Of a DNA stretch of 64,000 nt, positions 1 to 64,000 are shown piece by piece. Each line of letters opens with the position of its first letter. Position 1 is the stretch's first letter. The stretch comes from Bdellovibrio sp. SKB1291214 (GTDB lineage: Bacteria > Bdellovibrionota > Bdellovibrionia > Bdellovibrionales > Bdellovibrionaceae), in the NCBI RefSeq assembly GCF_002209355.2, contig NZ_CP106855.1, forward strand, positions 3,162,001-3,226,000, written 5' to 3'. A model generated the notes under the pieces. That model saw only the letters and a program-made list of their open reading frames with translations. It made no database searches and was not told the DNA's origin. A program made the translations under genes and the position numbers.

Positions 1-547
1 CTTTTTGAATTTGCGTCACACCCTTCCCCTGCGTGCGGATCAACTCGATCCCACGACCAATTCGATAATGATCTGCTAAGTTTACTTTCCCTGCGTACAC
101 GGGATCGACTTTGGAAAGTTCCGCGTGCAATCGTTCGGGCCCACCTGGTTCTTGCAACTCTTTCGCTATTTGTGCTTTTACTTCGTCAGAAATCTTGGTG
201 ACTGGATACATGCCTTTTTCAATCGCCATGAAATAAAAGCCCGTACCGCCCACTACAAATGCCGGCGTTCCATCTGGAAGGGCATCCATAGTTTTCATAA
301 AATCTTCGCAATAAGTTCCAGCGGTGCTTTCGCTTGGAGGATCGACATACCCCAAGAGATAATGGGGAACCAAGTTTACTTCTTCTGCTGTGGGTTTTGC
401 AGCGCCAATTTGAACTTTAGAATAACACTGAACGGAATCGCAATTTAAAATCACGCCGCCGAATTCCCGCGCAAGTTTAAGCGCCCACTCGCTTTTACCA
501 GTGGCGGTCGAACCAACAACGAAAATAACGGGTTTGTTTTTATTCAT
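1..547 (-). CDS. miaA: tRNA dimethylallyltransferase MiaA (3' end outside window)
   Basis: Transfers a dimethylallyl group to A37 of tRNAs that read codons starting with U. The reading frame starts at an ATG at 547 and is open to the left edge, so only about 182 N-terminal residues are present. Visible landmarks are a P-loop GSTATGKS at residues 12-19, the NCDSVQCYS segment holding the conserved Asp of the substrate site, and GGTGFYF, all in MiaA order. The ATG shares one base with the mutL stop (TAATG), so the two are probably translationally coupled; mutL next to miaA is a common bacterial arrangement. Assignment is firm; the C-terminal part cannot be judged here. Confidence 0.95.
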   Translation of the reverse strand, partial: MNKNKPVIFVVGSTATGKSEWALKLAREFGGVILNCDSVQCYSKVQIGAAKPTAEEVNLVPHYLLGYVDPPSESTAGTYCEDFMKTMDALPDGTPAFVVGGTGFYFMAIEKGMYPVTKISDEVKAQIAKELQEPGGPERLHAELSKVDPVYAGKVNLADHYRIGRGIELIRTQGKGVTQIQK

Positions 548-2481
548 TAAACAATTCGTCCAAAGTCCTTTTCAAGTTTATAGAACGGATACTCCACGCT
601 CACAGGTCGTCCATGAGGACAGAAACTGGATAACGGGAAGTGATCCATCTCGCGCAAAAGATTCTTCATCTGATCGATACTCAGCGCCTGGCCTGCACGC
701 ACCACAGAATGGCACGCCATCGTGGCACAGATATCTCCCACAGCTCTTTCCAAAGAATAGCTGCCACCTTGATCAACAACCTCTGTTGCCATGCGATCCA
801 AAACTTTTCCTAAGATAGATTCTTTAATAAATAACGGAGCCGCCTTCACACCCACAGTGCCCGGGCCAAGGGCTTCAATGAAAACTCCCAAGCGTTCAAT
901 ATCTTTAGCAAGCACGAGCAAGCCTTCGACTTTTTCAGGGGACATATCAATTGCCAGGGGAAATAGGAAATCTTGAATATCAATCTTCCCACCCTTCCAA
1001 GCAATCATCAGTTTTTCATAGGCAACACGTTCGTGAGCAGCATGTTGATCCACGAAAACCATTTTTTCGCGATGTTGAGTTACAATATAAGTAAGATTAG
1101 CTTGCCCCAAAACTTCCAGAGATGACCAGTAACCACCACTGACCGGAGCAATTGCCTCTGATGTCGCTTCAGTCCCATGGTTTCTTGAAGCCTGGAATTC
1201 ACCACGAGATTCTGCAGCCTCTGCCAAAGCTTGATAGCTCATTTGCGGCTGTTGAACCGAGGCCGTTGGAAAACTGAAATCTTTTTTCTGAAATTGAGTC
1301 GTTTTAAAAGTTGAATCCTGAAAGGCCAAGTTTTCCTTAGGCATTTCCTGAGCCGAGTCCTGCCTTGTGACCTCACCGGAATAGTTTGCAAAATTAGGCA
1401 AACCCTTCGCCGAAGAATATGTCGCTGAAGGATCCGAGTAATCAATAGCCCCGCCTGCATCGTTGAATTGCGACTGAGAACGAAGTTGACCACTTTGCTG
1501 AATCCATGGAGCATTTTCCAGAGTCGAGCGCAAAGCTCCCGCCACCGCACGGAATGCCAGAGAGGGATCATGGAATTTCACTTGGGATTTCGTCGGGTGA
1601 ATGTTCACGTCAATATATTCAGGATCAGTTTCAACCCAGACACAGGCGATCGGATATTCGCCGTGCATAAGAAGACTGCGATAGGCTTCATTCACCGCTG
1701 CCTGCAAACTGCGATCTTGAATCCAGCGATTCTGCGCAAACAGCCAAATATTTTTCGCGGTCTTAGCAACGTTATGGGGATCCGCAAACACCGCATAGGC
1801 CTTTACGTATTCACGTTGTGCTTCACCGACGAACAGGGGTTTGATTTCAAGAATCTGCTCCGCCCGTTCCTTGCGATCTTTGCAAGCTGGCCAGAAATTG
1901 ACGAGCTTGGAATTTTCTTGGATACGAAACTCAACATCGTAATGAGCCAATGCCATGGCCTTTAATGTTGTTTTAATCGCCGTGTGTTCTGCGGCATCTG
2001 ATTTTAAAAACTTCAAACGCGCAGGCATATTTTCGAACAAGTTTTCCATCAGGACCGTTGTGCCCTGAGAGCCCCCCACGCGATCCATGGGCTGCTTTTT
2101 TCCGTAGACGCTGACAAGTTGGTAGGCCTGCTCATCGCCCTCACGACGAGTTGTCAGAGTCATTTTACTAACCGAAGAAATACTGGCCAGGGCTTCCCCA
2201 CGGAAACCGAAAGTTTTTAAACTCCACAAATCATCCGATTTGGAAATTTTGCTGGTCGCAAAACGATCCAAGGCTTTTGGCAAATCTTCAGGCGACATGC
2301 CTTTACCGTTGTCGATCACTTTTACGATGCGACCGCCATCAAAGAACTCGACATGCACGCGCGTGGCACCTGCATCAATAGAATTTTCGACGAGTTCTTT
2401 AACAAGATGAGCAGGACGCTCAACCACCTCGCCCGCAGCGATTTGGTCGACAACTTCCGGAGATAAAACTTGAATAGACAT
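547..2481 (-). CDS. mutL: DNA mismatch repair protein MutL
   Basis: Mismatch-repair ATPase and nuclease that links MutS mismatch recognition to strand incision. The N-terminal GHKL ATPase shows motif I (ELVENSIDAGA), motif II (DNGKGM) and motif III (GFRGEAL). A long low-complexity linker follows, then a C-terminal domain with the endonuclease signature DQHAAHERVAYE (DQHAxxExxxxE), ACHSVVRAGQ and CPHGRP. It is therefore a nuclease-competent MutL of the kind found in bacteria without MutH. I chose the ATG giving MSIQVLSPEV, which matches the family N-terminus, over an ATG four codons upstream (2493); neither has a well-spaced ribosome binding site. miaA follows with a one-base overlap. Confidence 0.96.
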   Translation of the reverse strand: MSIQVLSPEVVDQIAAGEVVERPAHLVKELVENSIDAGATRVHVEFFDGGRIVKVIDNGKGMSPEDLPKALDRFATSKISKSDDLWSLKTFGFRGEALASISSVSKMTLTTRREGDEQAYQLVSVYGKKQPMDRVGGSQGTTVLMENLFENMPARLKFLKSDAAEHTAIKTTLKAMALAHYDVEFRIQENSKLVNFWPACKDRKERAEQILEIKPLFVGEAQREYVKAYAVFADPHNVAKTAKNIWLFAQNRWIQDRSLQAAVNEAYRSLLMHGEYPIACVWVETDPEYIDVNIHPTKSQVKFHDPSLAFRAVAGALRSTLENAPWIQQSGQLRSQSQFNDAGGAIDYSDPSATYSSAKGLPNFANYSGEVTRQDSAQEMPKENLAFQDSTFKTTQFQKKDFSFPTASVQQPQMSYQALAEAAESRGEFQASRNHGTEATSEAIAPVSGGYWSSLEVLGQANLTYIVTQHREKMVFVDQHAAHERVAYEKLMIAWKGGKIDIQDFLFPLAIDMSPEKVEGLLVLAKDIERLGVFIEALGPGTVGVKAAPLFIKESILGKVLDRMATEVVDQGGSYSLERAVGDICATMACHSVVRAGQALSIDQMKNLLREMDHFPLSSFCPHGRPVSVEYPFYKLEKDFGRIV

Positions 2482-2529
2482 GGGCAAAAACATGCCCTAG
2501 CAGAGCAATTAAATCAACCGCAGGCTCCT

Positions 2530-2556
2530 AAAAGGTGCCTGTCACTTTTTGGGAAT
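2530..2556. repeat. Possible dispersed GGTGCCTGTCAC motif
   Basis: AAAAGGTGCCTGTCACTTTTT in the gap between mutL and the exported nuclease gene. From memory, short elements with this GTGACAGGCACC core recur in several bacterial genomes, but only one copy is visible in this window. Confidence 0.3.
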
Positions 2557-2568
2557 GCGTTGCGCAAA

Positions 2569-3156
2569 CTAGTCTTGCGGCTTAGGACATTCGTTGTTCT
2601 GTTGGCACTTAAGCAACATCATACGCAATTGGTGAGTTTCTTTAAGATTCAGGTCCAACTCGTACGTAAAACCCTTAGCAACTGCACCCTGGGGACCCAC
2701 TGTGTAAAATGGCGTCGTCAGATCGAATTGAGAAGCCGTGTACTGGATACCATCGTAAGAGGTGAAAACCATGGCGGAGGGATTCTTTTCAAGGTTCCAG
2801 AAAAAACGCTGAAGTTGGGATTTCGCCTTCAACAAAGCCCCGTCAAAACTTTTCCAGCACTTTACTTCACCCATCAAAACGACTTTATTCGTCGCGCGAT
2901 CGATGATCACTGTGTCTAGCTCCCCGATCGTCAAACCACCTGCGCTGTATTCAATATCTCCTGTGATCAAGTACTGATTGTCCGGATAGATTTTCTCTAA
3001 ACGAACACGCTCAAGCTCTTCGCAAACAGCGCCATCGGGATCAAAATTAACCGCTTTGTTTCTAAGTATTTCAAATGCCGCGTTCACATCGCCCGCAAAT
3101 GCCAGTTGAGAGAAAAGAAGAGAAACAACGCCAATAAGATAAAGAGATTTAAACAT
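2569..3156 (-). CDS. Exported PD-(D/E)XK nuclease-like protein
   Basis: About 195 residues. The start at 3156 gives a clean Sec signal peptide (MFKSLYLIGVVSLLFSQLAFAG), so the product is predicted to be periplasmic or secreted; the ATG 18 codons upstream would bury the signal. The mature part contains GELDTVIIDR, then GEVKCWKS about 13 residues later, and a downstream QLQRF helix. This spacing of E, D, then ExK followed by a Gln fits the core of the PD-(D/E)XK nuclease fold, and the segment resembles NERD-type domains. Function is inferred from these motifs only. Two Cys near the C-terminus (LKCQQNNEC) could form a disulfide. It appears monocistronic. Confidence 0.6.
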   Translation of the reverse strand: MFKSLYLIGVVSLLFSQLAFAGDVNAAFEILRNKAVNFDPDGAVCEELERVRLEKIYPDNQYLITGDIEYSAGGLTIGELDTVIIDRATNKVVLMGEVKCWKSFDGALLKAKSQLQRFFWNLEKNPSAMVFTSYDGIQYTASQFDLTTPFYTVGPQGAVAKGFTYELDLNLKETHQLRMMLLKCQQNNECPKPQD

Positions 3157-3254
3157 GAAGGCCTTGTAACCCACGGCCTTCAAAATCGTCACCCATAACG
3201 CCACGCGCATGCCAATTCTTTCCCACCGTGCAGGCAGGAAGGATGCCGGTGGAC

Positions 3255-4133
3255 CTAGAAATCCAGGCCGACAGAAACGGAGTAACCGAGGTACCCCTCT
3301 TTTTCCCAGTAATATTTGATGTCGGGACGAATCGAAACACGCTTGATTCTATAAGCTGCCCCCACATTGAACAAAACTCCCAACGTCATATCGTCCGCGG
3401 AATATCCATCTTGGGAGCCCGTTAAGGTCAGATCAAAGTGCGAGTACTTAAACATCGGCCCGAAACCATAAAAGAAAATCAGATCTTTTCCTTTTGGTAA
3501 AACCGTTTGAAATAAAAAATCCAAAATCACGATGTAACCACTGCCCTCGTGGCCGGTATATTCTTTATAGTAATCTGGTGCACCCGAATGAAACAGAATA
3601 TTGCTTTCAGTGTACATGTCCCCGGAAAAAAGCGTGTTGTAACCGTGAAACTTCAATCCATAAAACGTCGTCATGGCATTGCGACGTCCACCCATTGTGT
3701 CTTCTGCATAATCAATGAAGTCCATTGAAAGACCGCGATAGCGACTGGCAAAGAAAGGCCTTTTGCCTCGCGCGTGGGCTTCGTCGGCTTCCTCTTCAGC
3801 TTGCGCGGCTTCGTGCAAGTCCTCGGCCCGAATTACACCGGGACGAATTTCTGCATCAGAAACCCAGCCCGTCACACCTGGTTTTAACCGGATTTTATAG
3901 AAAGGACCTTTTTTGCCTTTAGAGATTTGAAAGACCTGCCCTTGCTTAAGGACTGCCATCACCGGAGCATCAAAGTCAGGATCTTTATAAATTTGTGCTT
4001 CGTCGGCGATGATGGTTCCCTTTTGTACTTGCGCGAGCACAACTTCAGGAACCAGGGAGATAAGAAATAAGAAAGCGACGCTTCGAAAAGTACGAAGCGC
4101 AACCTTCTTATTTAAAGCGCATAAGCCAAACAC
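3255..4133 (-). CDS. Exported SH3-domain protein with C-terminal barrel-like region
   Basis: About 293 residues from a GTG at 4133, preceded by GAGG nine bases upstream; an in-frame ATG lies at 4196 but gives an unusually long pre-signal extension. The hydrophobic segment VAFLFLISLVPEVVLA ends in a signal-peptidase-like site. Residues after it form a bacterial SH3-type module (GTIIADEAQIYKDPDFDAP to VTGWVSDAEI). The C-terminal half alternates polar and aromatic residues and ends in YSVSVGLDF, a typical terminal beta strand of an outer-membrane barrel. The 5' end overlaps the glycosyltransferase gene by about 26 bases. I infer an envelope protein that may bind peptidoglycan; no specific family is recognised. 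Confidence 0.65.
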   Translation of the reverse strand: MFGLCALNKKVALRTFRSVAFLFLISLVPEVVLAQVQKGTIIADEAQIYKDPDFDAPVMAVLKQGQVFQISKGKKGPFYKIRLKPGVTGWVSDAEIRPGVIRAEDLHEAAQAEEEADEAHARGKRPFFASRYRGLSMDFIDYAEDTMGGRRNAMTTFYGLKFHGYNTLFSGDMYTESNILFHSGAPDYYKEYTGHEGSGYIVILDFLFQTVLPKGKDLIFFYGFGPMFKYSHFDLTLTGSQDGYSADDMTLGVLFNVGAAYRIKRVSIRPDIKYYWEKEGYLGYSVSVGLDF

Positions 4134-4803
4134 GCCAGAAAGCCTCAAGCACGATTTTAAGAGACATTTTAGATTGTCCCACGCGACGGTCTTCAAACAC
4201 GATTGGAGACTCTGCTCCCTTAAAGCCTTTTTTCATAGCTTTGTATTTCAATTCAATTTGGAAGCTGTAACCGTTGGACTCAACCGTTGCGAGATCAATA
4301 CCGATTAAAGTTTCCTTTTTCCAAGCGTTGAATCCGCCCGTCCAGTCGTTCAAGGGGAAACCCAAGATCAAACGAGAATAGATACCACCACCGCGAGAAA
4401 TGATCTTGCGCATAAGACCCCAGTTCACAGTGCGGCCACCCGCTACATATCGTGAACCAACTGCGAAATCATTTTGCTTCAATGTATTCAAAAGTGGACC
4501 CAAATCCTCGGGACGATGAGAGAAGTCCGCATCCATCTCGACGATGGCTTCGTAACCTTGGTCAATCCCCCAACGAAAACCCGCAATATAAGCCTTACCC
4601 AAACCCTGTTTGCCAGGACGAGAAAGTAGATTCAATTGAGGAAGGGATTTTTGCATTTCACGCACAATAGACCCTGTACCATCAGGAGAGTTGTCATCAA
4701 CCACCAGGATATCAACGCCCAAATTTTGAGCAAACACAGCTGGAACAATAGTTTGAACGTTTTCTTTTTCGTTGTACGTAGGAATAACAATCAGAGTTTT
4801 CAT
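4108..4803 (-). CDS. Polyprenol-phosphate sugar synthase (DPM1-like GT2)
   Basis: A 231-residue family-2 glycosyltransferase that probably moves a sugar, typically mannose, from a nucleotide sugar to a polyprenyl phosphate at the inner face of the cytoplasmic membrane. It has the DPM1/Ppm1 pattern: LIVIPTYNEKENV at the N-terminus, VVDDNSPDGT, GKAYIAGF, the metal-binding MDADFSHRPED and the downstream TGGFNAW block. There are no C-terminal membrane helices, so it belongs to the short soluble or peripheral class. Length is normal for DPM1-type enzymes. Its stop lies inside the 5' end of the SH3-domain gene. The sugar and the final acceptor cannot be told from sequence. Confidence 0.85.
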   Translation of the reverse strand: MKTLIVIPTYNEKENVQTIVPAVFAQNLGVDILVVDDNSPDGTGSIVREMQKSLPQLNLLSRPGKQGLGKAYIAGFRWGIDQGYEAIVEMDADFSHRPEDLGPLLNTLKQNDFAVGSRYVAGGRTVNWGLMRKIISRGGGIYSRLILGFPLNDWTGGFNAWKKETLIGIDLATVESNGYSFQIELKYKAMKKGFKGAESPIVFEDRRVGQSKMSLKIVLEAFWRVWLMRFK

Positions 4804-4868
4804 GCCCCTAACTTGGCATAAACCACCGGGGCTGGCAACAACAGGAATGGACTTGAGGACATGTTCTC

Positions 4869-4885
4869 CTCCGGCGACGCCGGAG
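4869..4885. repeat. CTCCGGC palindrome, copy 1
   Basis: Perfect 7-bp inverted repeat, CTCCGGC-GAC-GCCGGAG, in the short gap between two minus-strand genes. The same arms recur at 11590 and 13068 with different loops, so this looks like a dispersed REP-like palindrome and not a unique terminator; no T-run follows on either strand. Confidence 0.55.
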
Positions 4886-4909
4886 TGCTTCCCGAAATGG
4901 GGCTCTTCG

Positions 4910-5344
4910 TTAAACCGAACGAGAAACTAGCTTACCTTTGCCCTTGGATTCCAAGGCATCGACCTTCTTGGGAGTGATGGTGGGCAGGTTCAATGGTTTG
5001 CTGAGCAAATACTTCGGGTCTTCTTTACGACGGTCCAATTGAAACTTTACTTTTTCAGCAGCTGCTTTGGAGTCTTTTACGTAAAGAATGGGATCAAAAC
5101 CGCACACGCGGCACACCACCGCCAAGCGCCAGCGAATTTGCACGAACACTTCAGAAATCGCCAAACACACAACAAAGGCAATCATCACGCGCGGATCGTA
5201 TTCTTGCCAGATGGCGAACATAATCACCACAGCCGCCATGGCAGAGGCGATGATATTCATCACACCGATATTTTTCTTACGATAAATATTGCGGGGAGTT
5301 TTACAGAAGGCGCAGTAACAGTTGTGTTTGGATTTAAAGAACAT
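4910..5344 (-). CDS. Small membrane protein with two CxxC pairs
   Basis: About 144 residues from the ATG at 5344. Not recognised as a named family. It carries CYCAFCKTPR near the N-terminus, two adjacent hydrophobic segments (around IIASAMAAVVIMFAIW and VMIAFVVCLAISEVFV), then CRVCGFDP and a charged C-terminal tail ending near KGKGKLVSRSV. The two CxxC pairs flanking the membrane hairpin could bind one zinc ion if both face the same side, as the topology allows. It is divergent from the barrel gene at 5424 with under 80 bases between, so the two share a promoter region. Confidence 0.6.
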   Translation of the reverse strand: MFFKSKHNCYCAFCKTPRNIYRKKNIGVMNIIASAMAAVVIMFAIWQEYDPRVMIAFVVCLAISEVFVQIRWRLAVVCRVCGFDPILYVKDSKAAAEKVKFQLDRRKEDPKYLLSKPLNLPTITPKKVDALESKGKGKLVSRSV

Positions 5345-5423
5345 ACATCTAGTTTGCCAAAAACAAGGTCTAGAATGAAAGATCAATTTTTGAGAAATCA
5401 CAAACCACTGCTAGAATCAGCGT

Positions 5424-6077
5424 ATGACTAAACTAAAAACGATCCAATTCGCTATGGTTTCTATTGCTACTGTTTTCTCCTCTACGATGGTCCTGGCCGC
5501 TTCTGGCGCGGATTACACGGAAGTCTCTTATGATGACCTTGTCAACGAGCTCAGCCAAAAAAAGTCTACTTATGAGCAGACTGTAAAAGACGCCAACGGT
5601 CCTCAGTCACATATCGGCATTGGATACGTGAACGGCTTCACTAATATTTCAACGGGCGGCGAAAGCTTCAATCGCCACACTTCTGGTATTCAACTTTCTG
5701 CGGGTCGCGATTTGAGCTCTCGCAACATCTATGGCGAAGTGATTTTCCGTAACTATGGCTCCAATGATGGTGCGAACGAAGAATTCTCTTTGCGTGAACT
5801 GGAAGCCAAAGTGGGTTACACGAATCAGATTGAAGGTGTTTGGAATTATTCTGTAAGCAGCGGACTTTCTGCTCGTATGCTTAAGTACTCCAATCCATCT
5901 AAAGACATGTCGGTGGATGAAACCAATCCTTCATTGGTTATTGCCAGCGGAATTTTTGCACAAGTTCACCGTAATATTTCTGTAGGTATTGAAGGCAGTG
6001 CTCGCACAGCCATGGTTAATAAGCCTTCTGACAAAGACTCTTTTGACTTCGCGTTTCGCTTGAACACTTCTCTGTAA
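5424..6077 (+). CDS. Exported outer-membrane barrel-like protein
   Basis: 217 residues with a typical Sec signal peptide (residues 1 to about 25, ending MVLAASG). A short region that could form a helix (YDDLVNELSQKKSTYEQTV) precedes a run of alternating amphipathic strands such as HIGIGYVNGF, GIQLSAGRDL, NIYGEVIFRNYG and FDFAFRLNTSL. This pattern and the length suggest a small eight-stranded outer-membrane barrel; the last strand lacks a terminal aromatic residue, which weakens the call. Family unknown. The next gene follows closely on the same strand. Confidence 0.6.
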   Translation: MTKLKTIQFAMVSIATVFSSTMVLAASGADYTEVSYDDLVNELSQKKSTYEQTVKDANGPQSHIGIGYVNGFTNISTGGESFNRHTSGIQLSAGRDLSSRNIYGEVIFRNYGSNDGANEEFSLRELEAKVGYTNQIEGVWNYSVSSGLSARMLKYSNPSKDMSVDETNPSLVIASGIFAQVHRNISVGIEGSARTAMVNKPSDKDSFDFAFRLNTSL

Positions 6078-6094
6078 TTCGTAATACTGGGCGA

Positions 6095-6763
6095 GTGGAT
6101 ACACTCGCCTTACTTCTTAGCCTTTTTGGTTTTCTTGCCTGCCTTGCCGTTTTGACTAACAAAGCGCGCGCCCGAGTTCACTACGATAAAGAACTACAGC
6201 CTAACTGTTTACTGACTCGCTGGCCCCTGTTGTTCGTCACAGGTCCCCGCAGCTTTTTTTATTTCTCGAACTATTGGAACATCTATCCGTCATACCTTGC
6301 TGAACATGGCTATGAAGTTTTTCACTTGCGACTTCCTTGGAGCAATTCCCTGCTGCGCCAATCACGTGCCATCGAATTTTTAAAAGCCCAGGATGCCGCC
6401 AAGCTTCGCTTTCATTTGGTAATGGACTCTGCCACTCTACAAGAGTTCCAAACGATCCTCAAAGATCTGCGTCCCGAATGCATCATCAGCATCACTGAAA
6501 TTACCGACTCAGAAAACAAATCACAGACAAATTCCCTGCGGGCCCCAGTTGTTCCCCAAGAAACGATCGAAGCCCTGCCGTCTCGACAAGGCAGTTTCTT
6601 TATAAAATGGGCCTATCAACTTCATCGCCTGATTTTACCGGGCCGTCCTCTTTCCTCACTCAGCGCCCTCGGCGCCGTCGAAGAAACTCAACTTCAAAAT
6701 GCCCGCCTCCTTTTGGAAAGAGCCCAATCCCTTGCCGAAATGGATCTGCGCGAAGACTTGTGA
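6095..6763 (+). CDS. Hypothetical protein, alpha/beta-hydrolase-like remnant
   Basis: 222 residues from a GTG at 6095, 17 bases after the preceding stop. An N-terminal hydrophobic segment (LALLLSLFGFLACLAVL) could be a membrane anchor. The following region, with PLLFVTGPRSFFYFSNYW and YLAEHGYEVFHLRLPW, resembles the first strands of lipase-type alpha/beta hydrolases, but no nucleophile elbow (GxSxG) is visible; the equivalent stretch reads LRFHLVMDSATLQ. I infer either a degenerate hydrolase or a chance resemblance. No catalytic function is claimed. Confidence 0.5.
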   Translation: MDTLALLLSLFGFLACLAVLTNKARARVHYDKELQPNCLLTRWPLLFVTGPRSFFYFSNYWNIYPSYLAEHGYEVFHLRLPWSNSLLRQSRAIEFLKAQDAAKLRFHLVMDSATLQEFQTILKDLRPECIISITEITDSENKSQTNSLRAPVVPQETIEALPSRQGSFFIKWAYQLHRLILPGRPLSSLSALGAVEETQLQNARLLLERAQSLAEMDLREDL

Positions 6764-6765
6764 GT

Positions 6766-6873
6766 ATGAGGCGATTGCACAGCTTAAGGGCCCTGCTCCT
6801 TCTCGCGATCTCAGAACAACTAGTTCTGCTTGCTAAGAACTACACCCTCGTGATCAAATGGGCTCATGACTGA
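6766..6873 (+). CDS. Possible 35-residue hydrophobic peptide
   Basis: A short frame begins three bases after the previous stop and overlaps the next gene by eight bases, filling an otherwise empty 100-base gap on the coding strand. It has a basic start (MRRLHSLR), a hydrophobic core (ALLLLAISEQLVLLAK) and a short tail. Position and hydrophobicity are the only support; there is no clear ribosome binding site. It may instead be untranslated spacer. Confidence 0.25.
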   Translation: MRRLHSLRALLLLAISEQLVLLAKNYTLVIKWAHD

Positions 6874-7429
6874 TTATCGCGATGTTACCCCTGGTAATGA
6901 ACCCAAAATGCAAACCGCTAAAGAAGTTTTCAATTATGTGATTGATTACCTTCGCCACCCGGTTCAAAAAATTAAAAATCTTCCAGACTGGAAGTGGTCC
7001 ACGTTGCTAATTACGATCATCGTGATTTCAATGATTTCGGGTGTTATCTCCGGACTGATTCCTCCCAATGTCTATCGCATCGGTTCGGGTTTGATCTTTG
7101 CCCCGTTCATCGCAGTCGTTATGGCTTGGCTGGGCGGAGTTTTCATTTATTATTACTTTCAAGTTTTTGAAAAGCGCACGTGTTCACTTCGTAAGATCTT
7201 TACCTTGATTCTTTTCTCGAACATTCCATTTTTCATCTTCCAAGCAGGATCCGAGTTGATTCCGCCAATCACGTTGGTTGGTTTTGCATTCACAGCCTTA
7301 CTCATGGCCGTGGGATTGACCGAAAACTTCAGCATGGAAAAGCGCAGATCATTACGCCTAGTAACGATCCTGTTCGCTTGCGTGTTCTTCCTGTGGCTCT
7401 ATAACCGCATCGAAGTCGCCAGAATGTAA
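6866..7429 (+). CDS. Yip1-like polytopic membrane protein
   Basis: 187 residues. After a soluble N-terminus with FNYVIDYLRHPVQKIKNLPDW there are about five hydrophobic segments: LLITIIVISMISGVISGLI, FAPFIAVVMAWLGGVFIYYY, IFTLILFSNIPFFIF, ITLVGFAFTALLMAVGL and LVTILFACVFFLWLY. The layout, and a core with Gly and Pro between helices, resemble bacterial proteins of the Yip1 domain family, whose role is poorly known. It ends a plus-strand run and is followed by a strong terminator at 7519. The Yip1 assignment is tentative. Confidence 0.6.
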   Translation: MTDYRDVTPGNEPKMQTAKEVFNYVIDYLRHPVQKIKNLPDWKWSTLLITIIVISMISGVISGLIPPNVYRIGSGLIFAPFIAVVMAWLGGVFIYYYFQVFEKRTCSLRKIFTLILFSNIPFFIFQAGSELIPPITLVGFAFTALLMAVGLTENFSMEKRRSLRLVTILFACVFFLWLYNRIEVARM

Positions 7430-7518
7430 ACTGCGGACGGCCGCACCTCCGCTCCGGTTACTGGCCGCGTTAATGAACTCCGCGAAACAGCTGTAAGTGT
7501 GACTAAAAGTAGTTTGTA

Positions 7519-7552
7519 TAAAAAAAGGCACCTCATCGGTGCCTTTTTTTTT
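7519..7552. terminator. Bidirectional intrinsic terminator
   Basis: Stem GGCACC, loop TCATC, stem GGTGCC, flanked by an A-run on the left and nine Ts on the right. It sits between the convergent Yip1-like gene and dut and can serve both. Confidence 0.9.
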
Positions 7553-7619
7553 GATAGTTATTTTTTTTACTCTTCAGCACAAACTTGGCGATCCACCAAG
7601 AAATAGCTCTGATACCCTG

Positions 7620-8069
7620 TTAAGCGCGACCCGTAGAACCGAAGCCACCCGCACCACGTTCAGTTTCAGTCAACTCGTGAGCCAAAACGAAGTTTGCTTG
7701 GTAAACCGGAGCCACAACCAATTGAGCGCAGCGTTCTTGATCACCGATCGTAACTGCTGCATCACCCAAATTGATCACGATAATTTTAACTTCACCACGA
7801 TAGTCAGCATCGATAGTCCCCGGCGTGTTCAAAACAGTCAGACCATTTTTAGCAGCCCAACCACTGCGAGGACGTGCTTGGATTTCAAAACCCATTGGGA
7901 TTTCAAAGCTCAAACCTGTTGGAATCATCGCACGTTGACCTGGCTCTAAAACTACAGGGCCATCCAGTTGCGCGCGTACATCAACACCTGAAGCGCCAGC
8001 CGATTGATAAGCAGGCAATTCACCTTTGAAGTTTTCAAGAGTCTTAATTTTTACGTTCACTTTATTCAT
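7620..8069 (-). CDS. dut: dUTP pyrophosphatase
   Basis: Hydrolyses dUTP to dUMP and pyrophosphate, keeping uracil out of DNA and feeding dTMP synthesis; trimeric and cytoplasmic in this family. At 149 residues it has the normal length and all five motifs: SAGASGVDVRA, PRSGWAAKNGL, the catalytic NTPGTIDADYRGE, IGDQERCAQLVVAPV and the C-terminal ERGAGGFGSTG that closes over the active site. Its ATG overlaps the stop of the M16 peptidase gene (ATGA), implying translational coupling at the end of the pnp transcript. A terminator lies downstream at 7519. Confidence 0.97.
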   Translation of the reverse strand: MNKVNVKIKTLENFKGELPAYQSAGASGVDVRAQLDGPVVLEPGQRAMIPTGLSFEIPMGFEIQARPRSGWAAKNGLTVLNTPGTIDADYRGEVKIIVINLGDAAVTIGDQERCAQLVVAPVYQANFVLAHELTETERGAGGFGSTGRA

Positions 8070-9325
8070 AGTTCAAACTCCTCCCACCAGTCTTTGAGTT
8101 CCTCAACACCAGTGCCCAGCAATACGCCGGATGTTTTATCTGTCGCCAATTCCTGACGGATGTATCGATTCACAGAATCCACCGTCACTTGATTGATCTC
8201 TTCGATCACGGAATCAACGGATCTATATTGGCCAAATACCATTTCATTGACTGCCAAAGATGTCATGCGATTTTCAATATCATCGGAGCCCAGCAAAATG
8301 GATCCCTTAACTTGAGTCTTAAACATCTCGACATCAGAACGAGTCGCCCCGTTCTTGCGAATCTTTTGGAATTCCTTGGCAATCAACTCGCCGACTTTTT
8401 TGACGCTCTTCAATTCAGAAGCCGCGTAAATATTCAGCATGCCCGAGTCGATATTGGTATTAAGACTTGAGAAAATCGAATAAACCAAACCACGCTTTTC
8501 ACGGACACTTTGGTAAAGCTTGGAAGTCATGCCCCCACCCAGCAATGTATTCGCGATCACCGCTTCAAAGCGGTACTTGTCACGGAAACTTGCGGTTGGA
8601 AGACCTAAAAGCATGTGCACTTGCTCGGATTGTTTTTCCATCACACGGCGACGGCGCAACCAATTTGGTTTTTTGCGCGTATTTTTCAAGGTGCTCTTTT
8701 TCTTTTTACCCAAGTGTTTTTCCACGCCCGCCATAAACTCATCGTGATCCAAGCAACCTGCCGCGCTCACGATGATATTTTTGCCAGTGTAGTTTTTCTT
8801 ATAGTAATCCATCACTTGATTTTGCTTCATCAAAGCGATGGAAGCTGGTGTACCCAAGATAGGACGACCCAATGGATGCTTGCCGTAAACCTCGTCATAA
8901 AGAACGTCATAAATAACATCTTCATGAGAGTCCTCGGACATCGCGATCTCTTGCAGAATCACGCCTTTTTCCAAAGCGAATTCCTTTTTTACCAGATTCA
9001 TATTGGAAACAAGGTCCGACAAAACGTCTAAGGCCTTCTCCCAATGATCTTTCAAAACAAGAGCGTGATAGCACGTGTATTCACGTGTGGTGTAAGCGTT
9101 CAGCTCCCCACCCACGGATTCCAAAGATTTTGCGATTTGATAGGTATTGCGAGTTTTGGTGCCTTTAAACACCAGATGCTCAAGTAAGTGAGACATGCCG
9201 GCAATGGCTGGAACTTCGTCACGAGTCCCCGTTAAAACCCAGATACCGATAGAAACGGCACGGGACCCTGGATGAAACTCGCTCATCACTCGGATCCCGT
9301 TAGAAAGTTCAGATTTTTTGAACAA
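8066..9325 (-). CDS. M16 family zinc peptidase (MPP/PqqL type)
   Basis: 419 residues of a processing-peptidase-like enzyme. The inverted zinc motif HLLEH lies at residues 46-50 with the third ligand Glu at about 126 in GVILQEIAMSED, so the N-terminal half looks catalytically intact. The C-terminal half carries the usual M16 second domain, including SKLYQSVREKRGLVYSI, the substrate-binding R/Y block. There is no signal peptide, so it is cytoplasmic or peripheral. The start is a TTG at 9325 with AGCAGG about eleven bases upstream. A pnp-M16-dut order is seen in several bacterial lineages. Substrate unknown. Confidence 0.9.
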   Translation of the reverse strand: MFKKSELSNGIRVMSEFHPGSRAVSIGIWVLTGTRDEVPAIAGMSHLLEHLVFKGTKTRNTYQIAKSLESVGGELNAYTTREYTCYHALVLKDHWEKALDVLSDLVSNMNLVKKEFALEKGVILQEIAMSEDSHEDVIYDVLYDEVYGKHPLGRPILGTPASIALMKQNQVMDYYKKNYTGKNIIVSAAGCLDHDEFMAGVEKHLGKKKKSTLKNTRKKPNWLRRRRVMEKQSEQVHMLLGLPTASFRDKYRFEAVIANTLLGGGMTSKLYQSVREKRGLVYSIFSSLNTNIDSGMLNIYAASELKSVKKVGELIAKEFQKIRKNGATRSDVEMFKTQVKGSILLGSDDIENRMTSLAVNEMVFGQYRSVDSVIEEINQVTVDSVNRYIRQELATDKTSGVLLGTGVEELKDWWEEFEL

Positions 9326-9346
9326 AGTATTTATAACCTGCTCCTA

Positions 9347-9400
9347 TCCGCCTTCGCCAAGGCTACGGCGGACAAGTCCGCTGAGGCATTGGCGAGACGC
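9347..9400. repeat. Imperfect GC-rich inverted repeat between pnp and M16 gene
   Basis: TCCGCC and GGCGGA close a 26-base hairpin (9347-9372) with a CTTCGCCAAGG-type interior; a second GCC/GGC-rich stretch follows to about 9400. It fills most of the gap between pnp and the M16 gene. No T-run follows. It resembles dispersed REP-like palindromes, but differs in sequence from the CTCCGGC family in this window. Confidence 0.5.
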
Positions 9401-9406
9401 CGAGAA

Positions 9407-11509
9407 CTACTGTTGTTGTTGCAACAAAGCCTTGCGAGAAAGTTTCACGCGACCTGCACGGTCTACTTCAAGAACTTTCACGTCGATAGTTTCGCCTTCT
9501 TTAAGAACATCTGTTACAGCGCGAACGCGCTCGTTAGAGATCTCAGAGATGTGTAGCAAACCTTGAGTGTTCGGAAGAATTTCAACAAAAGCTCCAAATT
9601 CAGCGATTTTTACTACGCGGCCTTTATACGTTTTTCCAACTTCAGCCTCTGCCACGATGTCGTTGATCATGCCGATAGCTTTTTTAGTTGCTTCAGGGTC
9701 AGCAGACGCGATGTGGATTGTACCGTCGTCTTCGATCTCGATCTTAACGCCAGTCGCTTCAGTGATACCACGGATAACTTTACCGCCAGAACCGATAACT
9801 TCACGGATTTTGTCTGGACGGATTTTGATAGTCTCGATACGCGGAGCAAATTCAGAGATTTGACCACGAGGAGTTTTCATCACTTTTTCCATTTCGTTCA
9901 AGATGTGGATACGGCCGTCTTTAGCTTGAGACAACGCTTGTTCCATAACTTCGAAAGAAACAGAGTCAATTTTGATATCCATTTGAACCGCTGTGATACC
10001 TTGAGCAGTACCAGCAACTTTAAAGTCCATGTCACCCAAGTGATCTTCATCACCCAAGATGTCCGTCAATACAGCGACGCGGTCGCCTTCTTTGATAAGA
10101 CCCATTGCCACACCTGCAACGTTACCTTTAACAGGAACGCCGGCATCAAGAAGCGCCATCAAACCAGAACAAACAGTACCCATTGAAGAAGAACCGTTGG
10201 ATTCCAAAACTTCAGATACGATACGGATTGTGTATGGGAATTTCTCATGATCAGGAAGAACTGCTTTAAGAGCACGTTCAGCCAAGTTACCGTGACCGAT
10301 CTCACGACGAGAAGTACCGCTCATACGACCCACTTCACCTACAGAGTATGGAGGGAAGTTATAGTGAAGCATGAACTTGCGTTTTTGAACGCCCAACAAT
10401 GAATCAACCATTTGCTCATCGTCACCAGTACCCAAAGTCACAGTACCCAATACTTGAGTTTCACCACGAGTGAAAAGGCCTGAACCGTGAGCACGCGGCA
10501 AGATACCTACTTCGTTCGCCACTGGACGTACCGTTGTCGTGTTACGACCATCGATACGAACTTTGCGATCCAAGATCATGGCACGAGCTTCTTTGTACTT
10601 AAGATCTTCAACGATCGTGTTAAGGTCTTTTTTACGTTGCTTCAAAAGGTCTTTGTCAGTGATTGACGCCAACAAAGTTTTTTCAGCTTCAGCAGCAGCT
10701 GTGTTTGCAGCAGCATAACGATCTTGTTTTTCTTTGATCGCAAGTGCAGCAGCAATTTTAGGTTGCAAGAAAGCTTCAGCAGAAGCTTTGAATTCAGCAT
10801 CGATAGACGGCGGAGTGAATACGCGTTTAGCAACAGAACCTGTTTTTTCACGCAATTCATCTTGTGCATTCAATAGAGGCATCAAAGCGTTGTGACCAAA
10901 TTTCAATGCCGCCAAAGCGTCTGCTTCAGTGATGAATTTAGTTTCACCTTCAACCATCAACAAACCATTGCGAGTCCCCGCAACGATCATATCCATGTCG
11001 GATTTTTCCAACTGTTGTGGAGTTGGGTTGGCAATGAATTGACCATCAACGCGAGCGATTTGAACTGCTGCTGTTGGGCCGTTGAACGGAATGTCAGATA
11101 CGTGAAGAGCCGCAGAGGCACCAAGGCTTGCCAAGATTTCAAGAGGGAATGAACCGTCAGCAGAAAGAACAGTCGCTACTACTTGAGTTTCATAGCGGTA
11201 GCCTTCTGGGAAAGAAGGACGGATGGGACGGTCGATCAAGCGAGCGATAAGAACCGCGTCGTTTGTTGGCTTAGCTTCACGTTTGAAGTAACCACCTGGA
11301 ATTTTACCAGTTGCATAGTATTTTTCGATGTATTCAACAGTCAGAGGGAAGAAATCTAGCTCTGATTGTTTTTTAGAAGAAACAGCAGTGACGATAACCA
11401 TGTTGTTACCGCTAGAAACAAGCACGGATCCATCTGCTTGTTTTGCCATACGGCCAGTTTCGATTGTGATCTGTTTTCCACCTACAGAAGTAGTTACAGT
11501 CGTTTTCAT
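9407..11509 (-). CDS. pnp: Polyribonucleotide nucleotidyltransferase (PNPase)
   Basis: Phosphorolytic 3'-5' exoribonuclease and RNA degradosome component. At 700 residues it has the standard architecture: RNase PH domain 1 (with GGYFKREAKPTND), an all-helical linker around 230-310, RNase PH domain 2 (with GRNTTTVRP and the catalytic-side DILGDEDHLGDMDFK), a KH domain (IREVIGSGGKVIRGI, about 560) and an S1 domain (YKGRVVKIAEFGAFVEI, about 620-690). It ends in a short Gln tract. It lies downstream of rpsO, as in most bacteria, with a hairpin and a REP-like palindrome between them. Confidence 0.98.
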   Translation of the reverse strand: MKTTVTTSVGGKQITIETGRMAKQADGSVLVSSGNNMVIVTAVSSKKQSELDFFPLTVEYIEKYYATGKIPGGYFKREAKPTNDAVLIARLIDRPIRPSFPEGYRYETQVVATVLSADGSFPLEILASLGASAALHVSDIPFNGPTAAVQIARVDGQFIANPTPQQLEKSDMDMIVAGTRNGLLMVEGETKFITEADALAALKFGHNALMPLLNAQDELREKTGSVAKRVFTPPSIDAEFKASAEAFLQPKIAAALAIKEKQDRYAAANTAAAEAEKTLLASITDKDLLKQRKKDLNTIVEDLKYKEARAMILDRKVRIDGRNTTTVRPVANEVGILPRAHGSGLFTRGETQVLGTVTLGTGDDEQMVDSLLGVQKRKFMLHYNFPPYSVGEVGRMSGTSRREIGHGNLAERALKAVLPDHEKFPYTIRIVSEVLESNGSSSMGTVCSGLMALLDAGVPVKGNVAGVAMGLIKEGDRVAVLTDILGDEDHLGDMDFKVAGTAQGITAVQMDIKIDSVSFEVMEQALSQAKDGRIHILNEMEKVMKTPRGQISEFAPRIETIKIRPDKIREVIGSGGKVIRGITEATGVKIEIEDDGTIHIASADPEATKKAIGMINDIVAEAEVGKTYKGRVVKIAEFGAFVEILPNTQGLLHISEISNERVRAVTDVLKEGETIDVKVLEVDRAGRVKLSRKALLQQQQ

Positions 11510-11589
11510 TAAATCTCCTTATTTAGCGAAAATTCGTTTTCGCCATCCGTTTGTGGAAGCCATCTCAAAAATCATTCTGACTTTGAGCA

Positions 11590-11605
11590 CTCCGGCTCGC
11601 CGGAG
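11590..11605. repeat. CTCCGGC palindrome, copy 2
   Basis: CTCCGGC-TC-GCCGGAG in the pnp leader, on the rpsO side. Same arms as the copies at 4869 and 13068. Confidence 0.55.
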
Positions 11606-11683
11606 TAGAGCACTCAGCATTCTTGCTTGTTGCTCGTGAAGTCAGCAGGATTTCTCAGCTGGCTTCCTGTTTTTTAAAATTTT

Positions 11684-11705
11684 GAAGGGGCTATTACGCC
11701 CCTTC
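11684..11705 (-). terminator. Hairpin after rpsO, weak terminator or processing site
   Basis: On the minus strand, GAAGGGGC-GTAATA-GCCCCTTC forms an 8-bp stem just after the rpsO stop. It is followed by AAAATTTTAAAA and not by a proper T-run, so termination may be partial. An RNase processing site upstream of pnp is an equally good reading. Confidence 0.5.
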
Positions 11706-11728
11706 TAGATATCTTATTTAAGATGAGA

Positions 11729-11998
11729 TTACTTACGGATATCAAGTTCTTTGATAAGAGTTTGATAACCTTTAACGTCTTTGCGGTGCAAGTAATCCAA
11801 AAGCTTACGACGTTGATTTACTAGAGTCACAAGACCACGACGACCGTGGAAATCTTTTTTGTGAGTCGTGAAGTGAACTGTAAGGTCGTTGATACGTGCT
11901 GTAAGCAAAGCAACTTGTACTTGTGCTGAACCAGTATCTAGGCCTGCAGTTTTGAACTTGTTAACGATCTGTGCTTTTTGTTCTTTAGTGACTGCCAT
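11729..11998 (-). CDS. rpsO: 30S ribosomal protein S15
   Basis: Primary 16S rRNA-binding protein of the 30S platform. At 89 residues it has the normal length, with the conserved [21 protein letters not shown] helix region, [19 protein letters not shown] and [10 protein letters not shown] good ribosome binding site (GAGGAG) precedes the ATG. It has its own promoter candidate (12086-12114) in the truB-rpsO gap, so it can be expressed independently of the upstream infB operon. pnp follows. Confidence 0.98.
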
Positions 11999-12085
11999 TA
12001 GCGTCTCCTCTGTTGGCGTTTCCGCCGGTTTATATACTCCCCGCCTTAGTCGTCATGGCTGTCGATCCTAGGCAGGTTTGGTAAG

Positions 12086-12114
12086 GTTCTAACTGACCCC
12101 GCTACCAGGGTCAA
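12086..12114 (-). promoter_or_regulatory. Candidate sigma-70-type promoter of rpsO
   Basis: Reading the minus strand, TTGACC at 12114-12109 and TAGAAC at 12091-12086 are separated by exactly 17 bases. Transcription would start near 12079, giving a leader of about 80 bases. The -35 overlaps a TGACCC/GGGTCA inverted repeat. Confidence 0.55.
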
Positions 12115-12128
12115 GTGCTCAAAATAAT

Positions 12129-13115
12129 TTAGTATTTGAAGACACGCTTGAGCACGAAGCCGCGGCCGGATTCAAGGCCCACGATCGCCAAAAGCTTGCC
12201 TTCCATGGAAAGGACTTGGACAAACTGGTCCGAGTCAGGGTTAAAAGCCGCTATAAGCTGACTGCGCAGGTCATGGCTGATTTGACCATTCCCCAGCAAC
12301 ACCTGATCTTGGCCCTTCACCCGGATGCGTTTTACCATGGGCAAAGCCGCATCCATCGTCACAAAGCAGCCGGTTAATGTGTTCTTTTTTACACACTCTT
12401 CGATGACCTCGAGGGTTTGCCCCTGCTCCAAGATGTATGGCGCCGAATAGGTTCTGCGAAGCCCGCTCATCGCAGCACCGCATCCCAAAGCCTGCCCCAA
12501 AAGGTCCACCCAGGTGCGGATATAGCTTCCCTTAGAACAGCGAAGATCGAACTCGGCCCAATCCTGCCCCATTCCTAGGAATTTGACATCCCAGAAGTTC
12601 ATGATCTTTTTAGGGATCACGACGTCTTTTTCAGAACGTGCATATTCGTAAAGTTTTTTTCCCTGAACTTTGATGGCCGAGTAAATAGGAACTTCGACTT
12701 CCATTTCGCCTTGAAGCTTCATGGCTTCAGCCAGCAAAGTGGCTTCCACCAAGTTCACAGGTTTGGTTTCTAAAGTTTCCCCGGTTGTATCCAAAGTGTC
12801 GGTGCGAATTCCAAATTGAATACGCACGCGGTAACCCTTGTCACCTTCAAGAATGTATTGGGAAAGCTTGGTACCTTCATTAATCAAACAAGCCATCAAG
12901 CCCGAAGCCATCGGATCCAAAGTTCCCGAGTGACCAACAGATTTGGTGCCCATGATGCGACGAAGACGTGCCACCACGTCGTGGCTAGAAATGCCCGACG
13001 GTTTATCGACAAGCAAAAGACCATGGAAGTCGACGGGATCTCGTTTTACTGAGGGCCCGCGTCCACCCTCCGGCTTCGCCGGAGCAGTTTTAAAGTTTTC
13101 AGAATTATTCGTCAT
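12129..13115 (-). CDS. truB: tRNA pseudouridine(55) synthase TruB
   Basis: Makes pseudouridine 55 in the T-arm of tRNAs. The catalytic motif GHSGTLDPMASG contains the nucleophilic Asp; VDKPSGISSHD and the C-terminal PUA-like region (MVKRIRVKGQDQVLLGNG onward) match the family. The ATG at 13115 (328 residues) overlaps the rbfA stop by 11 bases and gives a better N-terminus than the ATG at 13163. Residues of about 11-18 (APAKPEGG) are encoded by a CTCCGGC palindrome (13068-13084), apparently an in-frame repeat insertion in the variable N-terminal extension ahead of the catalytic domain. Confidence 0.95.
   Translation of the reverse strand: MTNNSENFKTAPAKPEGGRGPSVKRDPVDFHGLLLVDKPSGISSHDVVARLRRIMGTKSVGHSGTLDPMASGLMACLINEGTKLSQYILEGDKGYRVRIQFGIRTDTLDTTGETLETKPVNLVEATLLAEAMKLQGEMEVEVPIYSAIKVQGKKLYEYARSEKDVVIPKKIMNFWDVKFLGMGQDWAEFDLRCSKGSYIRTWVDLLGQALGCGAAMSGLRRTYSAPYILEQGQTLEVIEECVKKNTLTGCFVTMDAALPMVKRIRVKGQDQVLLGNGQISHDLRSQLIAAFNPDSDQFVQVLSMEGKLLAIVGLESGRGFVLKRVFKY
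13068..13084. repeat. CTCCGGC palindrome, copy 3, inside truB
   Basis: CTCCGGC-TTC-GCCGGAG, the same arms as at 4869 and 11590, but lying within the N-terminal coding part of truB, where it is translated in frame without a stop. Confidence 0.6.
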
Positions 13116-13506
13116 CAGATTCGGATTCGTTTTTTGGTTCTTTGGCTTTTCTTTCAGCCTCAAGATCAGAAATAATACGCTCCACCTTCAAAACCTGCTC
13201 TGTTGCGTGATCCGCATAGAACTTTAGCTTTGGGCAGTAGCGCATCTTTAATTCTTTACCGATATAGTTTTGGATTTCGAAGGCGCGCTCTTGCAATAAT
13301 TCGACAGCTTCGTTTTGGGCCTCTTCAGAACCCAAAACGCTGATGTAAACTTTAGCTGCGCGCAAATCCGCAGGCATCTTAACAGAGGCCACCGTCACCA
13401 AACCTGGCAACGGCATTTTAAAGCCTTTAATTAGAAATTGAGCAATGGTCGCCTGAATTTGACGCTCAACTTGTGCGACCCTGCGTCCATCACCCACATT
13501 CTTCAT
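13105..13506 (-). CDS. rbfA: Ribosome-binding factor A
   Basis: Late 30S assembly factor that binds the 16S rRNA 5' region. 133 residues with a KH-like core: VERQIQATIAQFLIKG at the N-terminus, DLRAAKVYISVLGSEE, and LKMRYCPKLKFYADHATEQ near the end of the fold, followed by an acidic tail. The ATG shares one base with the infB stop (TAATG), so it is probably translationally coupled. truB begins inside its last codons. The infB-rbfA-truB order is strongly conserved in bacteria. Confidence 0.97.
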   Translation of the reverse strand: MKNVGDGRRVAQVERQIQATIAQFLIKGFKMPLPGLVTVASVKMPADLRAAKVYISVLGSEEAQNEAVELLQERAFEIQNYIGKELKMRYCPKLKFYADHATEQVLKVERIISDLEAERKAKEPKNESESDDE

Positions 13507-16412
13507 TAAATACCCAACTCTCTTGCAACTTCTTTCTTAACGAAAGCTTCCATCATATCGCCGACTTTAACGTCGTTGTAGTTTTCGATGCCGATACCGC
13601 ATTCGTAGCCAGAAGCCACTTCTTTGGCGTCGTCTTTGAAACGTTTAAGCGATGCGATCTTACCTTCGTAAATGATCTTATCTTCACGAAGAAGACGGAT
13701 CGAGTTGTTACGTTGAACTTTACCATCAATAACGAAGCAACCAGCGATTGTTCCGACTTTTGGTACGTTGAACACGTTACGAACTTCCACACGGCCCATA
13801 ACTTCTTCAACCATATCTGGCGTAAGAAGACCGGACATTGCAGCTTTCATTTGATCGATCAATTCGTAAACGATGGAGTAAGTTCTGATGTCTACGCCCA
13901 ATTGTTTCGCTTTAGCTTGTGCGCCCAGGTCAGGACGTACGTTGAAGCCCAAAACGATACCTTTAGAAGTATTCGCCAAAGTCACGTCATTCTCATTGAT
14001 ACCACCGACAGCCGCGTGGATAACACGCACTTTCACTTCCGGAGTTACCAATTTCGCAAGCATGCCGTTGATGGCCTCAAGAGAACCATGAACGTCTGCT
14101 TTCAAGATGATCGCAAGCTCTTTCACATCGCCGGCTTTAACTTTAGAGAAGATCTCGTCCAAAGACATTTTTTGAGCAGGAACGTTAGCAGCTTTTGCGG
14201 CTTGTTCTTTTCTCAAAGTAGACATCTCTTCAGCAGTTCTTTCATCTTTTACGATGTCAAACTTATCGCCCGCTGCTGGAACGCCATCAAGACCCAAAAC
14301 TTCCACTGGAAGGCCCGGACCCACTGACTCAACTCTTTGACCTTTATCATTCGTCAATGAACGAACGCGGCCCTTCATTGTTCCTGCAACCAAGTACTGA
14401 CCCACAGAAACAGTTCCGTCTTTAACTAGAAGTGTTGCTACAGGACCTTTGCCTTTTTCCATCTTCGCTTCGATCACAAGACCTGTGCCCGAACGTTTTG
14501 GATTGGCTTTCAATTCACCGATTTCAGCCAACAATTTGATTTGCTCAAGAAGCTCTTTCAAGCCTGTTTTCTTAAGTGCTGAAACTTCCACGAAGATCGT
14601 GTTACCACCCCATTCTTCTGGGACGATTTCAAGTTCAGTTAATTGTTGTTTGATACGGTCCGGATTTGCACCCGGTTTATCCATCTTATTCACAGCAACG
14701 ATAATAGGTACGCCTGCTGCTTTCGCATGGTTAATAGATTCTTGCGTTTGCGGCATCATACCGTCATCCGCAGCTACCACGATAACCGCGATATCTGTCG
14801 CGTTCGCACCACGAGTACGCATCGCCGTAAAGGCTTCGTGACCCGGAGTATCTAGGAACGTGATCAAAGAACCATCTTCAATTTGTACGGAGTAAGCACC
14901 GATGTGCTGAGTGATACCGCCGGCTTCGCCTTTAGCAACGTCAGCATTGCGGATAGCATCTAGCAATGATGTTTTACCATGGTCAACGTGACCCATGATT
15001 GTAACAACTGGTGGACGAGTGATCTTATCTGCATCCAAATCTCCGAATGCAGTTTCAGACGCCACGTCATCAGCTGTCTTGAACACGTTTTGTGCTTCCC
15101 AACCGAATTCAGGAACGATCAAAGCGATCGTATCGAAATCCAAGTCAGTATTCATGTTCGCCATCACACCATTTTTCATCATGACTTTAACTAGCTGAGG
15201 AGCTTTAAGGCCCATCGCCATTGCCAAGTCAGACAATTTCATTGTGTTATTCACTTTAACTACGCGCTTATGCGCAGCAGCTGTCGTGATCTGAGTTTTT
15301 TGACCTTGCTCTGTAACGGTCTTCTTCTTTTTAGGTTGGAAGACCATTTCGCGTTTACGGAAATCAACCGCATTGAAGCTCTTGATTTCTTCTTCTTTTT
15401 CTTTCTCACGAGCGCTTGGACCCGCATTGAAAGCCGCTGGAGCTGGAGATGCGCCAAAACGTTTACGCTTATCAAAATCCTTATTGTGATGATGATCAGC
15501 GCCCTCAGTTGGAATCTCTGGCGGAGCTTGTTGCGCTACGAAACCAGGACGGATGTTGCGCGTTGGCGCACCACCTGCTGGACGGTTGAAACCACCCGGG
15601 CGAGGTCCTGTGAAAGAAGCACTTGCGCCACCACCTGAACGAGGCTGGAATCCACCTTGTGGACGATCACCTTGTGGGCGTTGTGGAGCTTGTGTCTGAA
15701 CGCGGGAAAGATCCATACGTCCAATGATATTTCTTTTCGGAGCAGAAGCTGGAGTTGAAGAACTTGCGACACCGCTTGTTCCCACGACGACTTCTTTCTT
15801 ACGAGCTTGCACTGGCGCCGCTGGAGTGGCCTGAGCAGGTGCCGCCGGAGCTTCTGTTTTTACAGGAGCTGGAGCTTCCACTTTCGCTTCCACGACTGGA
15901 GCCGCTGGGGCTGCTGCCACTGGAGTTGGTTCTGGTTTTGCGACAAGCTTTTCTTCAACCACCGCTGGAGTTGGCTCTGCAGCCTCTTCCTTCGGAGCAG
16001 CCGCAGCTGCAGGTTTCTTAACTACAACACGAGTTGTTTTTGGAGCTTCCGCTTCTTCTTCAACGTCGGGTTTAGAAATAATTTTTGCTTTCGCTTCAAC
16101 CGGAGCCGCTTCCTCTTTCGTCTTACGACGAATGACTTTAGCTGGAGCCGCTGCTGCTGCCTCAGCTTCAGCCGCTGCTGCCGCCGCTACTTTTTTAGCT
16201 GGCGCCTTGCGAGTTGCTGCTTTTTTGGGTTTCGCTTCATCAGCGGGCTTATCACCACCACCCAGCTTAATTTTAATCTGCTCAAGAACTTGCGGTTCCA
16301 ATTCCGCCATATGGCTCTTAATAGGCAAATTCCATTCACGGATTTTGTCCATCAAAGCCAGCGGGGTCATCCCGATTTCTTTCGCAAATTCAAAAACTTT
16401 TGGATTACTCAC
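13506..16412 (-). CDS. infB: Translation initiation factor IF-2
   Basis: GTPase that positions initiator tRNA on the 30S subunit and promotes subunit joining. 968 residues: a first IF2_N module (residues 1 to about 50), a long Ala/Pro/Lys- and then Gly/Arg-rich linker (about 55-370), a second IF2_N module (MKLSDLAMAMGLKAPQLV), and the G domain with GHVDHGKT (about 473-480), DTPGHEAF and NKMD, then domains II to IV. The motifs are intact. The linker is rich in simple codons, which explains the long antisense frames over it. It follows nusA by about 38 bases. Confidence 0.98.
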   Translation of the reverse strand: MSNPKVFEFAKEIGMTPLALMDKIREWNLPIKSHMAELEPQVLEQIKIKLGGGDKPADEAKPKKAATRKAPAKKVAAAAAAEAEAAAAAPAKVIRRKTKEEAAPVEAKAKIISKPDVEEEAEAPKTTRVVVKKPAAAAAPKEEAAEPTPAVVEEKLVAKPEPTPVAAAPAAPVVEAKVEAPAPVKTEAPAAPAQATPAAPVQARKKEVVVGTSGVASSSTPASAPKRNIIGRMDLSRVQTQAPQRPQGDRPQGGFQPRSGGGASASFTGPRPGGFNRPAGGAPTRNIRPGFVAQQAPPEIPTEGADHHHNKDFDKRKRFGASPAPAAFNAGPSAREKEKEEEIKSFNAVDFRKREMVFQPKKKKTVTEQGQKTQITTAAAHKRVVKVNNTMKLSDLAMAMGLKAPQLVKVMMKNGVMANMNTDLDFDTIALIVPEFGWEAQNVFKTADDVASETAFGDLDADKITRPPVVTIMGHVDHGKTSLLDAIRNADVAKGEAGGITQHIGAYSVQIEDGSLITFLDTPGHEAFTAMRTRGANATDIAVIVVAADDGMMPQTQESINHAKAAGVPIIVAVNKMDKPGANPDRIKQQLTELEIVPEEWGGNTIFVEVSALKKTGLKELLEQIKLLAEIGELKANPKRSGTGLVIEAKMEKGKGPVATLLVKDGTVSVGQYLVAGTMKGRVRSLTNDKGQRVESVGPGLPVEVLGLDGVPAAGDKFDIVKDERTAEEMSTLRKEQAAKAANVPAQKMSLDEIFSKVKAGDVKELAIILKADVHGSLEAINGMLAKLVTPEVKVRVIHAAVGGINENDVTLANTSKGIVLGFNVRPDLGAQAKAKQLGVDIRTYSIVYELIDQMKAAMSGLLTPDMVEEVMGRVEVRNVFNVPKVGTIAGCFVIDGKVQRNNSIRLLREDKIIYEGKIASLKRFKDDAKEVASGYECGIGIENYNDVKVGDMMEAFVKKEVARELGI

Positions 16413-16450
16413 TCAGTCTCCCTGTGTAGTAACTGTAACTTCTTTAAAAT

Positions 16451-17854
16451 CTATTCTTCTTCAGCTTCTTGAGAGTTCAATTTCTGCAACTCTTGCTTCA
16501 ACAATGCATCGGCTTGTGCTTTCGCAGATCCGCCACCCGCTTTGCTGTCTTTTCCACCTGCAGATGGAGCTGTTGGTACTGGAGTACCTTCTGCTTCATA
16601 CTTTTTAAGCAAAGCGTTTGCTTCCTTAGAAAGTTTTTCTGCCTTTTCTGGATCATCGTAACCCGGAATCGTCATCAACTCTTGAACGCTCGCTTGAGCT
16701 ACAGATTGGAATGAACCGAAGCCAGATTGGAAGATGTTTTGTGCCATAGTTTCGTTCATGCCAGGGATCAACATCAAATTGAAGATGGATTCCGCTGTAC
16801 GAGAAGCCGCTGAAGATTCAGAAATGATATCCAATTTCCAAGTCGTCAATTTAGCTGCCAAGCGAACGTTTTGACCGCGTTTACCAATTGCCAAAGACAA
16901 TTGAGAATCTGGAACTACGATTTCCATCTCACGGTTTGTGTCATCCAAGAATACGCGAGAAATTTCAGCCGGAGCCAAAGCATTTACCGCGAAACGAGTG
17001 ATGTCTTCGTCCCAAGGAACGATATCGATTTTTTCACCACGAAGTTCTTGTACGATATTTTGTACACGAGAACCCTTCATACCTACGCACGCGCCCACTG
17101 GATCAACAGTTTGGTCGTTAGAACGAACTGCGATTTTCGCACGTTGTCCTGGTTCACGAGCCGCAGCCATGATCTCAACCACACCGTCATAGATTTCTGG
17201 AACTTCCATTTCGAAAAGTTTCATCAAATAACGTTCATCAGCGCGAGACATGATGATTTGTGGACCACGAGTTGTTTGACGAACTTCAGACAAGTAACCT
17301 TGAATACGGTCACCCGGTTTGTATTGTTCGCCAGGGATTTGCTCACGAGGTGGGATGTACGCTTCCGTACGACCCAAATCGACAACGATCGCGCCTTTTT
17401 CCACGCGACGAGCGATACCAGATGCAATTTCACCTTTACGTTCTTCGAATTCAGTAAAGATGATAGAGCGTTCAGCATCACGCACTTTTTGCATGATGAT
17501 TTGTTTCGCAGTTTGAGCTGCGATACGGCCCAAATCAGAAGCTTCCAATTTGATACCAATTGAATCGTCCATTTGAACGTTTGGATCTAATTTAACTGCG
17601 TCGTCGTAAGGAATTTCAACTTCTTCGTCGACGAATTTTTCACGAGGAACAACCTCTTTGAACTCGAAAAGTTCAACTTCGCCAGTCTCTTCGTTGTATG
17701 CGGCTTCGATTTCACGGTAAGTACCGTATTTTTTACGGGCAGCTACAAGCATACCTTGAGTGATCGCTTCAATAACGATTTGCTTATCGATACCTTTGTC
17801 TTTACCAACTTGCTCGATCACTTTCGAAAGATCTGAAAACATATTTTCAGCCAT
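16451..17854 (-). CDS. nusA: Transcription termination/antitermination factor NusA
   Basis: RNA polymerase-binding factor controlling pausing, termination and antitermination. 467 residues in the usual order: the N-terminal polymerase-binding domain, an S1 domain (EKGAIVVDLGRTEAYIPP, about 135-200), and two KH domains (CVGMKGSRVQNIVQELRGE and LAIGKRGQNVRLAAKLT). A C-terminal helix-hairpin-helix-type region (MNETMAQNIFQSGFGSFQSV) is followed by an Ala/Ser-rich tail. It sits between rimP and infB, the standard order, 15 bases after rimP. Confidence 0.98.
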   Translation of the reverse strand: MAENMFSDLSKVIEQVGKDKGIDKQIVIEAITQGMLVAARKKYGTYREIEAAYNEETGEVELFEFKEVVPREKFVDEEVEIPYDDAVKLDPNVQMDDSIGIKLEASDLGRIAAQTAKQIIMQKVRDAERSIIFTEFEERKGEIASGIARRVEKGAIVVDLGRTEAYIPPREQIPGEQYKPGDRIQGYLSEVRQTTRGPQIIMSRADERYLMKLFEMEVPEIYDGVVEIMAAAREPGQRAKIAVRSNDQTVDPVGACVGMKGSRVQNIVQELRGEKIDIVPWDEDITRFAVNALAPAEISRVFLDDTNREMEIVVPDSQLSLAIGKRGQNVRLAAKLTTWKLDIISESSAASRTAESIFNLMLIPGMNETMAQNIFQSGFGSFQSVAQASVQELMTIPGYDDPEKAEKLSKEANALLKKYEAEGTPVPTAPSAGGKDSKAGGGSAKAQADALLKQELQKLNSQEAEEE

Positions 17855-17869
17855 GGCTTATCCTCTCTA

Positions 17870-18394
17870 CTACTTTTTTTGACCTTTATTAATTTCAAAC
17901 AAAACTTTAGCTTTTTCGATCATTCCGTACGGGATTTTAATCTCGACGTCATTGACCACGAAACGGACCGCTTGATCGTCGGCAGATTCAATAACCTCTT
18001 CGACAGTCTTTGTGGCTTTCCATTTCTTATCTGTTACACCCATGCTCTCCAGAGCTTTCGATGTTTTCAGATAAACTTTCTTACCTACGGCCTTTTGGAA
18101 GTGCCAAGGCTTAGCCAAGTGACGCTCCAAACCAGGGCTTGAAACTTCCAATGCGTAAGCGGCACCCGGAATGATTTCCTCGTCCTTTTCCAAAACTTCA
18201 TTGAAAGCTTTAGAAACATTGGAACAATCTTCCAAACTAATTCCGCCCTCTTCATCTTTATCGATGAACAAGCGCAGAGTACGTCCCTTACCACCACCTA
18301 CGAATTCAATATCGTAAAGCAGGCAGCCTTGAGATTGGGCAGCATCACTCGCGATTTTTTCTACTTGATCTAACCAAGAGGGTCTCTCAGACAT
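17870..18394 (-). CDS. rimP: Ribosome maturation factor RimP
   Basis: Assists 30S assembly. 174 residues: the N-terminal alpha/beta domain (GCLLYDIEFVGGGKGRTLRLF, then IDKDEEGGISLEDCSNVS) and the family signature YALEVSSPGLERHL, followed by the SH3-like C-terminal domain. It is the first gene of the rimP-nusA-infB-rbfA-truB transcript; a GGAAGTG-type ribosome binding site precedes the ATG. Upstream lies a long untranslated region described separately. Confidence 0.96.
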   Translation of the reverse strand: MSERPSWLDQVEKIASDAAQSQGCLLYDIEFVGGGKGRTLRLFIDKDEEGGISLEDCSNVSKAFNEVLEKDEEIIPGAAYALEVSSPGLERHLAKPWHFQKAVGKKVYLKTSKALESMGVTDKKWKATKTVEEVIESADDQAVRFVVNDVEIKIPYGMIEKAKVLFEINKGQKK

Positions 18395-18583
18395 CTCTTC
18401 ACTTCCTTTTCAAACCTGCCACCAGCCCCGATACGGGTGGTTTCAGCTTGCTATGAAGTGACTCCTGCTAAAAGCGGTCGGGAAATATCCAACCTGCCTG
18501 CAGCGCGTACATGCTCAAACGCTTAAAGCGTATCTGGCATCGCACGTCCCGTTTGTCCGAGGAACTCAAAAAGAATTCGTGGC

Positions 18584-18610
18584 AAAAAAAAATGGGCCTT
18601 CAGGGCCCAT
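18584..18610 (-). terminator. Intrinsic terminator upstream of rimP
   Basis: On the minus strand ATGGGCC-CTGAA-GGCCCAT followed by nine Ts. It can end the rimI transcript, or act as an early terminator in the leader of the rimP-nusA operon if the promoter at 18622-18650 is real. Confidence 0.85.
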
Positions 18611-18621
18611 CGAACGTCCTT

Positions 18622-18650
18622 AAACTAACAAAAAAATCGAATCTACGCAA
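18622..18650 (-). promoter_or_regulatory. Possible promoter just ahead of the terminator
   Basis: Minus strand TTGCGT (18650-18645), a 17-base spacer, then TAGTTT (18627-18622). The predicted start lies about five bases before the terminator stem, an odd place for a simple promoter. Confidence 0.3.
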
Positions 18651-18706
18651 GGACTTATCTGGCCTTAGGTCTTCTGTCATCTCCAAGGGGCCAAAGGTAA
18701 ATCCTT

Positions 18707-19144
18707 TTAAGGACAGGAATATAAGAGCGCGGTGGCCCCATCCTTATAATAGCGCGGACGGCGCCCGGTCAGCTTAAACCCCAGCTTTTCATAGAGTTTT
18801 TGGGCCGAATGATTGCTTTCGTGGACCTCGAGCCACAGCTCGCGCCTCTGACCCTTTGCAGCAATAAGATGCTGAATCAGCTTCTCCATCAGGCCGCGTC
18901 TTTGAAATTTGGGGTGCGTCGCCACCAAAGAAATTTCCCACGCCCCGGGAACCTCTCGGTAAAGAATAAATCCGGCCAACTCCTCCCCTTCAAAAATGCC
19001 AACCGCCTCTGCCGTCGCCATCTCTGCCCCCAACATATCCGCTGGCCAATAAAATTGCGGCAGCAGGCCGATTTGATCATGAATTGCACTGATCAAATCT
19101 CGCATCGCAGCTTTATGAGGAGAATATAAAGATTCGATTTTCAT
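18707..19144 (-). CDS. rimI: Ribosomal protein S18 N-acetyltransferase-like (RimI, GNAT)
   Basis: 145-residue GNAT-fold N-alpha-acetyltransferase. The acetyl-CoA site is visible in SLVATHPKFQRRGLMEKLI, and the C-terminal part WLEVHESNHSAQKLYEKLGF then RRPRYYKDG is characteristic of RimI-type enzymes. Substrate (S18 or other N-termini) is inferred from family resemblance. The gene follows the SurA-like gene by six bases and is probably co-transcribed with it. The terminator at 18584 closes the unit. Confidence 0.85.
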   Translation of the reverse strand: MKIESLYSPHKAAMRDLISAIHDQIGLLPQFYWPADMLGAEMATAEAVGIFEGEELAGFILYREVPGAWEISLVATHPKFQRRGLMEKLIQHLIAAKGQRRELWLEVHESNHSAQKLYEKLGFKLTGRRPRYYKDGATALLYSCP

Positions 19145-19150
19145 GAAGAC

Positions 19151-19777
19151 CTAAATAAAGTTTCGGACCTTGTATTTGCGCTTCAACAACTCGAACCACG
19201 CTCGCAGACGGTCTTCCAATTGTTGTTGGGCAAGAAAGGATTTGATATTTTCTTTGATCGACTTAAAGGAGGTACTCCCAAATTTCACACGGTTTTTTTC
19301 GTAGTATTCAAAAGCATCGAGATCGGAAACGATCCCCGCCATGGAGCCGGTTTTAAATTTGATAAAGCTTTTTGCCGCAAGTTTACGGTTCGTAAACTTT
19401 TTGACTTCAGCTTGGGTCGGCTGCAACTGGCTCCAATATGTTTTACCTGCGACTGCTTTATCTACTTTCGACACGGCCTCGCTCAGCTCCCCCTCTGCAA
19501 CCACGCCCACGTTAAAGGACTCGGCCTCCATGGAAACAACTGTTTCCAGCAAAACCGCAGTGACGTGGGAACGAAACTCTTTCGAACCGGGAGCGGTTTC
19601 CACCAAGCCATTGCCTTTTTTATCTTTAGGAGGATACAAAATGTTATCAATGACCGTCGCAATTTGCACTTCACGACTGGTTAAAACGTAATCGCCCACT
19701 TGACCGACAGTTTCCGAAATCACCGTCGCCGCTGAAGCTTGTAAAGAAATGAAAATAGAAACGATCAACAAACGCAT
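19151..19777 (-). CDS. Exported SurA-N-like protein
   Basis: About 208 residues from the ATG at 19777, which gives a short signal peptide (MRLLIVSIFISLQASA). The mature part begins ISETVGQVGDYVLTSREVQIATVIDNILY, like the start of the SurA N-terminal chaperone domain, and ends in helices typical of that fold (FLAQQQLEDRLRAWFELLKRKYKV). No PPIase (parvulin) domain is present. I infer a periplasmic chaperone-like protein. The frame could start further upstream, but that would cross the terminator of the preceding gene, so the internal start is preferred. Confidence 0.6.
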   Translation of the reverse strand: MRLLIVSIFISLQASAATVISETVGQVGDYVLTSREVQIATVIDNILYPPKDKKGNGLVETAPGSKEFRSHVTAVLLETVVSMEAESFNVGVVAEGELSEAVSKVDKAVAGKTYWSQLQPTQAEVKKFTNRKLAAKSFIKFKTGSMAGIVSDLDAFEYYEKNRVKFGSTSFKSIKENIKSFLAQQQLEDRLRAWFELLKRKYKVRNFI

Positions 19778-19811
19778 GGGTCTATTGTGACCCGAGGCCT
19801 GCTCGTTGTCC

Positions 19812-19848
19812 AAAAAAAAAAAGCGAAGCTCCATTTCTGAAGCTCCGC
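19812..19848 (-). terminator. Intrinsic terminator of the Asn/Tyr-rich OMP gene
   Basis: Ten-pair stem on the minus strand (GCGGAGCTTC / GGAGCTTCGC with two wobble pairs), a six-base loop, then eleven Ts, about 36 bases after the stop of the outer-membrane protein gene. Confidence 0.9.
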
Positions 19849-19883
19849 CAACCACTGAGAGATTTTGGGACAATTGGGAAATA

Positions 19884-21122
19884 TTAGAAATTCATGCGAC
19901 CAGAAACTGTCATTACGTAGTATTGCAATTTCTCGATCGGGTTCGTGTTAGACAACTCGTTGTAGTAACTGTTGTTGTAGTTATAGTTATTATTGTTGCT
20001 GCCATAGTTGATACGGCTAGACAAGTTCCACATATATCTGAAATCCAAGCCGATAGAGTATTTCGGAGAGAATTCCAAATCAGCACCAACCAACGCACCC
20101 AAATCAACCGCATGTGAGTTCGCATCATCACTGTTGCTGTTGTAGAAGTAGCTGTTTTTCAAGTCATACTTTCTGTATGAGTAAGCTGCGATACCACCGA
20201 TAACTGGTTTAACAATACCATCAAAGAATTGGATTTTTGCAGCCAATGCACCTGTGTATTGATTAACGTCTACGTTACCGTTGTTGTAGTTGTTATTGTA
20301 AGCATAACCGTAATTATAGTTGTTGTAGTAACGATTTTGAACAGTGTAGTTCGAGTAAAGGAATGAACCCTCGATGATGAAACCATCAACTTTGTTACCG
20401 AACGCAACACCCAAAGCGTAGTTACCTTTAACGTTAGAAACGTCTGGATAGTCACCCATACCAAGCAAACCAGCTACGTATTTGTTACGAGCAGGTGGCT
20501 CAACTGGTTTGTTCTTTTCCAAAGAGGCAGCCATCTCTTGGCGAATCAATTCGCGAGTTGCAGAATCGTCTTGAACTTGTTTTTCAACGATAACAGGAGC
20601 CGGTGCAACCGGAGCTACAACTACAGGCGCTGGAGCAACGATAGGTTGTTGAACTGGAACTTGTTGTTGTTGATTCAAAGAATTAAATTTATCACCGAAC
20701 AAAACATCAGCTCTACGTTTTTCGTCTTCCATACGAGATTGCTCAAGTTTTTCAACGATCTTTTGTTCAGTTTGAACTTCAGCATCTTGACGGCTCTTAC
20801 GGATTGATTCCGCACGAGACTCTGCCAATGGAGAAGCTTCAATAACAGTTGTTGGCTGTTTTTGAACTTGCTGAGTTGCTGCAGAAGCCTGAGCGGCCTG
20901 CGCTGGTGAGTTAATAATATAGATAGGTTGTGGCTTCACTTGCTGTGCTTCACCTTGAGCTGCAGCAGGAAGAACTGTTGTGCGGTTACCAACAGCTTGA
21001 GTTGGAGCTTGCTTGGAATACATAGCATCCAATTCAGCATCAACATCGCTTTCAAGGGATTGAGCCAACGCGAATACCGGCGCCATGCTCAAAGCCGCAA
21101 GAATATAGATATACTTTTTCAT
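19884..21122 (-). CDS. Outer-membrane protein with Pro-rich linker and Asn/Tyr-rich loops
   Basis: 412 residues. A signal peptide (MKKYIYILAALSMAPVFALA) is followed by a Gln/Ala-rich region, a charged segment that could form a coiled coil (about 100-140), a Val/Pro/Ala-rich linker (VAPAPVVVAPVAPAPVIVEK) and a C-terminal eight-stranded barrel-like domain ending YYVMTVSGRMNF, with the terminal Phe usual for Bam substrates. Two predicted surface loops are almost pure Asn and Tyr (around YYNNYNYGYAYNNN and NNNNYNYNNSYY). It has its own sigma-54-type promoter and strong terminator, so it is a single-gene unit. Function unknown; a surface protein is inferred. Confidence 0.75.
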   Translation of the reverse strand: MKKYIYILAALSMAPVFALAQSLESDVDAELDAMYSKQAPTQAVGNRTTVLPAAAQGEAQQVKPQPIYIINSPAQAAQASAATQQVQKQPTTVIEASPLAESRAESIRKSRQDAEVQTEQKIVEKLEQSRMEDEKRRADVLFGDKFNSLNQQQQVPVQQPIVAPAPVVVAPVAPAPVIVEKQVQDDSATRELIRQEMAASLEKNKPVEPPARNKYVAGLLGMGDYPDVSNVKGNYALGVAFGNKVDGFIIEGSFLYSNYTVQNRYYNNYNYGYAYNNNYNNGNVDVNQYTGALAAKIQFFDGIVKPVIGGIAAYSYRKYDLKNSYFYNSNSDDANSHAVDLGALVGADLEFSPKYSIGLDFRYMWNLSSRINYGSNNNNYNYNNSYYNELSNTNPIEKLQYYVMTVSGRMNF

Positions 21123-21174
21123 ATCGTCTCCTCAGTGTGGTTTTCTGAAACCTTTTTTAATCGAAACCCACTAG

Positions 21175-21191
21175 AGCAAGGCCAGTGCCAA
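21175..21191 (-). promoter_or_regulatory. Sigma-54 (-24/-12) promoter
   Basis: Minus strand TTGGCACTGGCCTTGCT matches the RpoN consensus TGGCAC(G)-N4-TTGC(A/T), with GG and GC exactly twelve bases apart. Transcription would start near 21164, leaving a leader of about 40 bases that carries GAGGAG ahead of the ATG at 21122. Confidence 0.75.
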
Positions 21192-21369
21192 CGTGGCCGA
21201 TTTTCGTCGCCTCCGTCTAAGTTATTGATATTTTGGGTTTTAGTGGATCAAAGTCATTACGCTTGATTCGCGTGACAGCATAAAGAAGTGACAACTCTTA
21301 GAACGCTTCGTGAAATGCTTTCAAAGTGGGGTCAATTTGGCCTGATTGAAATTAAAGGCCCCAGAAACT

Positions 21370-21393
21370 AAAAAACCGACTGTTAAGTCGGTT
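21370..21393 (-). terminator. Terminator of tRNA-Leu
   Basis: Minus strand AACCGACT-TAAC-AGTCGGTT followed by a short T-run, six bases after the tRNA 3' end. Confidence 0.85.
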
Positions 21394-21398
21394 TGATT

Positions 21399-21480
21399 TG
21401 GTGCGGGTGGAGGGACTTGAACCCCCATGCTTTCGCGGAAGATTTTGAATCTTCTGTGTCTACCATTTCACCACACCCGC
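21399..21480 (-). tRNA. tRNA-Leu (anticodon CAA)
   Basis: Acceptor GCGGGTG pairs with CACCCGC, then discriminator A and an encoded CCA. The D-arm region (TGGTGAAATGGTAGACAC) is typical of leucine tRNAs. The anticodon stem GAAGA/TCTTC holds the loop TTCAAAA, giving CAA (reads UUG). The extra arm is a short GC-GAAA-GC hairpin, and the T-arm is GGGGG-TTCAAGT-CCCTC. It is 82 bases with CCA, at the short end for a class II tRNA. Confidence 0.95.
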
Positions 21481-21759
21481 AGTGAGGTGATCTTTTTAAT
21501 ATTAGATGACGGTCATCCTCAACATCTTTTTTCAAAAACCCGGTTTTTTTTGGATTTTTGCCAGTTTTTTGGGCTTTTTAACGAAGCCGGCGCCTTAGAT
21601 CATGTCTAATTTGATAGTTATTCAAACTCAAAACCTCTTGGAATTGCCAAAACACTGACTCTTTTTTGGAGTCGCTTAGGATCATTTTAAGGCGTTTGGA
21701 AACAAGACTTGGACCTTTGTTTGCTTTTCGTTTCTCAATTGGCGTGGCTTAATTGAGAT

Positions 21760-22164
21760 ATGCGACTACGAACCATGACAAAACTAGTTCTATCGGCAGT
21801 ATTAGGCCTGGCCCTACTGGCTCCATTGAGCTGTGGGAAAGCCTATAACTCCTCCAGCTACGATGCTGATATTTACGGTGACGGTGGCGGCGGGACCCCT
21901 GCCTTTCAGGCGGCCCAAGCCATCCTTCGGGACAAATGTGCGACATGCCATACTCAAGCATCCCATGCTTCTTGGGGGAATATCTCTGAAGCCCAATTTA
22001 TTTCCTTAGGCCTTGTAACCGCAGGAAGCCTGACGGGTTCTCAGCTTTACACTAAAATCACAGGCAATAGCACCGGCATTCCCGGGAACATGCCAGTGGG
22101 CGGAGCCAACTTGTCTGCCACGGAACTGCAGACTTTAGAAACTTGGATTTTAAATATTCAATAA
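21760..22164 (+). CDS. Monohaem c-type cytochrome lipoprotein
   Basis: 134 residues with a lipoprotein signal (LALLAPLSCG, lipidated Cys near 25) and one haem-binding CATCH motif near residue 68 in AAQAILRDKCATCHTQASH. After it come a small helical region and a likely distal Met in GIPGNMPVGG, then a C-terminal helix (ATELQTLETWILNIQ), as in small class I cytochromes c. Start could also be the ATG at 21775. It converges with the cytochrome/DUF1501 operon and shares its terminator; a link to that system is inferred from proximity and composition. Confidence 0.85.
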   Translation: MRLRTMTKLVLSAVLGLALLAPLSCGKAYNSSSYDADIYGDGGGGTPAFQAAQAILRDKCATCHTQASHASWGNISEAQFISLGLVTAGSLTGSQLYTKITGNSTGIPGNMPVGGANLSATELQTLETWILNIQ

Positions 22165-22194
22165 AAAAAGGCCTGGGGAACCAGGCCTTTTTTG
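22163..22194. terminator. Bidirectional terminator
   Basis: GGCCTGG-GGAA-CCAGGCC with A-run and T-run flanks, between the convergent cytochrome gene and the minus-strand operon. Confidence 0.9.
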
Positions 22195-22217
22195 TTTCGT
22201 CGTAAGTGAACGCGAAA

Positions 22218-22832
22218 CTACATGCGATAGGCAAGACCGATCCGCCAGTACATCGTTTCGTCTTTGTATACCATCCCGAAACTTTGAATGTATTCAAACG
22301 AATTCCCGATGCGTGCACGAAGATCGGCGAATCCGCCCGTGATTAATTTAGATCCCGATGTCGCCGTCTGCCCGTTTGCATCTGTCGGCCACTCCGAATT
22401 TTTGTAGTATGTTGATAGATCAAAACCAAAATCTACCTTGGCACCCAAACGCCAGAACACTCTTGGCGTCACACGAAGGGCCATCCACGGCACGCGAGCT
22501 TGGAAGTATTTAAGCCCCGTATTGGCATCGCCGCCCACGGCGGTGCCCGAAGCCAAACCTCCACCAACTCCCCATCCCCATTTAGGATAATAAAAGTTTT
22601 TTTCAAGCCCCACGCCGAAGCCCCAATAGGAAGCTTTAGATTCTTGGGAGCCACCGGAAGTATTGTTGACGGCCAATTTCTCGACCCAAGTGTTCGCCTC
22701 ACCCGTCAATAACCAACGTTCCAGCGGAGCCGTTCTGGACGGTTTGGATGCTGCTGTCGTATTTGCCTTTTTTTGAGCAAAGCCTGAAAGGGACAATAAA
22801 ACGATCGAAGAAATGATGAACAGTTGTTTCAT
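22218..22832 (-). CDS. Small exported outer-membrane barrel protein
   Basis: 204 residues. Signal peptide MKQLFIISSIVLLSLSGFAQ, then a short Ala/Ser/Lys-rich segment and a barrel-like series of strands: YWGFGVGLEKNFYY, WGWGVGGGLASG, FWRLGAKVDFGFDL, LITGGFADLRARIG and YWRIGLAYRM. Last gene of the six-gene operon, nine bases after the haem-porin gene, so the two may work together in the outer membrane. No family recognised. Confidence 0.65.
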   Translation of the reverse strand: MKQLFIISSIVLLSLSGFAQKKANTTAASKPSRTAPLERWLLTGEANTWVEKLAVNNTSGGSQESKASYWGFGVGLEKNFYYPKWGWGVGGGLASGTAVGGDANTGLKYFQARVPWMALRVTPRVFWRLGAKVDFGFDLSTYYKNSEWPTDANGQTATSGSKLITGGFADLRARIGNSFEYIQSFGMVYKDETMYWRIGLAYRM

Positions 22833-22841
22833 GTCCGCCTC

Positions 22842-24011
22842 CTACAATGACAAGTGCAGTTGAGATTGCAACATCCAAGAATCTGGATTCACAGTCGTGT
22901 CGTTAATATTACGTCCATTGACGAAACCCGCACGGAATTCCACGCGTGGCATGGGGAACATCAACAATCCGAAAGACCATCGGAACATGTCCGTAGAATC
23001 TGATGACAACGTGGCATTGTAATATTCAATCTGACTTAGAATATTATAACCTCGAGTGATACCGATCAAATTTTGCAGCATCAAGTAGCCCCCGACTTTA
23101 TCACTTGGCGCTGACAACGGGCTGTCTTTTACAAAACCAATTTCAGTCAGCAAACTGTCGCCCTTATCAAACCCCAATTTTTGGTGGAATTCTAAACGCG
23201 TTTTTTCGACGTATTCATTTTTTGACTGCATTACTGCAAAGCCCAGACGATTTTTATCCGCAACGTCGAACTCCATCATCACGGACAAACCTTTTTGGCG
23301 AATATCCGCGTCCTCTTGAAGCAAATTCCCTACGAACAAATTGCCGGTGATTTCCCAGCCATCCGCATAGTACTGCGTGATCACACCCGTAGATTGGTCA
23401 TTTTGCGCCACATCTGTGACCGAGCGGCTGTAGGATGTATGGTCGGCAGTGCGAATACCGAAGACCTTATCCATCAAGCCCACATAGGTGTAGAATTTCT
23501 TATTCACCTGCCAGCGGAAATAATGTTCGCGGGAAATAAAGTTTTTATTGTCAGGATCATTGATATTAGCACGCGAGGCTGGTGTTGGCTGGTAACCGCC
23601 CGACAACATCAGAAGGTACTTAGCGCTTCGATCGAACTGAATTGCGACGTTGGCATCCGCTTGCATCGTCACATATTTGTTAACCGCTGCTGGATTCGCC
23701 GGATTGTTTTGAAAGTAAAGACCGCGGTATTTAATACCAGGGCGCACCCACCAAGGAAGTTGAGTTGAACCCAAGAATCCAGATTTTGCGGCGATCTCGT
23801 CCTCTTGAAGCTTGTCATTGAAAATCGCGCGAGAAGCGATTTCTGTCGTAAACAAGGCGCGACCATAATCAGTCAAAGCGCCGTTACCTTGGCCGTTGTA
23901 GTGACAAGTTATGCATGTGTTGTATCCGTAAGAAATAAAGTCGGGATACGCTTGGCTGGCTTCAGGAACTAATATTCCTGCAAGAAGCAATATCGGAAGA
24001 AGTAAAATCAC
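22842..24011 (-). CDS. Outer-membrane porin-like protein with an N-terminal c-haem site
   Basis: 389 residues from a GTG at 24011 with GAGG seven bases upstream. A signal peptide ends near EASQA and is followed by YPDFISYGYN and CITCHYNGQGNG, a single covalent haem site, then LTDYGRALF. The rest (about 60-389) is a series of amphipathic strands ending LQSQLHLSL, consistent with a 12- to 16-stranded barrel. Proteins with this short haem head and barrel occur in several environmental Gram-negatives, but their role is not established as far as I know. Position among cytochromes suggests electron transfer across the outer membrane. Confidence 0.75.
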   Translation of the reverse strand: MILLLPILLLAGILVPEASQAYPDFISYGYNTCITCHYNGQGNGALTDYGRALFTTEIASRAIFNDKLQEDEIAAKSGFLGSTQLPWWVRPGIKYRGLYFQNNPANPAAVNKYVTMQADANVAIQFDRSAKYLLMLSGGYQPTPASRANINDPDNKNFISREHYFRWQVNKKFYTYVGLMDKVFGIRTADHTSYSRSVTDVAQNDQSTGVITQYYADGWEITGNLFVGNLLQEDADIRQKGLSVMMEFDVADKNRLGFAVMQSKNEYVEKTRLEFHQKLGFDKGDSLLTEIGFVKDSPLSAPSDKVGGYLMLQNLIGITRGYNILSQIEYYNATLSSDSTDMFRWSFGLLMFPMPRVEFRAGFVNGRNINDTTVNPDSWMLQSQLHLSL

Positions 24012-24124
24012 GCTGCAACCTCATTTGATGGACTAGACTCTCAATTAGTTTTTAAGTCTATGGGTCCAGCGAATGAGGCGCAAATCAAAAGCTTACAAAT
24101 GAACTGAGTTTTTTGCGGCGCTCC

Positions 24125-25300
24125 TTACTGAGGAGCACCGTTAGCGACCCATACATCCACCAACGTACGCTGTGCTTCAGACAGAATACCACTTGTTGGC
24201 ATCGGGTTATTGGCATTGTTCATACGCGCTTGGATATTTGCGGCTGCTGTTTTTGCATTCGCATATTTTGTCAAATCCAAGCCGCCACGAGCATTACTTG
24301 AGCTATGACAACTTACACAGCTATTTGCAAACACGCCACCGACTGCAATCAACTGTGAATATGTCACATTCGTTGGAGTCGCCGTGGCAGTCGCCGTCGC
24401 TGTTGGAGTCGCTGATGGAGACGTCGCCGTCGTTGAAATCAAGTTCTCATACTTGATTGCGATCACATCGTTTGCATTTGGAGTCATTACCACGATTGAA
24501 TTCGCCGTGTTCGCAGACAAATTTGTCGCTGTCGTCGTGGAGATGATTGCGTTCACGTTTTGGTAAGTCGTCAATTCTTCAGCTTTCGTATCGTTGATAT
24601 AAACGCTGACGTTTTGTACTTGATAGCTTCCTGACGAAGTATTTTTTAAACGCAAAGTCGGATTTCTAAATTCGTAACCATATGTCGTACCGTTCAAGAT
24701 GTAACGACGGATATCAATAGTGGCCGTCAACGGAGCTGTCGGAGTCGCCGCAGCCAAATCAAATGTCATAGTTTGGAAAGCTGTTGTCGTCGCTAAATTT
24801 GCCGGTACTTTCACTGAAGCCGATTTAACCGCTTTAGTTGGAGCGGTTGCTCCTGAATCAACCAAACATGCCGCATATTTATCTTGAGCTGCACCCCAGT
24901 AAGAGTTGATCTCGGTGATGCGAGCTTGATTTGCAGGACCGGTGTTTGGTGGCTTATGTGAAGCGTTCACAGCTTGAGAAGAAATCTTAGATGCACCTAC
25001 AGAAGCAAATGCTGTATAAGAACTTATCAAATCTGTACTACCGAAAACTCCTAAACCCACACCACCTGCGACGTGACATCCACCACAAGTTTGCGTAAGA
25101 AACGGATGGAATGTGGAAGCGTAGACCTTTACGATCGCCTCTTCGCAACTTTCGCCCGCGGCAGTGGAAAATTCAACACTTCCACCCGAGACACTCATGT
25201 TAGCCATTGTGAAACCTTCACCACAGTTGTTAAAGGCAACAACTGTAATGACCGCGCCAACGGCCCATAGAACTTTTTGAACAATCTTTGAGCTTCCCAC
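24125..25300 (-). CDS. Dihaem c-type cytochrome lipoprotein
   Basis: 391 residues from a GTG at 25300 behind a GGGGGA ribosome binding site. The N-terminus VVAFNNCGEGF is a lipoprotein signal, nearly the same as in the 26798 gene. Haem site one is CGGCHVAGG near residue 73; haem site two is CVSCHSSSN near 330, followed by MNNANNPMPTSGILS, a likely Met ligand, and a cytochrome c end helix. Between them is a beta-rich region, then a Ser/Thr/Ala/Pro linker (SPSATPTATATATATPTN). I infer two electron-transfer domains tethered at the membrane. Confidence 0.8.
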   Translation of the reverse strand: MGSSKIVQKVLWAVGAVITVVAFNNCGEGFTMANMSVSGGSVEFSTAAGESCEEAIVKVYASTFHPFLTQTCGGCHVAGGVGLGVFGSTDLISSYTAFASVGASKISSQAVNASHKPPNTGPANQARITEINSYWGAAQDKYAACLVDSGATAPTKAVKSASVKVPANLATTTAFQTMTFDLAAATPTAPLTATIDIRRYILNGTTYGYEFRNPTLRLKNTSSGSYQVQNVSVYINDTKAEELTTYQNVNAIISTTTATNLSANTANSIVVMTPNANDVIAIKYENLISTTATSPSATPTATATATATPTNVTYSQLIAVGGVFANSCVSCHSSSNARGGLDLTKYANAKTAAANIQARMNNANNPMPTSGILSEAQRTLVDVWVANGAPQ

Positions 25301-25355
25301 TCATTCCCCCAAACACAAACACATACAAATACGTTAGAACCCCGAATCGCCGAGC

Positions 25356-26756
25356 CTAAGCGACCTTGATCACTTGAGCCAATTGTGACGTATCTAAGAT
25401 ACGACCGCCAACTTTATCGAACAGGTCCATACGTTTATTCGCCTGACACCAGTTTGCAAATACTGCTGCGGCAACAAGCTCTGGATTTGAGCCTGTCACA
25501 AACTTGGGGTCGGAAGCCTGATTATCATTGAACTGACCCACTTGGTAGTCGCTGACTGCTGGACGGCCTTTCGGATCGAAATAAAATAAATAGGCAACAC
25601 CATGACCACGGTCACCTGCCCAACCTGCGTCCCGTGCTTCAGAGGCATCACTGTACACAGAGCCGTCGGAAACAACCATGATCATCAGAGGCTTACCAAG
25701 TACAGCCGCGCTTTGTAGCATACGACCTACTTCAGTTCCCGCATCAAGATCTCTTCGGTCCCCTGAAGTACGTGTGCCATCGTGGTAATCATAACCACCC
25801 AATTCGATGTTTGCAGCACCCGCTTGACCAAGAAGCGTATTGTATAGCATCGAACCAAACAGCAATTCACGATTGGTATTTGCAGTATTCGCGTTGATTC
25901 CCCAAACATTTGCAAATGTCGTGTTCGAACGAGGATCAACAACCGATGCACCTGCCGCAAGAACGTCAACATTCTTGATGCCTGCGCAGTCCAAAACGGT
26001 TTTTACTGTTGAACCACCGTCAAGGGAGGCAATCTTACGAGTCTGTGACTCCGTCAGATTACTCATTAATTTCACAAGCGAGTTTTTCTGAGAGGCATTC
26101 AAAGCGGTTCCTATCGACGCACTGTAACCGATAGACGTCAGAAGAGAACTGTAATTTTTAACTACGAGAGGTGCCGGAGGCGGAGCAAAACCAGCAGCCT
26201 GATTCATGCCTGTGCGCGTATTACGGTTTCCCATGTTAGGGATATTCGCACCAACAAGCCCCGCTTTTGTAACGGCACCAGAAACGTCAAATTTATTCTG
26301 GTTAGTATCATTCTGAGAGTCCACGCAAAATCCAATAAATGCAGTCTTGGCCATCGTTGTGGCGTTGGCGCCTGCCTTAATTCCTGCAAGGAATTTACTA
26401 ATACCATTGCCAGCCCACGGTGAATTACCAAAGGCACGTTCTATTGGAACTTGATTATTCCCAAGTCCCAATTTGGAATAAGTTGCTATAGGCTGACGAG
26501 CAGCATTCTGAGGGACGTAATTAGCAGCCATGGCAGCGCCACCGCTCAAACTAACGGTCACCATTGGAATCAACGACGCAGGCACCGGACAGTCTGCTGC
26601 TTGAGCGTTATTCCCAAGCATCAAAGAGACCCAGTTGGGTACGAATACGTTTGCTGCGAAAGGAATGATACCCGCAGAAAGGAAATCGCGGCGAGTGACT
26701 GGCTTTTTATGTCCTGTTGCTGCCCAAAATGGGATCTCTTTTTTATCTTTTGCCAT
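25356..26756 (-). CDS. Tat-exported DUF1501-like protein
   Basis: 466 residues. The start KKPVTRRDFLSAGIIPFAA is a twin-arginine signal, so the protein is exported folded, often with a cofactor. The body resembles the DUF1501 family of the alkaline-phosphatase/sulfatase fold: IELGGYDYHDGTR (GGxDxH) and MVVSDGSVYSD followed by GDRGHGVAY (compare SEFGR and the later His motif). If so, it is a predicted metal-dependent hydrolase or binding protein of unknown substrate. DUF1501 proteins usually pair with cytochrome-bearing partners, as here. Family assignment is moderate. Confidence 0.65.
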   Translation of the reverse strand: MAKDKKEIPFWAATGHKKPVTRRDFLSAGIIPFAANVFVPNWVSLMLGNNAQAADCPVPASLIPMVTVSLSGGAAMAANYVPQNAARQPIATYSKLGLGNNQVPIERAFGNSPWAGNGISKFLAGIKAGANATTMAKTAFIGFCVDSQNDTNQNKFDVSGAVTKAGLVGANIPNMGNRNTRTGMNQAAGFAPPPAPLVVKNYSSLLTSIGYSASIGTALNASQKNSLVKLMSNLTESQTRKIASLDGGSTVKTVLDCAGIKNVDVLAAGASVVDPRSNTTFANVWGINANTANTNRELLFGSMLYNTLLGQAGAANIELGGYDYHDGTRTSGDRRDLDAGTEVGRMLQSAAVLGKPLMIMVVSDGSVYSDASEARDAGWAGDRGHGVAYLFYFDPKGRPAVSDYQVGQFNDNQASDPKFVTGSNPELVAAAVFANWCQANKRMDLFDKVGGRILDTSQLAQVIKVA

Positions 26757-26797
26757 ATTCTCCCCCAGAGAACAAAAAAATCAAAATAAATAACAAA

Positions 26798-27466
26798 CTA
26801 GTATGAAAGCGCATCGAAGCTGGAAAGCATCGCTGAACATGTCGCTAGCATTAAATTGCTAGTCGACGCAGCTTGCGTGCGAGCATTCGCCGCTAAAGCT
26901 GTGATAAATTCAGATTTGAACGTATTCAAGAGAGCCAATTCCTCCGCCGTTTCATTGCGTCCCCAATATGAACGGGCCATACCACGTACACTCGAATTGA
27001 ACTGAGCGTCTGTCACTGATGAAACGCCAGTCGCAAAATTCACACTACCAAAAAAGGCGCGTGAAGCTGCCGCCTGTGCTTTTTCAGTTGTAAGAACGGA
27101 GTTACAAACTTCGCCCGCCAGACTTGTAGCACCCAACATTAACGGTGGGTTTGCCATACTCAAGTCATTACCCGCTGCCAAAGCGCCATAACGGTTGTCA
27201 TATTCCGCTGCAAGCGCAGGACTTACCGTCGTTACGTTTGAAACTCTCAGCATAGAAGCAAACGTTTGTTCTGCGGATAACAAAGCATATGGTATACCCA
27301 ATGCTTCAGAGTCAGTCACTTCAGCCGGAGTGGAGCTTGAACTTGTAGAAGACAGGTCTGAAGAACCCTCCAAATCACCGTAACGACCACAGTTATTAAA
27401 ACTGACTGTAATCAAAAACATTGAAGGCAGAACATAAAATAAAAATTTAACTGTTTTCTTATTCAT
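26798..27466 (-). CDS. Lipoprotein of the cytochrome operon
   Basis: About 222 residues from the ATG at 27466 behind GGAGGGG. Lipobox region ITVSFNNCG gives a lipidated Cys near 28; a Ser/Thr-rich spacer follows. The mature domain is helical, with two Cys (GEVCNSVL and MLATCSAM) and no CxxCH. The signal is very like that of the dihaem lipoprotein in the same operon. Length and position (between the CKGCH protein and the DUF1501 protein) suggest an assembly or docking partner. No family recognised. Confidence 0.65.
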   Translation of the reverse strand: MNKKTVKFLFYVLPSMFLITVSFNNCGRYGDLEGSSDLSSTSSSSTPAEVTDSEALGIPYALLSAEQTFASMLRVSNVTTVSPALAAEYDNRYGALAAGNDLSMANPPLMLGATSLAGEVCNSVLTTEKAQAAASRAFFGSVNFATGVSSVTDAQFNSSVRGMARSYWGRNETAEELALLNTFKSEFITALAANARTQAASTSNLMLATCSAMLSSFDALSY

Positions 27467-27478
27467 GAGCCCCTCCAA

Positions 27479-28759
27479 TTAATCCAAGCAACCAGGTTTA
27501 GCAGCGATCTTTTCAAAGAGCGATTTGATTTTGTAGCTGCTGTTCTCGAACTCCACGCCCCAAGTTTTTAGCAAGTCCGCGTTCGTAGTCGCGTCGAAAG
27601 ATTTTCTGCACACAGTCTCATAAACTTGTTTCGCCATACACTGACTAAAGCGGCGAGAGTTAGACACGACGGTTGCGAAACCCTTTGCTCCATTACCGCT
27701 TAAGGCATTGCCGCGCCATTCAAAGAAATTTGCATTTTTTTCGCGAATCGCATTATTCACAAATGAGTCATCTGTCGTAACATATCCAGATGGAAATACC
27801 GTGTTGTTACGATTCATTTTTATAACCACACCCGTTGTGGTGTTCACGGCGATTTGATAATCACCAGAACTACCTGCACGAGTGTTCACATCCGAATGCT
27901 TAATTCCAAGTGGAGTATCAGCTACGTCCCACTTCGCGAAAGCACCACGGAAACCGTCCATCACCGTGTGGCAACCCTTACAGGAAGTAAGGAACTTATT
28001 ATGATCACCACCTGGGAAACGGTCGATATCGCGACCAATACGCATATCTGCGCCACCCGTGTCTGCCCATTCATTCAAAGGCACGCACATAAACTCACGG
28101 AAAGTATACTCAACCAAACGACGGTTTGTACCCATTAACGCATGGGCACTCATGAAAGCACGAAGAGTAATCACTCCTGCTGGGTCAGGATTCGCTACCG
28201 AAGTGGTGGCACTTGTAGCAATTCGTTGTCCATCGACTCGCACCAGGTTTTTTGCCAAATTCACACGATTAGTTTCTAAATCGATATAGTGATTATTTGA
28301 TATCAGCAAGTCAGGTACGAGATCACCACGAATACCCGTAAGATTCGTATTACCCCTGTAATAGAAGTTACCTTGCAACAATTGACGAGCATCGAGACCG
28401 TCACGCGTTACCCCAATATAGGCTGCAACCATGTCATTAAGCTCAGTCTTAATTGTTTCATCACGTGTCGAAAGCTTCAACGCCCACAACTTCACCGTGA
28501 TATTCAGGAAGTTGTCATCAGCTGTCGCGATTTTTGCGGCACCTTCAACATCCCCTTTATTTAACAACGTCACCATCTGCGCAACTACCGGACTGTCAGC
28601 AGGAAGTTTTGTTCCTGTTAAACGTTCATAAATTTTTCTGGCTTTCAGTTCCATTGCGGAAGGATCTGCGGCTGTAAGAACGGGTTTAACTTGCGCGTTC
28701 GCAGAGTTAGTCCCTATTCCCATTCCTAGTATAATAAGTGGTAAAAGTAAGAATCGCAT
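27479..28759 (-). CDS. Exported monohaem protein, first gene of the operon
   Basis: About 426 residues from the ATG at 28759 behind a GGGGGG ribosome binding site; signal peptide MRFLLLPLIILGMGIGTNSANA. A single haem motif CKGCHTVMDG lies near residue 260. Other conserved-looking segments are KIYERLTGTKLP near the N-terminus, FREFMCVPLNEWAD, and a C-terminal region with paired Cys (SQCMAKQVYETVCRKSF). The layout, with a large helical N-terminal part, haem, then a Cys-rich C-terminus, recalls proteins that accompany DUF1501 family members (DUF1588/1592-type). That family link is a guess. Leads a six-gene operon. Confidence 0.7.
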   Translation of the reverse strand: MRFLLLPLIILGMGIGTNSANAQVKPVLTAADPSAMELKARKIYERLTGTKLPADSPVVAQMVTLLNKGDVEGAAKIATADDNFLNITVKLWALKLSTRDETIKTELNDMVAAYIGVTRDGLDARQLLQGNFYYRGNTNLTGIRGDLVPDLLISNNHYIDLETNRVNLAKNLVRVDGQRIATSATTSVANPDPAGVITLRAFMSAHALMGTNRRLVEYTFREFMCVPLNEWADTGGADMRIGRDIDRFPGGDHNKFLTSCKGCHTVMDGFRGAFAKWDVADTPLGIKHSDVNTRAGSSGDYQIAVNTTTGVVIKMNRNNTVFPSGYVTTDDSFVNNAIREKNANFFEWRGNALSGNGAKGFATVVSNSRRFSQCMAKQVYETVCRKSFDATTNADLLKTWGVEFENSSYKIKSLFEKIAAKPGCLD

Positions 28760-28798
28760 TTCGCCCCCCCAGGCCTTATCGACAATTTTCACGCACAA

Positions 28799-29210
28799 AT
28801 GACAGTTAAACGATAAAAAACTCTTGCAATCTCAACTTGATACTGGAGAACTTTTTTTCATGGGGGGTGTTTTGACTAAGAGATCTCCATTTCAGTTGTT
28901 CGACTTCATATATTCAAGCTGAATTCACTGGAATTTCGTCGGTTTTCACTGATAAAAATTAGCCACTTTTCAGCGACTTTTTTAGGATCTAAAGTAATCT
29001 TGAACTATGAAATTCAACGATCATCAACGATGTCCTTCGGCGAATTTCGGGAACTGTGAAATTCATTCTGTTGTTTGTGCAAAAAGAATCGTTTTCATTC
29101 GGAAAAAAGACAGACTGAGAGCCAGTTTTTACACCCCAAAAACCTGTGGAGTCACACTCCTCTGTTGGCAGTCTGCTTGAATTGTTATTGAAAACACTAA
29201 GAATGAAATC
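28799..29210. other. Divergent intergenic region
   Basis: About 410 AT-rich bases between the minus-strand cytochrome operon and the plus-strand glycosidase. No frame with protein character. It must hold the operon promoter, but no clear -35/-10 pair was found for it; a sigma-54-like site for the glycosidase is listed separately. GTGAAATTCA/ATGAAATTCA is repeated near 29010 and 29056. Confidence 0.5.
29165..29181 (+). promoter_or_regulatory. Near-consensus sigma-54 site
   Basis: TTGGCAGTCTGCTTGAA has GG and G at the right twelve-base spacing, but the -12 dinucleotide is GA and not GC. Transcription would start near 29192, leaving a leader of under 20 bases before the ATG at 29211. Confidence 0.35.
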
Positions 29211-30467
29211 ATGAAAACACTCCTGCTGCTTGCGATTTTTCTGATGATGGGAATCCCTTGCCGTGCAGCTCTTTCACGGGAATCAGCGGTTAATATTATT
29301 ACCTACTGGCCTACCGGATTTCGGGTGGATAACAGCGAACAAGGGCTACGAGTGCAGCGTCTTTTACGCAAGATCAAAGATTTAGGGGTGACCACTGTCA
29401 TATTCAATTTTCGCAGTAGAATGATCGGTGGAATTACTAATGAAGTGACTTCCGTGGTCCCCGCCGATCAGCAGCGTGAGGAGGAATACCACCTGGAAGC
29501 CACAATTCACTATGCGCATTCGCTGGGTTTGCAGGTAGCTTTTCGGCCCATATTATTAGTGGTAGGTCCCCATGGAGAATTTCCTTACGAAGATGCCAAC
29601 GGTGTTTTATGGTGGCATGGAGTGATCAATCCTTCAGACCCCGAAGAATGGTTTCGCAGTTTTTTTGATTACCATTCCCGCTATATGAAAATCGCCGCGC
29701 GTACAGGAGCTGTGTGGTATTCAATTGGGGCTGAAATGCATTCGTTGACCTCGGGCTTAGGCAGCCGCAACCGCCCACGACGTTTTGGTCGCCCCGATTT
29801 ATGGATTCAGTTCGTGACAAGAGCCCGAGACCTGATGGGACCTCAAGTGAAAATCACTTATGGTGCAAACTACACGGATCAATATGTTTTAGAAAACGGG
29901 GTTCGCACCTGGGGTGGCGAGTTCGAGCAATGGCGTCACGATATGACCTTCAAAGCTCGCTCAGAAAAAGAAATCCGCCATCAGCAAGACCTGCGACAGT
30001 TGTGGCGATCCCTCGATTTCGTGGGACTTGATTATTATCGAGCTTTGGGCACATCAGATGCAACTTATCCAGATTCTTACGATGAACTCATAAAAGTACT
30101 GAATCCCTTTTCCTTCCAATACGCTAGCAATTTGCAAAATGCCTTGGCACAAATCAACAAGGCCGCGGCGACTGAAAAACCGCTAGCGATTCAGGAAGTC
30201 GGCTATCGCAGCGTCGAAAAATGTTTCGTATCACCCTATTTATACGAAGACGGTCAGACACCCATCAACTATCAGCACCAAGCTGCCGCTTGGGATGCAT
30301 TGCTAATGTCACTCTGGAATGACAAAACGCCTTGGATGAACAGCATCGGCATCTGGCAGGTCTTGCTGGATGATGACAGCGACACCACAATCAACGGCGG
30401 CTTCTCCCCCCTGGGCAAAGCCCCCACCGAAAAAGTACTAAAAAGGTACTTTATCCCGCCCGAATAA
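29211..30467 (+). CDS. Exported TIM-barrel glycoside hydrolase (GH113-like)
   Basis: 418 residues with signal peptide MKTLLLLAIFLMMGIPCRA. The body reads as a (beta/alpha)8 barrel: IITYWPTGF, VTTVIFNFRS, GLQVAFRPILLV, VWYSIGAEMHS (probable acid/base Glu at the end of strand 4), FVGLDYYRAL and LAIQEVGYRS (probable nucleophile Glu, strand 7), then IGIWQVLLDD. This strand-4/strand-7 Glu pair is the clan GH-A pattern and the overall look is GH113-like; substrate (mannan or another beta-glycan) cannot be told. Exported, so it may act on prey or environmental polysaccharide. Its last codons lie within a 54-bp tandem duplication. Confidence 0.7.
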   Translation: MKTLLLLAIFLMMGIPCRAALSRESAVNIITYWPTGFRVDNSEQGLRVQRLLRKIKDLGVTTVIFNFRSRMIGGITNEVTSVVPADQQREEEYHLEATIHYAHSLGLQVAFRPILLVVGPHGEFPYEDANGVLWWHGVINPSDPEEWFRSFFDYHSRYMKIAARTGAVWYSIGAEMHSLTSGLGSRNRPRRFGRPDLWIQFVTRARDLMGPQVKITYGANYTDQYVLENGVRTWGGEFEQWRHDMTFKARSEKEIRHQQDLRQLWRSLDFVGLDYYRALGTSDATYPDSYDELIKVLNPFSFQYASNLQNALAQINKAAATEKPLAIQEVGYRSVEKCFVSPYLYEDGQTPINYQHQAAAWDALLMSLWNDKTPWMNSIGIWQVLLDDDSDTTINGGFSPLGKAPTEKVLKRYFIPPE

Positions 30468-30546
30468 ATACCGTACGCACCAAGAAATACCTTAAAAAGG
30501 TACTTCCTTCCCTCCGAATAAATACCTTACGCACCAAGAAATTAGA
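30439..30546. repeat. Tandem direct repeat of 54 bp at the glycosidase 3' end
   Basis: Copy one 30439-30492 and copy two 30493-30546 share TAAAAAGGTACTT, CCGAATAAATACC and TACGCACCAAGAAAT in register with a few mismatches. Copy one encodes the last residues and stop codon of the glycosidase; copy two is non-coding. Looks like a recent local duplication. Confidence 0.8.
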
Positions 30547-30712
30547 CAGTTGCAGCTTCCGAAGGCGCAGCTGTGTGGTGGCTTGAAAAGCAGCGACCTC
30601 CGTGGGCGCCACGATGGCGCGAACTCGCCGCAGGCGAGCCACGGCTGAGCCACGATGGCGTGTCGCGGAGTTGCAGGGCATCAGGCAGCTGCGCCTACGG
30701 AAGTTGCAGCTG
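30547..30712. repeat. Composite inverted-repeat element
   Basis: Arms of 27 bp (30547-30573 and 30686-30712) are inverted near-copies with about four mismatches, both of the CAG(C/T)TGCA..GGCGCAGCTG type. The 112-bp interior holds nested palindromes: CTCGCC-GCA-GGCGAG, two CCACGATGGCG boxes and CTCCG/CGGAG ends. No coding frame. It separates two convergent genes. Confidence 0.75.
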
Positions 30713-30727
30713 CCGAATTTTTACGAG

Positions 30728-31462
30728 TTAGGGATGGGAGTGCCATTCACACCAGTTCATGGCAGGCACGCTACGACCCTCAGAGATGAATTCGAGAACC
30801 TCGACAATACTTTGACCAACGCCCATAGCGGAAGCCGGGTTTTGTCCTGTGACCAATCGACCACTTTTAACGACGTGAGGAGCAAATTTTGAGGCATGGG
30901 TGTAATGCGCTCCTCTTGAAATGATTTTGTCTTGTAAAAGGAAAGGGACCACGTCTTCCATCCCCACGGCTTCCTCTTCTGAATTGCTAAAGGCTGCGAC
31001 TTCGTGATCTTTGATCAAATACTGTCCATCAGAACTTCGAACGTTCACCAGCCCAACAGTTCCGTGGCAAACTGCGGATACGATGCCATCATTTTCCCAA
31101 ATTTCTTTGGTGATTTCTTGAAGTTTTTTGTTATCGGCAAGATCAAACATGGCACCATGCCCGCCAGCATAATAGATCGCGCAGTAATCATCGGCATTCA
31201 GTTGATCTGCCGACAAACTGTTTGCGATCTTTTCCAAAAAATCCTCGTCATTCATCCACACGGCGTTGACGGGATCATCCATCTTCACACCGTCCAAAGG
31301 AATTTCGCCACCTCGGGGGCTGGCAATATCAATCTGATAGCCAGCCCCCGAGATTTCGTCATAAGGATGGGTCAGCTCAGACAAGAAGGCCCCGGTGCGA
31401 TGCCCCGTATTTCCTAATTTTGAGCAGTTCGTCGCCACGAATAGGACTTTCTTCGCCTTCAT
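30728..31462 (-). CDS. DJ-1/PfpI family protein (Hsp31-like)
   Basis: About 244 residues from the ATG at 31462, with AGGGGAG seven bases upstream; the longer frame to 31555 lacks such a site. The class I glutamine-amidotransferase-like fold is clear: KVLFVATNCSK, DYCAIYYAGGHGAMFD, and the nucleophile elbow IVSAVCHGTVGLV with the reactive Cys followed by His. Hsp31-type members act as glyoxalases or deglycases and stress chaperones; which activity applies here is not visible. It has no signal peptide. It overlaps nothing after the start is corrected and is divergent from the pseudouridine synthase gene. Confidence 0.85.
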   Translation of the reverse strand: MKAKKVLFVATNCSKLGNTGHRTGAFLSELTHPYDEISGAGYQIDIASPRGGEIPLDGVKMDDPVNAVWMNDEDFLEKIANSLSADQLNADDYCAIYYAGGHGAMFDLADNKKLQEITKEIWENDGIVSAVCHGTVGLVNVRSSDGQYLIKDHEVAAFSNSEEEAVGMEDVVPFLLQDKIISRGAHYTHASKFAPHVVKSGRLVTGQNPASAMGVGQSIVEVLEFISEGRSVPAMNWCEWHSHP

Positions 31463-31585
31463 AAAATCTCCCCTTTTTTTAAGGATGGTCGATCCCTTGG
31501 GGAAGAACCAATTTTTTGGAAAGTTTTGCGAATGATCAAAGGGATTCCTGGACAAAAGCAGGCCAGACCCCTAGTTTGGCACATC

Positions 31586-32317
31586 ATGAAGATTCTTTTC
31601 CAAGACGAACATTTTATCGCGGTTGATAAGCCATCAGGTTTTCACGTGCATCCACCCGAGGATTCGCAATACAAAATTCCTCGCGATAAAATCTGTTTGT
31701 ACTTGGTTCGTAATATGATGAAGCAACACGTATTTCCAGTGCACAGACTGGATGCTGCAACCAGTGGCGTGTTGTTGTTTGCCCTGTCTTCATCGGCGGC
31801 AAGTGTGCTTTGCAAAATGTTTGCAGAACGATCCCCTAAAAAAACCTACTGGGCGGTGGCCCGTGGATATATCCCCGAAAAGGGGGATATCAAGGTGCCG
31901 CTGGAATTGGACTCTACGGGCGACCTGGTTGATGCACACACTTCCTTTGAACGTAAGGCCACCATCGAAATTCCCGTCGCCGTTGGGAAAAAATTTCCGG
32001 TGGCTCGCTACTCGCTGGTGGAGGTTAAGCCCCACTCCGGCCGTTATCATCAGATCCGTCGCCATTTCAACCGTATCTCTCACCCCTTGCTTGGCGATGC
32101 CTATCACGGCGATTCCCACCATAATCGTTTTTTCAGAAATGACTTGGGAATCGCGGGTTTATGTCTGAAAGCTCGCAGCATCGAGTTCACGCACCCCTGG
32201 ACAGGGGAATCTCTTTATATTGAATCTCCCACTTGTGAAAAATGGGACAAGATTCATTTTCTGTTCGATGCGACCAAGCCGCTCGGTGATAAGCTGAAAT
32301 CCCCTTTGACGACCTAA
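31586..32317 (+). CDS. truC: RluA-family pseudouridine synthase (TruC-like)
   Basis: About 244 residues from the ATG at 31586 (MKILFQDEHFIAVDKPSGFHV). The catalytic motif HRLDAATSGVLLF holds the nucleophilic Asp. KTYWAVARGYIP, PHSGRYHQIRRHF and HPLLGDAYHG are also typical of RluA-family enzymes. There is no N-terminal S4 domain, and size and motif wording fit TruC, which modifies U65 of tRNA. RluA-family paralogues are hard to separate by eye, so the target is less sure than the chemistry. Confidence 0.8.
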   Translation: MKILFQDEHFIAVDKPSGFHVHPPEDSQYKIPRDKICLYLVRNMMKQHVFPVHRLDAATSGVLLFALSSSAASVLCKMFAERSPKKTYWAVARGYIPEKGDIKVPLELDSTGDLVDAHTSFERKATIEIPVAVGKKFPVARYSLVEVKPHSGRYHQIRRHFNRISHPLLGDAYHGDSHHNRFFRNDLGIAGLCLKARSIEFTHPWTGESLYIESPTCEKWDKIHFLFDATKPLGDKLKSPLTT

Positions 32318-32359
32318 ATCTTCAGGCGTACAAACAGCCTCCTTCACGAGGTTAAATCC

Positions 32360-34399
32360 ATGGTTACGTCCAAATCCCAAGCGTTGCAAAAGTTGCTTCT
32401 GGTTGTGGGGCTCTTGTTTTTTCTTTTAGTTTCCTTGAATGCACACTCTCAGACCATTCAGCACAACATGAATGTCGAATTAATTCCGGGCTTGAAATCC
32501 ATCAAAGTCGTAGACACGCTTCGCTTTCCGAAAGATACTCCCCGCAAAATCAGTTTTCTTTTACACAAGGATCTAAGCGTAGCCGTATTAAGCGCTGATG
32601 ATACTTTAACAGTTTTACATGCGGCTTCTGGCGATGAAACGTTCACGGAGTATGGTCTCACTTTGGGTGAAGGAAATGAGATTGCGACTCTTGCGTACGG
32701 TGGAGTGATTTCGGGTTTGATATCTAACGAAGGAGCTGCATTATTTGGCGAAACCTATTGGTATCCCAAATTCTTAGGTCAAATGATCAGCTTTGATGCG
32801 ACTGTAAAAGCGCCCAGCTCTTGGCGTGCGCTGATGCAAGGACAAGTAGCGAAACTTGAGGCAGGTCCAGACTTTACGATCACTCGCTATAATGAAATCT
32901 ATCCCCAGCAAGACATGTATTTAATCGCTGCGGCTTTCAAGATTTATAGTTTAACGGCTAACGATGGAAAACTCTACCAGGTCTTTCTTCGTAAAGATGA
33001 TTCCGCACTGGCACAAAGCTATCTGTCACTGATTCCCGAATACATCCGCCATTATTCAGAAATTTTGGGAGCTTACCCTTACTCCTCCTTTAGCGTTGTT
33101 GAAAATATGTGGGAGTCTGGTTACGGAATGCCCGGCTTTACGTTACTGGGGCCTTCGGTGATCCGCTTACCTTTTATTCTGACAACATCGCTACCTCACG
33201 AGATTTTGCACAACTGGTGGGGCAACAGCGTCTATGTAAATTATGAATCCGGTAACTGGAGCGAAGGTCTTACGACTTATATGGCGGATTACTGGCAAGC
33301 TGAAAAGTCAGGCACCGCACGCGAATATCGAATGAATGTTTTGATGAACTATTCCGACTTCGTCGCAACCAATCCGGATAAAGATTTTGCTTTAAAGGAT
33401 TTTCGCGGTCGTCACAGCTCCAGCACTCAAGCCGTGGGTTATGGTAAAACCATGATGCTTTTCACGATGTTGGAACATAAATTTGGAAAAGCCCTGGTGG
33501 ATAAATCTTTGAGCCATTTTTATTCATCCCACCAGTTTCAGCAAGCCAGCTTCGTGGACATCCAAACAAGTTTTGAAAAAGTCACGGGGCATGATTTAAG
33601 TGGTTTCTTTGCGCAATGGGTGAACCGCACAGGGGCACCAGAAATTGCTTTGAGTGATGCGCGGGTGATGGGTTGGACCGATGGAAGATATAATGTCGCA
33701 TTCGAACTTCGCCAGTTGCAAACTCCGGTTTATGACTTAGATGTTCCGGTGGTTTTAACTTTTGAAAACTCTCAAGAGATTCGTTTAAAAATTAAATTAA
33801 ATAGTTCTCGTCAGCCCACAGTCCTTATGACGTCGCAACGTCCATTGAAAATTTCCGTTGATCCAGACTTTCTGGTTTTCCGAAAGCTTTACTCCGAGGA
33901 ACGACCTGCCACTTTGTCTCAGATTTTTGGCTCCCCTTTGGTTCATTTTTATTCTGAGCGGGGTCACAAAGGTGCTGAAGGTTTCATTAAAGTTTGGAGT
34001 GGAAAAATCGAAGGTCGTACAACCTCACAATATATCGAAGACGGTGCTCCCCTTTCGGATGAAGGAGCGTTGGTCTTTGTGGGAGACGCCCCCGCATTTG
34101 CTGAGTTTGTGAGAGCGCAACTTCAAGATCAAAAATTCGAACTGACAAATCAGACCATCACCATTCAGGATCAAATTTTTGATTTAAAAGATACGAGCAC
34201 CGCTCTGGTCATGGGCTTAAAAGGTCGTAAAGGCCAAACCTTGGCGTGGGTGCGTTGGAGTTCCGGCAGTGACCCGGAAGAGTGGGCCTCGCGTCTGACT
34301 CACTACGGAACCTTTGGAATCTTGGCCTTTAAAGGACGTCCCGTGGCTTTAAAAAGCAGCTGGCCTGTTAGCGCGACACCTCTGCAATCAGAATTCTAG
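32360..34399 (+). CDS. Exported M1-like (gluzincin) metallopeptidase
   Basis: 679 residues. Signal peptide residues 1 to about 30 (ending LNAHSQT). The zinc motif HEILH lies at residues 280-284 and the third ligand, Glu in NWSEGLTTY, 17 residues later (M1 enzymes usually have 18). VVENMWESGYGMPGF just upstream corresponds to the family's GxMEN exopeptidase loop, but in altered form, so true aminopeptidase action is uncertain. The C-terminal 250 residues form an extra beta-rich then alpha/beta domain. Predicted periplasmic or secreted, fitting breakdown of peptides during predation. Confidence 0.8.
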   Translation: MVTSKSQALQKLLLVVGLLFFLLVSLNAHSQTIQHNMNVELIPGLKSIKVVDTLRFPKDTPRKISFLLHKDLSVAVLSADDTLTVLHAASGDETFTEYGLTLGEGNEIATLAYGGVISGLISNEGAALFGETYWYPKFLGQMISFDATVKAPSSWRALMQGQVAKLEAGPDFTITRYNEIYPQQDMYLIAAAFKIYSLTANDGKLYQVFLRKDDSALAQSYLSLIPEYIRHYSEILGAYPYSSFSVVENMWESGYGMPGFTLLGPSVIRLPFILTTSLPHEILHNWWGNSVYVNYESGNWSEGLTTYMADYWQAEKSGTAREYRMNVLMNYSDFVATNPDKDFALKDFRGRHSSSTQAVGYGKTMMLFTMLEHKFGKALVDKSLSHFYSSHQFQQASFVDIQTSFEKVTGHDLSGFFAQWVNRTGAPEIALSDARVMGWTDGRYNVAFELRQLQTPVYDLDVPVVLTFENSQEIRLKIKLNSSRQPTVLMTSQRPLKISVDPDFLVFRKLYSEERPATLSQIFGSPLVHFYSERGHKGAEGFIKVWSGKIEGRTTSQYIEDGAPLSDEGALVFVGDAPAFAEFVRAQLQDQKFELTNQTITIQDQIFDLKDTSTALVMGLKGRKGQTLAWVRWSSGSDPEEWASRLTHYGTFGILAFKGRPVALKSSWPVSATPLQSEF

Positions 34400-34507
34400 C
34401 AGAAGGAAGCCGGACAGGATTTCCATGGGTTTTCAGGGTGATGACTTTTTTACCTTTGCAGAACAGTAATTAGCACATTTAGGGATGCTTATCATAGATT
34501 GGCAAAC

Positions 34508-35296
34508 ATGTTGGATGTCAAAAAACCAGGAATACTTTTAGCCTTCGCGCTTTTCTTTGCGATGCCCGTGCACGCCAAAAAAGTGTTCCGCGTTCTTATG
34601 GAAGATAATTGGCCTCCCTATGCCTATGTGAAAGACGGACAACCTGCTGGGCTTTCCATTGATCTCATCAAGGCTGCCATGCGCATCGAAGGCGCTGAAG
34701 TTCAAATCCAACAAGTCCCTTATTTGCGTTGCATGGCTTTGACCGAACCCGATGGCAAAGAAATCGCCTGCGCTAACACGGCTAAAAACGAAGAGTTGGC
34801 AGCGAAATACGTTTTTCCAACATCGTATTTGTTCCGCTCTCGTGGCCTGATAGTGGCAAGCAAACGTAAAATCAAAGAGTCTATCAGAAAATTTAAAAAA
34901 GTTTCTGACCTTGAATACAAAACGGTGGCACTCCCAAGTGGCTTTACCTTTGGCAAAGAATTTGACGATAACACGCGCATTTTGCGCTATTACACCGTCA
35001 ACGACATGACGTCCCTTAAGCTGGTGGAATCAGGTCGAGTGAAATTCGCTGCGATTGATGAAATGGTTTTGTATTACTATCTGAATCATCATCCAGAACT
35101 GAAAGATGTCATCGTCCCGGTGATTGATTTGACGAACGAACCTATTTATATGCAGCTTTCAAAAACTCAACCTGAGGCTATCGAGCTTCGCGACAAGTTT
35201 GAGCGTGGCATGACGGCCCTCAAAGCCTCCCCAGAGTACGAACAGCTTTTACAAAAGTACCTGGGTAAAGGCGTTCCTGTAGATAAATTTAAATAA
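34508..35296 (+). CDS. Periplasmic amino-acid-type solute-binding protein (SBP_bac_3)
   Basis: About 262 residues from the ATG at 34508; a TTG three codons earlier is possible. Signal peptide ends PVHAKK. The mature protein starts VFRVLMEDNWPPYAYVKDGQPAGLSIDLIKAAM, the classic opening of family-3 solute-binding proteins, and ends KASPEYEQLLQKYLG. No permease or ATPase gene is adjacent, so this is an orphan binding protein; such orphans in this group often act as sensors or have degenerate ligands. It converges on the subtilase gene. Confidence 0.8.
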   Translation: MLDVKKPGILLAFALFFAMPVHAKKVFRVLMEDNWPPYAYVKDGQPAGLSIDLIKAAMRIEGAEVQIQQVPYLRCMALTEPDGKEIACANTAKNEELAAKYVFPTSYLFRSRGLIVASKRKIKESIRKFKKVSDLEYKTVALPSGFTFGKEFDDNTRILRYYTVNDMTSLKLVESGRVKFAAIDEMVLYYYLNHHPELKDVIVPVIDLTNEPIYMQLSKTQPEAIELRDKFERGMTALKASPEYEQLLQKYLGKGVPVDKFK

Positions 35297-36928
35297 TTAA
35301 AACGAATCCGAGTGAGCCATAATTCCAGGCTCACTCATCCAGCGAATTCCAGTTGCTGCTCTGACAGCATTTTCTGCATTAAGCAATCCTGCCCCATACT
35401 CGTTTTTAGAATTCTCCCCTGCCGGTGCCGATGCTGTTCGCATCAAGATCTTTTTGATCTCAGTGGATTTAAGCTTTTTATTAGCAGCCTTCATAAGGGC
35501 CACAACACCCGTTACGTGAGGCGCTGCCATGCTGGTACCACTCATCACTTGGAAACCCGTCGTGCCTGCTTGGAGCGTTGCTAAAACCCTTTCACCGCGG
35601 GAAACACGTTCCTGAATGGCCGTGGCATTTTTCTTTTCGATCATAAAAATCGAGATTGGCAGAGTCTTGCCTTCTTCCGTGAAGCGACCCACTTCAAGTC
35701 CGGGACGATTGTTCACAAAAATTATAGCGGCGGCCCCCGCTTTGATTGCGTTATTGATTTTATTCATGAATTTGCCAGAACCCCGACGAACCAAGGCAAA
35801 ACCACCTTTGATATTCTTACGAGCAAAATCCCCAGGCGTGTCACCTTCACCGCAATCAACCAGCTCACCTTTTAAAGATCCACGAACCTCGCGCGTCCCA
35901 CCAAATGTGCTTGCTAAAAACTTTACCGAAGAGCCATTTAAGAAATCAAAAAGGACGGAATACGATTTTCCCCGCGACAAAGGGAATGTCGAATAAACAT
36001 CCACGCCAGGGGCTACCACCGAAAGCTCGGGTCCGTACTGTGAAAATGTCGCACGCACCAAGCGGGGGTCCACTGCCCCCACAGCGATGACTGTTGGTAA
36101 AGCTGCAGGAAAGAAAACACGGTTGGATCCCCAGTTTCCGCTGGATGCAACAACCGAAACTCCCGCTTTGTCGGCACGCTTGATCGCTTCATCTTGGGCG
36201 GGGGTTGAAGAAATTCCTGAAATAGAGATATTCATCACATCGACTTTTTGTGAAACTCCCCAATTAATAGCAGATACGATTGCAGCGGTTGAGCAACCTT
36301 TTTCAAAACACGCACGGGCCATTAAGATTTTTGCTTTCGGAGCAACACCCGAAAAACCATTCACATCTTGTTTGCCAGAAATTATTCCAGCGACATGCGT
36401 TCCATGACCACGAATATCGGTGATGTCACTGCCATCACTTTCTCCGGTGAAGTCGCGACCTTTTTCGAAACTGTCTTTTAAATAGGGATGATTTTTATCC
36501 AAGCCACTGTCGATCAATAAAACGCGAGCTCCCTGGCCTTGTTCAGAAGCTGGCCATGCGGCCTGCGCGTGGATGGCGCCTACTCCCCAAGGAATTCCTG
36601 CAACAGGAGCTTCAACCACCGGAGATTTGCCTTTGGACTTATCAAGATAAAGTGGAACTTCCATCTGATAGGGAATGATTTGATCTTTTTCGACATAGCC
36701 CACGTCTGGATTTTGTTTCAGGCGTTCAAAGTCTGCTTCGCTATCGGAATGAATGATATAGGAATTAATCTGCAATAAGCGTGATTCAATCGTCCCATCG
36801 ATGTCTCGCTCAAAAGAGGGAGAGTTCCCAAACACAGGAAGCTGATCCTTCATCATAACGATGTAGCGAGCCGCAAACGCTTGCGGCATCAACAAGATCA
36901 GCAATGGAATCAACATCAAATTCTTCAC
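35297..36928 (-). CDS. Exported subtilisin-family serine peptidase (S8)
   Basis: 543 residues. Signal peptide 1-19, an inhibitor-I9-like propeptide to about 90, then the S8 catalytic domain with triad Asp140 (LLIDSGLD), His175 (RGHGTHVAG) and Ser466 (GTSMAAPHVTG). The stretch between about 330 and 440, with GGFALVRRGSGKFMNKINNAIKAGA, is a PA domain inserted in the catalytic domain, which commonly modulates substrate access. All key residues are present, so it should be active. Secreted subtilases are expanded in Bdellovibrio and suit prey digestion. The last codons carry a 9-bp inverted repeat at 35311. Confidence 0.93.
   Translation of the reverse strand: MKNLMLIPLLILLMPQAFAARYIVMMKDQLPVFGNSPSFERDIDGTIESRLLQINSYIIHSDSEADFERLKQNPDVGYVEKDQIIPYQMEVPLYLDKSKGKSPVVEAPVAGIPWGVGAIHAQAAWPASEQGQGARVLLIDSGLDKNHPYLKDSFEKGRDFTGESDGSDITDIRGHGTHVAGIISGKQDVNGFSGVAPKAKILMARACFEKGCSTAAIVSAINWGVSQKVDVMNISISGISSTPAQDEAIKRADKAGVSVVASSGNWGSNRVFFPAALPTVIAVGAVDPRLVRATFSQYGPELSVVAPGVDVYSTFPLSRGKSYSVLFDFLNGSSVKFLASTFGGTREVRGSLKGELVDCGEGDTPGDFARKNIKGGFALVRRGSGKFMNKINNAIKAGAAAIIFVNNRPGLEVGRFTEEGKTLPISIFMIEKKNATAIQERVSRGERVLATLQAGTTGFQVMSGTSMAAPHVTGVVALMKAANKKLKSTEIKKILMRTASAPAGENSKNEYGAGLLNAENAVRAATGIRWMSEPGIMAHSDSF
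35311..35337. repeat. Inverted repeat in the subtilase 3' end
   Basis: GAGTGAGCC and GGCTCACTC are perfect 9-bp arms around a 9-base loop, inside the final codons of the subtilase gene and just past the convergent binding-protein gene. No T-run, so it may be a protein-coding coincidence or a factor-assisted terminator. Confidence 0.5.
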
Positions 36929-36936
36929 TGGAGATC

Positions 36937-37965
36937 CTAATTATACTGAATCAAATAATCCCAAACCGGTCCGTATTGACGGTCAATTTGTGCAGACATT
37001 TTTTCGAGCAGTTCAATGTAGTAGTCATAATCGGAGTTTTCAGCTGCTTGCAGATGTTTGTGTGCCGTCATAATCATACTCTGCAGGGTTTTCGCTCTTT
37101 CAGGGACTGTTTTCCAATCTGCTTGCTGTGCACCCTGTTCAAGTTTTACCTGGGCCTGCAGACCATAGTGATCAGACAAAGGAGATTTCTGACCGCCGCG
37201 TAGATTGATTTGAGAACTTTGCAGCTGCCATTTCCAGTTCATGTTCTTTGTGATATTGGAAACAAAGATAAAATCTAAAATCCAATTGCCTTTCTCATCA
37301 GACAAAGGATTTTGCGTACCACAAAAAGTGCATTGCCCGTTATAACCAACCGTTTCTTCCTGCACATCGTGCACTCCAAGCAACATCTTAAAGAATTTCC
37401 ACTCGAAGGAGTCGGAGGTGAAATTAAAATCACCCGTCACCACCCATGGATATTCCAAGTTGCGCAGACGCCACTGAAAAATGTCCAACACCTGCGCAAT
37501 GCGTACACTGCCTGACATTGGATGGGTATGCACATTGGTCGCTAGGATCGGAGTGTTTACACCTGGCAGTTGAACCACCATGTTCATGAAACCTTTTTTA
37601 ACTCCCAAGACATCCTTTAAAGAATCCATAAAGCCGTCAGAGTTCACCGCAAAAGTAAAAACGTCGGTGTGAGTAATTTGCCCCTTGGTCAGGGCCATCA
37701 AACCAATTTTTAGATCCATATTGGGTGCGCTGATGTTGAAAGAAGGTTGCAAATTTCCAATGAGAACATTTTGTTGCCCAGAATTCCAAACTTCTTGGAA
37801 ATGAACGATATCACAAGGTGCACTTAAGATTTCTTTGGAAAGTGCTTCAGAGCGAGACGTGATGCTGGGAGCATACATTGGACCGTAAGTGTTAAAAGTC
37901 TGAATGCAAATAGCATGGCTTAGGGATGCCGCAAGCATCCACCCGGCAAAAATTGCCCACTTCAT
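36937..37965 (-). CDS. Exported endonuclease/exonuclease/phosphatase-family hydrolase
   Basis: 342 residues with signal peptide MKWAIFAGWMLAASLSHA. The EEP fold (DNase I/sphingomyelinase superfamily) is shown by IVHFQEVWNS (metal-binding Glu), ATNVHTHPMSG, VVTGDFNFTSD (catalytic Asp and Asn), LDFIFVSN and the final LSDHYGL (general-base His). All hallmark residues are present. Sphingomyelinase-like phospholipase and secreted nuclease are both possible. A Cys pair CTFC is seen mid-domain. A helical C-terminal extension of about 60 residues follows. It is separated from the downstream subtilase by eight bases and probably co-transcribed. Confidence 0.85.
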   Translation of the reverse strand: MKWAIFAGWMLAASLSHAICIQTFNTYGPMYAPSITSRSEALSKEILSAPCDIVHFQEVWNSGQQNVLIGNLQPSFNISAPNMDLKIGLMALTKGQITHTDVFTFAVNSDGFMDSLKDVLGVKKGFMNMVVQLPGVNTPILATNVHTHPMSGSVRIAQVLDIFQWRLRNLEYPWVVTGDFNFTSDSFEWKFFKMLLGVHDVQEETVGYNGQCTFCGTQNPLSDEKGNWILDFIFVSNITKNMNWKWQLQSSQINLRGGQKSPLSDHYGLQAQVKLEQGAQQADWKTVPERAKTLQSMIMTAHKHLQAAENSDYDYYIELLEKMSAQIDRQYGPVWDYLIQYN

Positions 37966-38074
37966 ATTTCCCCTCCAGATGTAACCAGGCCTCTACCTTT
38001 GTCGGGAAAATAGAGGATTGCAACCATTATATGCAGTTTAAGATTAATGGCATTTTGGCCGATTTTAAGAACAT

Positions 38075-40624
38075 ATGAAAAGCAGAGTTTTCACAATCAT
38101 TTCGGCACTTTCTCTGGTTCTAGCATCCTGTCAAACACCAGCGCCAATGGTCGTGAATGACCCATGCGATGCATCGCGCGATCCCGCGTCAGAAAGACTG
38201 ATGTGCGCAAAGGTTTTTGAGAACTCTCAAGATCTTGCGCCGCCGATTACGGATCCGGCAGCCCCCGTCACTTTTAAAACCATCAACAAAAAATTAGAAT
38301 GGGACAAATGGATTGAAACGGAAATTGATTTCCTTCGCTTTTACAGCGAGCGATCCTTGAAACGCGGCACCGACAGCAATGGTCTGCATGGCACTGAGGT
38401 TTGGGGCTTTGCAAATTATAAAGCCTATGTCGAAGCGCGCGATATTTTAAATAGAATCCCTATCGGAAAATTAGATATCAATCGTTCCCTGATAATGAAA
38501 ATTCATGAAGCGGGCTCCGAAGGTATCAAAAAAGAAGCCTGGTTGATGGGTAAGCTTATGCCCAAGAACATGTCTGTCGGTAACAGTACAGGGTTTAAGG
38601 TTCGCCAAAACATCGGCGGAGATCCCGTCTTTCATCCCTTGAAAGAAAGTCAGTACGAAGCGTTAAAGTCCAATCCTTGGATCAAAAAATTCATCGAACT
38701 TCCTTGGCCATTAAGTCGCAAAGAAAAGCGTCGTGGATGGATTGTCTATGGAGATTACCGTACAGTTCAATCCGCTGTGAATGAACTGTCGACTTGGTAC
38801 TATAAAAACAAGAAAACCATGGACCCCATTGATTTAGCGGCCGAGTTTCAGTACCGCTTTGTTTCAATCCATCCGTTCATCGATGGCAATGGCAGAACTT
38901 CGATGCTATTGGCAAACCGAATTTTGCAAGAAGCTGGTTATCCTGGCGTGATGAACACCTTCCCAGGTTATGACATTTACTATGACCTTGGAACTTGGAA
39001 GCAAGTCTTCCGCAACAGTGTTGCGCAGTACGGGGAAATGGTTCGAGATGTTGTAATATCAGATCCTGCCGTTCCCACCGTCAATAATATCAATCGCGAC
39101 CATGAGCCGCGCACGGCTCTTTTGCCTCCCGAAGCCTCGAACGACAAAAAATCCCAATGGGGGGAACTGGATACCCGACTAAAAAAGAAGTTCAAATGGA
39201 TGAACGACACTATTTCTGCAAAAAATAAGTTCATCAAAATCGGCGACGGAACTTACACGATGTTAACCGATGGGTTTTTCTATAATTCTATGGGAATCCC
39301 CCATGCGCTCTTCAATAGAAAGCTTTACCCGATCGCCGATCGCACGTACTTGCTTTATGGTGAAGGGGGCGAACTTGCCCCGCATGTATTTGCTCGTCGC
39401 AGTTTAACTCTCGCTCACCGCAAAGTTTTTAGAGATCACATGCAATACGCAATGGATTTACAAGCCGGGAAAATCCAAGCCAAGGACATCGAAGTGATTC
39501 CTTATGATGTGATTAAAAATGCCAATGAACGTGGTGATATTTACCTGCACCCTTGGCAGGTCAATGTGTTTGAAAATGCAATTACGATCAAGGACACAGA
39601 TCCGCTTGCGATCTTAGCACAGACCCGCGGCTACCATACGGATTTTGAAAAAAGCTTCAACCAACGCACAGGCATCTCGATGTCTGACGTTGTGGCGCAA
39701 TATCAGTTCATGGAGATGAAATTCTCGAAATACATGGATTACGCAAAATCTGTGAACAACACCAACATGATTAACACCATCATGAAAAGCCGCGAAAAAT
39801 ATTTTGAAGCGGCAAAATCAATTTTGGCCGAGGGTGAAAAACAGATCGAGAATGCTCCAGCATCTTTGCAAATCACAATTAAGAAGGCACCGAGAGTGAC
39901 GTTCTTTGAAAAATACAAATCCTACACGAACCTGGCATTCCCTTCTTTAAAGCAGGCCTTGGATGCTCGGGGCGATGAAAATATCGTCCTGCTCCGCAGT
40001 GATATGGGTTCGGTTGAAAAAACGGGTTTTATTTCCAATCAATCCTATATTGATTTGGCAAAATCACTTCCCGGCTACGACTCATTCAAGCTTTGGGTCA
40101 AACAAATGAGAGACAAGGTTGGCGACGACAAGCACGAACCCAAAGGCCTTGAAGCGCAACTTAGGAAAATGATTCCGGGTTTTGATAAACTGGCGGTTCG
40201 AATTAATTCGGCACTGCAAAACAATCGCTATGATCGCCGGGGTGTAGCTGATGAGTTTGCTCGCGAGTTTGTTGATCATTACACGCATGCCTTGGATACA
40301 CCATTAAAAGACCATATTTCATTATCAACATCCACAGACCTGTATTTCGCCTATATAGGACAAGGACTTGAACCAAATATCCCTTTCCTGGCTCCAGGTT
40401 TGGGCGGAGGCATCTATTTTGTCCGTTTGAACAAGAGCACACTGGCTTCGACAATGTCGACGCCTTACCCGACGGAGTTTGAAATCTTGTCTCAAAAGAA
40501 CATCTCGCCGTTTAAAATTATCGATAAAGTGACGATCGAACACTTTAATAAGGAAAAAAATGAAAAGAAATATGAGACCATCAATGCGGCTGTGGATGAA
40601 GCCTTTTACGTATTCCCTGAATAA
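38075..40624 (+). CDS. Large lipoprotein with Fic domain and C-terminal ADP-ribosyltransferase-like domain
   Basis: 849 residues. The lipobox SLVLASC gives lipidation at Cys19, so the protein is exported and membrane-anchored. A Fic domain carries HPFIDGNGRT at 266-275; Fic enzymes transfer AMP or another nucleotide moiety to target hydroxyls. The catalytic His, acidic residue and first Arg are intact, but the last Arg of the consensus (GNGRxxR) is Met277. At the C-terminus IVLLRSD (Arg641), SLSTSTD (STS 751-753) and PTEFEIL (ExE 801-803) fall in the R-S-E order of ADP-ribosyltransferases such as the C3/VIP2 class. The two-domain reading is mine. No antitoxin gene is adjacent. Confidence 0.75.
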   Translation: MKSRVFTIISALSLVLASCQTPAPMVVNDPCDASRDPASERLMCAKVFENSQDLAPPITDPAAPVTFKTINKKLEWDKWIETEIDFLRFYSERSLKRGTDSNGLHGTEVWGFANYKAYVEARDILNRIPIGKLDINRSLIMKIHEAGSEGIKKEAWLMGKLMPKNMSVGNSTGFKVRQNIGGDPVFHPLKESQYEALKSNPWIKKFIELPWPLSRKEKRRGWIVYGDYRTVQSAVNELSTWYYKNKKTMDPIDLAAEFQYRFVSIHPFIDGNGRTSMLLANRILQEAGYPGVMNTFPGYDIYYDLGTWKQVFRNSVAQYGEMVRDVVISDPAVPTVNNINRDHEPRTALLPPEASNDKKSQWGELDTRLKKKFKWMNDTISAKNKFIKIGDGTYTMLTDGFFYNSMGIPHALFNRKLYPIADRTYLLYGEGGELAPHVFARRSLTLAHRKVFRDHMQYAMDLQAGKIQAKDIEVIPYDVIKNANERGDIYLHPWQVNVFENAITIKDTDPLAILAQTRGYHTDFEKSFNQRTGISMSDVVAQYQFMEMKFSKYMDYAKSVNNTNMINTIMKSREKYFEAAKSILAEGEKQIENAPASLQITIKKAPRVTFFEKYKSYTNLAFPSLKQALDARGDENIVLLRSDMGSVEKTGFISNQSYIDLAKSLPGYDSFKLWVKQMRDKVGDDKHEPKGLEAQLRKMIPGFDKLAVRINSALQNNRYDRRGVADEFAREFVDHYTHALDTPLKDHISLSTSTDLYFAYIGQGLEPNIPFLAPGLGGGIYFVRLNKSTLASTMSTPYPTEFEILSQKNISPFKIIDKVTIEHFNKEKNEKKYETINAAVDEAFYVFPE

Positions 40625-40770
40625 GTGAATAGGAAAACGACAGCGCCGTCTTATATTGAGAAAGAGCGCCCGTTATTCATTAAAAAAACAGCCGCCGTTC
40701 CAACAACACGATATATTTAAAGAAACGACGACTTCGGCCCCGCCGAAAACCGCAAACTAAGGACAAAAAC

Positions 40771-41214
40771 ATGGCAATCTTCAAGCACCGCAGAAAATTA
40801 ATCGTCAACCGCGAGGTTCAGTACGATGCCTTGATGTTTGTGGGTCTGTTCGTAACGGGCATCTTTGTCGCCCAAGTCATCGCTGGTTGGGTTTTGATCA
40901 GCAAACTTGAAGACAAAGCGGCGGCGGGTGAATACGGTTCGATGTCGATTGCGGAATTCATTGCACGTCACAAAGTGATGTTTTTGATGAATGAATTTGT
41001 CGTGGTAATCGGCTGCTTGATCTTGGGCTTCTATCTTACAAATAGGGTCACAAGTCGTATTGTGGGTCCGCTCTTTAATATCCGCCGTATTTTAAATCGC
41101 GCTAGCCGCCAGGAAGAAGCCGCAGAGCCCGTTCAAATTCGTTTGCGTGAAGATGACTATTTCCAAGATCTTGCGAAAGATCTAAATGTAGCACTTCAAA
41201 AGAAAACGAAATAG
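40771..41214 (+). CDS. Two-helix membrane protein with HAMP-like region
   Basis: 147 residues. A basic N-terminus (FKHRRKLIVNREVQY) leads into a membrane helix (ALMFVGLFVTGIFVAQVIAGWVL), a short periplasmic loop, and a second helix (FLMNEFVVVIGCLILGFYL). NRVTSRIVGPLFNIRRILNRA then resembles a HAMP helix with its Pro, and a short cytoplasmic tail ends the protein. It looks like a receptor lacking any output domain. No partner is adjacent. A TTCGGC-CCC-GCCGAA hairpin precedes it. Confidence 0.65.
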   Translation: MAIFKHRRKLIVNREVQYDALMFVGLFVTGIFVAQVIAGWVLISKLEDKAAAGEYGSMSIAEFIARHKVMFLMNEFVVVIGCLILGFYLTNRVTSRIVGPLFNIRRILNRASRQEEAAEPVQIRLREDDYFQDLAKDLNVALQKKTK

Positions 41215-41236
41215 AGCGAGTGTTCACTCCTCTGTA

Positions 41237-42682
41237 TTAAAATAAATTATCTGATAGATTTTTAAACTCGGGGATTTTCTCTAAAGCCGGGATTTTCCAT
41301 GTTCCATCCAGCACGGATTGTCGTGGCCAATACATGCGCATGACTAAGCTAAAATCTTCATTGGCTGGCGCAGGCAACCAATTCGACTCGAGGCTTTTTC
41401 CAGGTGAAACTGCCTGAACATAGATATCTATCGAACCATCCGTATTTTTCTTAAGTCCTTCGCTGCCTGTCAGAGCAAATCGATTCAATGAGTTGGGCAC
41501 AAAAAATTTACGTGTGTTGTATAAAGACACCGACCAAAATCCTTGAACCGGAGGCAGTTTATCCTTAGGAAATTTAAGAAGATATTTAAACCCTCCGTTA
41601 AGTCGCTCCCCCCGACGATCCACCATGGCTTGCGCCAAGGTCATGTCTTGTGGCGCCGCCGTTTCAAGTCCCAACTTTGTCATTAATGCGCGCACTTGAT
41701 AATTGGTCCCGTAACGTCCTGCTAAAATCGGATGCCCCCATCCATTTGCCATCCGTAAATTCGGTGTGCCCCGCTGAAATTTCGCAAAAGACTCCTGCCC
41801 CGCAAAGTACCCCGAATTTAACGCCTCCTTCACATGTGCTGGCAATTGATCATATTGAAATACTTTATCTGGAAACATTCCCAAGGCAGCCATTTTGGAA
41901 ATGATCGCACCATCTGTTTGCGCAGGAGGATTATTCTTAAGCTCTGCCACGAAGGTTGCAAAAAAAACTCTGGCATCCATATTTTCAACCTGTTCCAAAA
42001 TCGGCGTCCTGCTGTCGACATCAATATTGAAAGGAACGGGGCTTGCTTTGATCGCTTTTTTAGAAATTCGCGACAGTGGAGTGATCTTCATTTGATCTTG
42101 AAAAGCATAAATACCATCGTAATCCGATAGGCCATTCACTTGCACCCTTCCAACCATCCACACGGAGTTCGTCGGCGATATTATTCTTTGCATGCTCGAA
42201 GGAACGGCCCCCTTCCAATACGGACCTGTGATGATAAAGCTTTTTTTCTGACTTCCGACAGTGCGGGTGCCGGGTGCCGCAAACACTTCGCCCCAGGCAC
42301 TGATTAGGGAAAACAGAACGAAACGATTTCCCGGGTGGGGCCAGCTGACGACTACAGGTTCCTTCGATACATCCAACCACGCGACACTTCCCAGTGTGTC
42401 TGTCTCAGGATAGGTTTCAGAGGAATTTTCATTCGGCAACAATCGACGATTGGCGAGTTGATTCAGCGGCGCTTTTTCCTTTCCGGGGCGTGGGACTGCC
42501 GTCATGACTTCTCGAGTTGTCGCCATAACTACCAGCGGATAGGCATAGATATAAGTTTCTGCGGCAATCCTCTTCAGAGCGCTGTCACGCGCAGGCGAAA
42601 CCTCTTGCGCCTGGGACTGAGAACTTACCCAGCTCATCAGTACAGAGAACAAAAGCGTCCTCAACGTCGAAATGAATCGCAT
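41237..42682 (-). CDS. Exported DUF1254/DUF1214 protein
   Basis: 481 residues. Signal peptide ends SSQSQA. AETYIYAYPLVVMATTREVM matches the DUF1254 opening, and the C-terminal half (GGFKYLLKFPKDKLPPVQGFWSVSLYN with FFVPNSLNRFALTG and a late WLPAP) is DUF1214. Function is not established for the family; members are exported and often monocistronic, as here. Divergent from the gene at 42782. Confidence 0.85.
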   Translation of the reverse strand: MRFISTLRTLLFSVLMSWVSSQSQAQEVSPARDSALKRIAAETYIYAYPLVVMATTREVMTAVPRPGKEKAPLNQLANRRLLPNENSSETYPETDTLGSVAWLDVSKEPVVVSWPHPGNRFVLFSLISAWGEVFAAPGTRTVGSQKKSFIITGPYWKGAVPSSMQRIISPTNSVWMVGRVQVNGLSDYDGIYAFQDQMKITPLSRISKKAIKASPVPFNIDVDSRTPILEQVENMDARVFFATFVAELKNNPPAQTDGAIISKMAALGMFPDKVFQYDQLPAHVKEALNSGYFAGQESFAKFQRGTPNLRMANGWGHPILAGRYGTNYQVRALMTKLGLETAAPQDMTLAQAMVDRRGERLNGGFKYLLKFPKDKLPPVQGFWSVSLYNTRKFFVPNSLNRFALTGSEGLKKNTDGSIDIYVQAVSPGKSLESNWLPAPANEDFSLVMRMYWPRQSVLDGTWKIPALEKIPEFKNLSDNLF

Positions 42683-42781
42683 GGCTCCCTCCAGATCATC
42701 ATTGTTTTAGGCTCTGCTCTGTGGTGCCTCAACACAATAAGCCTTTTGACAAAGCCAAGACCTCTGTCATACGTTAACCGC

Positions 42782-43273
42782 ATGAAATCCATCCTAGAAG
42801 CCGATGCCGAAAAGGCTTTGGCCGAATCACAGAAAAACTTCAAACAGGACTTCTCGACGTCTCGGGGATTCTTTACCGAAGCTGACGAAATATCGTTGCG
42901 TGAAATGGCATTGGCAAAATTGGATGAAGAGCTTGCGAAAACACCTTCCCCCTGCAAAAGCGCCGATGATGTTCGTAAATCTTGGAATGCCGTGGTCACG
43001 GATTTTCATCGTAACAACTATTGGAACTTTCAACCGACGGCTGAAAAACGCCCTCGAGTTTTGACTCAAGATCAAAAAACTTTTCGCGAAATGTTTCCGT
43101 ACGTGTGGGCTGTGATTCAATCCGGTATCGTGCTAAAAACTGCGGTTTACTATTTTGGAATTCGATCTTCCAGCGATCCATCTACGGAAAATCACATTTT
43201 CTTATATTTGGCTTTAGCGACTTCTGCTGGGACCTTGATCTTCTTTGCGTGGAAAAACTTCCACAAAAATTAA
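42782..43273 (+). CDS. Hypothetical protein with two C-terminal membrane helices
   Basis: About 163 residues from the ATG at 42782; the open frame extends further upstream, but only antisense to the DUF1254 gene. The soluble N-terminal 100 residues are charged and helical (ADAEKALAESQKNFKQDF, EISLREMALAKLDEEL). Two hydrophobic stretches follow (VWAVIQSGIVLKTAVYYFGI and IFLYLALATSAGTLIFFAW). Not recognised. It lies upstream of the M48 lipoprotein gene on the same strand. Confidence 0.55.
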   Translation: MKSILEADAEKALAESQKNFKQDFSTSRGFFTEADEISLREMALAKLDEELAKTPSPCKSADDVRKSWNAVVTDFHRNNYWNFQPTAEKRPRVLTQDQKTFREMFPYVWAVIQSGIVLKTAVYYFGIRSSSDPSTENHIFLYLALATSAGTLIFFAWKNFHKN

Positions 43274-43346
43274 AGATGGTAAATATAGATCAACGCGTAG
43301 CCAATGGACTTTGACAAGTCGTTGTTGGCTTTGCCATGCTAAAGGC

Positions 43347-44156
43347 ATGAAAAATACGGTTTTTAAATTCCTATTCAGTACATTGGTGACAATATTTATC
43401 TCTGGTTGTGCGACGTCAACGGACGAAGGCGCCGTCGGAGCAAACAGAAGGCAACTGATGCTTGTCGGTTCTGCTGAAATCAACCAAGCCGCAGCACAAA
43501 GTTACGAGCAAACGAAAAAAGAAGCCCAAGCCAAAGGGACTTTAGATAAAAACCCAGCCCAGCTAAAACGGGTGCAAACTATCGCTAATAAAATCATTCC
43601 ACAGACAGGTATTTTTAGAAAAGATGCTCTGGGCTGGCAATGGGAAGTTCATATTATTACCAGTAACGATATCAATGCGTACTGCATGCCTGGTGGAAAG
43701 ATTATTTTCTATACCGGCATCATTGAAAAGCTGAATATGACCGATGGTGAGATCGCAGCGGTCATGGGGCATGAGATTGCGCACGCTTTGCGTGAACATG
43801 GTCGCGAAAGATATTCAGAAGAAATCGTCAAACAAGGTCTGTTCCAGATAGGCGTTGTGACAAATGTTTTAAATCCAAATTACGTCGGGGCCCTCGACAT
43901 GCTATCGAATCTGGCTGTTACACTCCCCCACGGCCGCGGCCAAGAAACAGAAGCGGACACCGTGGGTGTTGAGCTGATGGCTCGTGCGGGTTACAATCCA
44001 GAGGAAGCTCTTTCACTTTGGAAAAAGATGGGAAGCAACGGAGGCTCCAAACCGCCTGAAATTTTAAGCACTCACCCCGCGGACGGAACACGATTAAATC
44101 ATATTGCATCTCTTTTGCCGAAGGTCATGCCGTTATACCAGGCTACTAAAAAATAG
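43347..44156 (+). CDS. M48 family zinc metallopeptidase, lipoprotein
   Basis: About 269 residues from the ATG at 43347. The lipobox TIFISGCAT places it on a membrane facing the periplasm. The zinc motif MGHEIAHALREHGRER and the third-ligand region ETEADTVGVELMARAGY are both intact, as in LoiP/YcaL and the BepA protease domain, which degrade misfolded outer-membrane proteins. No TPR region is present. An outer-membrane quality-control role is inferred from the family. Its stop codon begins a short direct repeat (44154). Confidence 0.88.
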   Translation: MKNTVFKFLFSTLVTIFISGCATSTDEGAVGANRRQLMLVGSAEINQAAAQSYEQTKKEAQAKGTLDKNPAQLKRVQTIANKIIPQTGIFRKDALGWQWEVHIITSNDINAYCMPGGKIIFYTGIIEKLNMTDGEIAAVMGHEIAHALREHGRERYSEEIVKQGLFQIGVVTNVLNPNYVGALDMLSNLAVTLPHGRGQETEADTVGVELMARAGYNPEEALSLWKKMGSNGGSKPPEILSTHPADGTRLNHIASLLPKVMPLYQATKK

Positions 44157-44221
44157 CTTCCCTTCGGGGGGCAAAATTAGCTTCCCTTCGGGAAGACAAA
44201 ATAAAGCTTCCCGAAAGGAAG
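44154..44221. repeat. Short tandem repeats between M48 and oxidoreductase genes
   Basis: TAGCTTCCCTTCGGG..CAAAAT occurs at 44154-44177 and 44178-44202, then a related AAGCTTCCCGAAAGGAAG at 44204-44221. The second unit folds as CTTCCC-TTC-GGGAAG. The first contains the M48 stop and the third supplies the ribosome binding site of the next gene. Confidence 0.7.
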
Positions 44222-44224
44222 AGC

Positions 44225-45220
44225 ATGAAAGCAGCATACATCAAGAAATACGGTCATGATCCTCTCACCATTGGGGAGCGCCCGGCTCCGGAAGTTGGGC
44301 CCGAAGATGTCCTGATTCAAATTAAAGCTGCCAGTGTGAATCCAATTGATTTCAAAATGCGTGATGGGAAATTGAAAGTCATCAGACCCATTCAGTTTCC
44401 CTTTATTCTGGGACATGATTGCGCAGGACAAGTCGTCCAAGTGGGAAACAAAGTTTCAAATTTCAAAATCGGTGATGCTGTTTTTTCTAGACCACGCAGT
44501 GGCAGAATCGGCACCTTTGCGGAATTTATCGCCGTCGATCAAAGCGATGTGGCAAAAATGCCCGGCAACATATCTTTCGAACAAGCCGCCAGCATCCCGT
44601 TGGTGGGGCTGACCAGCGTGCAAGCTCTGCAAGATGTGGCGAACCTTCGACCGGGACAAAAAGTTTTAATCCAAGCCGGCGCCGGTGGTATTGGCACATT
44701 TGCAATTCAATTTGCAAAGCATCTCGGTGCCGAAGTATGGACCACCACCAGCAGTAAGAATATAGACTTCGTTAAAAGCCTGGGTGCAGACCACATTATT
44801 AATTATCAGCAGCAAAGTTTTGAAACCGTCGTTTCAAATATAGATGTGGTTTTCGATACGCTGGGTGGAGAAGCTCTCGATAAAGCTTTCTCGGTTGTGA
44901 AACCTGGGGGATGGGTCATATCTATTTCAGGAACTCCCGATTATGAAACGGGCCAAGATATGGAGCTTGGATTTTGGAAGTCCTTGTTGTTAGGTCTTGT
45001 CGGACTCAAAACAAATCTTAAAGCTAAAAAAGCGGGCGTCCAATATCGTTTCATCTTCATGAAAGCCAATGGTCACCAATTAAGCTATATAGCCTCGCTG
45101 ATTGAGAAGGGAAAGATCGAACCTATCATCGACAAGGTTTTCCCTCTCGCAGAATGTCAGGCTGCCCTTGATTATTCTGAAACGGGGCGCGCTCGAGGTA
45201 AAATCATTGTTAGCATATAA
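44225..45220 (+). CDS. Quinone oxidoreductase-type MDR family NAD(P)-dependent enzyme
   Basis: 331 residues of the zinc-free medium-chain dehydrogenase/reductase family. The N-terminal GroES-like domain includes PEVGPEDVLIQIKAASVNPIDFKMRDG; the Rossmann part has VLIQAGAGGIGTFAIQFAKHLGAEV (nucleotide-binding AGAGGIG) and a C-terminal FPLAECQAALDYSETGRARGKIIV. No zinc-ligand Cys pattern is present, so it is a quinone or enone reductase type. Cytoplasmic. Ribosome binding site AGGAAGAG. A terminator follows immediately. Substrate unknown. Confidence 0.88.
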   Translation: MKAAYIKKYGHDPLTIGERPAPEVGPEDVLIQIKAASVNPIDFKMRDGKLKVIRPIQFPFILGHDCAGQVVQVGNKVSNFKIGDAVFSRPRSGRIGTFAEFIAVDQSDVAKMPGNISFEQAASIPLVGLTSVQALQDVANLRPGQKVLIQAGAGGIGTFAIQFAKHLGAEVWTTTSSKNIDFVKSLGADHIINYQQQSFETVVSNIDVVFDTLGGEALDKAFSVVKPGGWVISISGTPDYETGQDMELGFWKSLLLGLVGLKTNLKAKKAGVQYRFIFMKANGHQLSYIASLIEKGKIEPIIDKVFPLAECQAALDYSETGRARGKIIVSI

Positions 45221-45248
45221 AAAAAGCACCTCTTTCGGAGGTGCTTTT
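45219..45248. terminator. Bidirectional terminator
   Basis: GCACCTC-TTTCG-GAGGTGC with A-run before and T-run after, between convergent genes. Confidence 0.9.
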
Positions 45249-45255
45249 ATCGGCC

Positions 45256-45885
45256 TTAGCCTTTTAGATTTTTAATTCTTAGATAGTGGTCCATTGCGAT
45301 GGATAGAATCGCGAAATCATCCAACAACCCCACCCCCGGAACTGAATCTGGGATAAAGTCGAATGGGAATACCAAGTAAAACAAAGCACCCACTGCAACG
45401 TACTTAGAAGTCTTAGTGATTTCGCCGTCTTTCAGAACTGCCCATAAAGCAGAAACTTTGTCGCGGATGCTTGGGCTTTTCTTCTCAAGATCTTGCAACG
45501 TATGTTCATTTCTTTGGACGTATGCCAAGCTGTCATCGCGTTGGCCCAGGCGCAAACACAAATCCGTCAGGCCATCCTCATTAGGTGAGTTTTCAAATTG
45601 CGCCGCTTGCAAGTCCATCATCATGAACGAGTTGTTAGCGAACAATACTTGAGTGAACTCATAGGCTTCTTTTACGCATTCGTGATCTTTGTCGATCACG
45701 CCGTCTTTCACCATCGCCAAAACACCTTGATAGATGTTGGTATCGTATTGTGAAGGCACGCGTGCCGTTCCGCCTTTTTTCAACCAACGACGAAGAGTCA
45801 TGTTGGAAACTTGAAAATAAACGGCCAATTTTTCAGGACTCAAACCGGTATCTTTACTGATTTTAGCAATTTGGCTGATTTTCAT
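45256..45885 (-). CDS. DUF1232 (YkvA-like) protein with N-terminal HTH-like region
   Basis: About 209 residues from the ATG at 45885, whose ATGA overlaps the stop of the dienelactone hydrolase gene. The N-terminus KISKDTGLSPEKLAVYFQVSNMTLRRWLKK looks like a helix-turn-helix. The C-terminus AVGALFYLVFPFDFIPDSVPGVGLLDDFAIL is the DUF1232 signature. The combination suggests a membrane-associated or DNA-contacting regulator, but that is inference. Translational coupling with the hydrolase gene is likely. Confidence 0.8.
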   Translation of the reverse strand: MKISQIAKISKDTGLSPEKLAVYFQVSNMTLRRWLKKGGTARVPSQYDTNIYQGVLAMVKDGVIDKDHECVKEAYEFTQVLFANNSFMMMDLQAAQFENSPNEDGLTDLCLRLGQRDDSLAYVQRNEHTLQDLEKKSPSIRDKVSALWAVLKDGEITKTSKYVAVGALFYLVFPFDFIPDSVPGVGLLDDFAILSIAMDHYLRIKNLKG

Positions 45886-46619
45886 AAATTCATAGTACCA
45901 CAATGTTTTAGCCAATTAAAGATATCCTTCCATCCTTTATCGGCCATTTTGGGATGAAAAGCTGACCTCTCGTCGCATAAGAAACCGTGACCGGCTTCGG
46001 GGTAAATAATGATCTCTTGCGTAACACCTGCAGCTTTTAACTGAGCTTTAATAAGTTCGATCTGCTGCGGCGGAATACTTTGGTCCGCCTCCCCGAACCC
46101 CAATAGGACTGGGCATTTGATGGATTTGAACTCATTCATAAATGGTTTAAATCCAAAACCGGGGCGCTCCTCTGTCATGCCTCCACCGTAATATGATATG
46201 GCGGCTTGAATATCTAAATGACAAGCCGCTAAAACCGCTGCGACCCCACCCATGCAAAATCCGATGGTTCCAATCGCAGCGCTGTTCACAGTTGGTAAGG
46301 TTTGAGCAAGCTTGTAAGTCTGAGCTAAATCGTCAACCATGCGGGCGTTGGTCAACTCTGCAATGATCGGCCGAGCCGCGGCGAAGTTCGTATACTCAAT
46401 TTGAACGCCCTCGCCCGCGCGATGAAAAAGCTCGGGCGCCAAGGCGACATATCCCTGCTCTGCCAATTTCTTACAGACATTCAGGATGTGGTGGTTCACG
46501 CCAAAGGCTTCCTGCAAAACGATCAAAGCCGGGAGTTTCCCAGTCTCCTTATCGGGAGTGACAATATGAACTGTCATGGGGCCGTCATGCGTTTGAACTC
46601 GTGTTTTATCATAGGACAT
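45882..46619 (-). CDS. Dienelactone hydrolase family protein
   Basis: About 245 residues from the ATG at 46619, preceded by GGAGGA four bases upstream. Alpha/beta hydrolase with IGFCMGGVAAVLAACH (nucleophile Cys in GxCxGG), FGEADQSIPPQQ (Asp) and GHGFLCDERSAF (His): the Cys-Asp-His triad of dienelactone hydrolases is complete. No signal peptide. Such enzymes open lactones in aromatic catabolism, but many homologues have broader esterase roles and no catabolic genes are nearby. Confidence 0.88.
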   Translation of the reverse strand: MSYDKTRVQTHDGPMTVHIVTPDKETGKLPALIVLQEAFGVNHHILNVCKKLAEQGYVALAPELFHRAGEGVQIEYTNFAAARPIIAELTNARMVDDLAQTYKLAQTLPTVNSAAIGTIGFCMGGVAAVLAACHLDIQAAISYYGGGMTEERPGFGFKPFMNEFKSIKCPVLLGFGEADQSIPPQQIELIKAQLKAAGVTQEIIIYPEAGHGFLCDERSAFHPKMADKGWKDIFNWLKHCGTMNL

Positions 46620-46766
46620 AAAATCCTCCGATGGTGCCGTTGTAAGTTGCCGAAACAACAGCCTACACGTCAAGAACTGCCCGGCGCATCTGATTGTTGC
46701 GGATTAAAATTTGTGATGGCATTCCGCAGAAAGCTTGCTATATCAGCCACATATAAAGGAGAGTTT

Positions 46767-47201
46767 ATGAAACTTCTTGTGTCGGTTATCACGCTGATTG
46801 CATCCATTACTTTAACTTCTGCAGCGCACGCGCAAACTTTTGGCGCACCCGCTTCTCCAAAAGCTGGAGAATTGAGCCCGATCGTTTGCTCGGCATCGAT
46901 TCAGGATCTTTGCGTTCAACTTCTTTATAAGACCGATATTACATCTGTGGATGAAGGGCAGTTTCAAGTATTGGTTCAAGGCTTTGATGGAGCCCCTCTT
47001 GAAAACTTTAAAGTCGATCTATGGATGCAAATGGGCCACCACGGGCACGGCTCCTCACCCGTCGAAATCATCGAAAATGCCAATGGCGTTTACCTAGTGA
47101 CTAAAGCTTGGTTTGTGATGTCTGGTAAATGGAACGTGCGTATTGATTTCACTCTTAATGGCCAAGCTCACCACCTGGAAATTCCCGTTTACGTTCAGTA
47201 A
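46767..47201 (+). CDS. Exported YtkA-like (FixH-type fold) protein
   Basis: 144 residues from an ATG with AAGGAGAG upstream. Signal peptide MKLLVSVITLIASITLTSAAHA. The mature domain is an immunoglobulin-like beta sandwich of the YtkA/FixH kind: GQFQVLVQGFDGAPLENFKV, MQMGHHGHGSSPV and GVYLVTKAWFVMSGKWNVRI. The Met/His cluster MGHHGHG could bind copper, as suggested for relatives linked to cytochrome oxidase assembly; here no oxidase genes are near. A strong terminator follows. Confidence 0.75.
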   Translation: MKLLVSVITLIASITLTSAAHAQTFGAPASPKAGELSPIVCSASIQDLCVQLLYKTDITSVDEGQFQVLVQGFDGAPLENFKVDLWMQMGHHGHGSSPVEIIENANGVYLVTKAWFVMSGKWNVRIDFTLNGQAHHLEIPVYVQ

Positions 47202-47229
47202 GCTATTGAGCTTCACACGCTTTAAAAAG

Positions 47230-47259
47230 CAAAAGCCAGGAGTCATCCTGGCTTTTTTT
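47230..47259. terminator. Bidirectional terminator
   Basis: AGCCAGGA-GTCA-TCCTGGCT followed by seven Ts, preceded by AAAAGCAAA; lies between convergent YtkA-like and ferritin-like genes. Confidence 0.9.
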
Positions 47260-47284
47260 ATCTTCAAAATATTCTGCGATATTA

Positions 47285-47716
47285 CTAATTTACATCTAAC
47301 ATTTTGCGAACTTCTTCAACGTGCTCTGTTTCTAAACGGATTTGACCTCGAACCAATTCTTCCAGGGCAACATCGTCCCCTACATGCTTAAGAAGCTCTT
47401 TATATTTTCCCAAAGCTTTTAATTCAAAATCCAAGCTTTCAGCCAAGATATCCAAAACTTTATGAGTGTTGGTTTCAGGAACTGGAGTTACCTTCAGTGA
47501 CGGATGACCACCATACGCCGTGATTTTTTCACCAATCATCTGCGCATGAGTGTAACCCTCGTTGGCTTGTTCGTTGAACCATTTAACGATCGGAATACGA
47601 TTAGGGCCTCTGATCATCAATGCGTAATGCAGATAGCGAACAACTGCAGAGATCTCCATCTCGATAATTTCGTTAAGTAACTCAACGATCTTCTTTTTGT
47701 CCTCTTGCACTGTCAT
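47285..47716 (-). CDS. Ferritin-like (bacterioferritin-type) protein
   Basis: About 143 residues from the ATG at 47716. A four-helix bundle with di-iron ligands visible: Glu in IIEMEISAVVRYLHY, ExxH in NEGYTHAQMIGEKI, Glu in LDFELKALGKY, and ETEHVEEV near the end (ExxH). It is a little shorter than classic bacterioferritin (about 155) and the haem-ligand Met is not clearly placed, so storage, Dps-like or oxidase-like roles remain open. It follows pilR after a hairpin and is likely separate from the pil genes. Confidence 0.8.
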   Translation of the reverse strand: MTVQEDKKKIVELLNEIIEMEISAVVRYLHYALMIRGPNRIPIVKWFNEQANEGYTHAQMIGEKITAYGGHPSLKVTPVPETNTHKVLDILAESLDFELKALGKYKELLKHVGDDVALEELVRGQIRLETEHVEEVRKMLDVN

Positions 47717-47765
47717 TAGTGGCTCCTTCCACCCCAGCTTAGCCGGAGTCATTTAACCCATAAAA

Positions 47766-47793
47766 TGAAGAAAGCCCCTTTTGTGGGGCTCTC
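47766..47793 (-). terminator. Probable terminator after pilR
   Basis: Minus strand AGCCCC-ACAAAA-GGGGCT followed by TTTCTTC, about 20 bases past the pilR stop. Confidence 0.7.
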
Positions 47794-47813
47794 TTATCAC
47801 TTTATTCTAGTGA

Positions 47814-49220
47814 TTATTCATCATCCAACTCGTCGTCACCCACGACGCCGAGATTGTATTTCTCAATGCGATAGCGCATTGAACGGAAAGAGATATGTAG
47901 CAATTTTGCTGCTCTCTTTTTCACGCCCCCTGCAGAGTGGATCGCTTTGATCAAAAGCTCTTTTTCAATTTGGCCCATGACCTTATCCAAGTCAACGCCG
48001 TCGTCACCCATTTCAATTTCGTTCGACGAAGCCATTTTGCGGCCAGACGTCGTATTCACCATTGGTGGCAAAGATTCTGGAAGGATTGTCGCACCACCCT
48101 CCAAAGCAACCGTACGCTCGATCATATTTTCAAGCTCACGCACGTTACCTGGATAGTCATACTTTTTCAAAATTTCCATGGCTTCAACGCTGATCGCGCC
48201 GATGTTTTTATTCAGGCGTTCATTGTACTTTTTCAAGAAATGATTCGCCAGCAACGGAACGTCCTCACGACGCTCACGCAAGCTTGGAGTTTTGATATTG
48301 ATAACATTCAAACGATAGAACAAATCTTGACGGAAAGTACCCTTAGCAACCATTTCTTCAAGATTTCTGTTCGTCGCGGCGATGATACGCACTTCGACTT
48401 TCGTGTCTTCTGTAGAACCCACGCGGCGAACCACGCGCTCTTGAATCGCACGAAGAAGTTTTACTTGGATCGTAAGCGGTAATTCACCCACCTCATCCAG
48501 GAACAGAGTACCACCGTCAGCCACTTCGAAAAGACCCGGTTTATCCGCCACGGCTCCCGTAAAGGAACCTTTCTTGTGACCGAACATTTCCGATTCCATC
48601 AAATTTTCAGGAATGGCACCGCAGTTGACTGTTACGAACGGACGATCTTTCAACGGACCGTTGTAGTGAATCGCTTTCGCAACAACCTCTTTACCCGTAC
48701 CAGATTCCCCTGTGATCAAAACGTTTGTCGGCGTTTGTGATACACGTTTAACCATGTCAAAAATCGCATGCATCGCTGGGGAATTACCAACCATGCTTTG
48801 GAATGAATACTCTTTCGTAAGTTCTTTTTTAAGAGTTCTATTCTCAACTTCCAAATTGCGTGAACGAAGAGCATTTTGAATGTTCAAACGAACTTCGTCG
48901 ATTTTGAAAGGCTTAGTTAGATAGTCGTAAGCACCCATCTTCATGGCTTCGACTGCTGTTTCGGTAGTACCGAATGCAGTGATCAACATGAACACAGTGT
49001 CTGGGTAAGACTCTTTAACGTGTTTAAGTAGCTCAATACCTGTTACATGAGGCATCTGCAAATCAGAGATGATCATGTCGAAAGATTTTTTCGTAAGAAG
49101 GTCTTTTGCTTTTTGGCCGTCTTCAGCCAAAGTGATCTCATAGCCTTCTTTTTTCAGCATGATCTCTAGAAATTCGCGTATTGATTCTTCGTCGTCGACA
49201 ACAAGAATTCTTGGCTTCAT
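47814..49220 (-). CDS. pilR: Sigma-54-dependent response regulator PilR
   Basis: About 468 residues from the ATG at 49220 (a GTG at 49235 is the upstream alternative). Receiver domain with phosphorylatable Asp53 (MIISDLQMP), AAA+ domain with GESGTGKE (Walker A), MFGHKKGSFTGA (the sigma-54-contacting GAFTGA loop, here GSFTGA) and GGTLFLDEVGELP (Walker B), then a Fis-type HTH at the C-terminus (GGVKKRAAKLLHISFRSMRYRI). It follows pilS with only about 39 bases between, so they form the two-component pair that activates pilin transcription in other bacteria. Confidence 0.9.
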   Translation of the reverse strand: MKPRILVVDDEESIREFLEIMLKKEGYEITLAEDGQKAKDLLTKKSFDMIISDLQMPHVTGIELLKHVKESYPDTVFMLITAFGTTETAVEAMKMGAYDYLTKPFKIDEVRLNIQNALRSRNLEVENRTLKKELTKEYSFQSMVGNSPAMHAIFDMVKRVSQTPTNVLITGESGTGKEVVAKAIHYNGPLKDRPFVTVNCGAIPENLMESEMFGHKKGSFTGAVADKPGLFEVADGGTLFLDEVGELPLTIQVKLLRAIQERVVRRVGSTEDTKVEVRIIAATNRNLEEMVAKGTFRQDLFYRLNVINIKTPSLRERREDVPLLANHFLKKYNERLNKNIGAISVEAMEILKKYDYPGNVRELENMIERTVALEGGATILPESLPPMVNTTSGRKMASSNEIEMGDDGVDLDKVMGQIEKELLIKAIHSAGGVKKRAAKLLHISFRSMRYRIEKYNLGVVGDDELDDE

Positions 49221-49259
49221 GTCTCTCGCTCCCACATCCTGTGATATATTACCTATTCT

Positions 49260-50837
49260 TTAGTTTGCCTTCGGGAAAGTCAAAACAAACTCTGTTCCCA
49301 CACCCTGCTCACTCTCAACGAAGACTTGGGCGCCGTGACCTTCTAAAATTTTATGAGTCACAGCTAGACCAAGGCCCGTGCCTTTTGGCTTCGTCGTATG
49401 GAATGGCTCAAACATTTTCTTGCGAGTGGCTTCACTCATCCCGCAACCCGTGTCGCGAATGCTGATAACGATGGATTTTTCATTCGCCACTGCTTTAATC
49501 GTCAGTTGCACATTTGCAGAATCCTGCATCGCCTGATAGGAATTTAGCACGATATTTAAAAAGACCTGCTTAAGTTTGTCTTTGTGGCCCAAAATTTTCA
49601 GTTCAGTTCCAATTTCACGAACCTGCTGAATGTCTGCGCGCACTTTCGTATCCGTTTTAATTGCATCTAAGACTTCATTTAACAAAAAGGCCATATCGAC
49701 TACGTCTGTCGGTGGCTTTTCCGGCCGTGCATATTCCAAAAACTCAGTGATCAAATTATTCAAACGATCAATTTCACGCAAAACGATCTTCATCAACTTG
49801 CGATCATCGTCATTCGTCACTGTCTGTGTCAGCATTTCAATACTGCCGCTGATGCCAGCCAAAGGATTGCGTATTTCATGTGCAATACCTGCGGCCAACC
49901 CGCCGACAGCTGCCAACTTTTCATTCTGACGGGCTGCAAATTCCAACTGACGAACTTTGGTCAAATCATCGATCAATGCAATCGATAGCGGCGCCTGCAA
50001 ATCAGGGCTGTATACTTTGGAAAGTGTAACGCCCAAAATCTTTGCAGACTGGTCACTGGCTTCCGAATACTTCAAATCGCCGCGGAAATTATCGCCGGCC
50101 TTCTCGGTTTCTGGAAAAAGATGATACCAGTTAATCTCCGCGGCGGACCCACGTCCCAGGATTTCCAAAGCCGAGTTATTGGCCGTTAATACCTGCCCCT
50201 CTGCCGTGAAAGACAACATCCCAGATGGAATGTTTTCCATGATAAACTGATTCAATTCTTGAGCCGAACGAAGACTCAACCCCGTTTTCTTAAGCTCTTT
50301 GCCCACCGTTTGCAGTTGCTCACTCAGGTAACCTGAAAGACCTGCTACGGAGAAAAACGCGATATTATTTAACGCCAGTAAGAAAAAGAAATTAAGCGCC
50401 TTCATTTCCGGAGAAAACAAGGCGGCCGTCGTGAACGTGATGCTGGTGAACAACGCAAGAGTTAAAGCACCCACTCCCCGACAAGCAATCCCCGCTAGGA
50501 GAATATTCACTAAGTGCAGGAATAAGAACAGCGACTGATTTAACCCGAAATAGTAAATTAAAAGCGAGATGAAAACGGAATCAAGAACAAATCCCACGAA
50601 CAACGCTCGCGGATGCTGAAGCAGCTGTTCCCACTCCGCAATCCACACAATATGCAGACCCAATGCCAGCGTCAAAACCAGATAAAATGGCGCTTGAACC
50701 GACCAGTTAACAAAGCTTCCCTGAGTCATGGTGGAAATAACACTGACAATAAGAACAATAACAAAAAGACTAACCCGAGCGAACTCGACTGTTAGTCCTT
50801 GATTCTTGTTATTCTGAAGGGCGTAACTTAAGCGCAT
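49260..50837 (-). CDS. pilS: Sensor histidine kinase PilS
   Basis: 525 residues. About six membrane helices (residues 20-180), a coil and PAS-like region (NQFIMENIPSGMLSFTAEG), the phosphoacceptor helix IAHEIRNPLAGISGS (His-Glu), and a complete ATPase domain with IVLNSYQAM (N box), RDTGCGM (G1), FEPFHTTKPKGTGLGL (F and G2). This is the PilS layout, and its neighbours pilR and pilC support the name. The ATG shares one base with the pilC stop. Confidence 0.9.
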   Translation of the reverse strand: MRLSYALQNNKNQGLTVEFARVSLFVIVLIVSVISTMTQGSFVNWSVQAPFYLVLTLALGLHIVWIAEWEQLLQHPRALFVGFVLDSVFISLLIYYFGLNQSLFLFLHLVNILLAGIACRGVGALTLALFTSITFTTAALFSPEMKALNFFFLLALNNIAFFSVAGLSGYLSEQLQTVGKELKKTGLSLRSAQELNQFIMENIPSGMLSFTAEGQVLTANNSALEILGRGSAAEINWYHLFPETEKAGDNFRGDLKYSEASDQSAKILGVTLSKVYSPDLQAPLSIALIDDLTKVRQLEFAARQNEKLAAVGGLAAGIAHEIRNPLAGISGSIEMLTQTVTNDDDRKLMKIVLREIDRLNNLITEFLEYARPEKPPTDVVDMAFLLNEVLDAIKTDTKVRADIQQVREIGTELKILGHKDKLKQVFLNIVLNSYQAMQDSANVQLTIKAVANEKSIVISIRDTGCGMSEATRKKMFEPFHTTKPKGTGLGLAVTHKILEGHGAQVFVESEQGVGTEFVLTFPKAN

Positions 50838-52066
50838 TAGCCCCCGCCGACAACGTCTGCCATAGAAAAGATCGGAAGATACATGGCGATAACTAGAATC
50901 GCGATGATACCACCCAAGAACACCATCATCAGGGGTTCTAGCAATGAAGTCATTGCTTTCACCGCAGTTTCAACTTCATCCTCATAGAAATCGGCGATCT
51001 TACCAAGCATGACGTCCATCGTACCTGATTGCTCACCGATGGAAATCATCTGCACCACCATCTCTGGAAAAACTTTTTCTTTACCCAGTGGCGAAGCAAA
51101 AGTACGTCCCTCTGTTACGGAAGCTTTACAGCGTAAAAGGGCTTGTTCGATAACGATGTTACCGGCTGTCTTTGCAGAGATGTCGATCGCTTCAATCAAT
51201 CCCACACCTGAAGACAAAAGTGTCGACAGCGTTCGAGTCAAACGTGCGATCGCGGATTTTTGGATCACCTCACCGAATACGGGCACGTTAAAGAACAAAC
51301 GGTCCATCGTATCGCGACCTTCATTCGTACGATAGTACTGCAAAATGGCGAAAGGAATACCGACCACAGCTGCTACATACAAATACCATTTGTGAATCAT
51401 GGAATTTGAAAGAGCGACAACCATTTGAGTCAGTGCAGGTGGTTCTTTACCAGCGGAATTAAAAAACTCCATGAATTTGGGAAGAATGAAAACCAAGATA
51501 CCCGTGATAACCGCAAAGGCCACGACCAAGATAACGGCTGGATAAACCAACGCACCTTTCACCTGGCTTTTTAGCTTTTCAGATTTCTCCATGTAAAGCG
51601 CCAGACGATTCAAGATACCGTCCAAGATACCGGCTTCTTCCCCGGCTTGGATCATATTCACATACAATTTATCAAATACTAAAGGCACCTGTCCCATCGA
51701 GTCTGCCAAACGGCGGCCGCTTTCAATCGAACCTTTAACTTTACCCGCGGCCTCACGAAGCGGTCCCGGGCGCAAACCTTCAGAAAGGATTTTTAAACAA
51801 TCCACCACCGGGATACCAGCATTGATCAAAGTCGCAAACTGACGAGTAAAAATCTGCAAGTCCTTACCTTTAACTCGGCCACCGAACATGGGCGCCGAAC
51901 CAGAACCTGCTTTAGCACCCGATGACCTTGCCATCGCCACCAGTTTAGTGGGCATCAACTGTTGTGCGCGCAAACGAATGATCGCCTCTTGCTGAGTAGC
52001 AGCTTCGATCTCCCCTTGAACGATGTTCCCAGTTGCAGCACGTGCCTGGTATTGAAACTTAGCCAT
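50837..52066 (-). CDS. pilC: Type IV pilus inner-membrane platform protein PilC
   Basis: 409 residues of the GspF/PilC family. The start FQYQARAATGNIVQGEIEA is typical, followed by two repeated cytoplasmic domains (DLQIFTRQFATLINAGIPVVD and AIARLTRTLSTLLSSGVGLIE, each opening a GspF repeat) and three membrane helices (VILVVAFAVITGILVFILP, WYLYVAAVVGIPFAIL and the final VFLGGIIAILVIAMYLPIF). It anchors the pilus base and couples to PilB. It abuts the PilT-like gene (TAG then ATG with no gap). Confidence 0.95.
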   Translation of the reverse strand: MAKFQYQARAATGNIVQGEIEAATQQEAIIRLRAQQLMPTKLVAMARSSGAKAGSGSAPMFGGRVKGKDLQIFTRQFATLINAGIPVVDCLKILSEGLRPGPLREAAGKVKGSIESGRRLADSMGQVPLVFDKLYVNMIQAGEEAGILDGILNRLALYMEKSEKLKSQVKGALVYPAVILVVAFAVITGILVFILPKFMEFFNSAGKEPPALTQMVVALSNSMIHKWYLYVAAVVGIPFAILQYYRTNEGRDTMDRLFFNVPVFGEVIQKSAIARLTRTLSTLLSSGVGLIEAIDISAKTAGNIVIEQALLRCKASVTEGRTFASPLGKEKVFPEMVVQMISIGEQSGTMDVMLGKIADFYEDEVETAVKAMTSLLEPLMMVFLGGIIAILVIAMYLPIFSMADVVGGG

Positions 52067-53110
52067 CTAGATGCCTACCTTTTTAAGCAACTGATCCAAA
52101 TTATCTGGATCGCGAGATGTTTCAAAGGCTGTTTTTAAATCCACACGACGGCGGATCAAGTGTTGAAGTAAAGATTGATTCAACGTCAAAATACCCGAGT
52201 GTTCGGGAGCCGTTGTTAAAACGGATTGCAGTGAGTTCATATCTTGGCGATCAATGAAATCACGAATTTGCGGTTTCACTAATAAAAGCTCGTGCGCGAA
52301 AACACGGTCATTGCCAAGTCCTGCCATGGCATACTGACCAAGTCCCATGGAAAACACTTCTGAAAAACGCGAAGAGCCATGTTGCCCGAAACGATCTGTC
52401 ATTACCGACAGACAACGACGAAGGGCATTCATCAACGAAGGTGCACGCATGGAATAAATCACAAAGACACCACGCTCTGCCAGAGCCATGGCTTCTAAGA
52501 AGCTGTTGTCATCGGAAGAGCCGTCATAAATGACAACGTCCACACCGTTTAACAAGCTGTCACGTTCATCTTTGCTTGCAAAAATGCCGTTGTGATACAG
52601 AAAGCAAGACTTTGCCTCACGAACTTGTGGAAAAGGTTTTGTTGAAAAGACAACGCCCATGAACGATTTTTCCTCGCCCATTTTCTGCATTGTTTTGTAG
52701 AGGGTCCCTGTTTGACCTGACTCACCCGCCCCTGAAACAATCACCAGGCCCTTCATACGAAGACATGTCTCCATATAACTTCCGGGAAGCGGCATTTCGA
52801 ATTTGGAACCATCTAGATCCAAGTCGATGATGGCTTTCATCGTGCTATCGTGTTGGAAAAATGAAAATCCGATACGTGTGTTTTCCAAAGCTGTTTCGCC
52901 GACCACAACACCCGTGGTTTCTAGAACGGCCTTTTGTTGGTCATCAAGGAAGCTTTGCTGAAGCAGCTTCCACTCAGTCATCAATCCTGGTGAAGAGCGC
53001 AAACTCTCCCAGCCTGTCATGCTGCGAGCACGGGGCTCGCTGCCTACGACAAATAGAAATTCTTGAGACTTTTTAGCCTTCGCTTGCATTAACAATTCAG
53101 TCAAACTCAT
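52067..53110 (-). CDS. PilT-like pseudo-ATPase
   Basis: 347 residues, placed where pilT often lies. The C-terminal third (GILTLNQSLLQHLIRRRVDLKTAFETSRDPDNLDQLL) is clearly PilT-like, as is the general layout. However the Walker A position reads SGAGESGQTGT, lacking the GKT/S lysine, and the Walker B/Asp-box region is DVVIYDGSSDDN, where PilT has GEMRD. The N-terminal domain is also diverged. I infer a non-hydrolysing paralogue that may regulate PilB or PilC. It overlaps pilB by one base (TAATG). Confidence 0.8.
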   Translation of the reverse strand: MSLTELLMQAKAKKSQEFLFVVGSEPRARSMTGWESLRSSPGLMTEWKLLQQSFLDDQQKAVLETTGVVVGETALENTRIGFSFFQHDSTMKAIIDLDLDGSKFEMPLPGSYMETCLRMKGLVIVSGAGESGQTGTLYKTMQKMGEEKSFMGVVFSTKPFPQVREAKSCFLYHNGIFASKDERDSLLNGVDVVIYDGSSDDNSFLEAMALAERGVFVIYSMRAPSLMNALRRCLSVMTDRFGQHGSSRFSEVFSMGLGQYAMAGLGNDRVFAHELLLVKPQIRDFIDRQDMNSLQSVLTTAPEHSGILTLNQSLLQHLIRRRVDLKTAFETSRDPDNLDQLLKKVGI

Positions 53111-54813
53111 TATGTGTCCTTCACCGATGCATTCAAGACTTCTTCAATTGTTGTTTGGCCACGTTTTAATTTCAATAAAGCAGAACGACGCAAAGTCTTC
53201 ATGCCCTGTTCACGGGCAAGAAAACGAAGCTGTCCTGTGGAAGCATTTTTCAAAATGGCTTCCTTCATTTTTTCAGTCATTGCCAGCAATTCATAAACTG
53301 CCAAACGACCTTTGATACCGGAGTTGTTGCAGTTGGAACAACCTTTACCACGCATCAATTTATAATCCCCGACTTCACCCGGCGGAACCCCTAAGTTGAT
53401 CAAGGTTTGTGCGGGTACTTCAATAGGAACTTTACAAGATTCACAGTTTTTACCAACCAGACGTTGAGCCACAACTAAGTTCACGCAAGAAGTGATGATA
53501 TAGTTGGCGACACCCATTTCCGTCAGACGAATCACTGTACCAGGAGCATCATTGGTATGCAGGGTGCTAACAACTAAGTGACCCGTTGAAGCGGCCTTAA
53601 AGGCAATCTCTGCAGTTTCAAGGTCACGAATCTCCCCCACCATCACGATATCCGGGTCTTGACGAAGGAATGATTTCAACGCACTTGAAAAGTTTAGGTC
53701 GATATCAGGATTCATCTGAACCTGATTAATACCTTCTAAGTTAAACTCCACGGGATCTTCTGCCGTAGAAATATTCACGTCAGGTTTGTTCAACTCGGCC
53801 AAGGCAGAATAGATCGTCGTGGTTTTACCAGAACCGGTCGGACCTGTGATCAAGACCATCCCTTGCGGAAGGTTGATCATCGATTTGAAAAGCTTCAAAT
53901 CGTCCTCTTCGAAACCAAGTTTCGTCATGTCCAACTGAAGATTTGATTTATCTAACAAACGCAGAACGACTTTTTCACCCCAAATAGTAGGCAGGACGCT
54001 GACACGGAAATCCATCTCGCGACCTTTTTTAGTACGAACTTTCAAACGACCATCTTGGGGACGGCGTTTTTCTGCGATGTCGAGTTTGGACATGATTTTG
54101 ATACGAGACGCAATAGCAGCACCCGTTCCTTGCGGAGGCTGGGTTGCTTCGATCAAGTTACCGTCAATGCGAAAACGCACGCGGTATCTTTTTTCGTAAG
54201 GTTCAAAGTGGATATCCGAAACCTTTTTGATGATCGCATCACCTAAGATTTGATTCACGAATTTTACGATCGGAGCTTCTTCACCACCCGAATCGGAGTC
54301 GATAACTTCTGTTGCCGTCGCCGTGGCAGAGTATTCCTCTTCCATCGCTTCAGCGACGGTATTTAGATTTTTAACGCTGATGTTACCGCCATAGTATTTT
54401 TCAATACTGGCGGCGATCGCAGTTTCTGTCGCAACAACCGCTTGGATTTTACAACGAGTGATGAAGCGCAAGTCTTCTTTCACCATAATGTTGCTTGGGT
54501 CAGCAAAAGCAACAACCAAGGTATTTCCGGCTTTTTGAAGCGGAATCAACTGATTGCGATCACAGACATCACGCGGAATTAATTGAATGACAGACGGATC
54601 GATTTCAAATGACGAAACTTCGACACCTGGGACAGCAAAATGCTTTTCCATGGCACGAAGGATTTGATTTTCTTTAAGGTAGCCCAGCTGAGTGATGACA
54701 CCTGTAAGGCGCGCAGATCCGGTTTTTTTCTGTTCTTCAACAGCATGAGCAAGTTGATCCGGCTTGAGCAGACCCTGCTTAACTAATAATTCACCAATTC
54801 TGATCGAAGACAT
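53110..54813 (-). CDS. pilB: Type IV pilus extension ATPase PilB
   Basis: 567 residues. N-terminal MshEN-type domain (RIGELLVKQGLLKPDQLAHAV onward), then the secretion ATPase with Walker A GPTGSGKTTT, the Asp box and Walker B (IVMVGEIRDLETAE), the His box (STLHTNDAP), and a tetracysteine zinc site CESC ... CSNC near 455-490. All motifs are intact. It drives pilin polymerisation. First gene of the pilB-pilT-like-pilC-pilS-pilR series, with GGAG ahead of the ATG and a possible TATAAA -10 box (54839-54834) just upstream. Confidence 0.95.
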   Translation of the reverse strand: MSSIRIGELLVKQGLLKPDQLAHAVEEQKKTGSARLTGVITQLGYLKENQILRAMEKHFAVPGVEVSSFEIDPSVIQLIPRDVCDRNQLIPLQKAGNTLVVAFADPSNIMVKEDLRFITRCKIQAVVATETAIAASIEKYYGGNISVKNLNTVAEAMEEEYSATATATEVIDSDSGGEEAPIVKFVNQILGDAIIKKVSDIHFEPYEKRYRVRFRIDGNLIEATQPPQGTGAAIASRIKIMSKLDIAEKRRPQDGRLKVRTKKGREMDFRVSVLPTIWGEKVVLRLLDKSNLQLDMTKLGFEEDDLKLFKSMINLPQGMVLITGPTGSGKTTTIYSALAELNKPDVNISTAEDPVEFNLEGINQVQMNPDIDLNFSSALKSFLRQDPDIVMVGEIRDLETAEIAFKAASTGHLVVSTLHTNDAPGTVIRLTEMGVANYIITSCVNLVVAQRLVGKNCESCKVPIEVPAQTLINLGVPPGEVGDYKLMRGKGCSNCNNSGIKGRLAVYELLAMTEKMKEAILKNASTGQLRFLAREQGMKTLRRSALLKLKRGQTTIEEVLNASVKDT

Positions 54814-54860
54814 TGTGGCTCCCCAGATATTACTTTATACCAGGGTGCCGTTTTTCGTAA

Positions 54861-55694
54861 CTAGACGGAAGGAGAGTTTTGTTCCTTGAAAGCTGTGACC
54901 CACTCCGAAACATTTTCGCGGCTTACAAGCTGACTTTGCTTCAGCTTTTCTAAAACAATCTCGACCAAAGCCTGCAATAAATCAGTTGGATGCAAGACCT
55001 TCAAATCCGCGCGCTCCGCCTCTTCCATCAGCTCACTGTGTAAGTTACCAAGATGGCAATCGAAGGCATATCCACCGGTATTCATAAAATTGAAATACGA
55101 AAGGTCCTTTAAAAGTTCACTCCCCGATGGCAAGTGTACTGTGTTGATGATCAAAGACGCGCTGACAGCTTGGATCGTCAACTCCTCGATGGGCAACACT
55201 TTAAATTTGATTCCCAAATAACCGCGGGACAAGATACGGGCTTCGCGGTGAAGCTGTGCTGAGTTCTCGCCGATCAGATAGACTTCTGCATACCCGAGTT
55301 CCGCACATACACCTGCAGCAATGCGCAGACACTCGCCCTCTCCCACGACAAATGCAGGAACACGGATATCCATATCCCGCGCACGAGCTACTAGAACCTG
55401 GTGAATAGCTTCATAAAACAACAAGCGTGGATACCATTTGCCATCTTCAGGTAAATAATTGTCGAAACACTCTAAAAGTCGAACCTGTGTGGGCAGAACA
55501 CGCAGAGATGGATATAAAAGACGTGACTGCTCGAATGAAAAAAGCGCTGTATCTGCATTATTTAGCAAGTCCTTTTTGTATTCTTGGTGATGCTCTAATT
55601 GAAAAATGTCCGGCTTTTGCGTTTCTATAAACTGCAAAAAACGAAATAAAGTGCTGGGCTTCCCTTCACGAAATTCAAGAATCTTTTTGCTCAT
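54861..55694 (-). CDS. AroE-like Rossmann-fold protein
   Basis: 277 residues. The C-terminal half resembles shikimate dehydrogenase: a nucleotide-type strand-turn (AFVVGEGECLRIAAGVCAELG), EVYLIGEN, SLIINTVHLPSG and HPTDLLQALVEIVLEKL. The glycine-rich loop is altered (GEGECL, not GAGGxx) and the usual N-terminal substrate-binding SxT..K..D pattern is not seen. It is probably not a shikimate pathway enzyme. It overlaps the ribF 3' end by 20 bases and precedes pilB, so it may be tied to either unit. Function unknown. Confidence 0.55.
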   Translation of the reverse strand: MSKKILEFREGKPSTLFRFLQFIETQKPDIFQLEHHQEYKKDLLNNADTALFSFEQSRLLYPSLRVLPTQVRLLECFDNYLPEDGKWYPRLLFYEAIHQVLVARARDMDIRVPAFVVGEGECLRIAAGVCAELGYAEVYLIGENSAQLHREARILSRGYLGIKFKVLPIEELTIQAVSASLIINTVHLPSGSELLKDLSYFNFMNTGGYAFDCHLGNLHSELMEEAERADLKVLHPTDLLQALVEIVLEKLKQSQLVSRENVSEWVTAFKEQNSPSV

Positions 55695-56628
55695 TGAAGT
55701 ACTTTCGGGCTGCTGCCATATCGCTGTAGATTTGCTCTTTCAAAGTATCAATCCCAGAGAATTTCATCTCATCCCGCTGAAAATGCAAAAGCTCAACTTC
55801 CACTTCCACACCGTAAAGCTGTGCATCCAAATCAAAGATATGACTTTCGATTTTCACAGGGCCTTTTTTATCCTCTTGAAAGGTCGGATTGACACCAATG
55901 TTTGTGATCGAAGGATGGGCGTGACCATTGATTCGAGTGTTCGTAAAGTACACCCCTTTGCGTGGAACAAATTCGACATCAGGATGAACATTAGCCGTCG
56001 GCACACCAATGGTGCGCCCCCGCTGAAATCCCTTTTCAACCATACCACGTAAGTAATAACGGCGACCTAAAAGACTTTCCGCTTTTTCAATTTCACCGGC
56101 TTGCAGTGCCTCACGGATACGAGTCGATGAAACTACAAGACCGTCTTTTTGAAATGGCGGAATCACGATCAAACGAATGCCGTGTTGTGCGCAAAATCCC
56201 TCTAAAAAAGAAATATTCCCAGTGCGATTTGTACCAAAATTAAAATCATGCCCTACCACCAACGTTTTTGGATGAAGCTTATCCATCACATATTTTTGCA
56301 GAAAGTCTTGAGCTGTGACTTGTGAAAACTCCTTCGTGAAATTTTCCAGAATCACACACTCAATCCCTCGTGCTTGAAACTGCTCTTGCTGGTCGCGCAG
56401 ATCGAACATTCTTTGGGTTTGTCGCTCGGGAAAAAGCACTTTTACAGGGTGAGGATGGAAAGTATACACCACTGACGGGACTCCATAGTGCTGGGCCTCC
56501 CGAGTAACAGTCTCGATCAGTTGTTGGTGGCCCAAGTGGACACCGTCAAAATTGCCAATTGTGACGACAGAGGACTCTATATCGGAGCTCATCTGCCCTA
56601 CGCCTTGATAGATATGCATATTTTTCAA
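55675..56628 (-). CDS. ribF: Bifunctional riboflavin kinase/FMN adenylyltransferase
   Basis: 317 residues. N-terminal FMN adenylyltransferase with VVTIGNFDGVHLGHQQLI (the nucleotidyltransferase HxGH-like motif) and VVGHDFNFG; C-terminal riboflavin kinase with FQRGRTIGVPTANVH and GVYFTNTRI. Makes FMN and FAD from riboflavin. Length and both domains are normal. Start at 56628 is likely; a Met further in (MSSDIESS) is also possible. Overlaps the AroE-like gene downstream. Confidence 0.95.
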   Translation of the reverse strand: MKNMHIYQGVGQMSSDIESSVVTIGNFDGVHLGHQQLIETVTREAQHYGVPSVVYTFHPHPVKVLFPERQTQRMFDLRDQQEQFQARGIECVILENFTKEFSQVTAQDFLQKYVMDKLHPKTLVVGHDFNFGTNRTGNISFLEGFCAQHGIRLIVIPPFQKDGLVVSSTRIREALQAGEIEKAESLLGRRYYLRGMVEKGFQRGRTIGVPTANVHPDVEFVPRKGVYFTNTRINGHAHPSITNIGVNPTFQEDKKGPVKIESHIFDLDAQLYGVEVEVELLHFQRDEMKFSGIDTLKEQIYSDMAAARKYFNEQKDS

Positions 56629-56668
56629 TATACCCGTTTCCGCGCTCGGCGGTAAGGGCTTTTAGTAG

Positions 56669-56696
56669 TTGATATTTTTAATAAATTTGCTATGTT
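56669..56696 (+). promoter_or_regulatory. Candidate promoter of the CHASE2 kinase gene
   Basis: TTGATA at 56669-56674, a 16-base spacer, and TATGTT at 56691-56696. The first ATG of the frame (56692) lies inside this -10 box, and transcription would begin close to the in-frame GTG at 56704. Confidence 0.4.
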
Positions 56697-58575
56697 GCGA
56701 CGCGTGCAAAAAGGATCCTTACAACAGTATTTTAATCGCGTTTTATACCGCAGCGAGGTCCTGCTCCGCTATTTTTCGCGACATCGCGGGTTCCTTCTCC
56801 GTTGCCTATTATGTTGGGTCATTGGCTGCTTGGCACTCTCTACGGATGAAACCACGTCTTATGACCAGCGCTTTCAACTGCGCGGTGACCAAAAGGTCTC
56901 CTCCCAAATCGTTTTAATCACTATTCGCCAGTCTGACTTTGCGGGAGTTTACGCAGACCGTACAACGTCCATGATGGATATCGATGAAGCCACGGATATC
57001 ACTGATAGCTTTTTCTGGAATAAAAAAATCTGGAACCAGATGCTGACTAAACTTTTAAAGCAAAATCCCCGTGCTATCGGTGTCACGCTTTATTTTGGTG
57101 ATAACATTGGCGGCGTTCATTTAAGTTCTGAAGAACAGAAAAATTTTTTCGACCCCAGAGTCGTTTGGGCGTCCACAACTAACAACTTAGAACGCGTCCT
57201 AACGCCGGCCTTTACAAACCGCGAGCACACCAATCTTGGGTCCAATGAAATTCGTCGTGACGAAGATGGTTTGGTTCGTCGTGTATTCCCGCAAAGGGTG
57301 GAGATGCCTCATTTGGCGGAAAAAATCACCGGCAAAACTTTCCCAACAAGTCTTGCGGGTCTCCCTATCAATTACCGGGGTTCGATTTACAATTTCACAC
57401 AGTATGGTTTAAGCGAAATTCTGTATGATGAACTTCCGCCAGACACGTTTAAAGATAAAATCATTCTCATCGGTGCTGAGACTTCGGCGACTCCGGTGTA
57501 CCTAACACCGCTGGGCACTTTGTCCCGCACTGAAATTATGGCGCATATCACAGACACGCTGTTGGGTGATCGTTGGATTAAACGCCTAAACTTTATTTGG
57601 TATGCGGCAGGTTTTTTAGTACTGATGGGCTTTGCGGTTTTCATTATCACCACCTATCCGCAGTCTGTGGCGCTATTTTTCATTTTGTGGATCGCGACGT
57701 TGCTTGCAGCCTTGTCAGCGTGGGTTTTTGACAGCTTCTATTTCTGGTCACCGGCCTTTGCACCCTTTGTGCTTCTGGCTGCCACGTGGACAATTTTCAT
57801 CGGTTATCAGGCAACCAAAATCGAAAGAAAAAACTTTGCCTTGCAGCAGGAACAACAATATCTGGCAGAGCTCGAACAGCTTAAGAATAACTTCGTGAGT
57901 TTGATTTCCCATGACTTAAAAACTCCGATTGCGAAAATTCAAGCCATCGTCGATCGCTTGCTAACTCAACATCAAAACGAAGAACTTCAAACCGATTTAA
58001 AGTCTTTGCGCATGTTTGGTGACGAATTGAATCGCTATATTCAATCTATTCTGAAGGTTCTGCGTATCGAATCCCGCGAATTTAAAATTAACAAGGATGC
58101 TGCGGACATCAATGAGGTCATCGAAGAAGCCTTGGTTACTCTGCGTCCCTTGGCTTTTGAAAAGGGCATTCGTATTCAAACAAATCTGGAACCCATGTTT
58201 TCAGTGGAGTTTGATACTACGCTGATCAAAGAAGTCATCATCAACTTGGTGGAAAATGCGATTAAGTACACGCCTGCCCAGGGTTTGATTGACGTGACGT
58301 CCACGGAAACAGACAACGATATCAAAGTGACCGTTAAAGACACGGGCGACGGTATTAAACCTGAGGACTTGGATAAAGTCTGGGGCAAGTTCACTCGCGG
58401 CAGTGACCAAGATTTAAAAACCAAAGGGACCGGCCTGGGTCTTTACTTAGTTAAATATTTTATTGAACTCCATGGAGGCAAAGTGGCAATGGACAGTAAG
58501 GTCGGACATGGAACAACCGTGTCCTTCACCCTGCCGCTTGAATCCGAAGACAATGTGATTGAGGAGATGTTATGA
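56692..58575 (+). CDS. CHASE2-domain sensor histidine kinase
   Basis: Up to 627 residues (ATG 56692; GTG 56704 is a serious alternative). A membrane helix (FLLRCLLCWVIGCLAL) precedes a large extracytoplasmic CHASE2 domain (about 45-290, with VLITIRQSDF and FKDKIILIGAETSATPVYLTPLG), then three clustered helices (about 300-375), a coil, the HisKA site LISHDLKTPIAKIQ and a full HATPase domain (NLVENAIKYTP, KDTGDGI, GTGLGLYLVKY). It senses something in the periplasm and passes phosphate to the adjacent regulator, whose ATG overlaps its stop (ATGA). Confidence 0.92.
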   Translation: MLRRVQKGSLQQYFNRVLYRSEVLLRYFSRHRGFLLRCLLCWVIGCLALSTDETTSYDQRFQLRGDQKVSSQIVLITIRQSDFAGVYADRTTSMMDIDEATDITDSFFWNKKIWNQMLTKLLKQNPRAIGVTLYFGDNIGGVHLSSEEQKNFFDPRVVWASTTNNLERVLTPAFTNREHTNLGSNEIRRDEDGLVRRVFPQRVEMPHLAEKITGKTFPTSLAGLPINYRGSIYNFTQYGLSEILYDELPPDTFKDKIILIGAETSATPVYLTPLGTLSRTEIMAHITDTLLGDRWIKRLNFIWYAAGFLVLMGFAVFIITTYPQSVALFFILWIATLLAALSAWVFDSFYFWSPAFAPFVLLAATWTIFIGYQATKIERKNFALQQEQQYLAELEQLKNNFVSLISHDLKTPIAKIQAIVDRLLTQHQNEELQTDLKSLRMFGDELNRYIQSILKVLRIESREFKINKDAADINEVIEEALVTLRPLAFEKGIRIQTNLEPMFSVEFDTTLIKEVIINLVENAIKYTPAQGLIDVTSTETDNDIKVTVKDTGDGIKPEDLDKVWGKFTRGSDQDLKTKGTGLGLYLVKYFIELHGGKVAMDSKVGHGTTVSFTLPLESEDNVIEEML

Positions 58576-59984
58576 TCAACCAAATGAACGCCCTGATTGT
58601 TGACGATGAAGCTGAACTGCGCCGTTCGGTCATTTCCATTCTTAAATCCACGATGCCTGAGATCGAATTCACAATCGACGAGGCAGCGACGGGTAAAGAA
58701 GCCCTAGAAAAAGTAAAACAACAGTCCTGGGACTTAGTGCTTATGGACGTTAAAATGCCAGAGATGAATGGCCTTGAAGCTTTGACGGCGATCAAAGAAC
58801 ACGATCCCCGCACGTTTGTAGTTTTAATGACTGCTCACTCAAATCTTCATGATGCTGTCCTAGCCATCAAAGAAGGCGCCTACGATTACGTTGAAAAACC
58901 AGTGAACCCGCAAACGTTGACTGAAATTGTTCGCAAAAGTCAGGAAGCCCGTGACTTGGTTTCAAGCCTGGCTTTATCAAATCCGATTTTTGATGACGAT
59001 ATCGAATCCGAGTTCGTGGGTTCTTCGCAAAAAATGAAGGAAGTGTTTAACTTGATCTATCGCCTGTGCAAAGTGGACACGACGGTTTTAATCCGTGGTG
59101 AAAACGGGACAGGTAAGGAGCTGGTTGCACGCGCAATCCACTTCAACTCCCCTCGTAAATCTGGCAGCTTTGTTGCGATCAATTGTGGGGCGATTCCTGA
59201 AAATCTGATGGAAAGCGAATTGTTCGGACACGAAAAAGGTGCATTCACCGGTGCGATTGAACGAAAAATCGGTAAGTTCCAAATGGCTAACAACGGAACT
59301 TTGTTCTTAGATGAAATCGGTGAGCTGCGTCCTGATATGCAGGTTAAACTTTTGCGTGTTCTGCAAGAAAAGAAATTCACCCCTGTCGGTAGCAACCGCG
59401 AGGTGAAATCCAACACGCGTATTATCGCTGCCACAAACCGCAATCTAGAAAAGATGATGGCCGATGGCACTTTCCGCGAGGATTTATTCTATCGTCTGAA
59501 TGTCATGCCTATATTCTTGCCACCTTTGCGAGACCGCACGGATGACATCCAAGCTTTGGCACAGCACTTTATCAAAAAGTTCGCTCGCCAACATGCTCGA
59601 GTGATCAACGGTATCGATGCAGAGGCTTTAGACATGTTAAAAGCTTATCGTTGGCCGGGAAATATTCGTGAACTTGAGAACGTGATTGAACGTGCTTTCA
59701 TTGTCGAAAATTCGTCGCAAATTACTTTGGAATCTTTGCCAGAATCTTTGAAGCTTGCTCCTAAAGAAGCTCCAGAAAAAACGGCGAAGGTGGATTATTC
59801 AGGTCCTCTTGATTTTGACGTCTTCAAAGAAGGCATGGAAAAAGAATTTATCGTGAGCGCGCTTAAGGCGAATCACGGTCGTATTAATCAAACGGTGGCT
59901 CAAGCCAATATCCCTAAGAATACTTTGCTACGTAAGATCCGTAAATACGGCATTAACGTTAAAGACTTTACGAACGAAGAATAA
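58572..59984 (+). CDS. NtrC-family sigma-54-dependent response regulator
   Basis: 470 residues. Receiver domain with Asp59 (LVLMDVKMP), AAA+ with GENGTGKE (Walker A), LFGHEKGAFTGA (intact GAFTGA), NGTLFLDEIGELR (Walker B), and a C-terminal Fis-type HTH (HGRINQTVAQANIPKNTLLRKI). Translationally coupled to the CHASE2 kinase upstream. It should activate RpoN promoters; one near-consensus RpoN site is in this window (21175), though no direct link can be shown. Confidence 0.93.
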   Translation: MINQMNALIVDDEAELRRSVISILKSTMPEIEFTIDEAATGKEALEKVKQQSWDLVLMDVKMPEMNGLEALTAIKEHDPRTFVVLMTAHSNLHDAVLAIKEGAYDYVEKPVNPQTLTEIVRKSQEARDLVSSLALSNPIFDDDIESEFVGSSQKMKEVFNLIYRLCKVDTTVLIRGENGTGKELVARAIHFNSPRKSGSFVAINCGAIPENLMESELFGHEKGAFTGAIERKIGKFQMANNGTLFLDEIGELRPDMQVKLLRVLQEKKFTPVGSNREVKSNTRIIAATNRNLEKMMADGTFREDLFYRLNVMPIFLPPLRDRTDDIQALAQHFIKKFARQHARVINGIDAEALDMLKAYRWPGNIRELENVIERAFIVENSSQITLESLPESLKLAPKEAPEKTAKVDYSGPLDFDVFKEGMEKEFIVSALKANHGRINQTVAQANIPKNTLLRKIRKYGINVKDFTNEE

Positions 59985-61062
59985 ATTCAGCTTTTTGTAC
60001 CACTTGCTCTGCGGGCAGGTGGTGCATGCAGACGTGGGTTTTAATAGGACATACTTGGTGCCCGTGCTTTCCGCAAGGACGGCACGGCAGGTTTTCCTTT
60101 TGTGCAATATAGGTGCTTGCTGACCACGGTCTAAATCCAAATCTTAAAACGGTCGGACCAAATACGGAAATCAGTGGAGTTTCACAAGCAGCAGCCATGT
60201 GGCTGGCAGCACTGTCATTGCCCACCAATAAGCGCGCGCGCGCAATAATCTGAGTCGACTCTAGTATCGAAGTTTTTCCTGCGATGCAGATGGAACCTGG
60301 AATGGCATTGTGAACTTCCTCTGCCAATACTTCTTCCCCGGGACCACCCATGACATAGACTTGATAACCCTGCGATTGCAATGTTTTACCTGTCTCGATA
60401 AAACCTTCCTTCGTCCATCGTTTTGTCGCCCACACCGACCCTGGAAACATCAACACACCCCGTTCATCGTTAAGACCTCTTAGATCATAACGCTGCTCTA
60501 AGCCCTGATAGATGTCCGTATGTCTTAAAATTTCTGTGCGAACACTCATCGATGCCCATTCGGGAGGCGCAGATAACTTCCCACGGCTGTCTGTCACGTA
60601 AGGATTTTCTTCGATTTTATAACTTTCCAACTTGTCGGAAAGCTGAGGATCCACAACTGTCAATAAACTCATTTGGCGCAAAGGATCTGGCAGAACCATC
60701 GGTTTTTTCACGGTTTCTGAAAAAGCCAAAAAACTCCACATTTTTTTAAAGCCGATTTTTTTCTTCGCCTTTATTTTTCGACAAAAAAAGATCGTGCGCA
60801 TGGATTCGTGCGGTGAGAAAAGAAAATTTACTTCATGATTGGCAATGCCAGCCAAAGCTTGGTTATAGGAATCAGCATCGCCTTTTTTTATTTCAAAGAC
60901 GTGATCCACTAATTTTGTTTTAAGAAAAAAGTCGCCAAAGCCTTTGCGACAGACAAGTCCTAGTTCCTGATCAGGCCAAATCTGACGACAGCGCTTGAGG
61001 AGTGGAATTGCTAAGAACAAGTCCCCCAGAAAGGCTGTTTGTACGACAAGATTCAACGGCAT
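59968..61062 (-). CDS. Glycosyltransferase family 9 (heptosyltransferase-like)
   Basis: 364 residues with the GT9 (ADP-heptose:LPS heptosyltransferase) layout: VVQTAFLGDLFLAIPLLKRC at the N-terminus, a middle GVLMFPGSVWATKRW (donor phosphate region), and LLVGNDSAASHMAAACETP with ISVFGPT in the C-terminal Rossmann domain, then a Cys-rich C-P-C-x-x-H end (LPCRPCGKHGHQVC). An AGGAG site sits seven bases before the ATG at 61062. The first 92 bases overlap the upstream GT9 gene. LPS core assembly is the likely role. Its 3' end converges with, and overlaps by 17 bases, the NtrC-type gene. Confidence 0.85.
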   Translation of the reverse strand: MPLNLVVQTAFLGDLFLAIPLLKRCRQIWPDQELGLVCRKGFGDFFLKTKLVDHVFEIKKGDADSYNQALAGIANHEVNFLFSPHESMRTIFFCRKIKAKKKIGFKKMWSFLAFSETVKKPMVLPDPLRQMSLLTVVDPQLSDKLESYKIEENPYVTDSRGKLSAPPEWASMSVRTEILRHTDIYQGLEQRYDLRGLNDERGVLMFPGSVWATKRWTKEGFIETGKTLQSQGYQVYVMGGPGEEVLAEEVHNAIPGSICIAGKTSILESTQIIARARLLVGNDSAASHMAAACETPLISVFGPTVLRFGFRPWSASTYIAQKENLPCRPCGKHGHQVCPIKTHVCMHHLPAEQVVQKAEFILRS

Positions 61063-62143
61063 GAACGATCTCCTGCAAAGAGACTTGATCGTAGCACATT
61101 ATGCTTTTTTCACAAGTTCTCTTCCAGCACGGGCTGCAGGGGCTTTTTGTCAGAACTGACACACCACGATCATAAAGGTCAATTTCATGCGCACATGTCG
61201 GGCCAAACCACGCCACAACGTGCTTTGCTTGGGAAATGGCCATGTGCATTCCGAGACTATCCCCTGTTATGACAACATCACAAGCAGCAACACTGACCAA
61301 GCCGTCTCTTAATCCACTTTCTGTCGCACTAGAAATGACAGGAAGTCCCTGTGAGATTTGTACATTCCGCTCTGTGTCCTCGGGGCCACCCAATAACACG
61401 ATTTGCGCTTCAGGATATCGACTTTGCAAAGACGTGATCATTAAACGATGAAATTCAACGGATAGTTTTTTAAATGGAATCACATGACTGCAACCCGTAT
61501 TAAATCCAAGCACCCATTTTTTGCCCGTCGCCAAATAAGAGTGGCGACGCACGCGTGCTTGCTCTTGCTCTTTTTCAGTCAACGGCAGCCAGTAGGGATC
61601 TCGTTGGTAGGGACCTAGCTCCAAAGCTTCAATCATGAGTTGAGTTTCAGGTTTTTTATTTTCAAAAAACTTTTTGTGATTATTTAAACCGAGTTCCCAT
61701 AACTCTTCGGCGGCTGGAGTTGCAGGAAGGATCGCCCCATTTTGCGGATTGACGGTAAAACCATAAATCTGATCCACCTGCGTATAGCGAAGCACACCTG
61801 CTGCTTTTAACGATTTATCGATAACAAAACCGATATCGAATTCAAGAGCACTTAACTGCAAAAGATCCGCTTCCTTCGTCGTCAGAATACGATCAATCGC
61901 CGGATGATTTTGCAACAGCACATGCGCCGGTGCGTCTGTCACCCACGTGATCATTGACGAGGGGTATTTCCTTTTGATGGCTTTCAACAAACTTGTACTG
62001 CGAACTACAGCGCCAAGGGCGCCTAAGTGTACCATGAGGATTGAAATCTGAGGGCTGTCGAATGAAGCACAATTAGAATCGCAACTCGTGCTTTTCGAGC
62101 AAGGTTTGTATCCTGAAAAGTGTCGGCAGTTGGTTTGCGTCAT
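60971..62143 (-). CDS. Glycosyltransferase family 9 with Cys-rich N-terminus
   Basis: About 390 residues from the ATG at 62143. It opens with a Cys cluster (CRHFSGYKPCSKSTSCDSNC) that may bind metal, then ILMVHLGALGAVVRSTSLLKAI, a GT9-type first strand and loop, with VLGFNTGCSHVIPFKKLS and VITGDSLGMHMAISQA further in. After the expected C-terminal helix (LQEIVHAVESC) about 25 extra residues of low similarity follow, all within the overlap with the next gene. Together the two GT9 genes suggest consecutive steps in LPS or another glycan. Confidence 0.82.
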   Translation of the reverse strand: MTQTNCRHFSGYKPCSKSTSCDSNCASFDSPQISILMVHLGALGAVVRSTSLLKAIKRKYPSSMITWVTDAPAHVLLQNHPAIDRILTTKEADLLQLSALEFDIGFVIDKSLKAAGVLRYTQVDQIYGFTVNPQNGAILPATPAAEELWELGLNNHKKFFENKKPETQLMIEALELGPYQRDPYWLPLTEKEQEQARVRRHSYLATGKKWVLGFNTGCSHVIPFKKLSVEFHRLMITSLQSRYPEAQIVLLGGPEDTERNVQISQGLPVISSATESGLRDGLVSVAACDVVITGDSLGMHMAISQAKHVVAWFGPTCAHEIDLYDRGVSVLTKSPCSPCWKRTCEKSIMCYDQVSLQEIVHAVESCRTNSLSGGLVLSNSTPQALSSDLA

Positions 62144-62256
62144 GACACCATTGTAGAGTATTCGGAGGCCAGCCCTCACTTTCATGGGGTCTGGATCAAA
62201 TATTCAAGACCAAGGCCGTGGCAAATAAAGCCTCGTTTTTTCCGATAAGGAACACG

Positions 62257-63387
62257 ATGAAGATTGAACGCGAATTGATTCAGCTAAAACCCCTAAAAAC
62301 CGTCAAACACCAAAATGGCGGAACCGTTCATTTGCCCTCGGGTTTGGGCAGTTTTGAGCTCAATGCTTTGCAATTTTCTTATCTGGAAGTTTTACAGACC
62401 GGAATTTCGATTGAAGCCCTTGTGCAGTTTTTCTTAGGCCAAGGTTGGCTGGTTAGCTTTCGCGAACTGTATAACTTGATTCAATTTTTGGTCACGGAAC
62501 GCCTGATTCTAAATCCGAACTTGCTAGAGTACTTTAAGAAGGTAAATTCTGATGATGCTCCGTTGGTTTTTAGCTCGATTGACGTGATGACAGGGCGTCA
62601 AACACAACCCGATCCATCGACACTGCCCTTCTTTCGCTCCTTAGATCCGCAGTTAGCAAAATATCTTTTGCAAAAGTCTGATGTCTTTTCTGTTCCACCC
62701 AATATTCGCATCACCTATGCCGGTCAAACTTCACGGGAGATCTTTGTTCTTTTAAAGGGCCAAGCGTCGGTTTACAAAGTGATCAGTGAAACTCGCAGAC
62801 AGTTGGTTGCCTTATTGGGGCAAGGAGCTTTATTCGGAGAACGTGGTTTCTTGCTAAATCAACCAAGGAACGCGGATGTTATCACCAATTCTCCTTGCGA
62901 GATTCTGCGTGTTCAACATTTGCCGGAATACGATACCTTGATTAAATCTGACAAAGCTCAGTCCCTGCAGCATCGTTTCTGGGTCATGCAAGCACTGGCA
63001 ACCTCCCCGTTCTTTAAGGATCTTCCAACGGACAGCTTAGACGCTTTGATCTTTACGGGCCGATTGGTGCAGGCACCAGCGAATCAAGTGCTCTTCCATG
63101 AAGGACAAACTGGTAATACCTGTTACATCGTTGTCCAAGGTTCCGTGGTGATTAGCCAGAATGGGAAAAACATCAATGTTCTAAACCAAGGAACTTGTTT
63201 TGGTGAAATTTCTCTGTTGATGACGGGAGGCGTGCGAACTGCAACGGTCACAACCCAACGTGACACTGTCCTTTTAGAAATTGAACAAAATGCTTTCTAT
63301 AGAACATTAGCGCAAAACTTAGTGCTCGCTAAGGTGATCGAAACATTGGCTGCTGAGCGAATATCCCGAGATCAAAAGAATAAATAA
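62257..63387 (+). CDS. Protein with two cyclic-nucleotide-binding domains
   Basis: About 376 residues from the ATG at 62257, which has AAGGAA six bases upstream; a GTG at 62218 is less likely. An N-terminal helical domain of about 110 residues is followed by two cNMP-binding beta barrels: one with VLLKGQASVYKV and LLGQGALFGERGFL, the other with YIVVQGSVVISQ and NQGTCFGEISLLMTGGVRTATV. The second has the better phosphate cassette (GEISLL..RTA). No DNA-binding domain or enzymatic output is visible. It may sense a cyclic (di)nucleotide and act through protein contacts. A terminator follows. Confidence 0.85.
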   Translation: MKIERELIQLKPLKTVKHQNGGTVHLPSGLGSFELNALQFSYLEVLQTGISIEALVQFFLGQGWLVSFRELYNLIQFLVTERLILNPNLLEYFKKVNSDDAPLVFSSIDVMTGRQTQPDPSTLPFFRSLDPQLAKYLLQKSDVFSVPPNIRITYAGQTSREIFVLLKGQASVYKVISETRRQLVALLGQGALFGERGFLLNQPRNADVITNSPCEILRVQHLPEYDTLIKSDKAQSLQHRFWVMQALATSPFFKDLPTDSLDALIFTGRLVQAPANQVLFHEGQTGNTCYIVVQGSVVISQNGKNINVLNQGTCFGEISLLMTGGVRTATVTTQRDTVLLEIEQNAFYRTLAQNLVLAKVIETLAAERISRDQKNK

Positions 63388-63414
63388 AAAAAACCTGCTT
63401 CACAGCAGGCTTTT
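63386..63414. terminator. Bidirectional terminator
   Basis: CCTGC-TTCACA-GCAGG with an A-run before and TTTTCT after, between convergent genes. The stem is short. Confidence 0.75.
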
Positions 63415-63424
63415 CTATTTATAG

Positions 63425-64000
63425 CTAAGGAGCTTTTCCCGGTTTGATCGCAACGACCTGGGATACCAGTGTTCCAATTTTGATTTTAGCTTCGATTCTT
63501 AGGATGTATTTATGTTCATCATCGGAAAGCCAAATCAGATTTTCTCCGATGGGTTTAAACTTACCCTTGAGCGTAATATTAGGCTGAATCACGATGGCCT
63601 TCATCGGACCTAACTCGGTATCCAAAATTTCTTTACGCAAGGCTTTTCCCGAGAATGTTAGATTTTCTTTGTCATTGGAAACGCGGAAGGCGTATTCCTT
63701 ACCGACTTCCCATTGAAACATGCGCATATAGAAAATAGAGCTGTATACGTTTTGCGCGTATTCTTCGATTTCCCACTGTTCTCTTTTTTCTTCTTCACCA
63801 TCTTGCTTAGTGACTTTCTTTTCCCAGAATGTCGCCATCTTTTTGACGTTATCGAAAAGCATTTTTGCTTCGCGCAGCTGACCTGATTCTTTCACATGAA
63901 GTTCAAAAACCGTTGGTACAACGTCATCATAGTCCATGAAAATATCAACACTGTCTTCGACCGTGTACACAGAAGCAAACAGCGAAATAGTTTTGATCGC
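63425..64000 (-). CDS. DUF3108 family protein (5' end outside window)
   Basis: At least 191 residues, open through the right edge of the window; the GTG at 63970 is internal to the frame and probably not the start. Segments such as YTVEDSVDIFMDYD, WEVGKEYAFRV, GPMKAIVIQPNITLKG and ENLIWLSDDEHKYILRIEAKIKIGTLVSQV match the DUF3108 pattern, an exported beta-rich family of unknown role. The signal peptide, if any, is beyond the window. Confidence 0.75.
   Translation of the reverse strand, partial: AIKTISLFASVYTVEDSVDIFMDYDDVVPTVFELHVKESGQLREAKMLFDNVKKMATFWEKKVTKQDGEEEKREQWEIEEYAQNVYSSIFYMRMFQWEVGKEYAFRVSNDKENLTFSGKALRKEILDTELGPMKAIVIQPNITLKGKFKPIGENLIWLSDDEHKYILRIEAKIKIGTLVSQVVAIKPGKAP

Follow-up and report, generated by a model that had tools for sequence, protein, structure and literature searches.

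Gene content and organization of the locus

We analysed a 64,000-nt stretch of DNA from a predatory bacterium, hereafter the window, in which six genes on the minus strand, A to F, encode products that all carry export signals (signal peptides were read by eye). Gene A (27479..28759) encodes an exported monohaem protein with a CKGCH motif (27968-27982), distantly related to PSCyt3/PSD2 (DUF1588/DUF1585). It is followed by B (26798..27466), a lipoprotein without a Pfam family that is homologous to the C-terminal domain of a gammaproteobacterial protein, X; by C (25356..26756), which is Tat-exported (TRRDFL) and distantly DUF1501-like; and by D (24125..25300), a dihaem lipoprotein with CGGCH (25073-25087) and CVSCH (24305-24319) motifs. 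B and D share an FNNCG lipobox. Downstream of this ABCD module (28759-24125) lie E (22842..24011), predicted to be a monohaem cytochrome (CITCH, 23901-23915) fused to a 16-strand outer-membrane porin in a Cyc2-like build, and F (22218..22832), a small exported protein. An earlier note, made from the letters alone, had listed these six reading frames with their haem motifs, export signals, single Tat signal and near-identical lipobox pair, and all of these are present. A further gene, G (21760..22164, plus strand), which was overlooked there, encodes a small haem lipoprotein (CATCH, 21937-21951) and accompanies E-F.

Among the long open reading frames of the window, CxxCH occurs in A, D, E, G and two frames elsewhere, and in no others. 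Compared with a relative at 75-87% identity, all seven genes show strong purifying selection, dN/dS being below 0.1 where computable and dS near or at saturation. A wider lipobox pattern, FxNC[GS], has 22 matches in the genome versus 12 for the reversed pattern; a lipoprotein-start filter kept three of them as probable, yet missed D itself, and we therefore put no number on such lipoproteins.

The earlier note had also inferred a single transcript from short gaps and strong G-rich ribosome-binding sites. G-rich Shine-Dalgarno sequences do precede the cluster genes, and the gaps are short between A and B (12 bp, from the B ATG at 27466), B and C (about 40 bp), C and D (55 bp) and E and F (9 bp), but that between D and E measures 113 bp. 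This intergenic stretch (24012..24124, minus strand) is a probable separate promoter and leader of E-F, and folding predicts a hairpin in it in which the ribosome-binding site of E is paired (fold z -3.3). Part of the leader is kept in genome G035, in which D is missing upstream of E and the neighbouring gene is divergent. Given the gap and the leader blocks kept there without D, E-F probably has its own promoter, and a single transcript is not confirmed. Scans for promoters and terminators gave results at chance level. Inverted-repeat search and folding revealed a bidirectional intrinsic terminator over which G and F converge (22164..22193; 13-bp perfect stem, 4-nt loop, fold z -4.7 and -5.8); the terminator scan missed it because the T-run forms part of the stem.

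The ABCD module has relatives outside Bdellovibrionales

The A-B-C-D order is conserved across Bdellovibrionales, and neither A (48 homologues) nor D (26 homologues) shows any variation at the cysteines and histidine of its haem motifs. Although A itself matches neither family, 31 of the 48 A homologues match PSD2 (PF07624; best E 3e-6) and 24 match PSCyt3 (PF07627; best 2e-4), in each case below the curated cut-off. A also has a single CxxCH motif and a Tat-exported partner gene, as PSCyt3/PSD2 proteins do, and D has a C-terminal c-type cytochrome domain with weak PSCyt1 similarity. Sequence searches against solved structures returned nothing for A, C or E and generic cytochromes only for D. 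Since A and D are weakly similar to PSCyt/PSD domain families, the core of the cluster belongs to a known but uncharacterised kind. The earlier note could match the genes to no described pathway, which stands as far as function goes; the domain families, uncharacterised as they are, had been seen before.

The A-C pair persists in Gamma- and Deltaproteobacteria, where B and D are usually fused into one protein between A and C. In profile comparisons this protein, X, matches B through its C-terminal domain (97% probability, E 1e-10) and D through its earlier part (95%), with nil reversed controls. An HZS_alpha-like protein encoded upstream of the gammaproteobacterial loci had 0 matches in 60 relatives, where the control was likewise silent. 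As the A-C pair occurs in Alteromonas and other Gammaproteobacteria, the core is not tied to predation, and we rejected a predator-specific function for it.

Fold and motifs of protein C

The twin arginine in the Tat signal of C shows no variation among 53 homologues. DUF1501 (PF07394) matched neither C nor any of these homologues at E values up to 1, and it has no match in the whole genome. Profile-profile comparison, on the other hand, related C to DUF1501 with a probability of 77% (E 2e-5 over 350 columns), DUF1552 being nearly equal at 66%, so that the label DUF1501-like, already used in the earlier note, holds as a distant resemblance. In its AlphaFold2 model (pLDDT 81), C has the fold of the alkaline phosphatase superfamily; the best rows of the fold search were NPP, sulfatases and MCR-1 (Z 11-12.5, 217-240 residues aligned). 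D323, H325, D364 and D382 are invariant among homologues, and the DxH, SDG and D motifs are kept. However, the aspartate that follows the first strand in the DUF1501 alignment is replaced by alanine (GGA versus GGxD). Lacking this residue, C may not be an active enzyme.

E is a cytochrome-porin outside the Cyc2 motif

The 389-residue product of E carries CITCH at residues 33-37 and has 16 strands in its AlphaFold2 model, which upholds one of the two barrels proposed in the earlier note; its porin-fold matches include OprP, OprO and chitoporin. Across 26 homologues the cysteines and histidine of the haem motif never vary, and of the 114 Bdellovibrionota genomes sampled, 72 carry the family. F is its constant partner, the F family occurring at 38 of 41 E loci, while G or a longer form, G', is found at 32 of the 41.

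E has the architecture of Cyc2, namely a single CXXCH N-terminal to a 16-strand porin and a length of at least 365 residues. It also shares the AxPxF-x7-CxxCH spacing and an L[TN]x[FY]GR block with Cyc2 sequences that we found by the published motif. That diagnostic motif, AXPXFAR[Q/K][T/Y] (PMC8406198), is itself absent from E, which carries AYPDFISYGY (family consensus AYPDFIGYGY). Neither does E have the PXL motif of Cyc2 four residues after CXXCH; the leucine of its GAL/GPL lies nine residues after CxxCH, versus about six in the Cyc2 sequences found. Full-length profile comparison of E with Cyc2 reached 77%, against nothing for the reversed control, but D with Cyc2 also reaches 42%, and we therefore claim no homology between E and Cyc2. 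Comparison of the haem domain alone was undiscriminating, as E scores D and G' as high as Cyc2, and in genomes that carry Cyc2 the E profile found no Cyc2. On these grounds we rejected E as a Cyc2 member. Literature searches for Bdellovibrio with DUF1501 or with Cyc2 gave nothing bearing on this.

Two modules kept together in several arrangements

An A+C pair lies near 27 of the 41 E loci; in 13 cases it is of the ABCD type of the window, in the other 14 of a second one, A'C'B'. Against an expectation of 2-5% for each locus, this corresponds to a binomial tail smaller than 1e-24 when shared ancestry is left out of account. The E module stays beside the ABCD-type or A'C'B' module in at least five relative arrangements, so the linkage does not merely reflect one inherited operon. 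In genome G006, an ABCD-type operon stands next to E-F-G'. At nine of the 13 loci with an ABCD-type operon, E-F does not follow directly after D in the same direction. The head-to-tail ABCD-EF order of the window, whose conservation the earlier note had proposed to check, was present in just four of the examined genomes. The cluster is thus two modules, ABCD and EF(+G), not one six-gene pathway; we rejected a single six-gene operon as a conserved unit by descent, while the strong co-localisation of its two parts stands. Their side-by-side retention across many relatives suggests that ABCD and EF work as a single system for moving electrons within the cell envelope.

A possible envelope redox system with a port in the outer membrane

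The reading we prefer, with a probability of roughly 0.4, is that ABCD, EF and G constitute an extracytoplasmic redox system of the PSCyt/DUF1501 kind in which E serves as the outer-membrane redox port. The gene content, the haem motifs, the B+D fusion, the linkage of the modules and the predicted folds of C and E are computed results, described above. Building on them, we infer that Tat would export C folded and that C, monohaem A and the lipoproteins B and D would assemble into a periplasmic complex anchored in the outer membrane. This complex would oxidise or reduce some substrate, the haem domains of A, D and G would relay electrons onward, and E would link the chain with the outside. By analogy with Cyc2, we favour an inward flow, in which an external donor would feed electrons by way of E and G to the periplasmic cytochromes. 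Support comes from the conserved A-B-C-D order and A-C/X association, the linkage, fold and Cyc2-like N-terminal layout of E, and the presence of several haem proteins at a locus where enzymes of known pathways are absent, in keeping with the envelope-wide, haem-rich and exported character that the earlier note had recognised. Against it stand the missing aspartate of C, the 14 of 41 E loci with no A+C pair nearby and the genomes with ABCD but no E (G026, G045, G046, G058, G059). In addition, each cytochrome domain has a single haem, so that an extended relay of electrons is less evident here than for multihaem conduits.

The locus could instead process glycans or esters, with C and lectin-like domains handling a polymer, E acting mainly as an uptake porin and the haem domains providing an oxidase component for the same substrate. 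In Verrucomicrobia, sulfatase genes are found close to PSCyt genes, some of which code for carbohydrate-binding modules (PMC5615132); gammaproteobacterial X carries a Laminin_G_3 lectin domain; and E resembles substrate-selective porins. Yet we found no carbohydrate-active enzyme within the cluster and no Laminin_G_3 match in D or G', and a mere uptake porin would not need the invariant haem of the E family, which together leave this explanation doubtful, if worth keeping in view. We consider it unlikely that the genes form a non-catalytic system for envelope assembly, sensing or stress, with haem as redox sensor and C as a pseudo-enzyme scaffold. The altered metal site of C, where the first aspartate is lost and the other motifs are retained, would fit such a role, and in Rhodopirellula an ECF sigma factor that increases under three stresses has been proposed to target a PSD1/PSC2 protein (PMC2754498); but four or five haem-bearing domains exceed the needs of a sensor, and the cluster itself showed neither a regulator nor an anti-sigma factor. 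Mere adjacency of two unrelated systems would agree with their arrangement, which in most genomes makes them distinct transcription units, and with the occurrence of each without the other in some, but is improbable given 27 of 41 linked loci of two distinct types. Finally, E as a true Cyc2 in a ferrous-iron oxidation pathway has very little to commend it, since the shared architecture, spacing and sequence block are outweighed by IGYGY in place of the diagnostic residues, a haem domain that does not favour Cyc2 over other cytochromes and a profile that misses Cyc2 where it is present.

If the preferred reading of an envelope redox system is right, the recurrent haem-porin neighbourhood gives a PSCyt/PSD system its first concrete, testable placement, as redox and reaching the outer membrane, in bacteria where gene deletion is routine. 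Rather speculatively, the widespread PSCyt/DUF1501-type systems at large might be electron-transfer pathways between outer membrane and periplasm, whose gate in Bdellovibrionota would be Cyc2-like cytochrome-porins distinct from Cyc2. A family with the Cyc2 architecture and without its diagnostic motif is also relevant to marker-gene surveys of iron oxidation.

Comparison with known systems

Planctomycetes and verrucomicrobia carry many genes for PSCyt/PSD proteins, the planctomycete-specific cytochromes, together with DUF1501/DUF1552 partners, all of unknown function (PMC5615132; PMC2754498). The present cluster likewise places a PSCyt3/PSD2-like monohaem protein beside a Tat-exported protein of DUF1501/DUF1552 type, has a PSCyt1-like haem in D and is of undescribed function. 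It differs in that A, C and D fall below curated Pfam thresholds, in the added conserved lipoprotein B and in the recurrent link to an outer-membrane cytochrome-porin, of which we found no published case for PSCyt/DUF1501 systems. The second type of operon, A'C'B'G', found in other Bdellovibrio (for example at loci L173, L174 and L176), has the same E-F neighbours, a DUF1501 protein and proteins akin to A, B and D (95-97% probability in profile comparison), but its order is A'-C'-B'-G' and Pfam DUF1501 recognises C', not the C of the window.

Like Cyc2 (PMC8406198), E has a signal peptide, one N-terminal CxxCH at the same distance from AxPxF, and more than 365 residues with a 16-strand barrel of OprP/OprO-like fold. 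Unlike Cyc2, it lacks AR[Q/K][T/Y], its loop after CxxCH is about three residues longer, similarity between the barrels is undetectable by profile search, and its genomic partner is a PSCyt/DUF1501-like operon. Complexes of the MtrCAB/PioAB type also combine a porin with haem at the outer membrane. There, a separate multihaem cytochrome is inserted in the porin, whereas E holds a single haem within the porin chain itself.

Gene content of the locus

The genome around the 64-kb window is a single contig of 3,681,188 bp, and a Bdellovibrio assembly among its nearest matches (L031, which is the G017 contig) places it in that genus. Six minus-strand genes encode exported products, in transcription order A (28759-27479), B (27466-26798, with its ATG at 27466), C (26756-25356), D (25300-24125), E (24011-22842) and F (22832-22218). 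The ORFs, haem motifs, Tat motif and lipoboxes attributed to these six in the earlier note were all found again in the sequence, as were its short gaps and G-rich ribosome-binding sites; its inventory left out the neighbouring gene G (21760-22164, plus strand), which encodes a haem protein and faces F. By sequence comparison, A to G are real, constrained genes. Haem residues show no variation in alignments of homologues. In comparison with the relative G022, at 75-87% identity, five genes gave a computable dS and have dN/dS values of 0.04-0.09, while C and F are saturated at synonymous sites. Inverted-repeat search and folding revealed a perfect 13-bp hairpin between F and G, which is predicted to be one that can terminate both transcripts.

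The FNNCG lipobox of B and D carries asparagine beside the cysteine, versus the usual G, A or S. FxNC[GS] lipoboxes also occur in other lipoproteins of the genus, including B' and G' of the related type 2 operon (A'-C'-B', usually followed by G', a longer form of G).

Protein identities and a putative redox chain

The most likely reading of the cluster, to which we give a probability of about 0.4, is an envelope redox chain with E as its outer-membrane port. C and A would form the periplasmic core, B and D would serve as its lipoprotein anchors, G would be a small carrier, and E the port at the outer membrane; past gene content, fold, fusion and linkage, all of these steps are ones that we infer.

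Among 48 A homologues, 31 match PSD2/DUF1585 and 24 match PSCyt3/DUF1588, in both cases below curated cut-offs. D ends in a c-type cytochrome domain (Cytochrome_CBB3 in Pfam, barely over the cut-off), and 14 of 26 D homologues give weak PSCyt1 matches. B matched no known family. Family-profile searches of C and its homologues gave no family match; profile comparison connected C to DUF1501 (77%, E 2e-5) and DUF1552 (66%). The structure model of C has an alkaline-phosphatase-superfamily fold, and its conserved DxH, SDG and D positions line up with those of DUF1501, an alignment in which C is without the aspartate after the first strand. That proteins of this content form a glycan- or ester-processing system is a rather unlikely alternative to the redox chain, and a sensing or structural system is more doubtful still.

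The genus Bdellovibrio is split in the C tree of the 60 relatives: the window's clade includes a member of another genus (G035), and ten other Bdellovibrio form a separate long-stemmed clade. This topology may reflect horizontal transfer, or an old duplication followed by loss. In the second clade A is 614-623 residues long, with ~190 extra before the C-terminal part (L081:10461-12305; L082:10973-12844; L087:10962-12812; L092:5139-6989).

Profile comparison of the window-type (type 1) and type 2 operons gave 97% for A/A', 95% for B/B' and 95% for D/G'; C and C' scored only 40% directly, both leading to DUF1501. The Pfam models PSD2 and DUF1501 recognise A' and C', respectively. On these profiles the two operons are related. 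In Gamma- and Deltaproteobacteria a single large lipoprotein, X, is encoded between A and C; as a rule it bears a lectin-like domain along with two haem motifs. Profile comparison, for which reversed-sequence controls gave nothing, shows homology of the C-terminal 170 residues of X to B (97%, E 1e-10) and of an earlier part to D (95%); in four loci B has its own gene, as it does here. Fusion of B and D in one lineage and their separation in another support their acting jointly with A and C. Gammaproteobacterial A-X-C loci also carry, upstream on the opposite strand, a large beta-propeller haem protein whose middle domain is that of hydrazine-synthase-alpha (PF18582) (L060:179-2968; likewise L045, L049, L057, L059, L061, L064, L065, L066, L068, L069 and L072).

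Two linked modules

The six genes had been described as one unit; across genomes they instead resolve into separate ABCD and EF modules, and E-F follows D on the same strand in only four genomes (the window's own, G011, G012 and G022). E-F is divergent from A in G024 and G027, converges on D in G029, lies on the opposite strand past G or G' in G002, G006, G016, G023 and G028, and is upstream of A on the same strand in G032. C homologues occur in 34 of the 60 relatives and E in 45; E is present in 72 of 114 genomes sampled across the phylum, frequently without window-type ABCD. The order A-B-C-D holds throughout Bdellovibrionales wherever flanks could be read, with D diverged or duplicated at many loci.

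At 41 E loci read, we found F at 38, G or G' at 32 and an A+C pair at 27 (13 window-type, 14 type 2); part of this set was picked for a known nearby DUF1501 match, a selection bias limited by its later extension to essentially all strong E matches in the 60 relatives. The 27 linked loci come from related genomes and so cannot be counted as independent; the range of arrangements argues for linkage better than their number does. Chance adjacency of ABCD and EFG appears improbable.

A second E-F copy lies elsewhere in the same genome (G000:C1:2210543-2211700, locus L172), with an E 43% identical and no A+C pair within ~9 kb; this E belongs to the lineage adjoining type 2 operons in other Bdellovibrio. 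A third system of this kind in the same genome (G000:C1:460400-464000; L191:5381-9022) pairs a dihaem lipoprotein of 711 residues with a Tat-exported HXXSHH/DUF1552 protein encoded after it. Many Bdellovibrionota genomes also carry a second E subfamily, shorter and distant, with frames of ~360-410 residues.

In G035, E does not follow D and its neighbour gene is divergent, and parts of the window's E-upstream sequence are kept. Because this sequence persists without a preceding D, E-F is probably transcribed from a promoter of its own, and the single transcript proposed earlier is not required; read-through from D into E may occur. The D-E stretch (24012-24124) folds better than shuffles (z -3.3), and its predicted stem includes the E ribosome-binding site, making it a possible translational control element.

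Comparison with known systems

In the literature searched, which lay mostly outside subscription journals, we found no link of a PSCyt/DUF1501-type system with a cytochrome-porin, no B+D fusion and no divergent type 1 family in Bdellovibrionota. E is modelled with 16 strands, and in structure comparison its porin matches include OprP and OprO, which have also been used to describe Cyc2, the fused cytochrome-porin iron oxidase (PMC8406198). The mature N-terminus of E reads AYPDFISYGYNTCITCHYNGQGNGALTDYGR; Cyc2 sequences, here a Gammaproteobacteria set retrieved by the published motif, read AxPxFARQTGxxCxxCHxxxPxLTxFGRxF. Of the distinct CxxCH contexts in the DNA examined, 26 from E and 11 from Cyc2 combine PxF-x7-CxxCH with L[TN]x[FY]G, a combination missing from all of the ~306 others; the Cyc2 set had been chosen by its PxF portion but not by the L[TN]x[FY]G block. 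In contrast to Cyc2, E is missing the diagnostic AR[Q/K][T/Y]; profile searches with E did not reach Cyc2 in Cyc2-carrying genomes, and the comparison of haem domains only was not specific. True iron oxidation is the least probable function that we considered. We conclude that E is Cyc2-like in its architectural plan.
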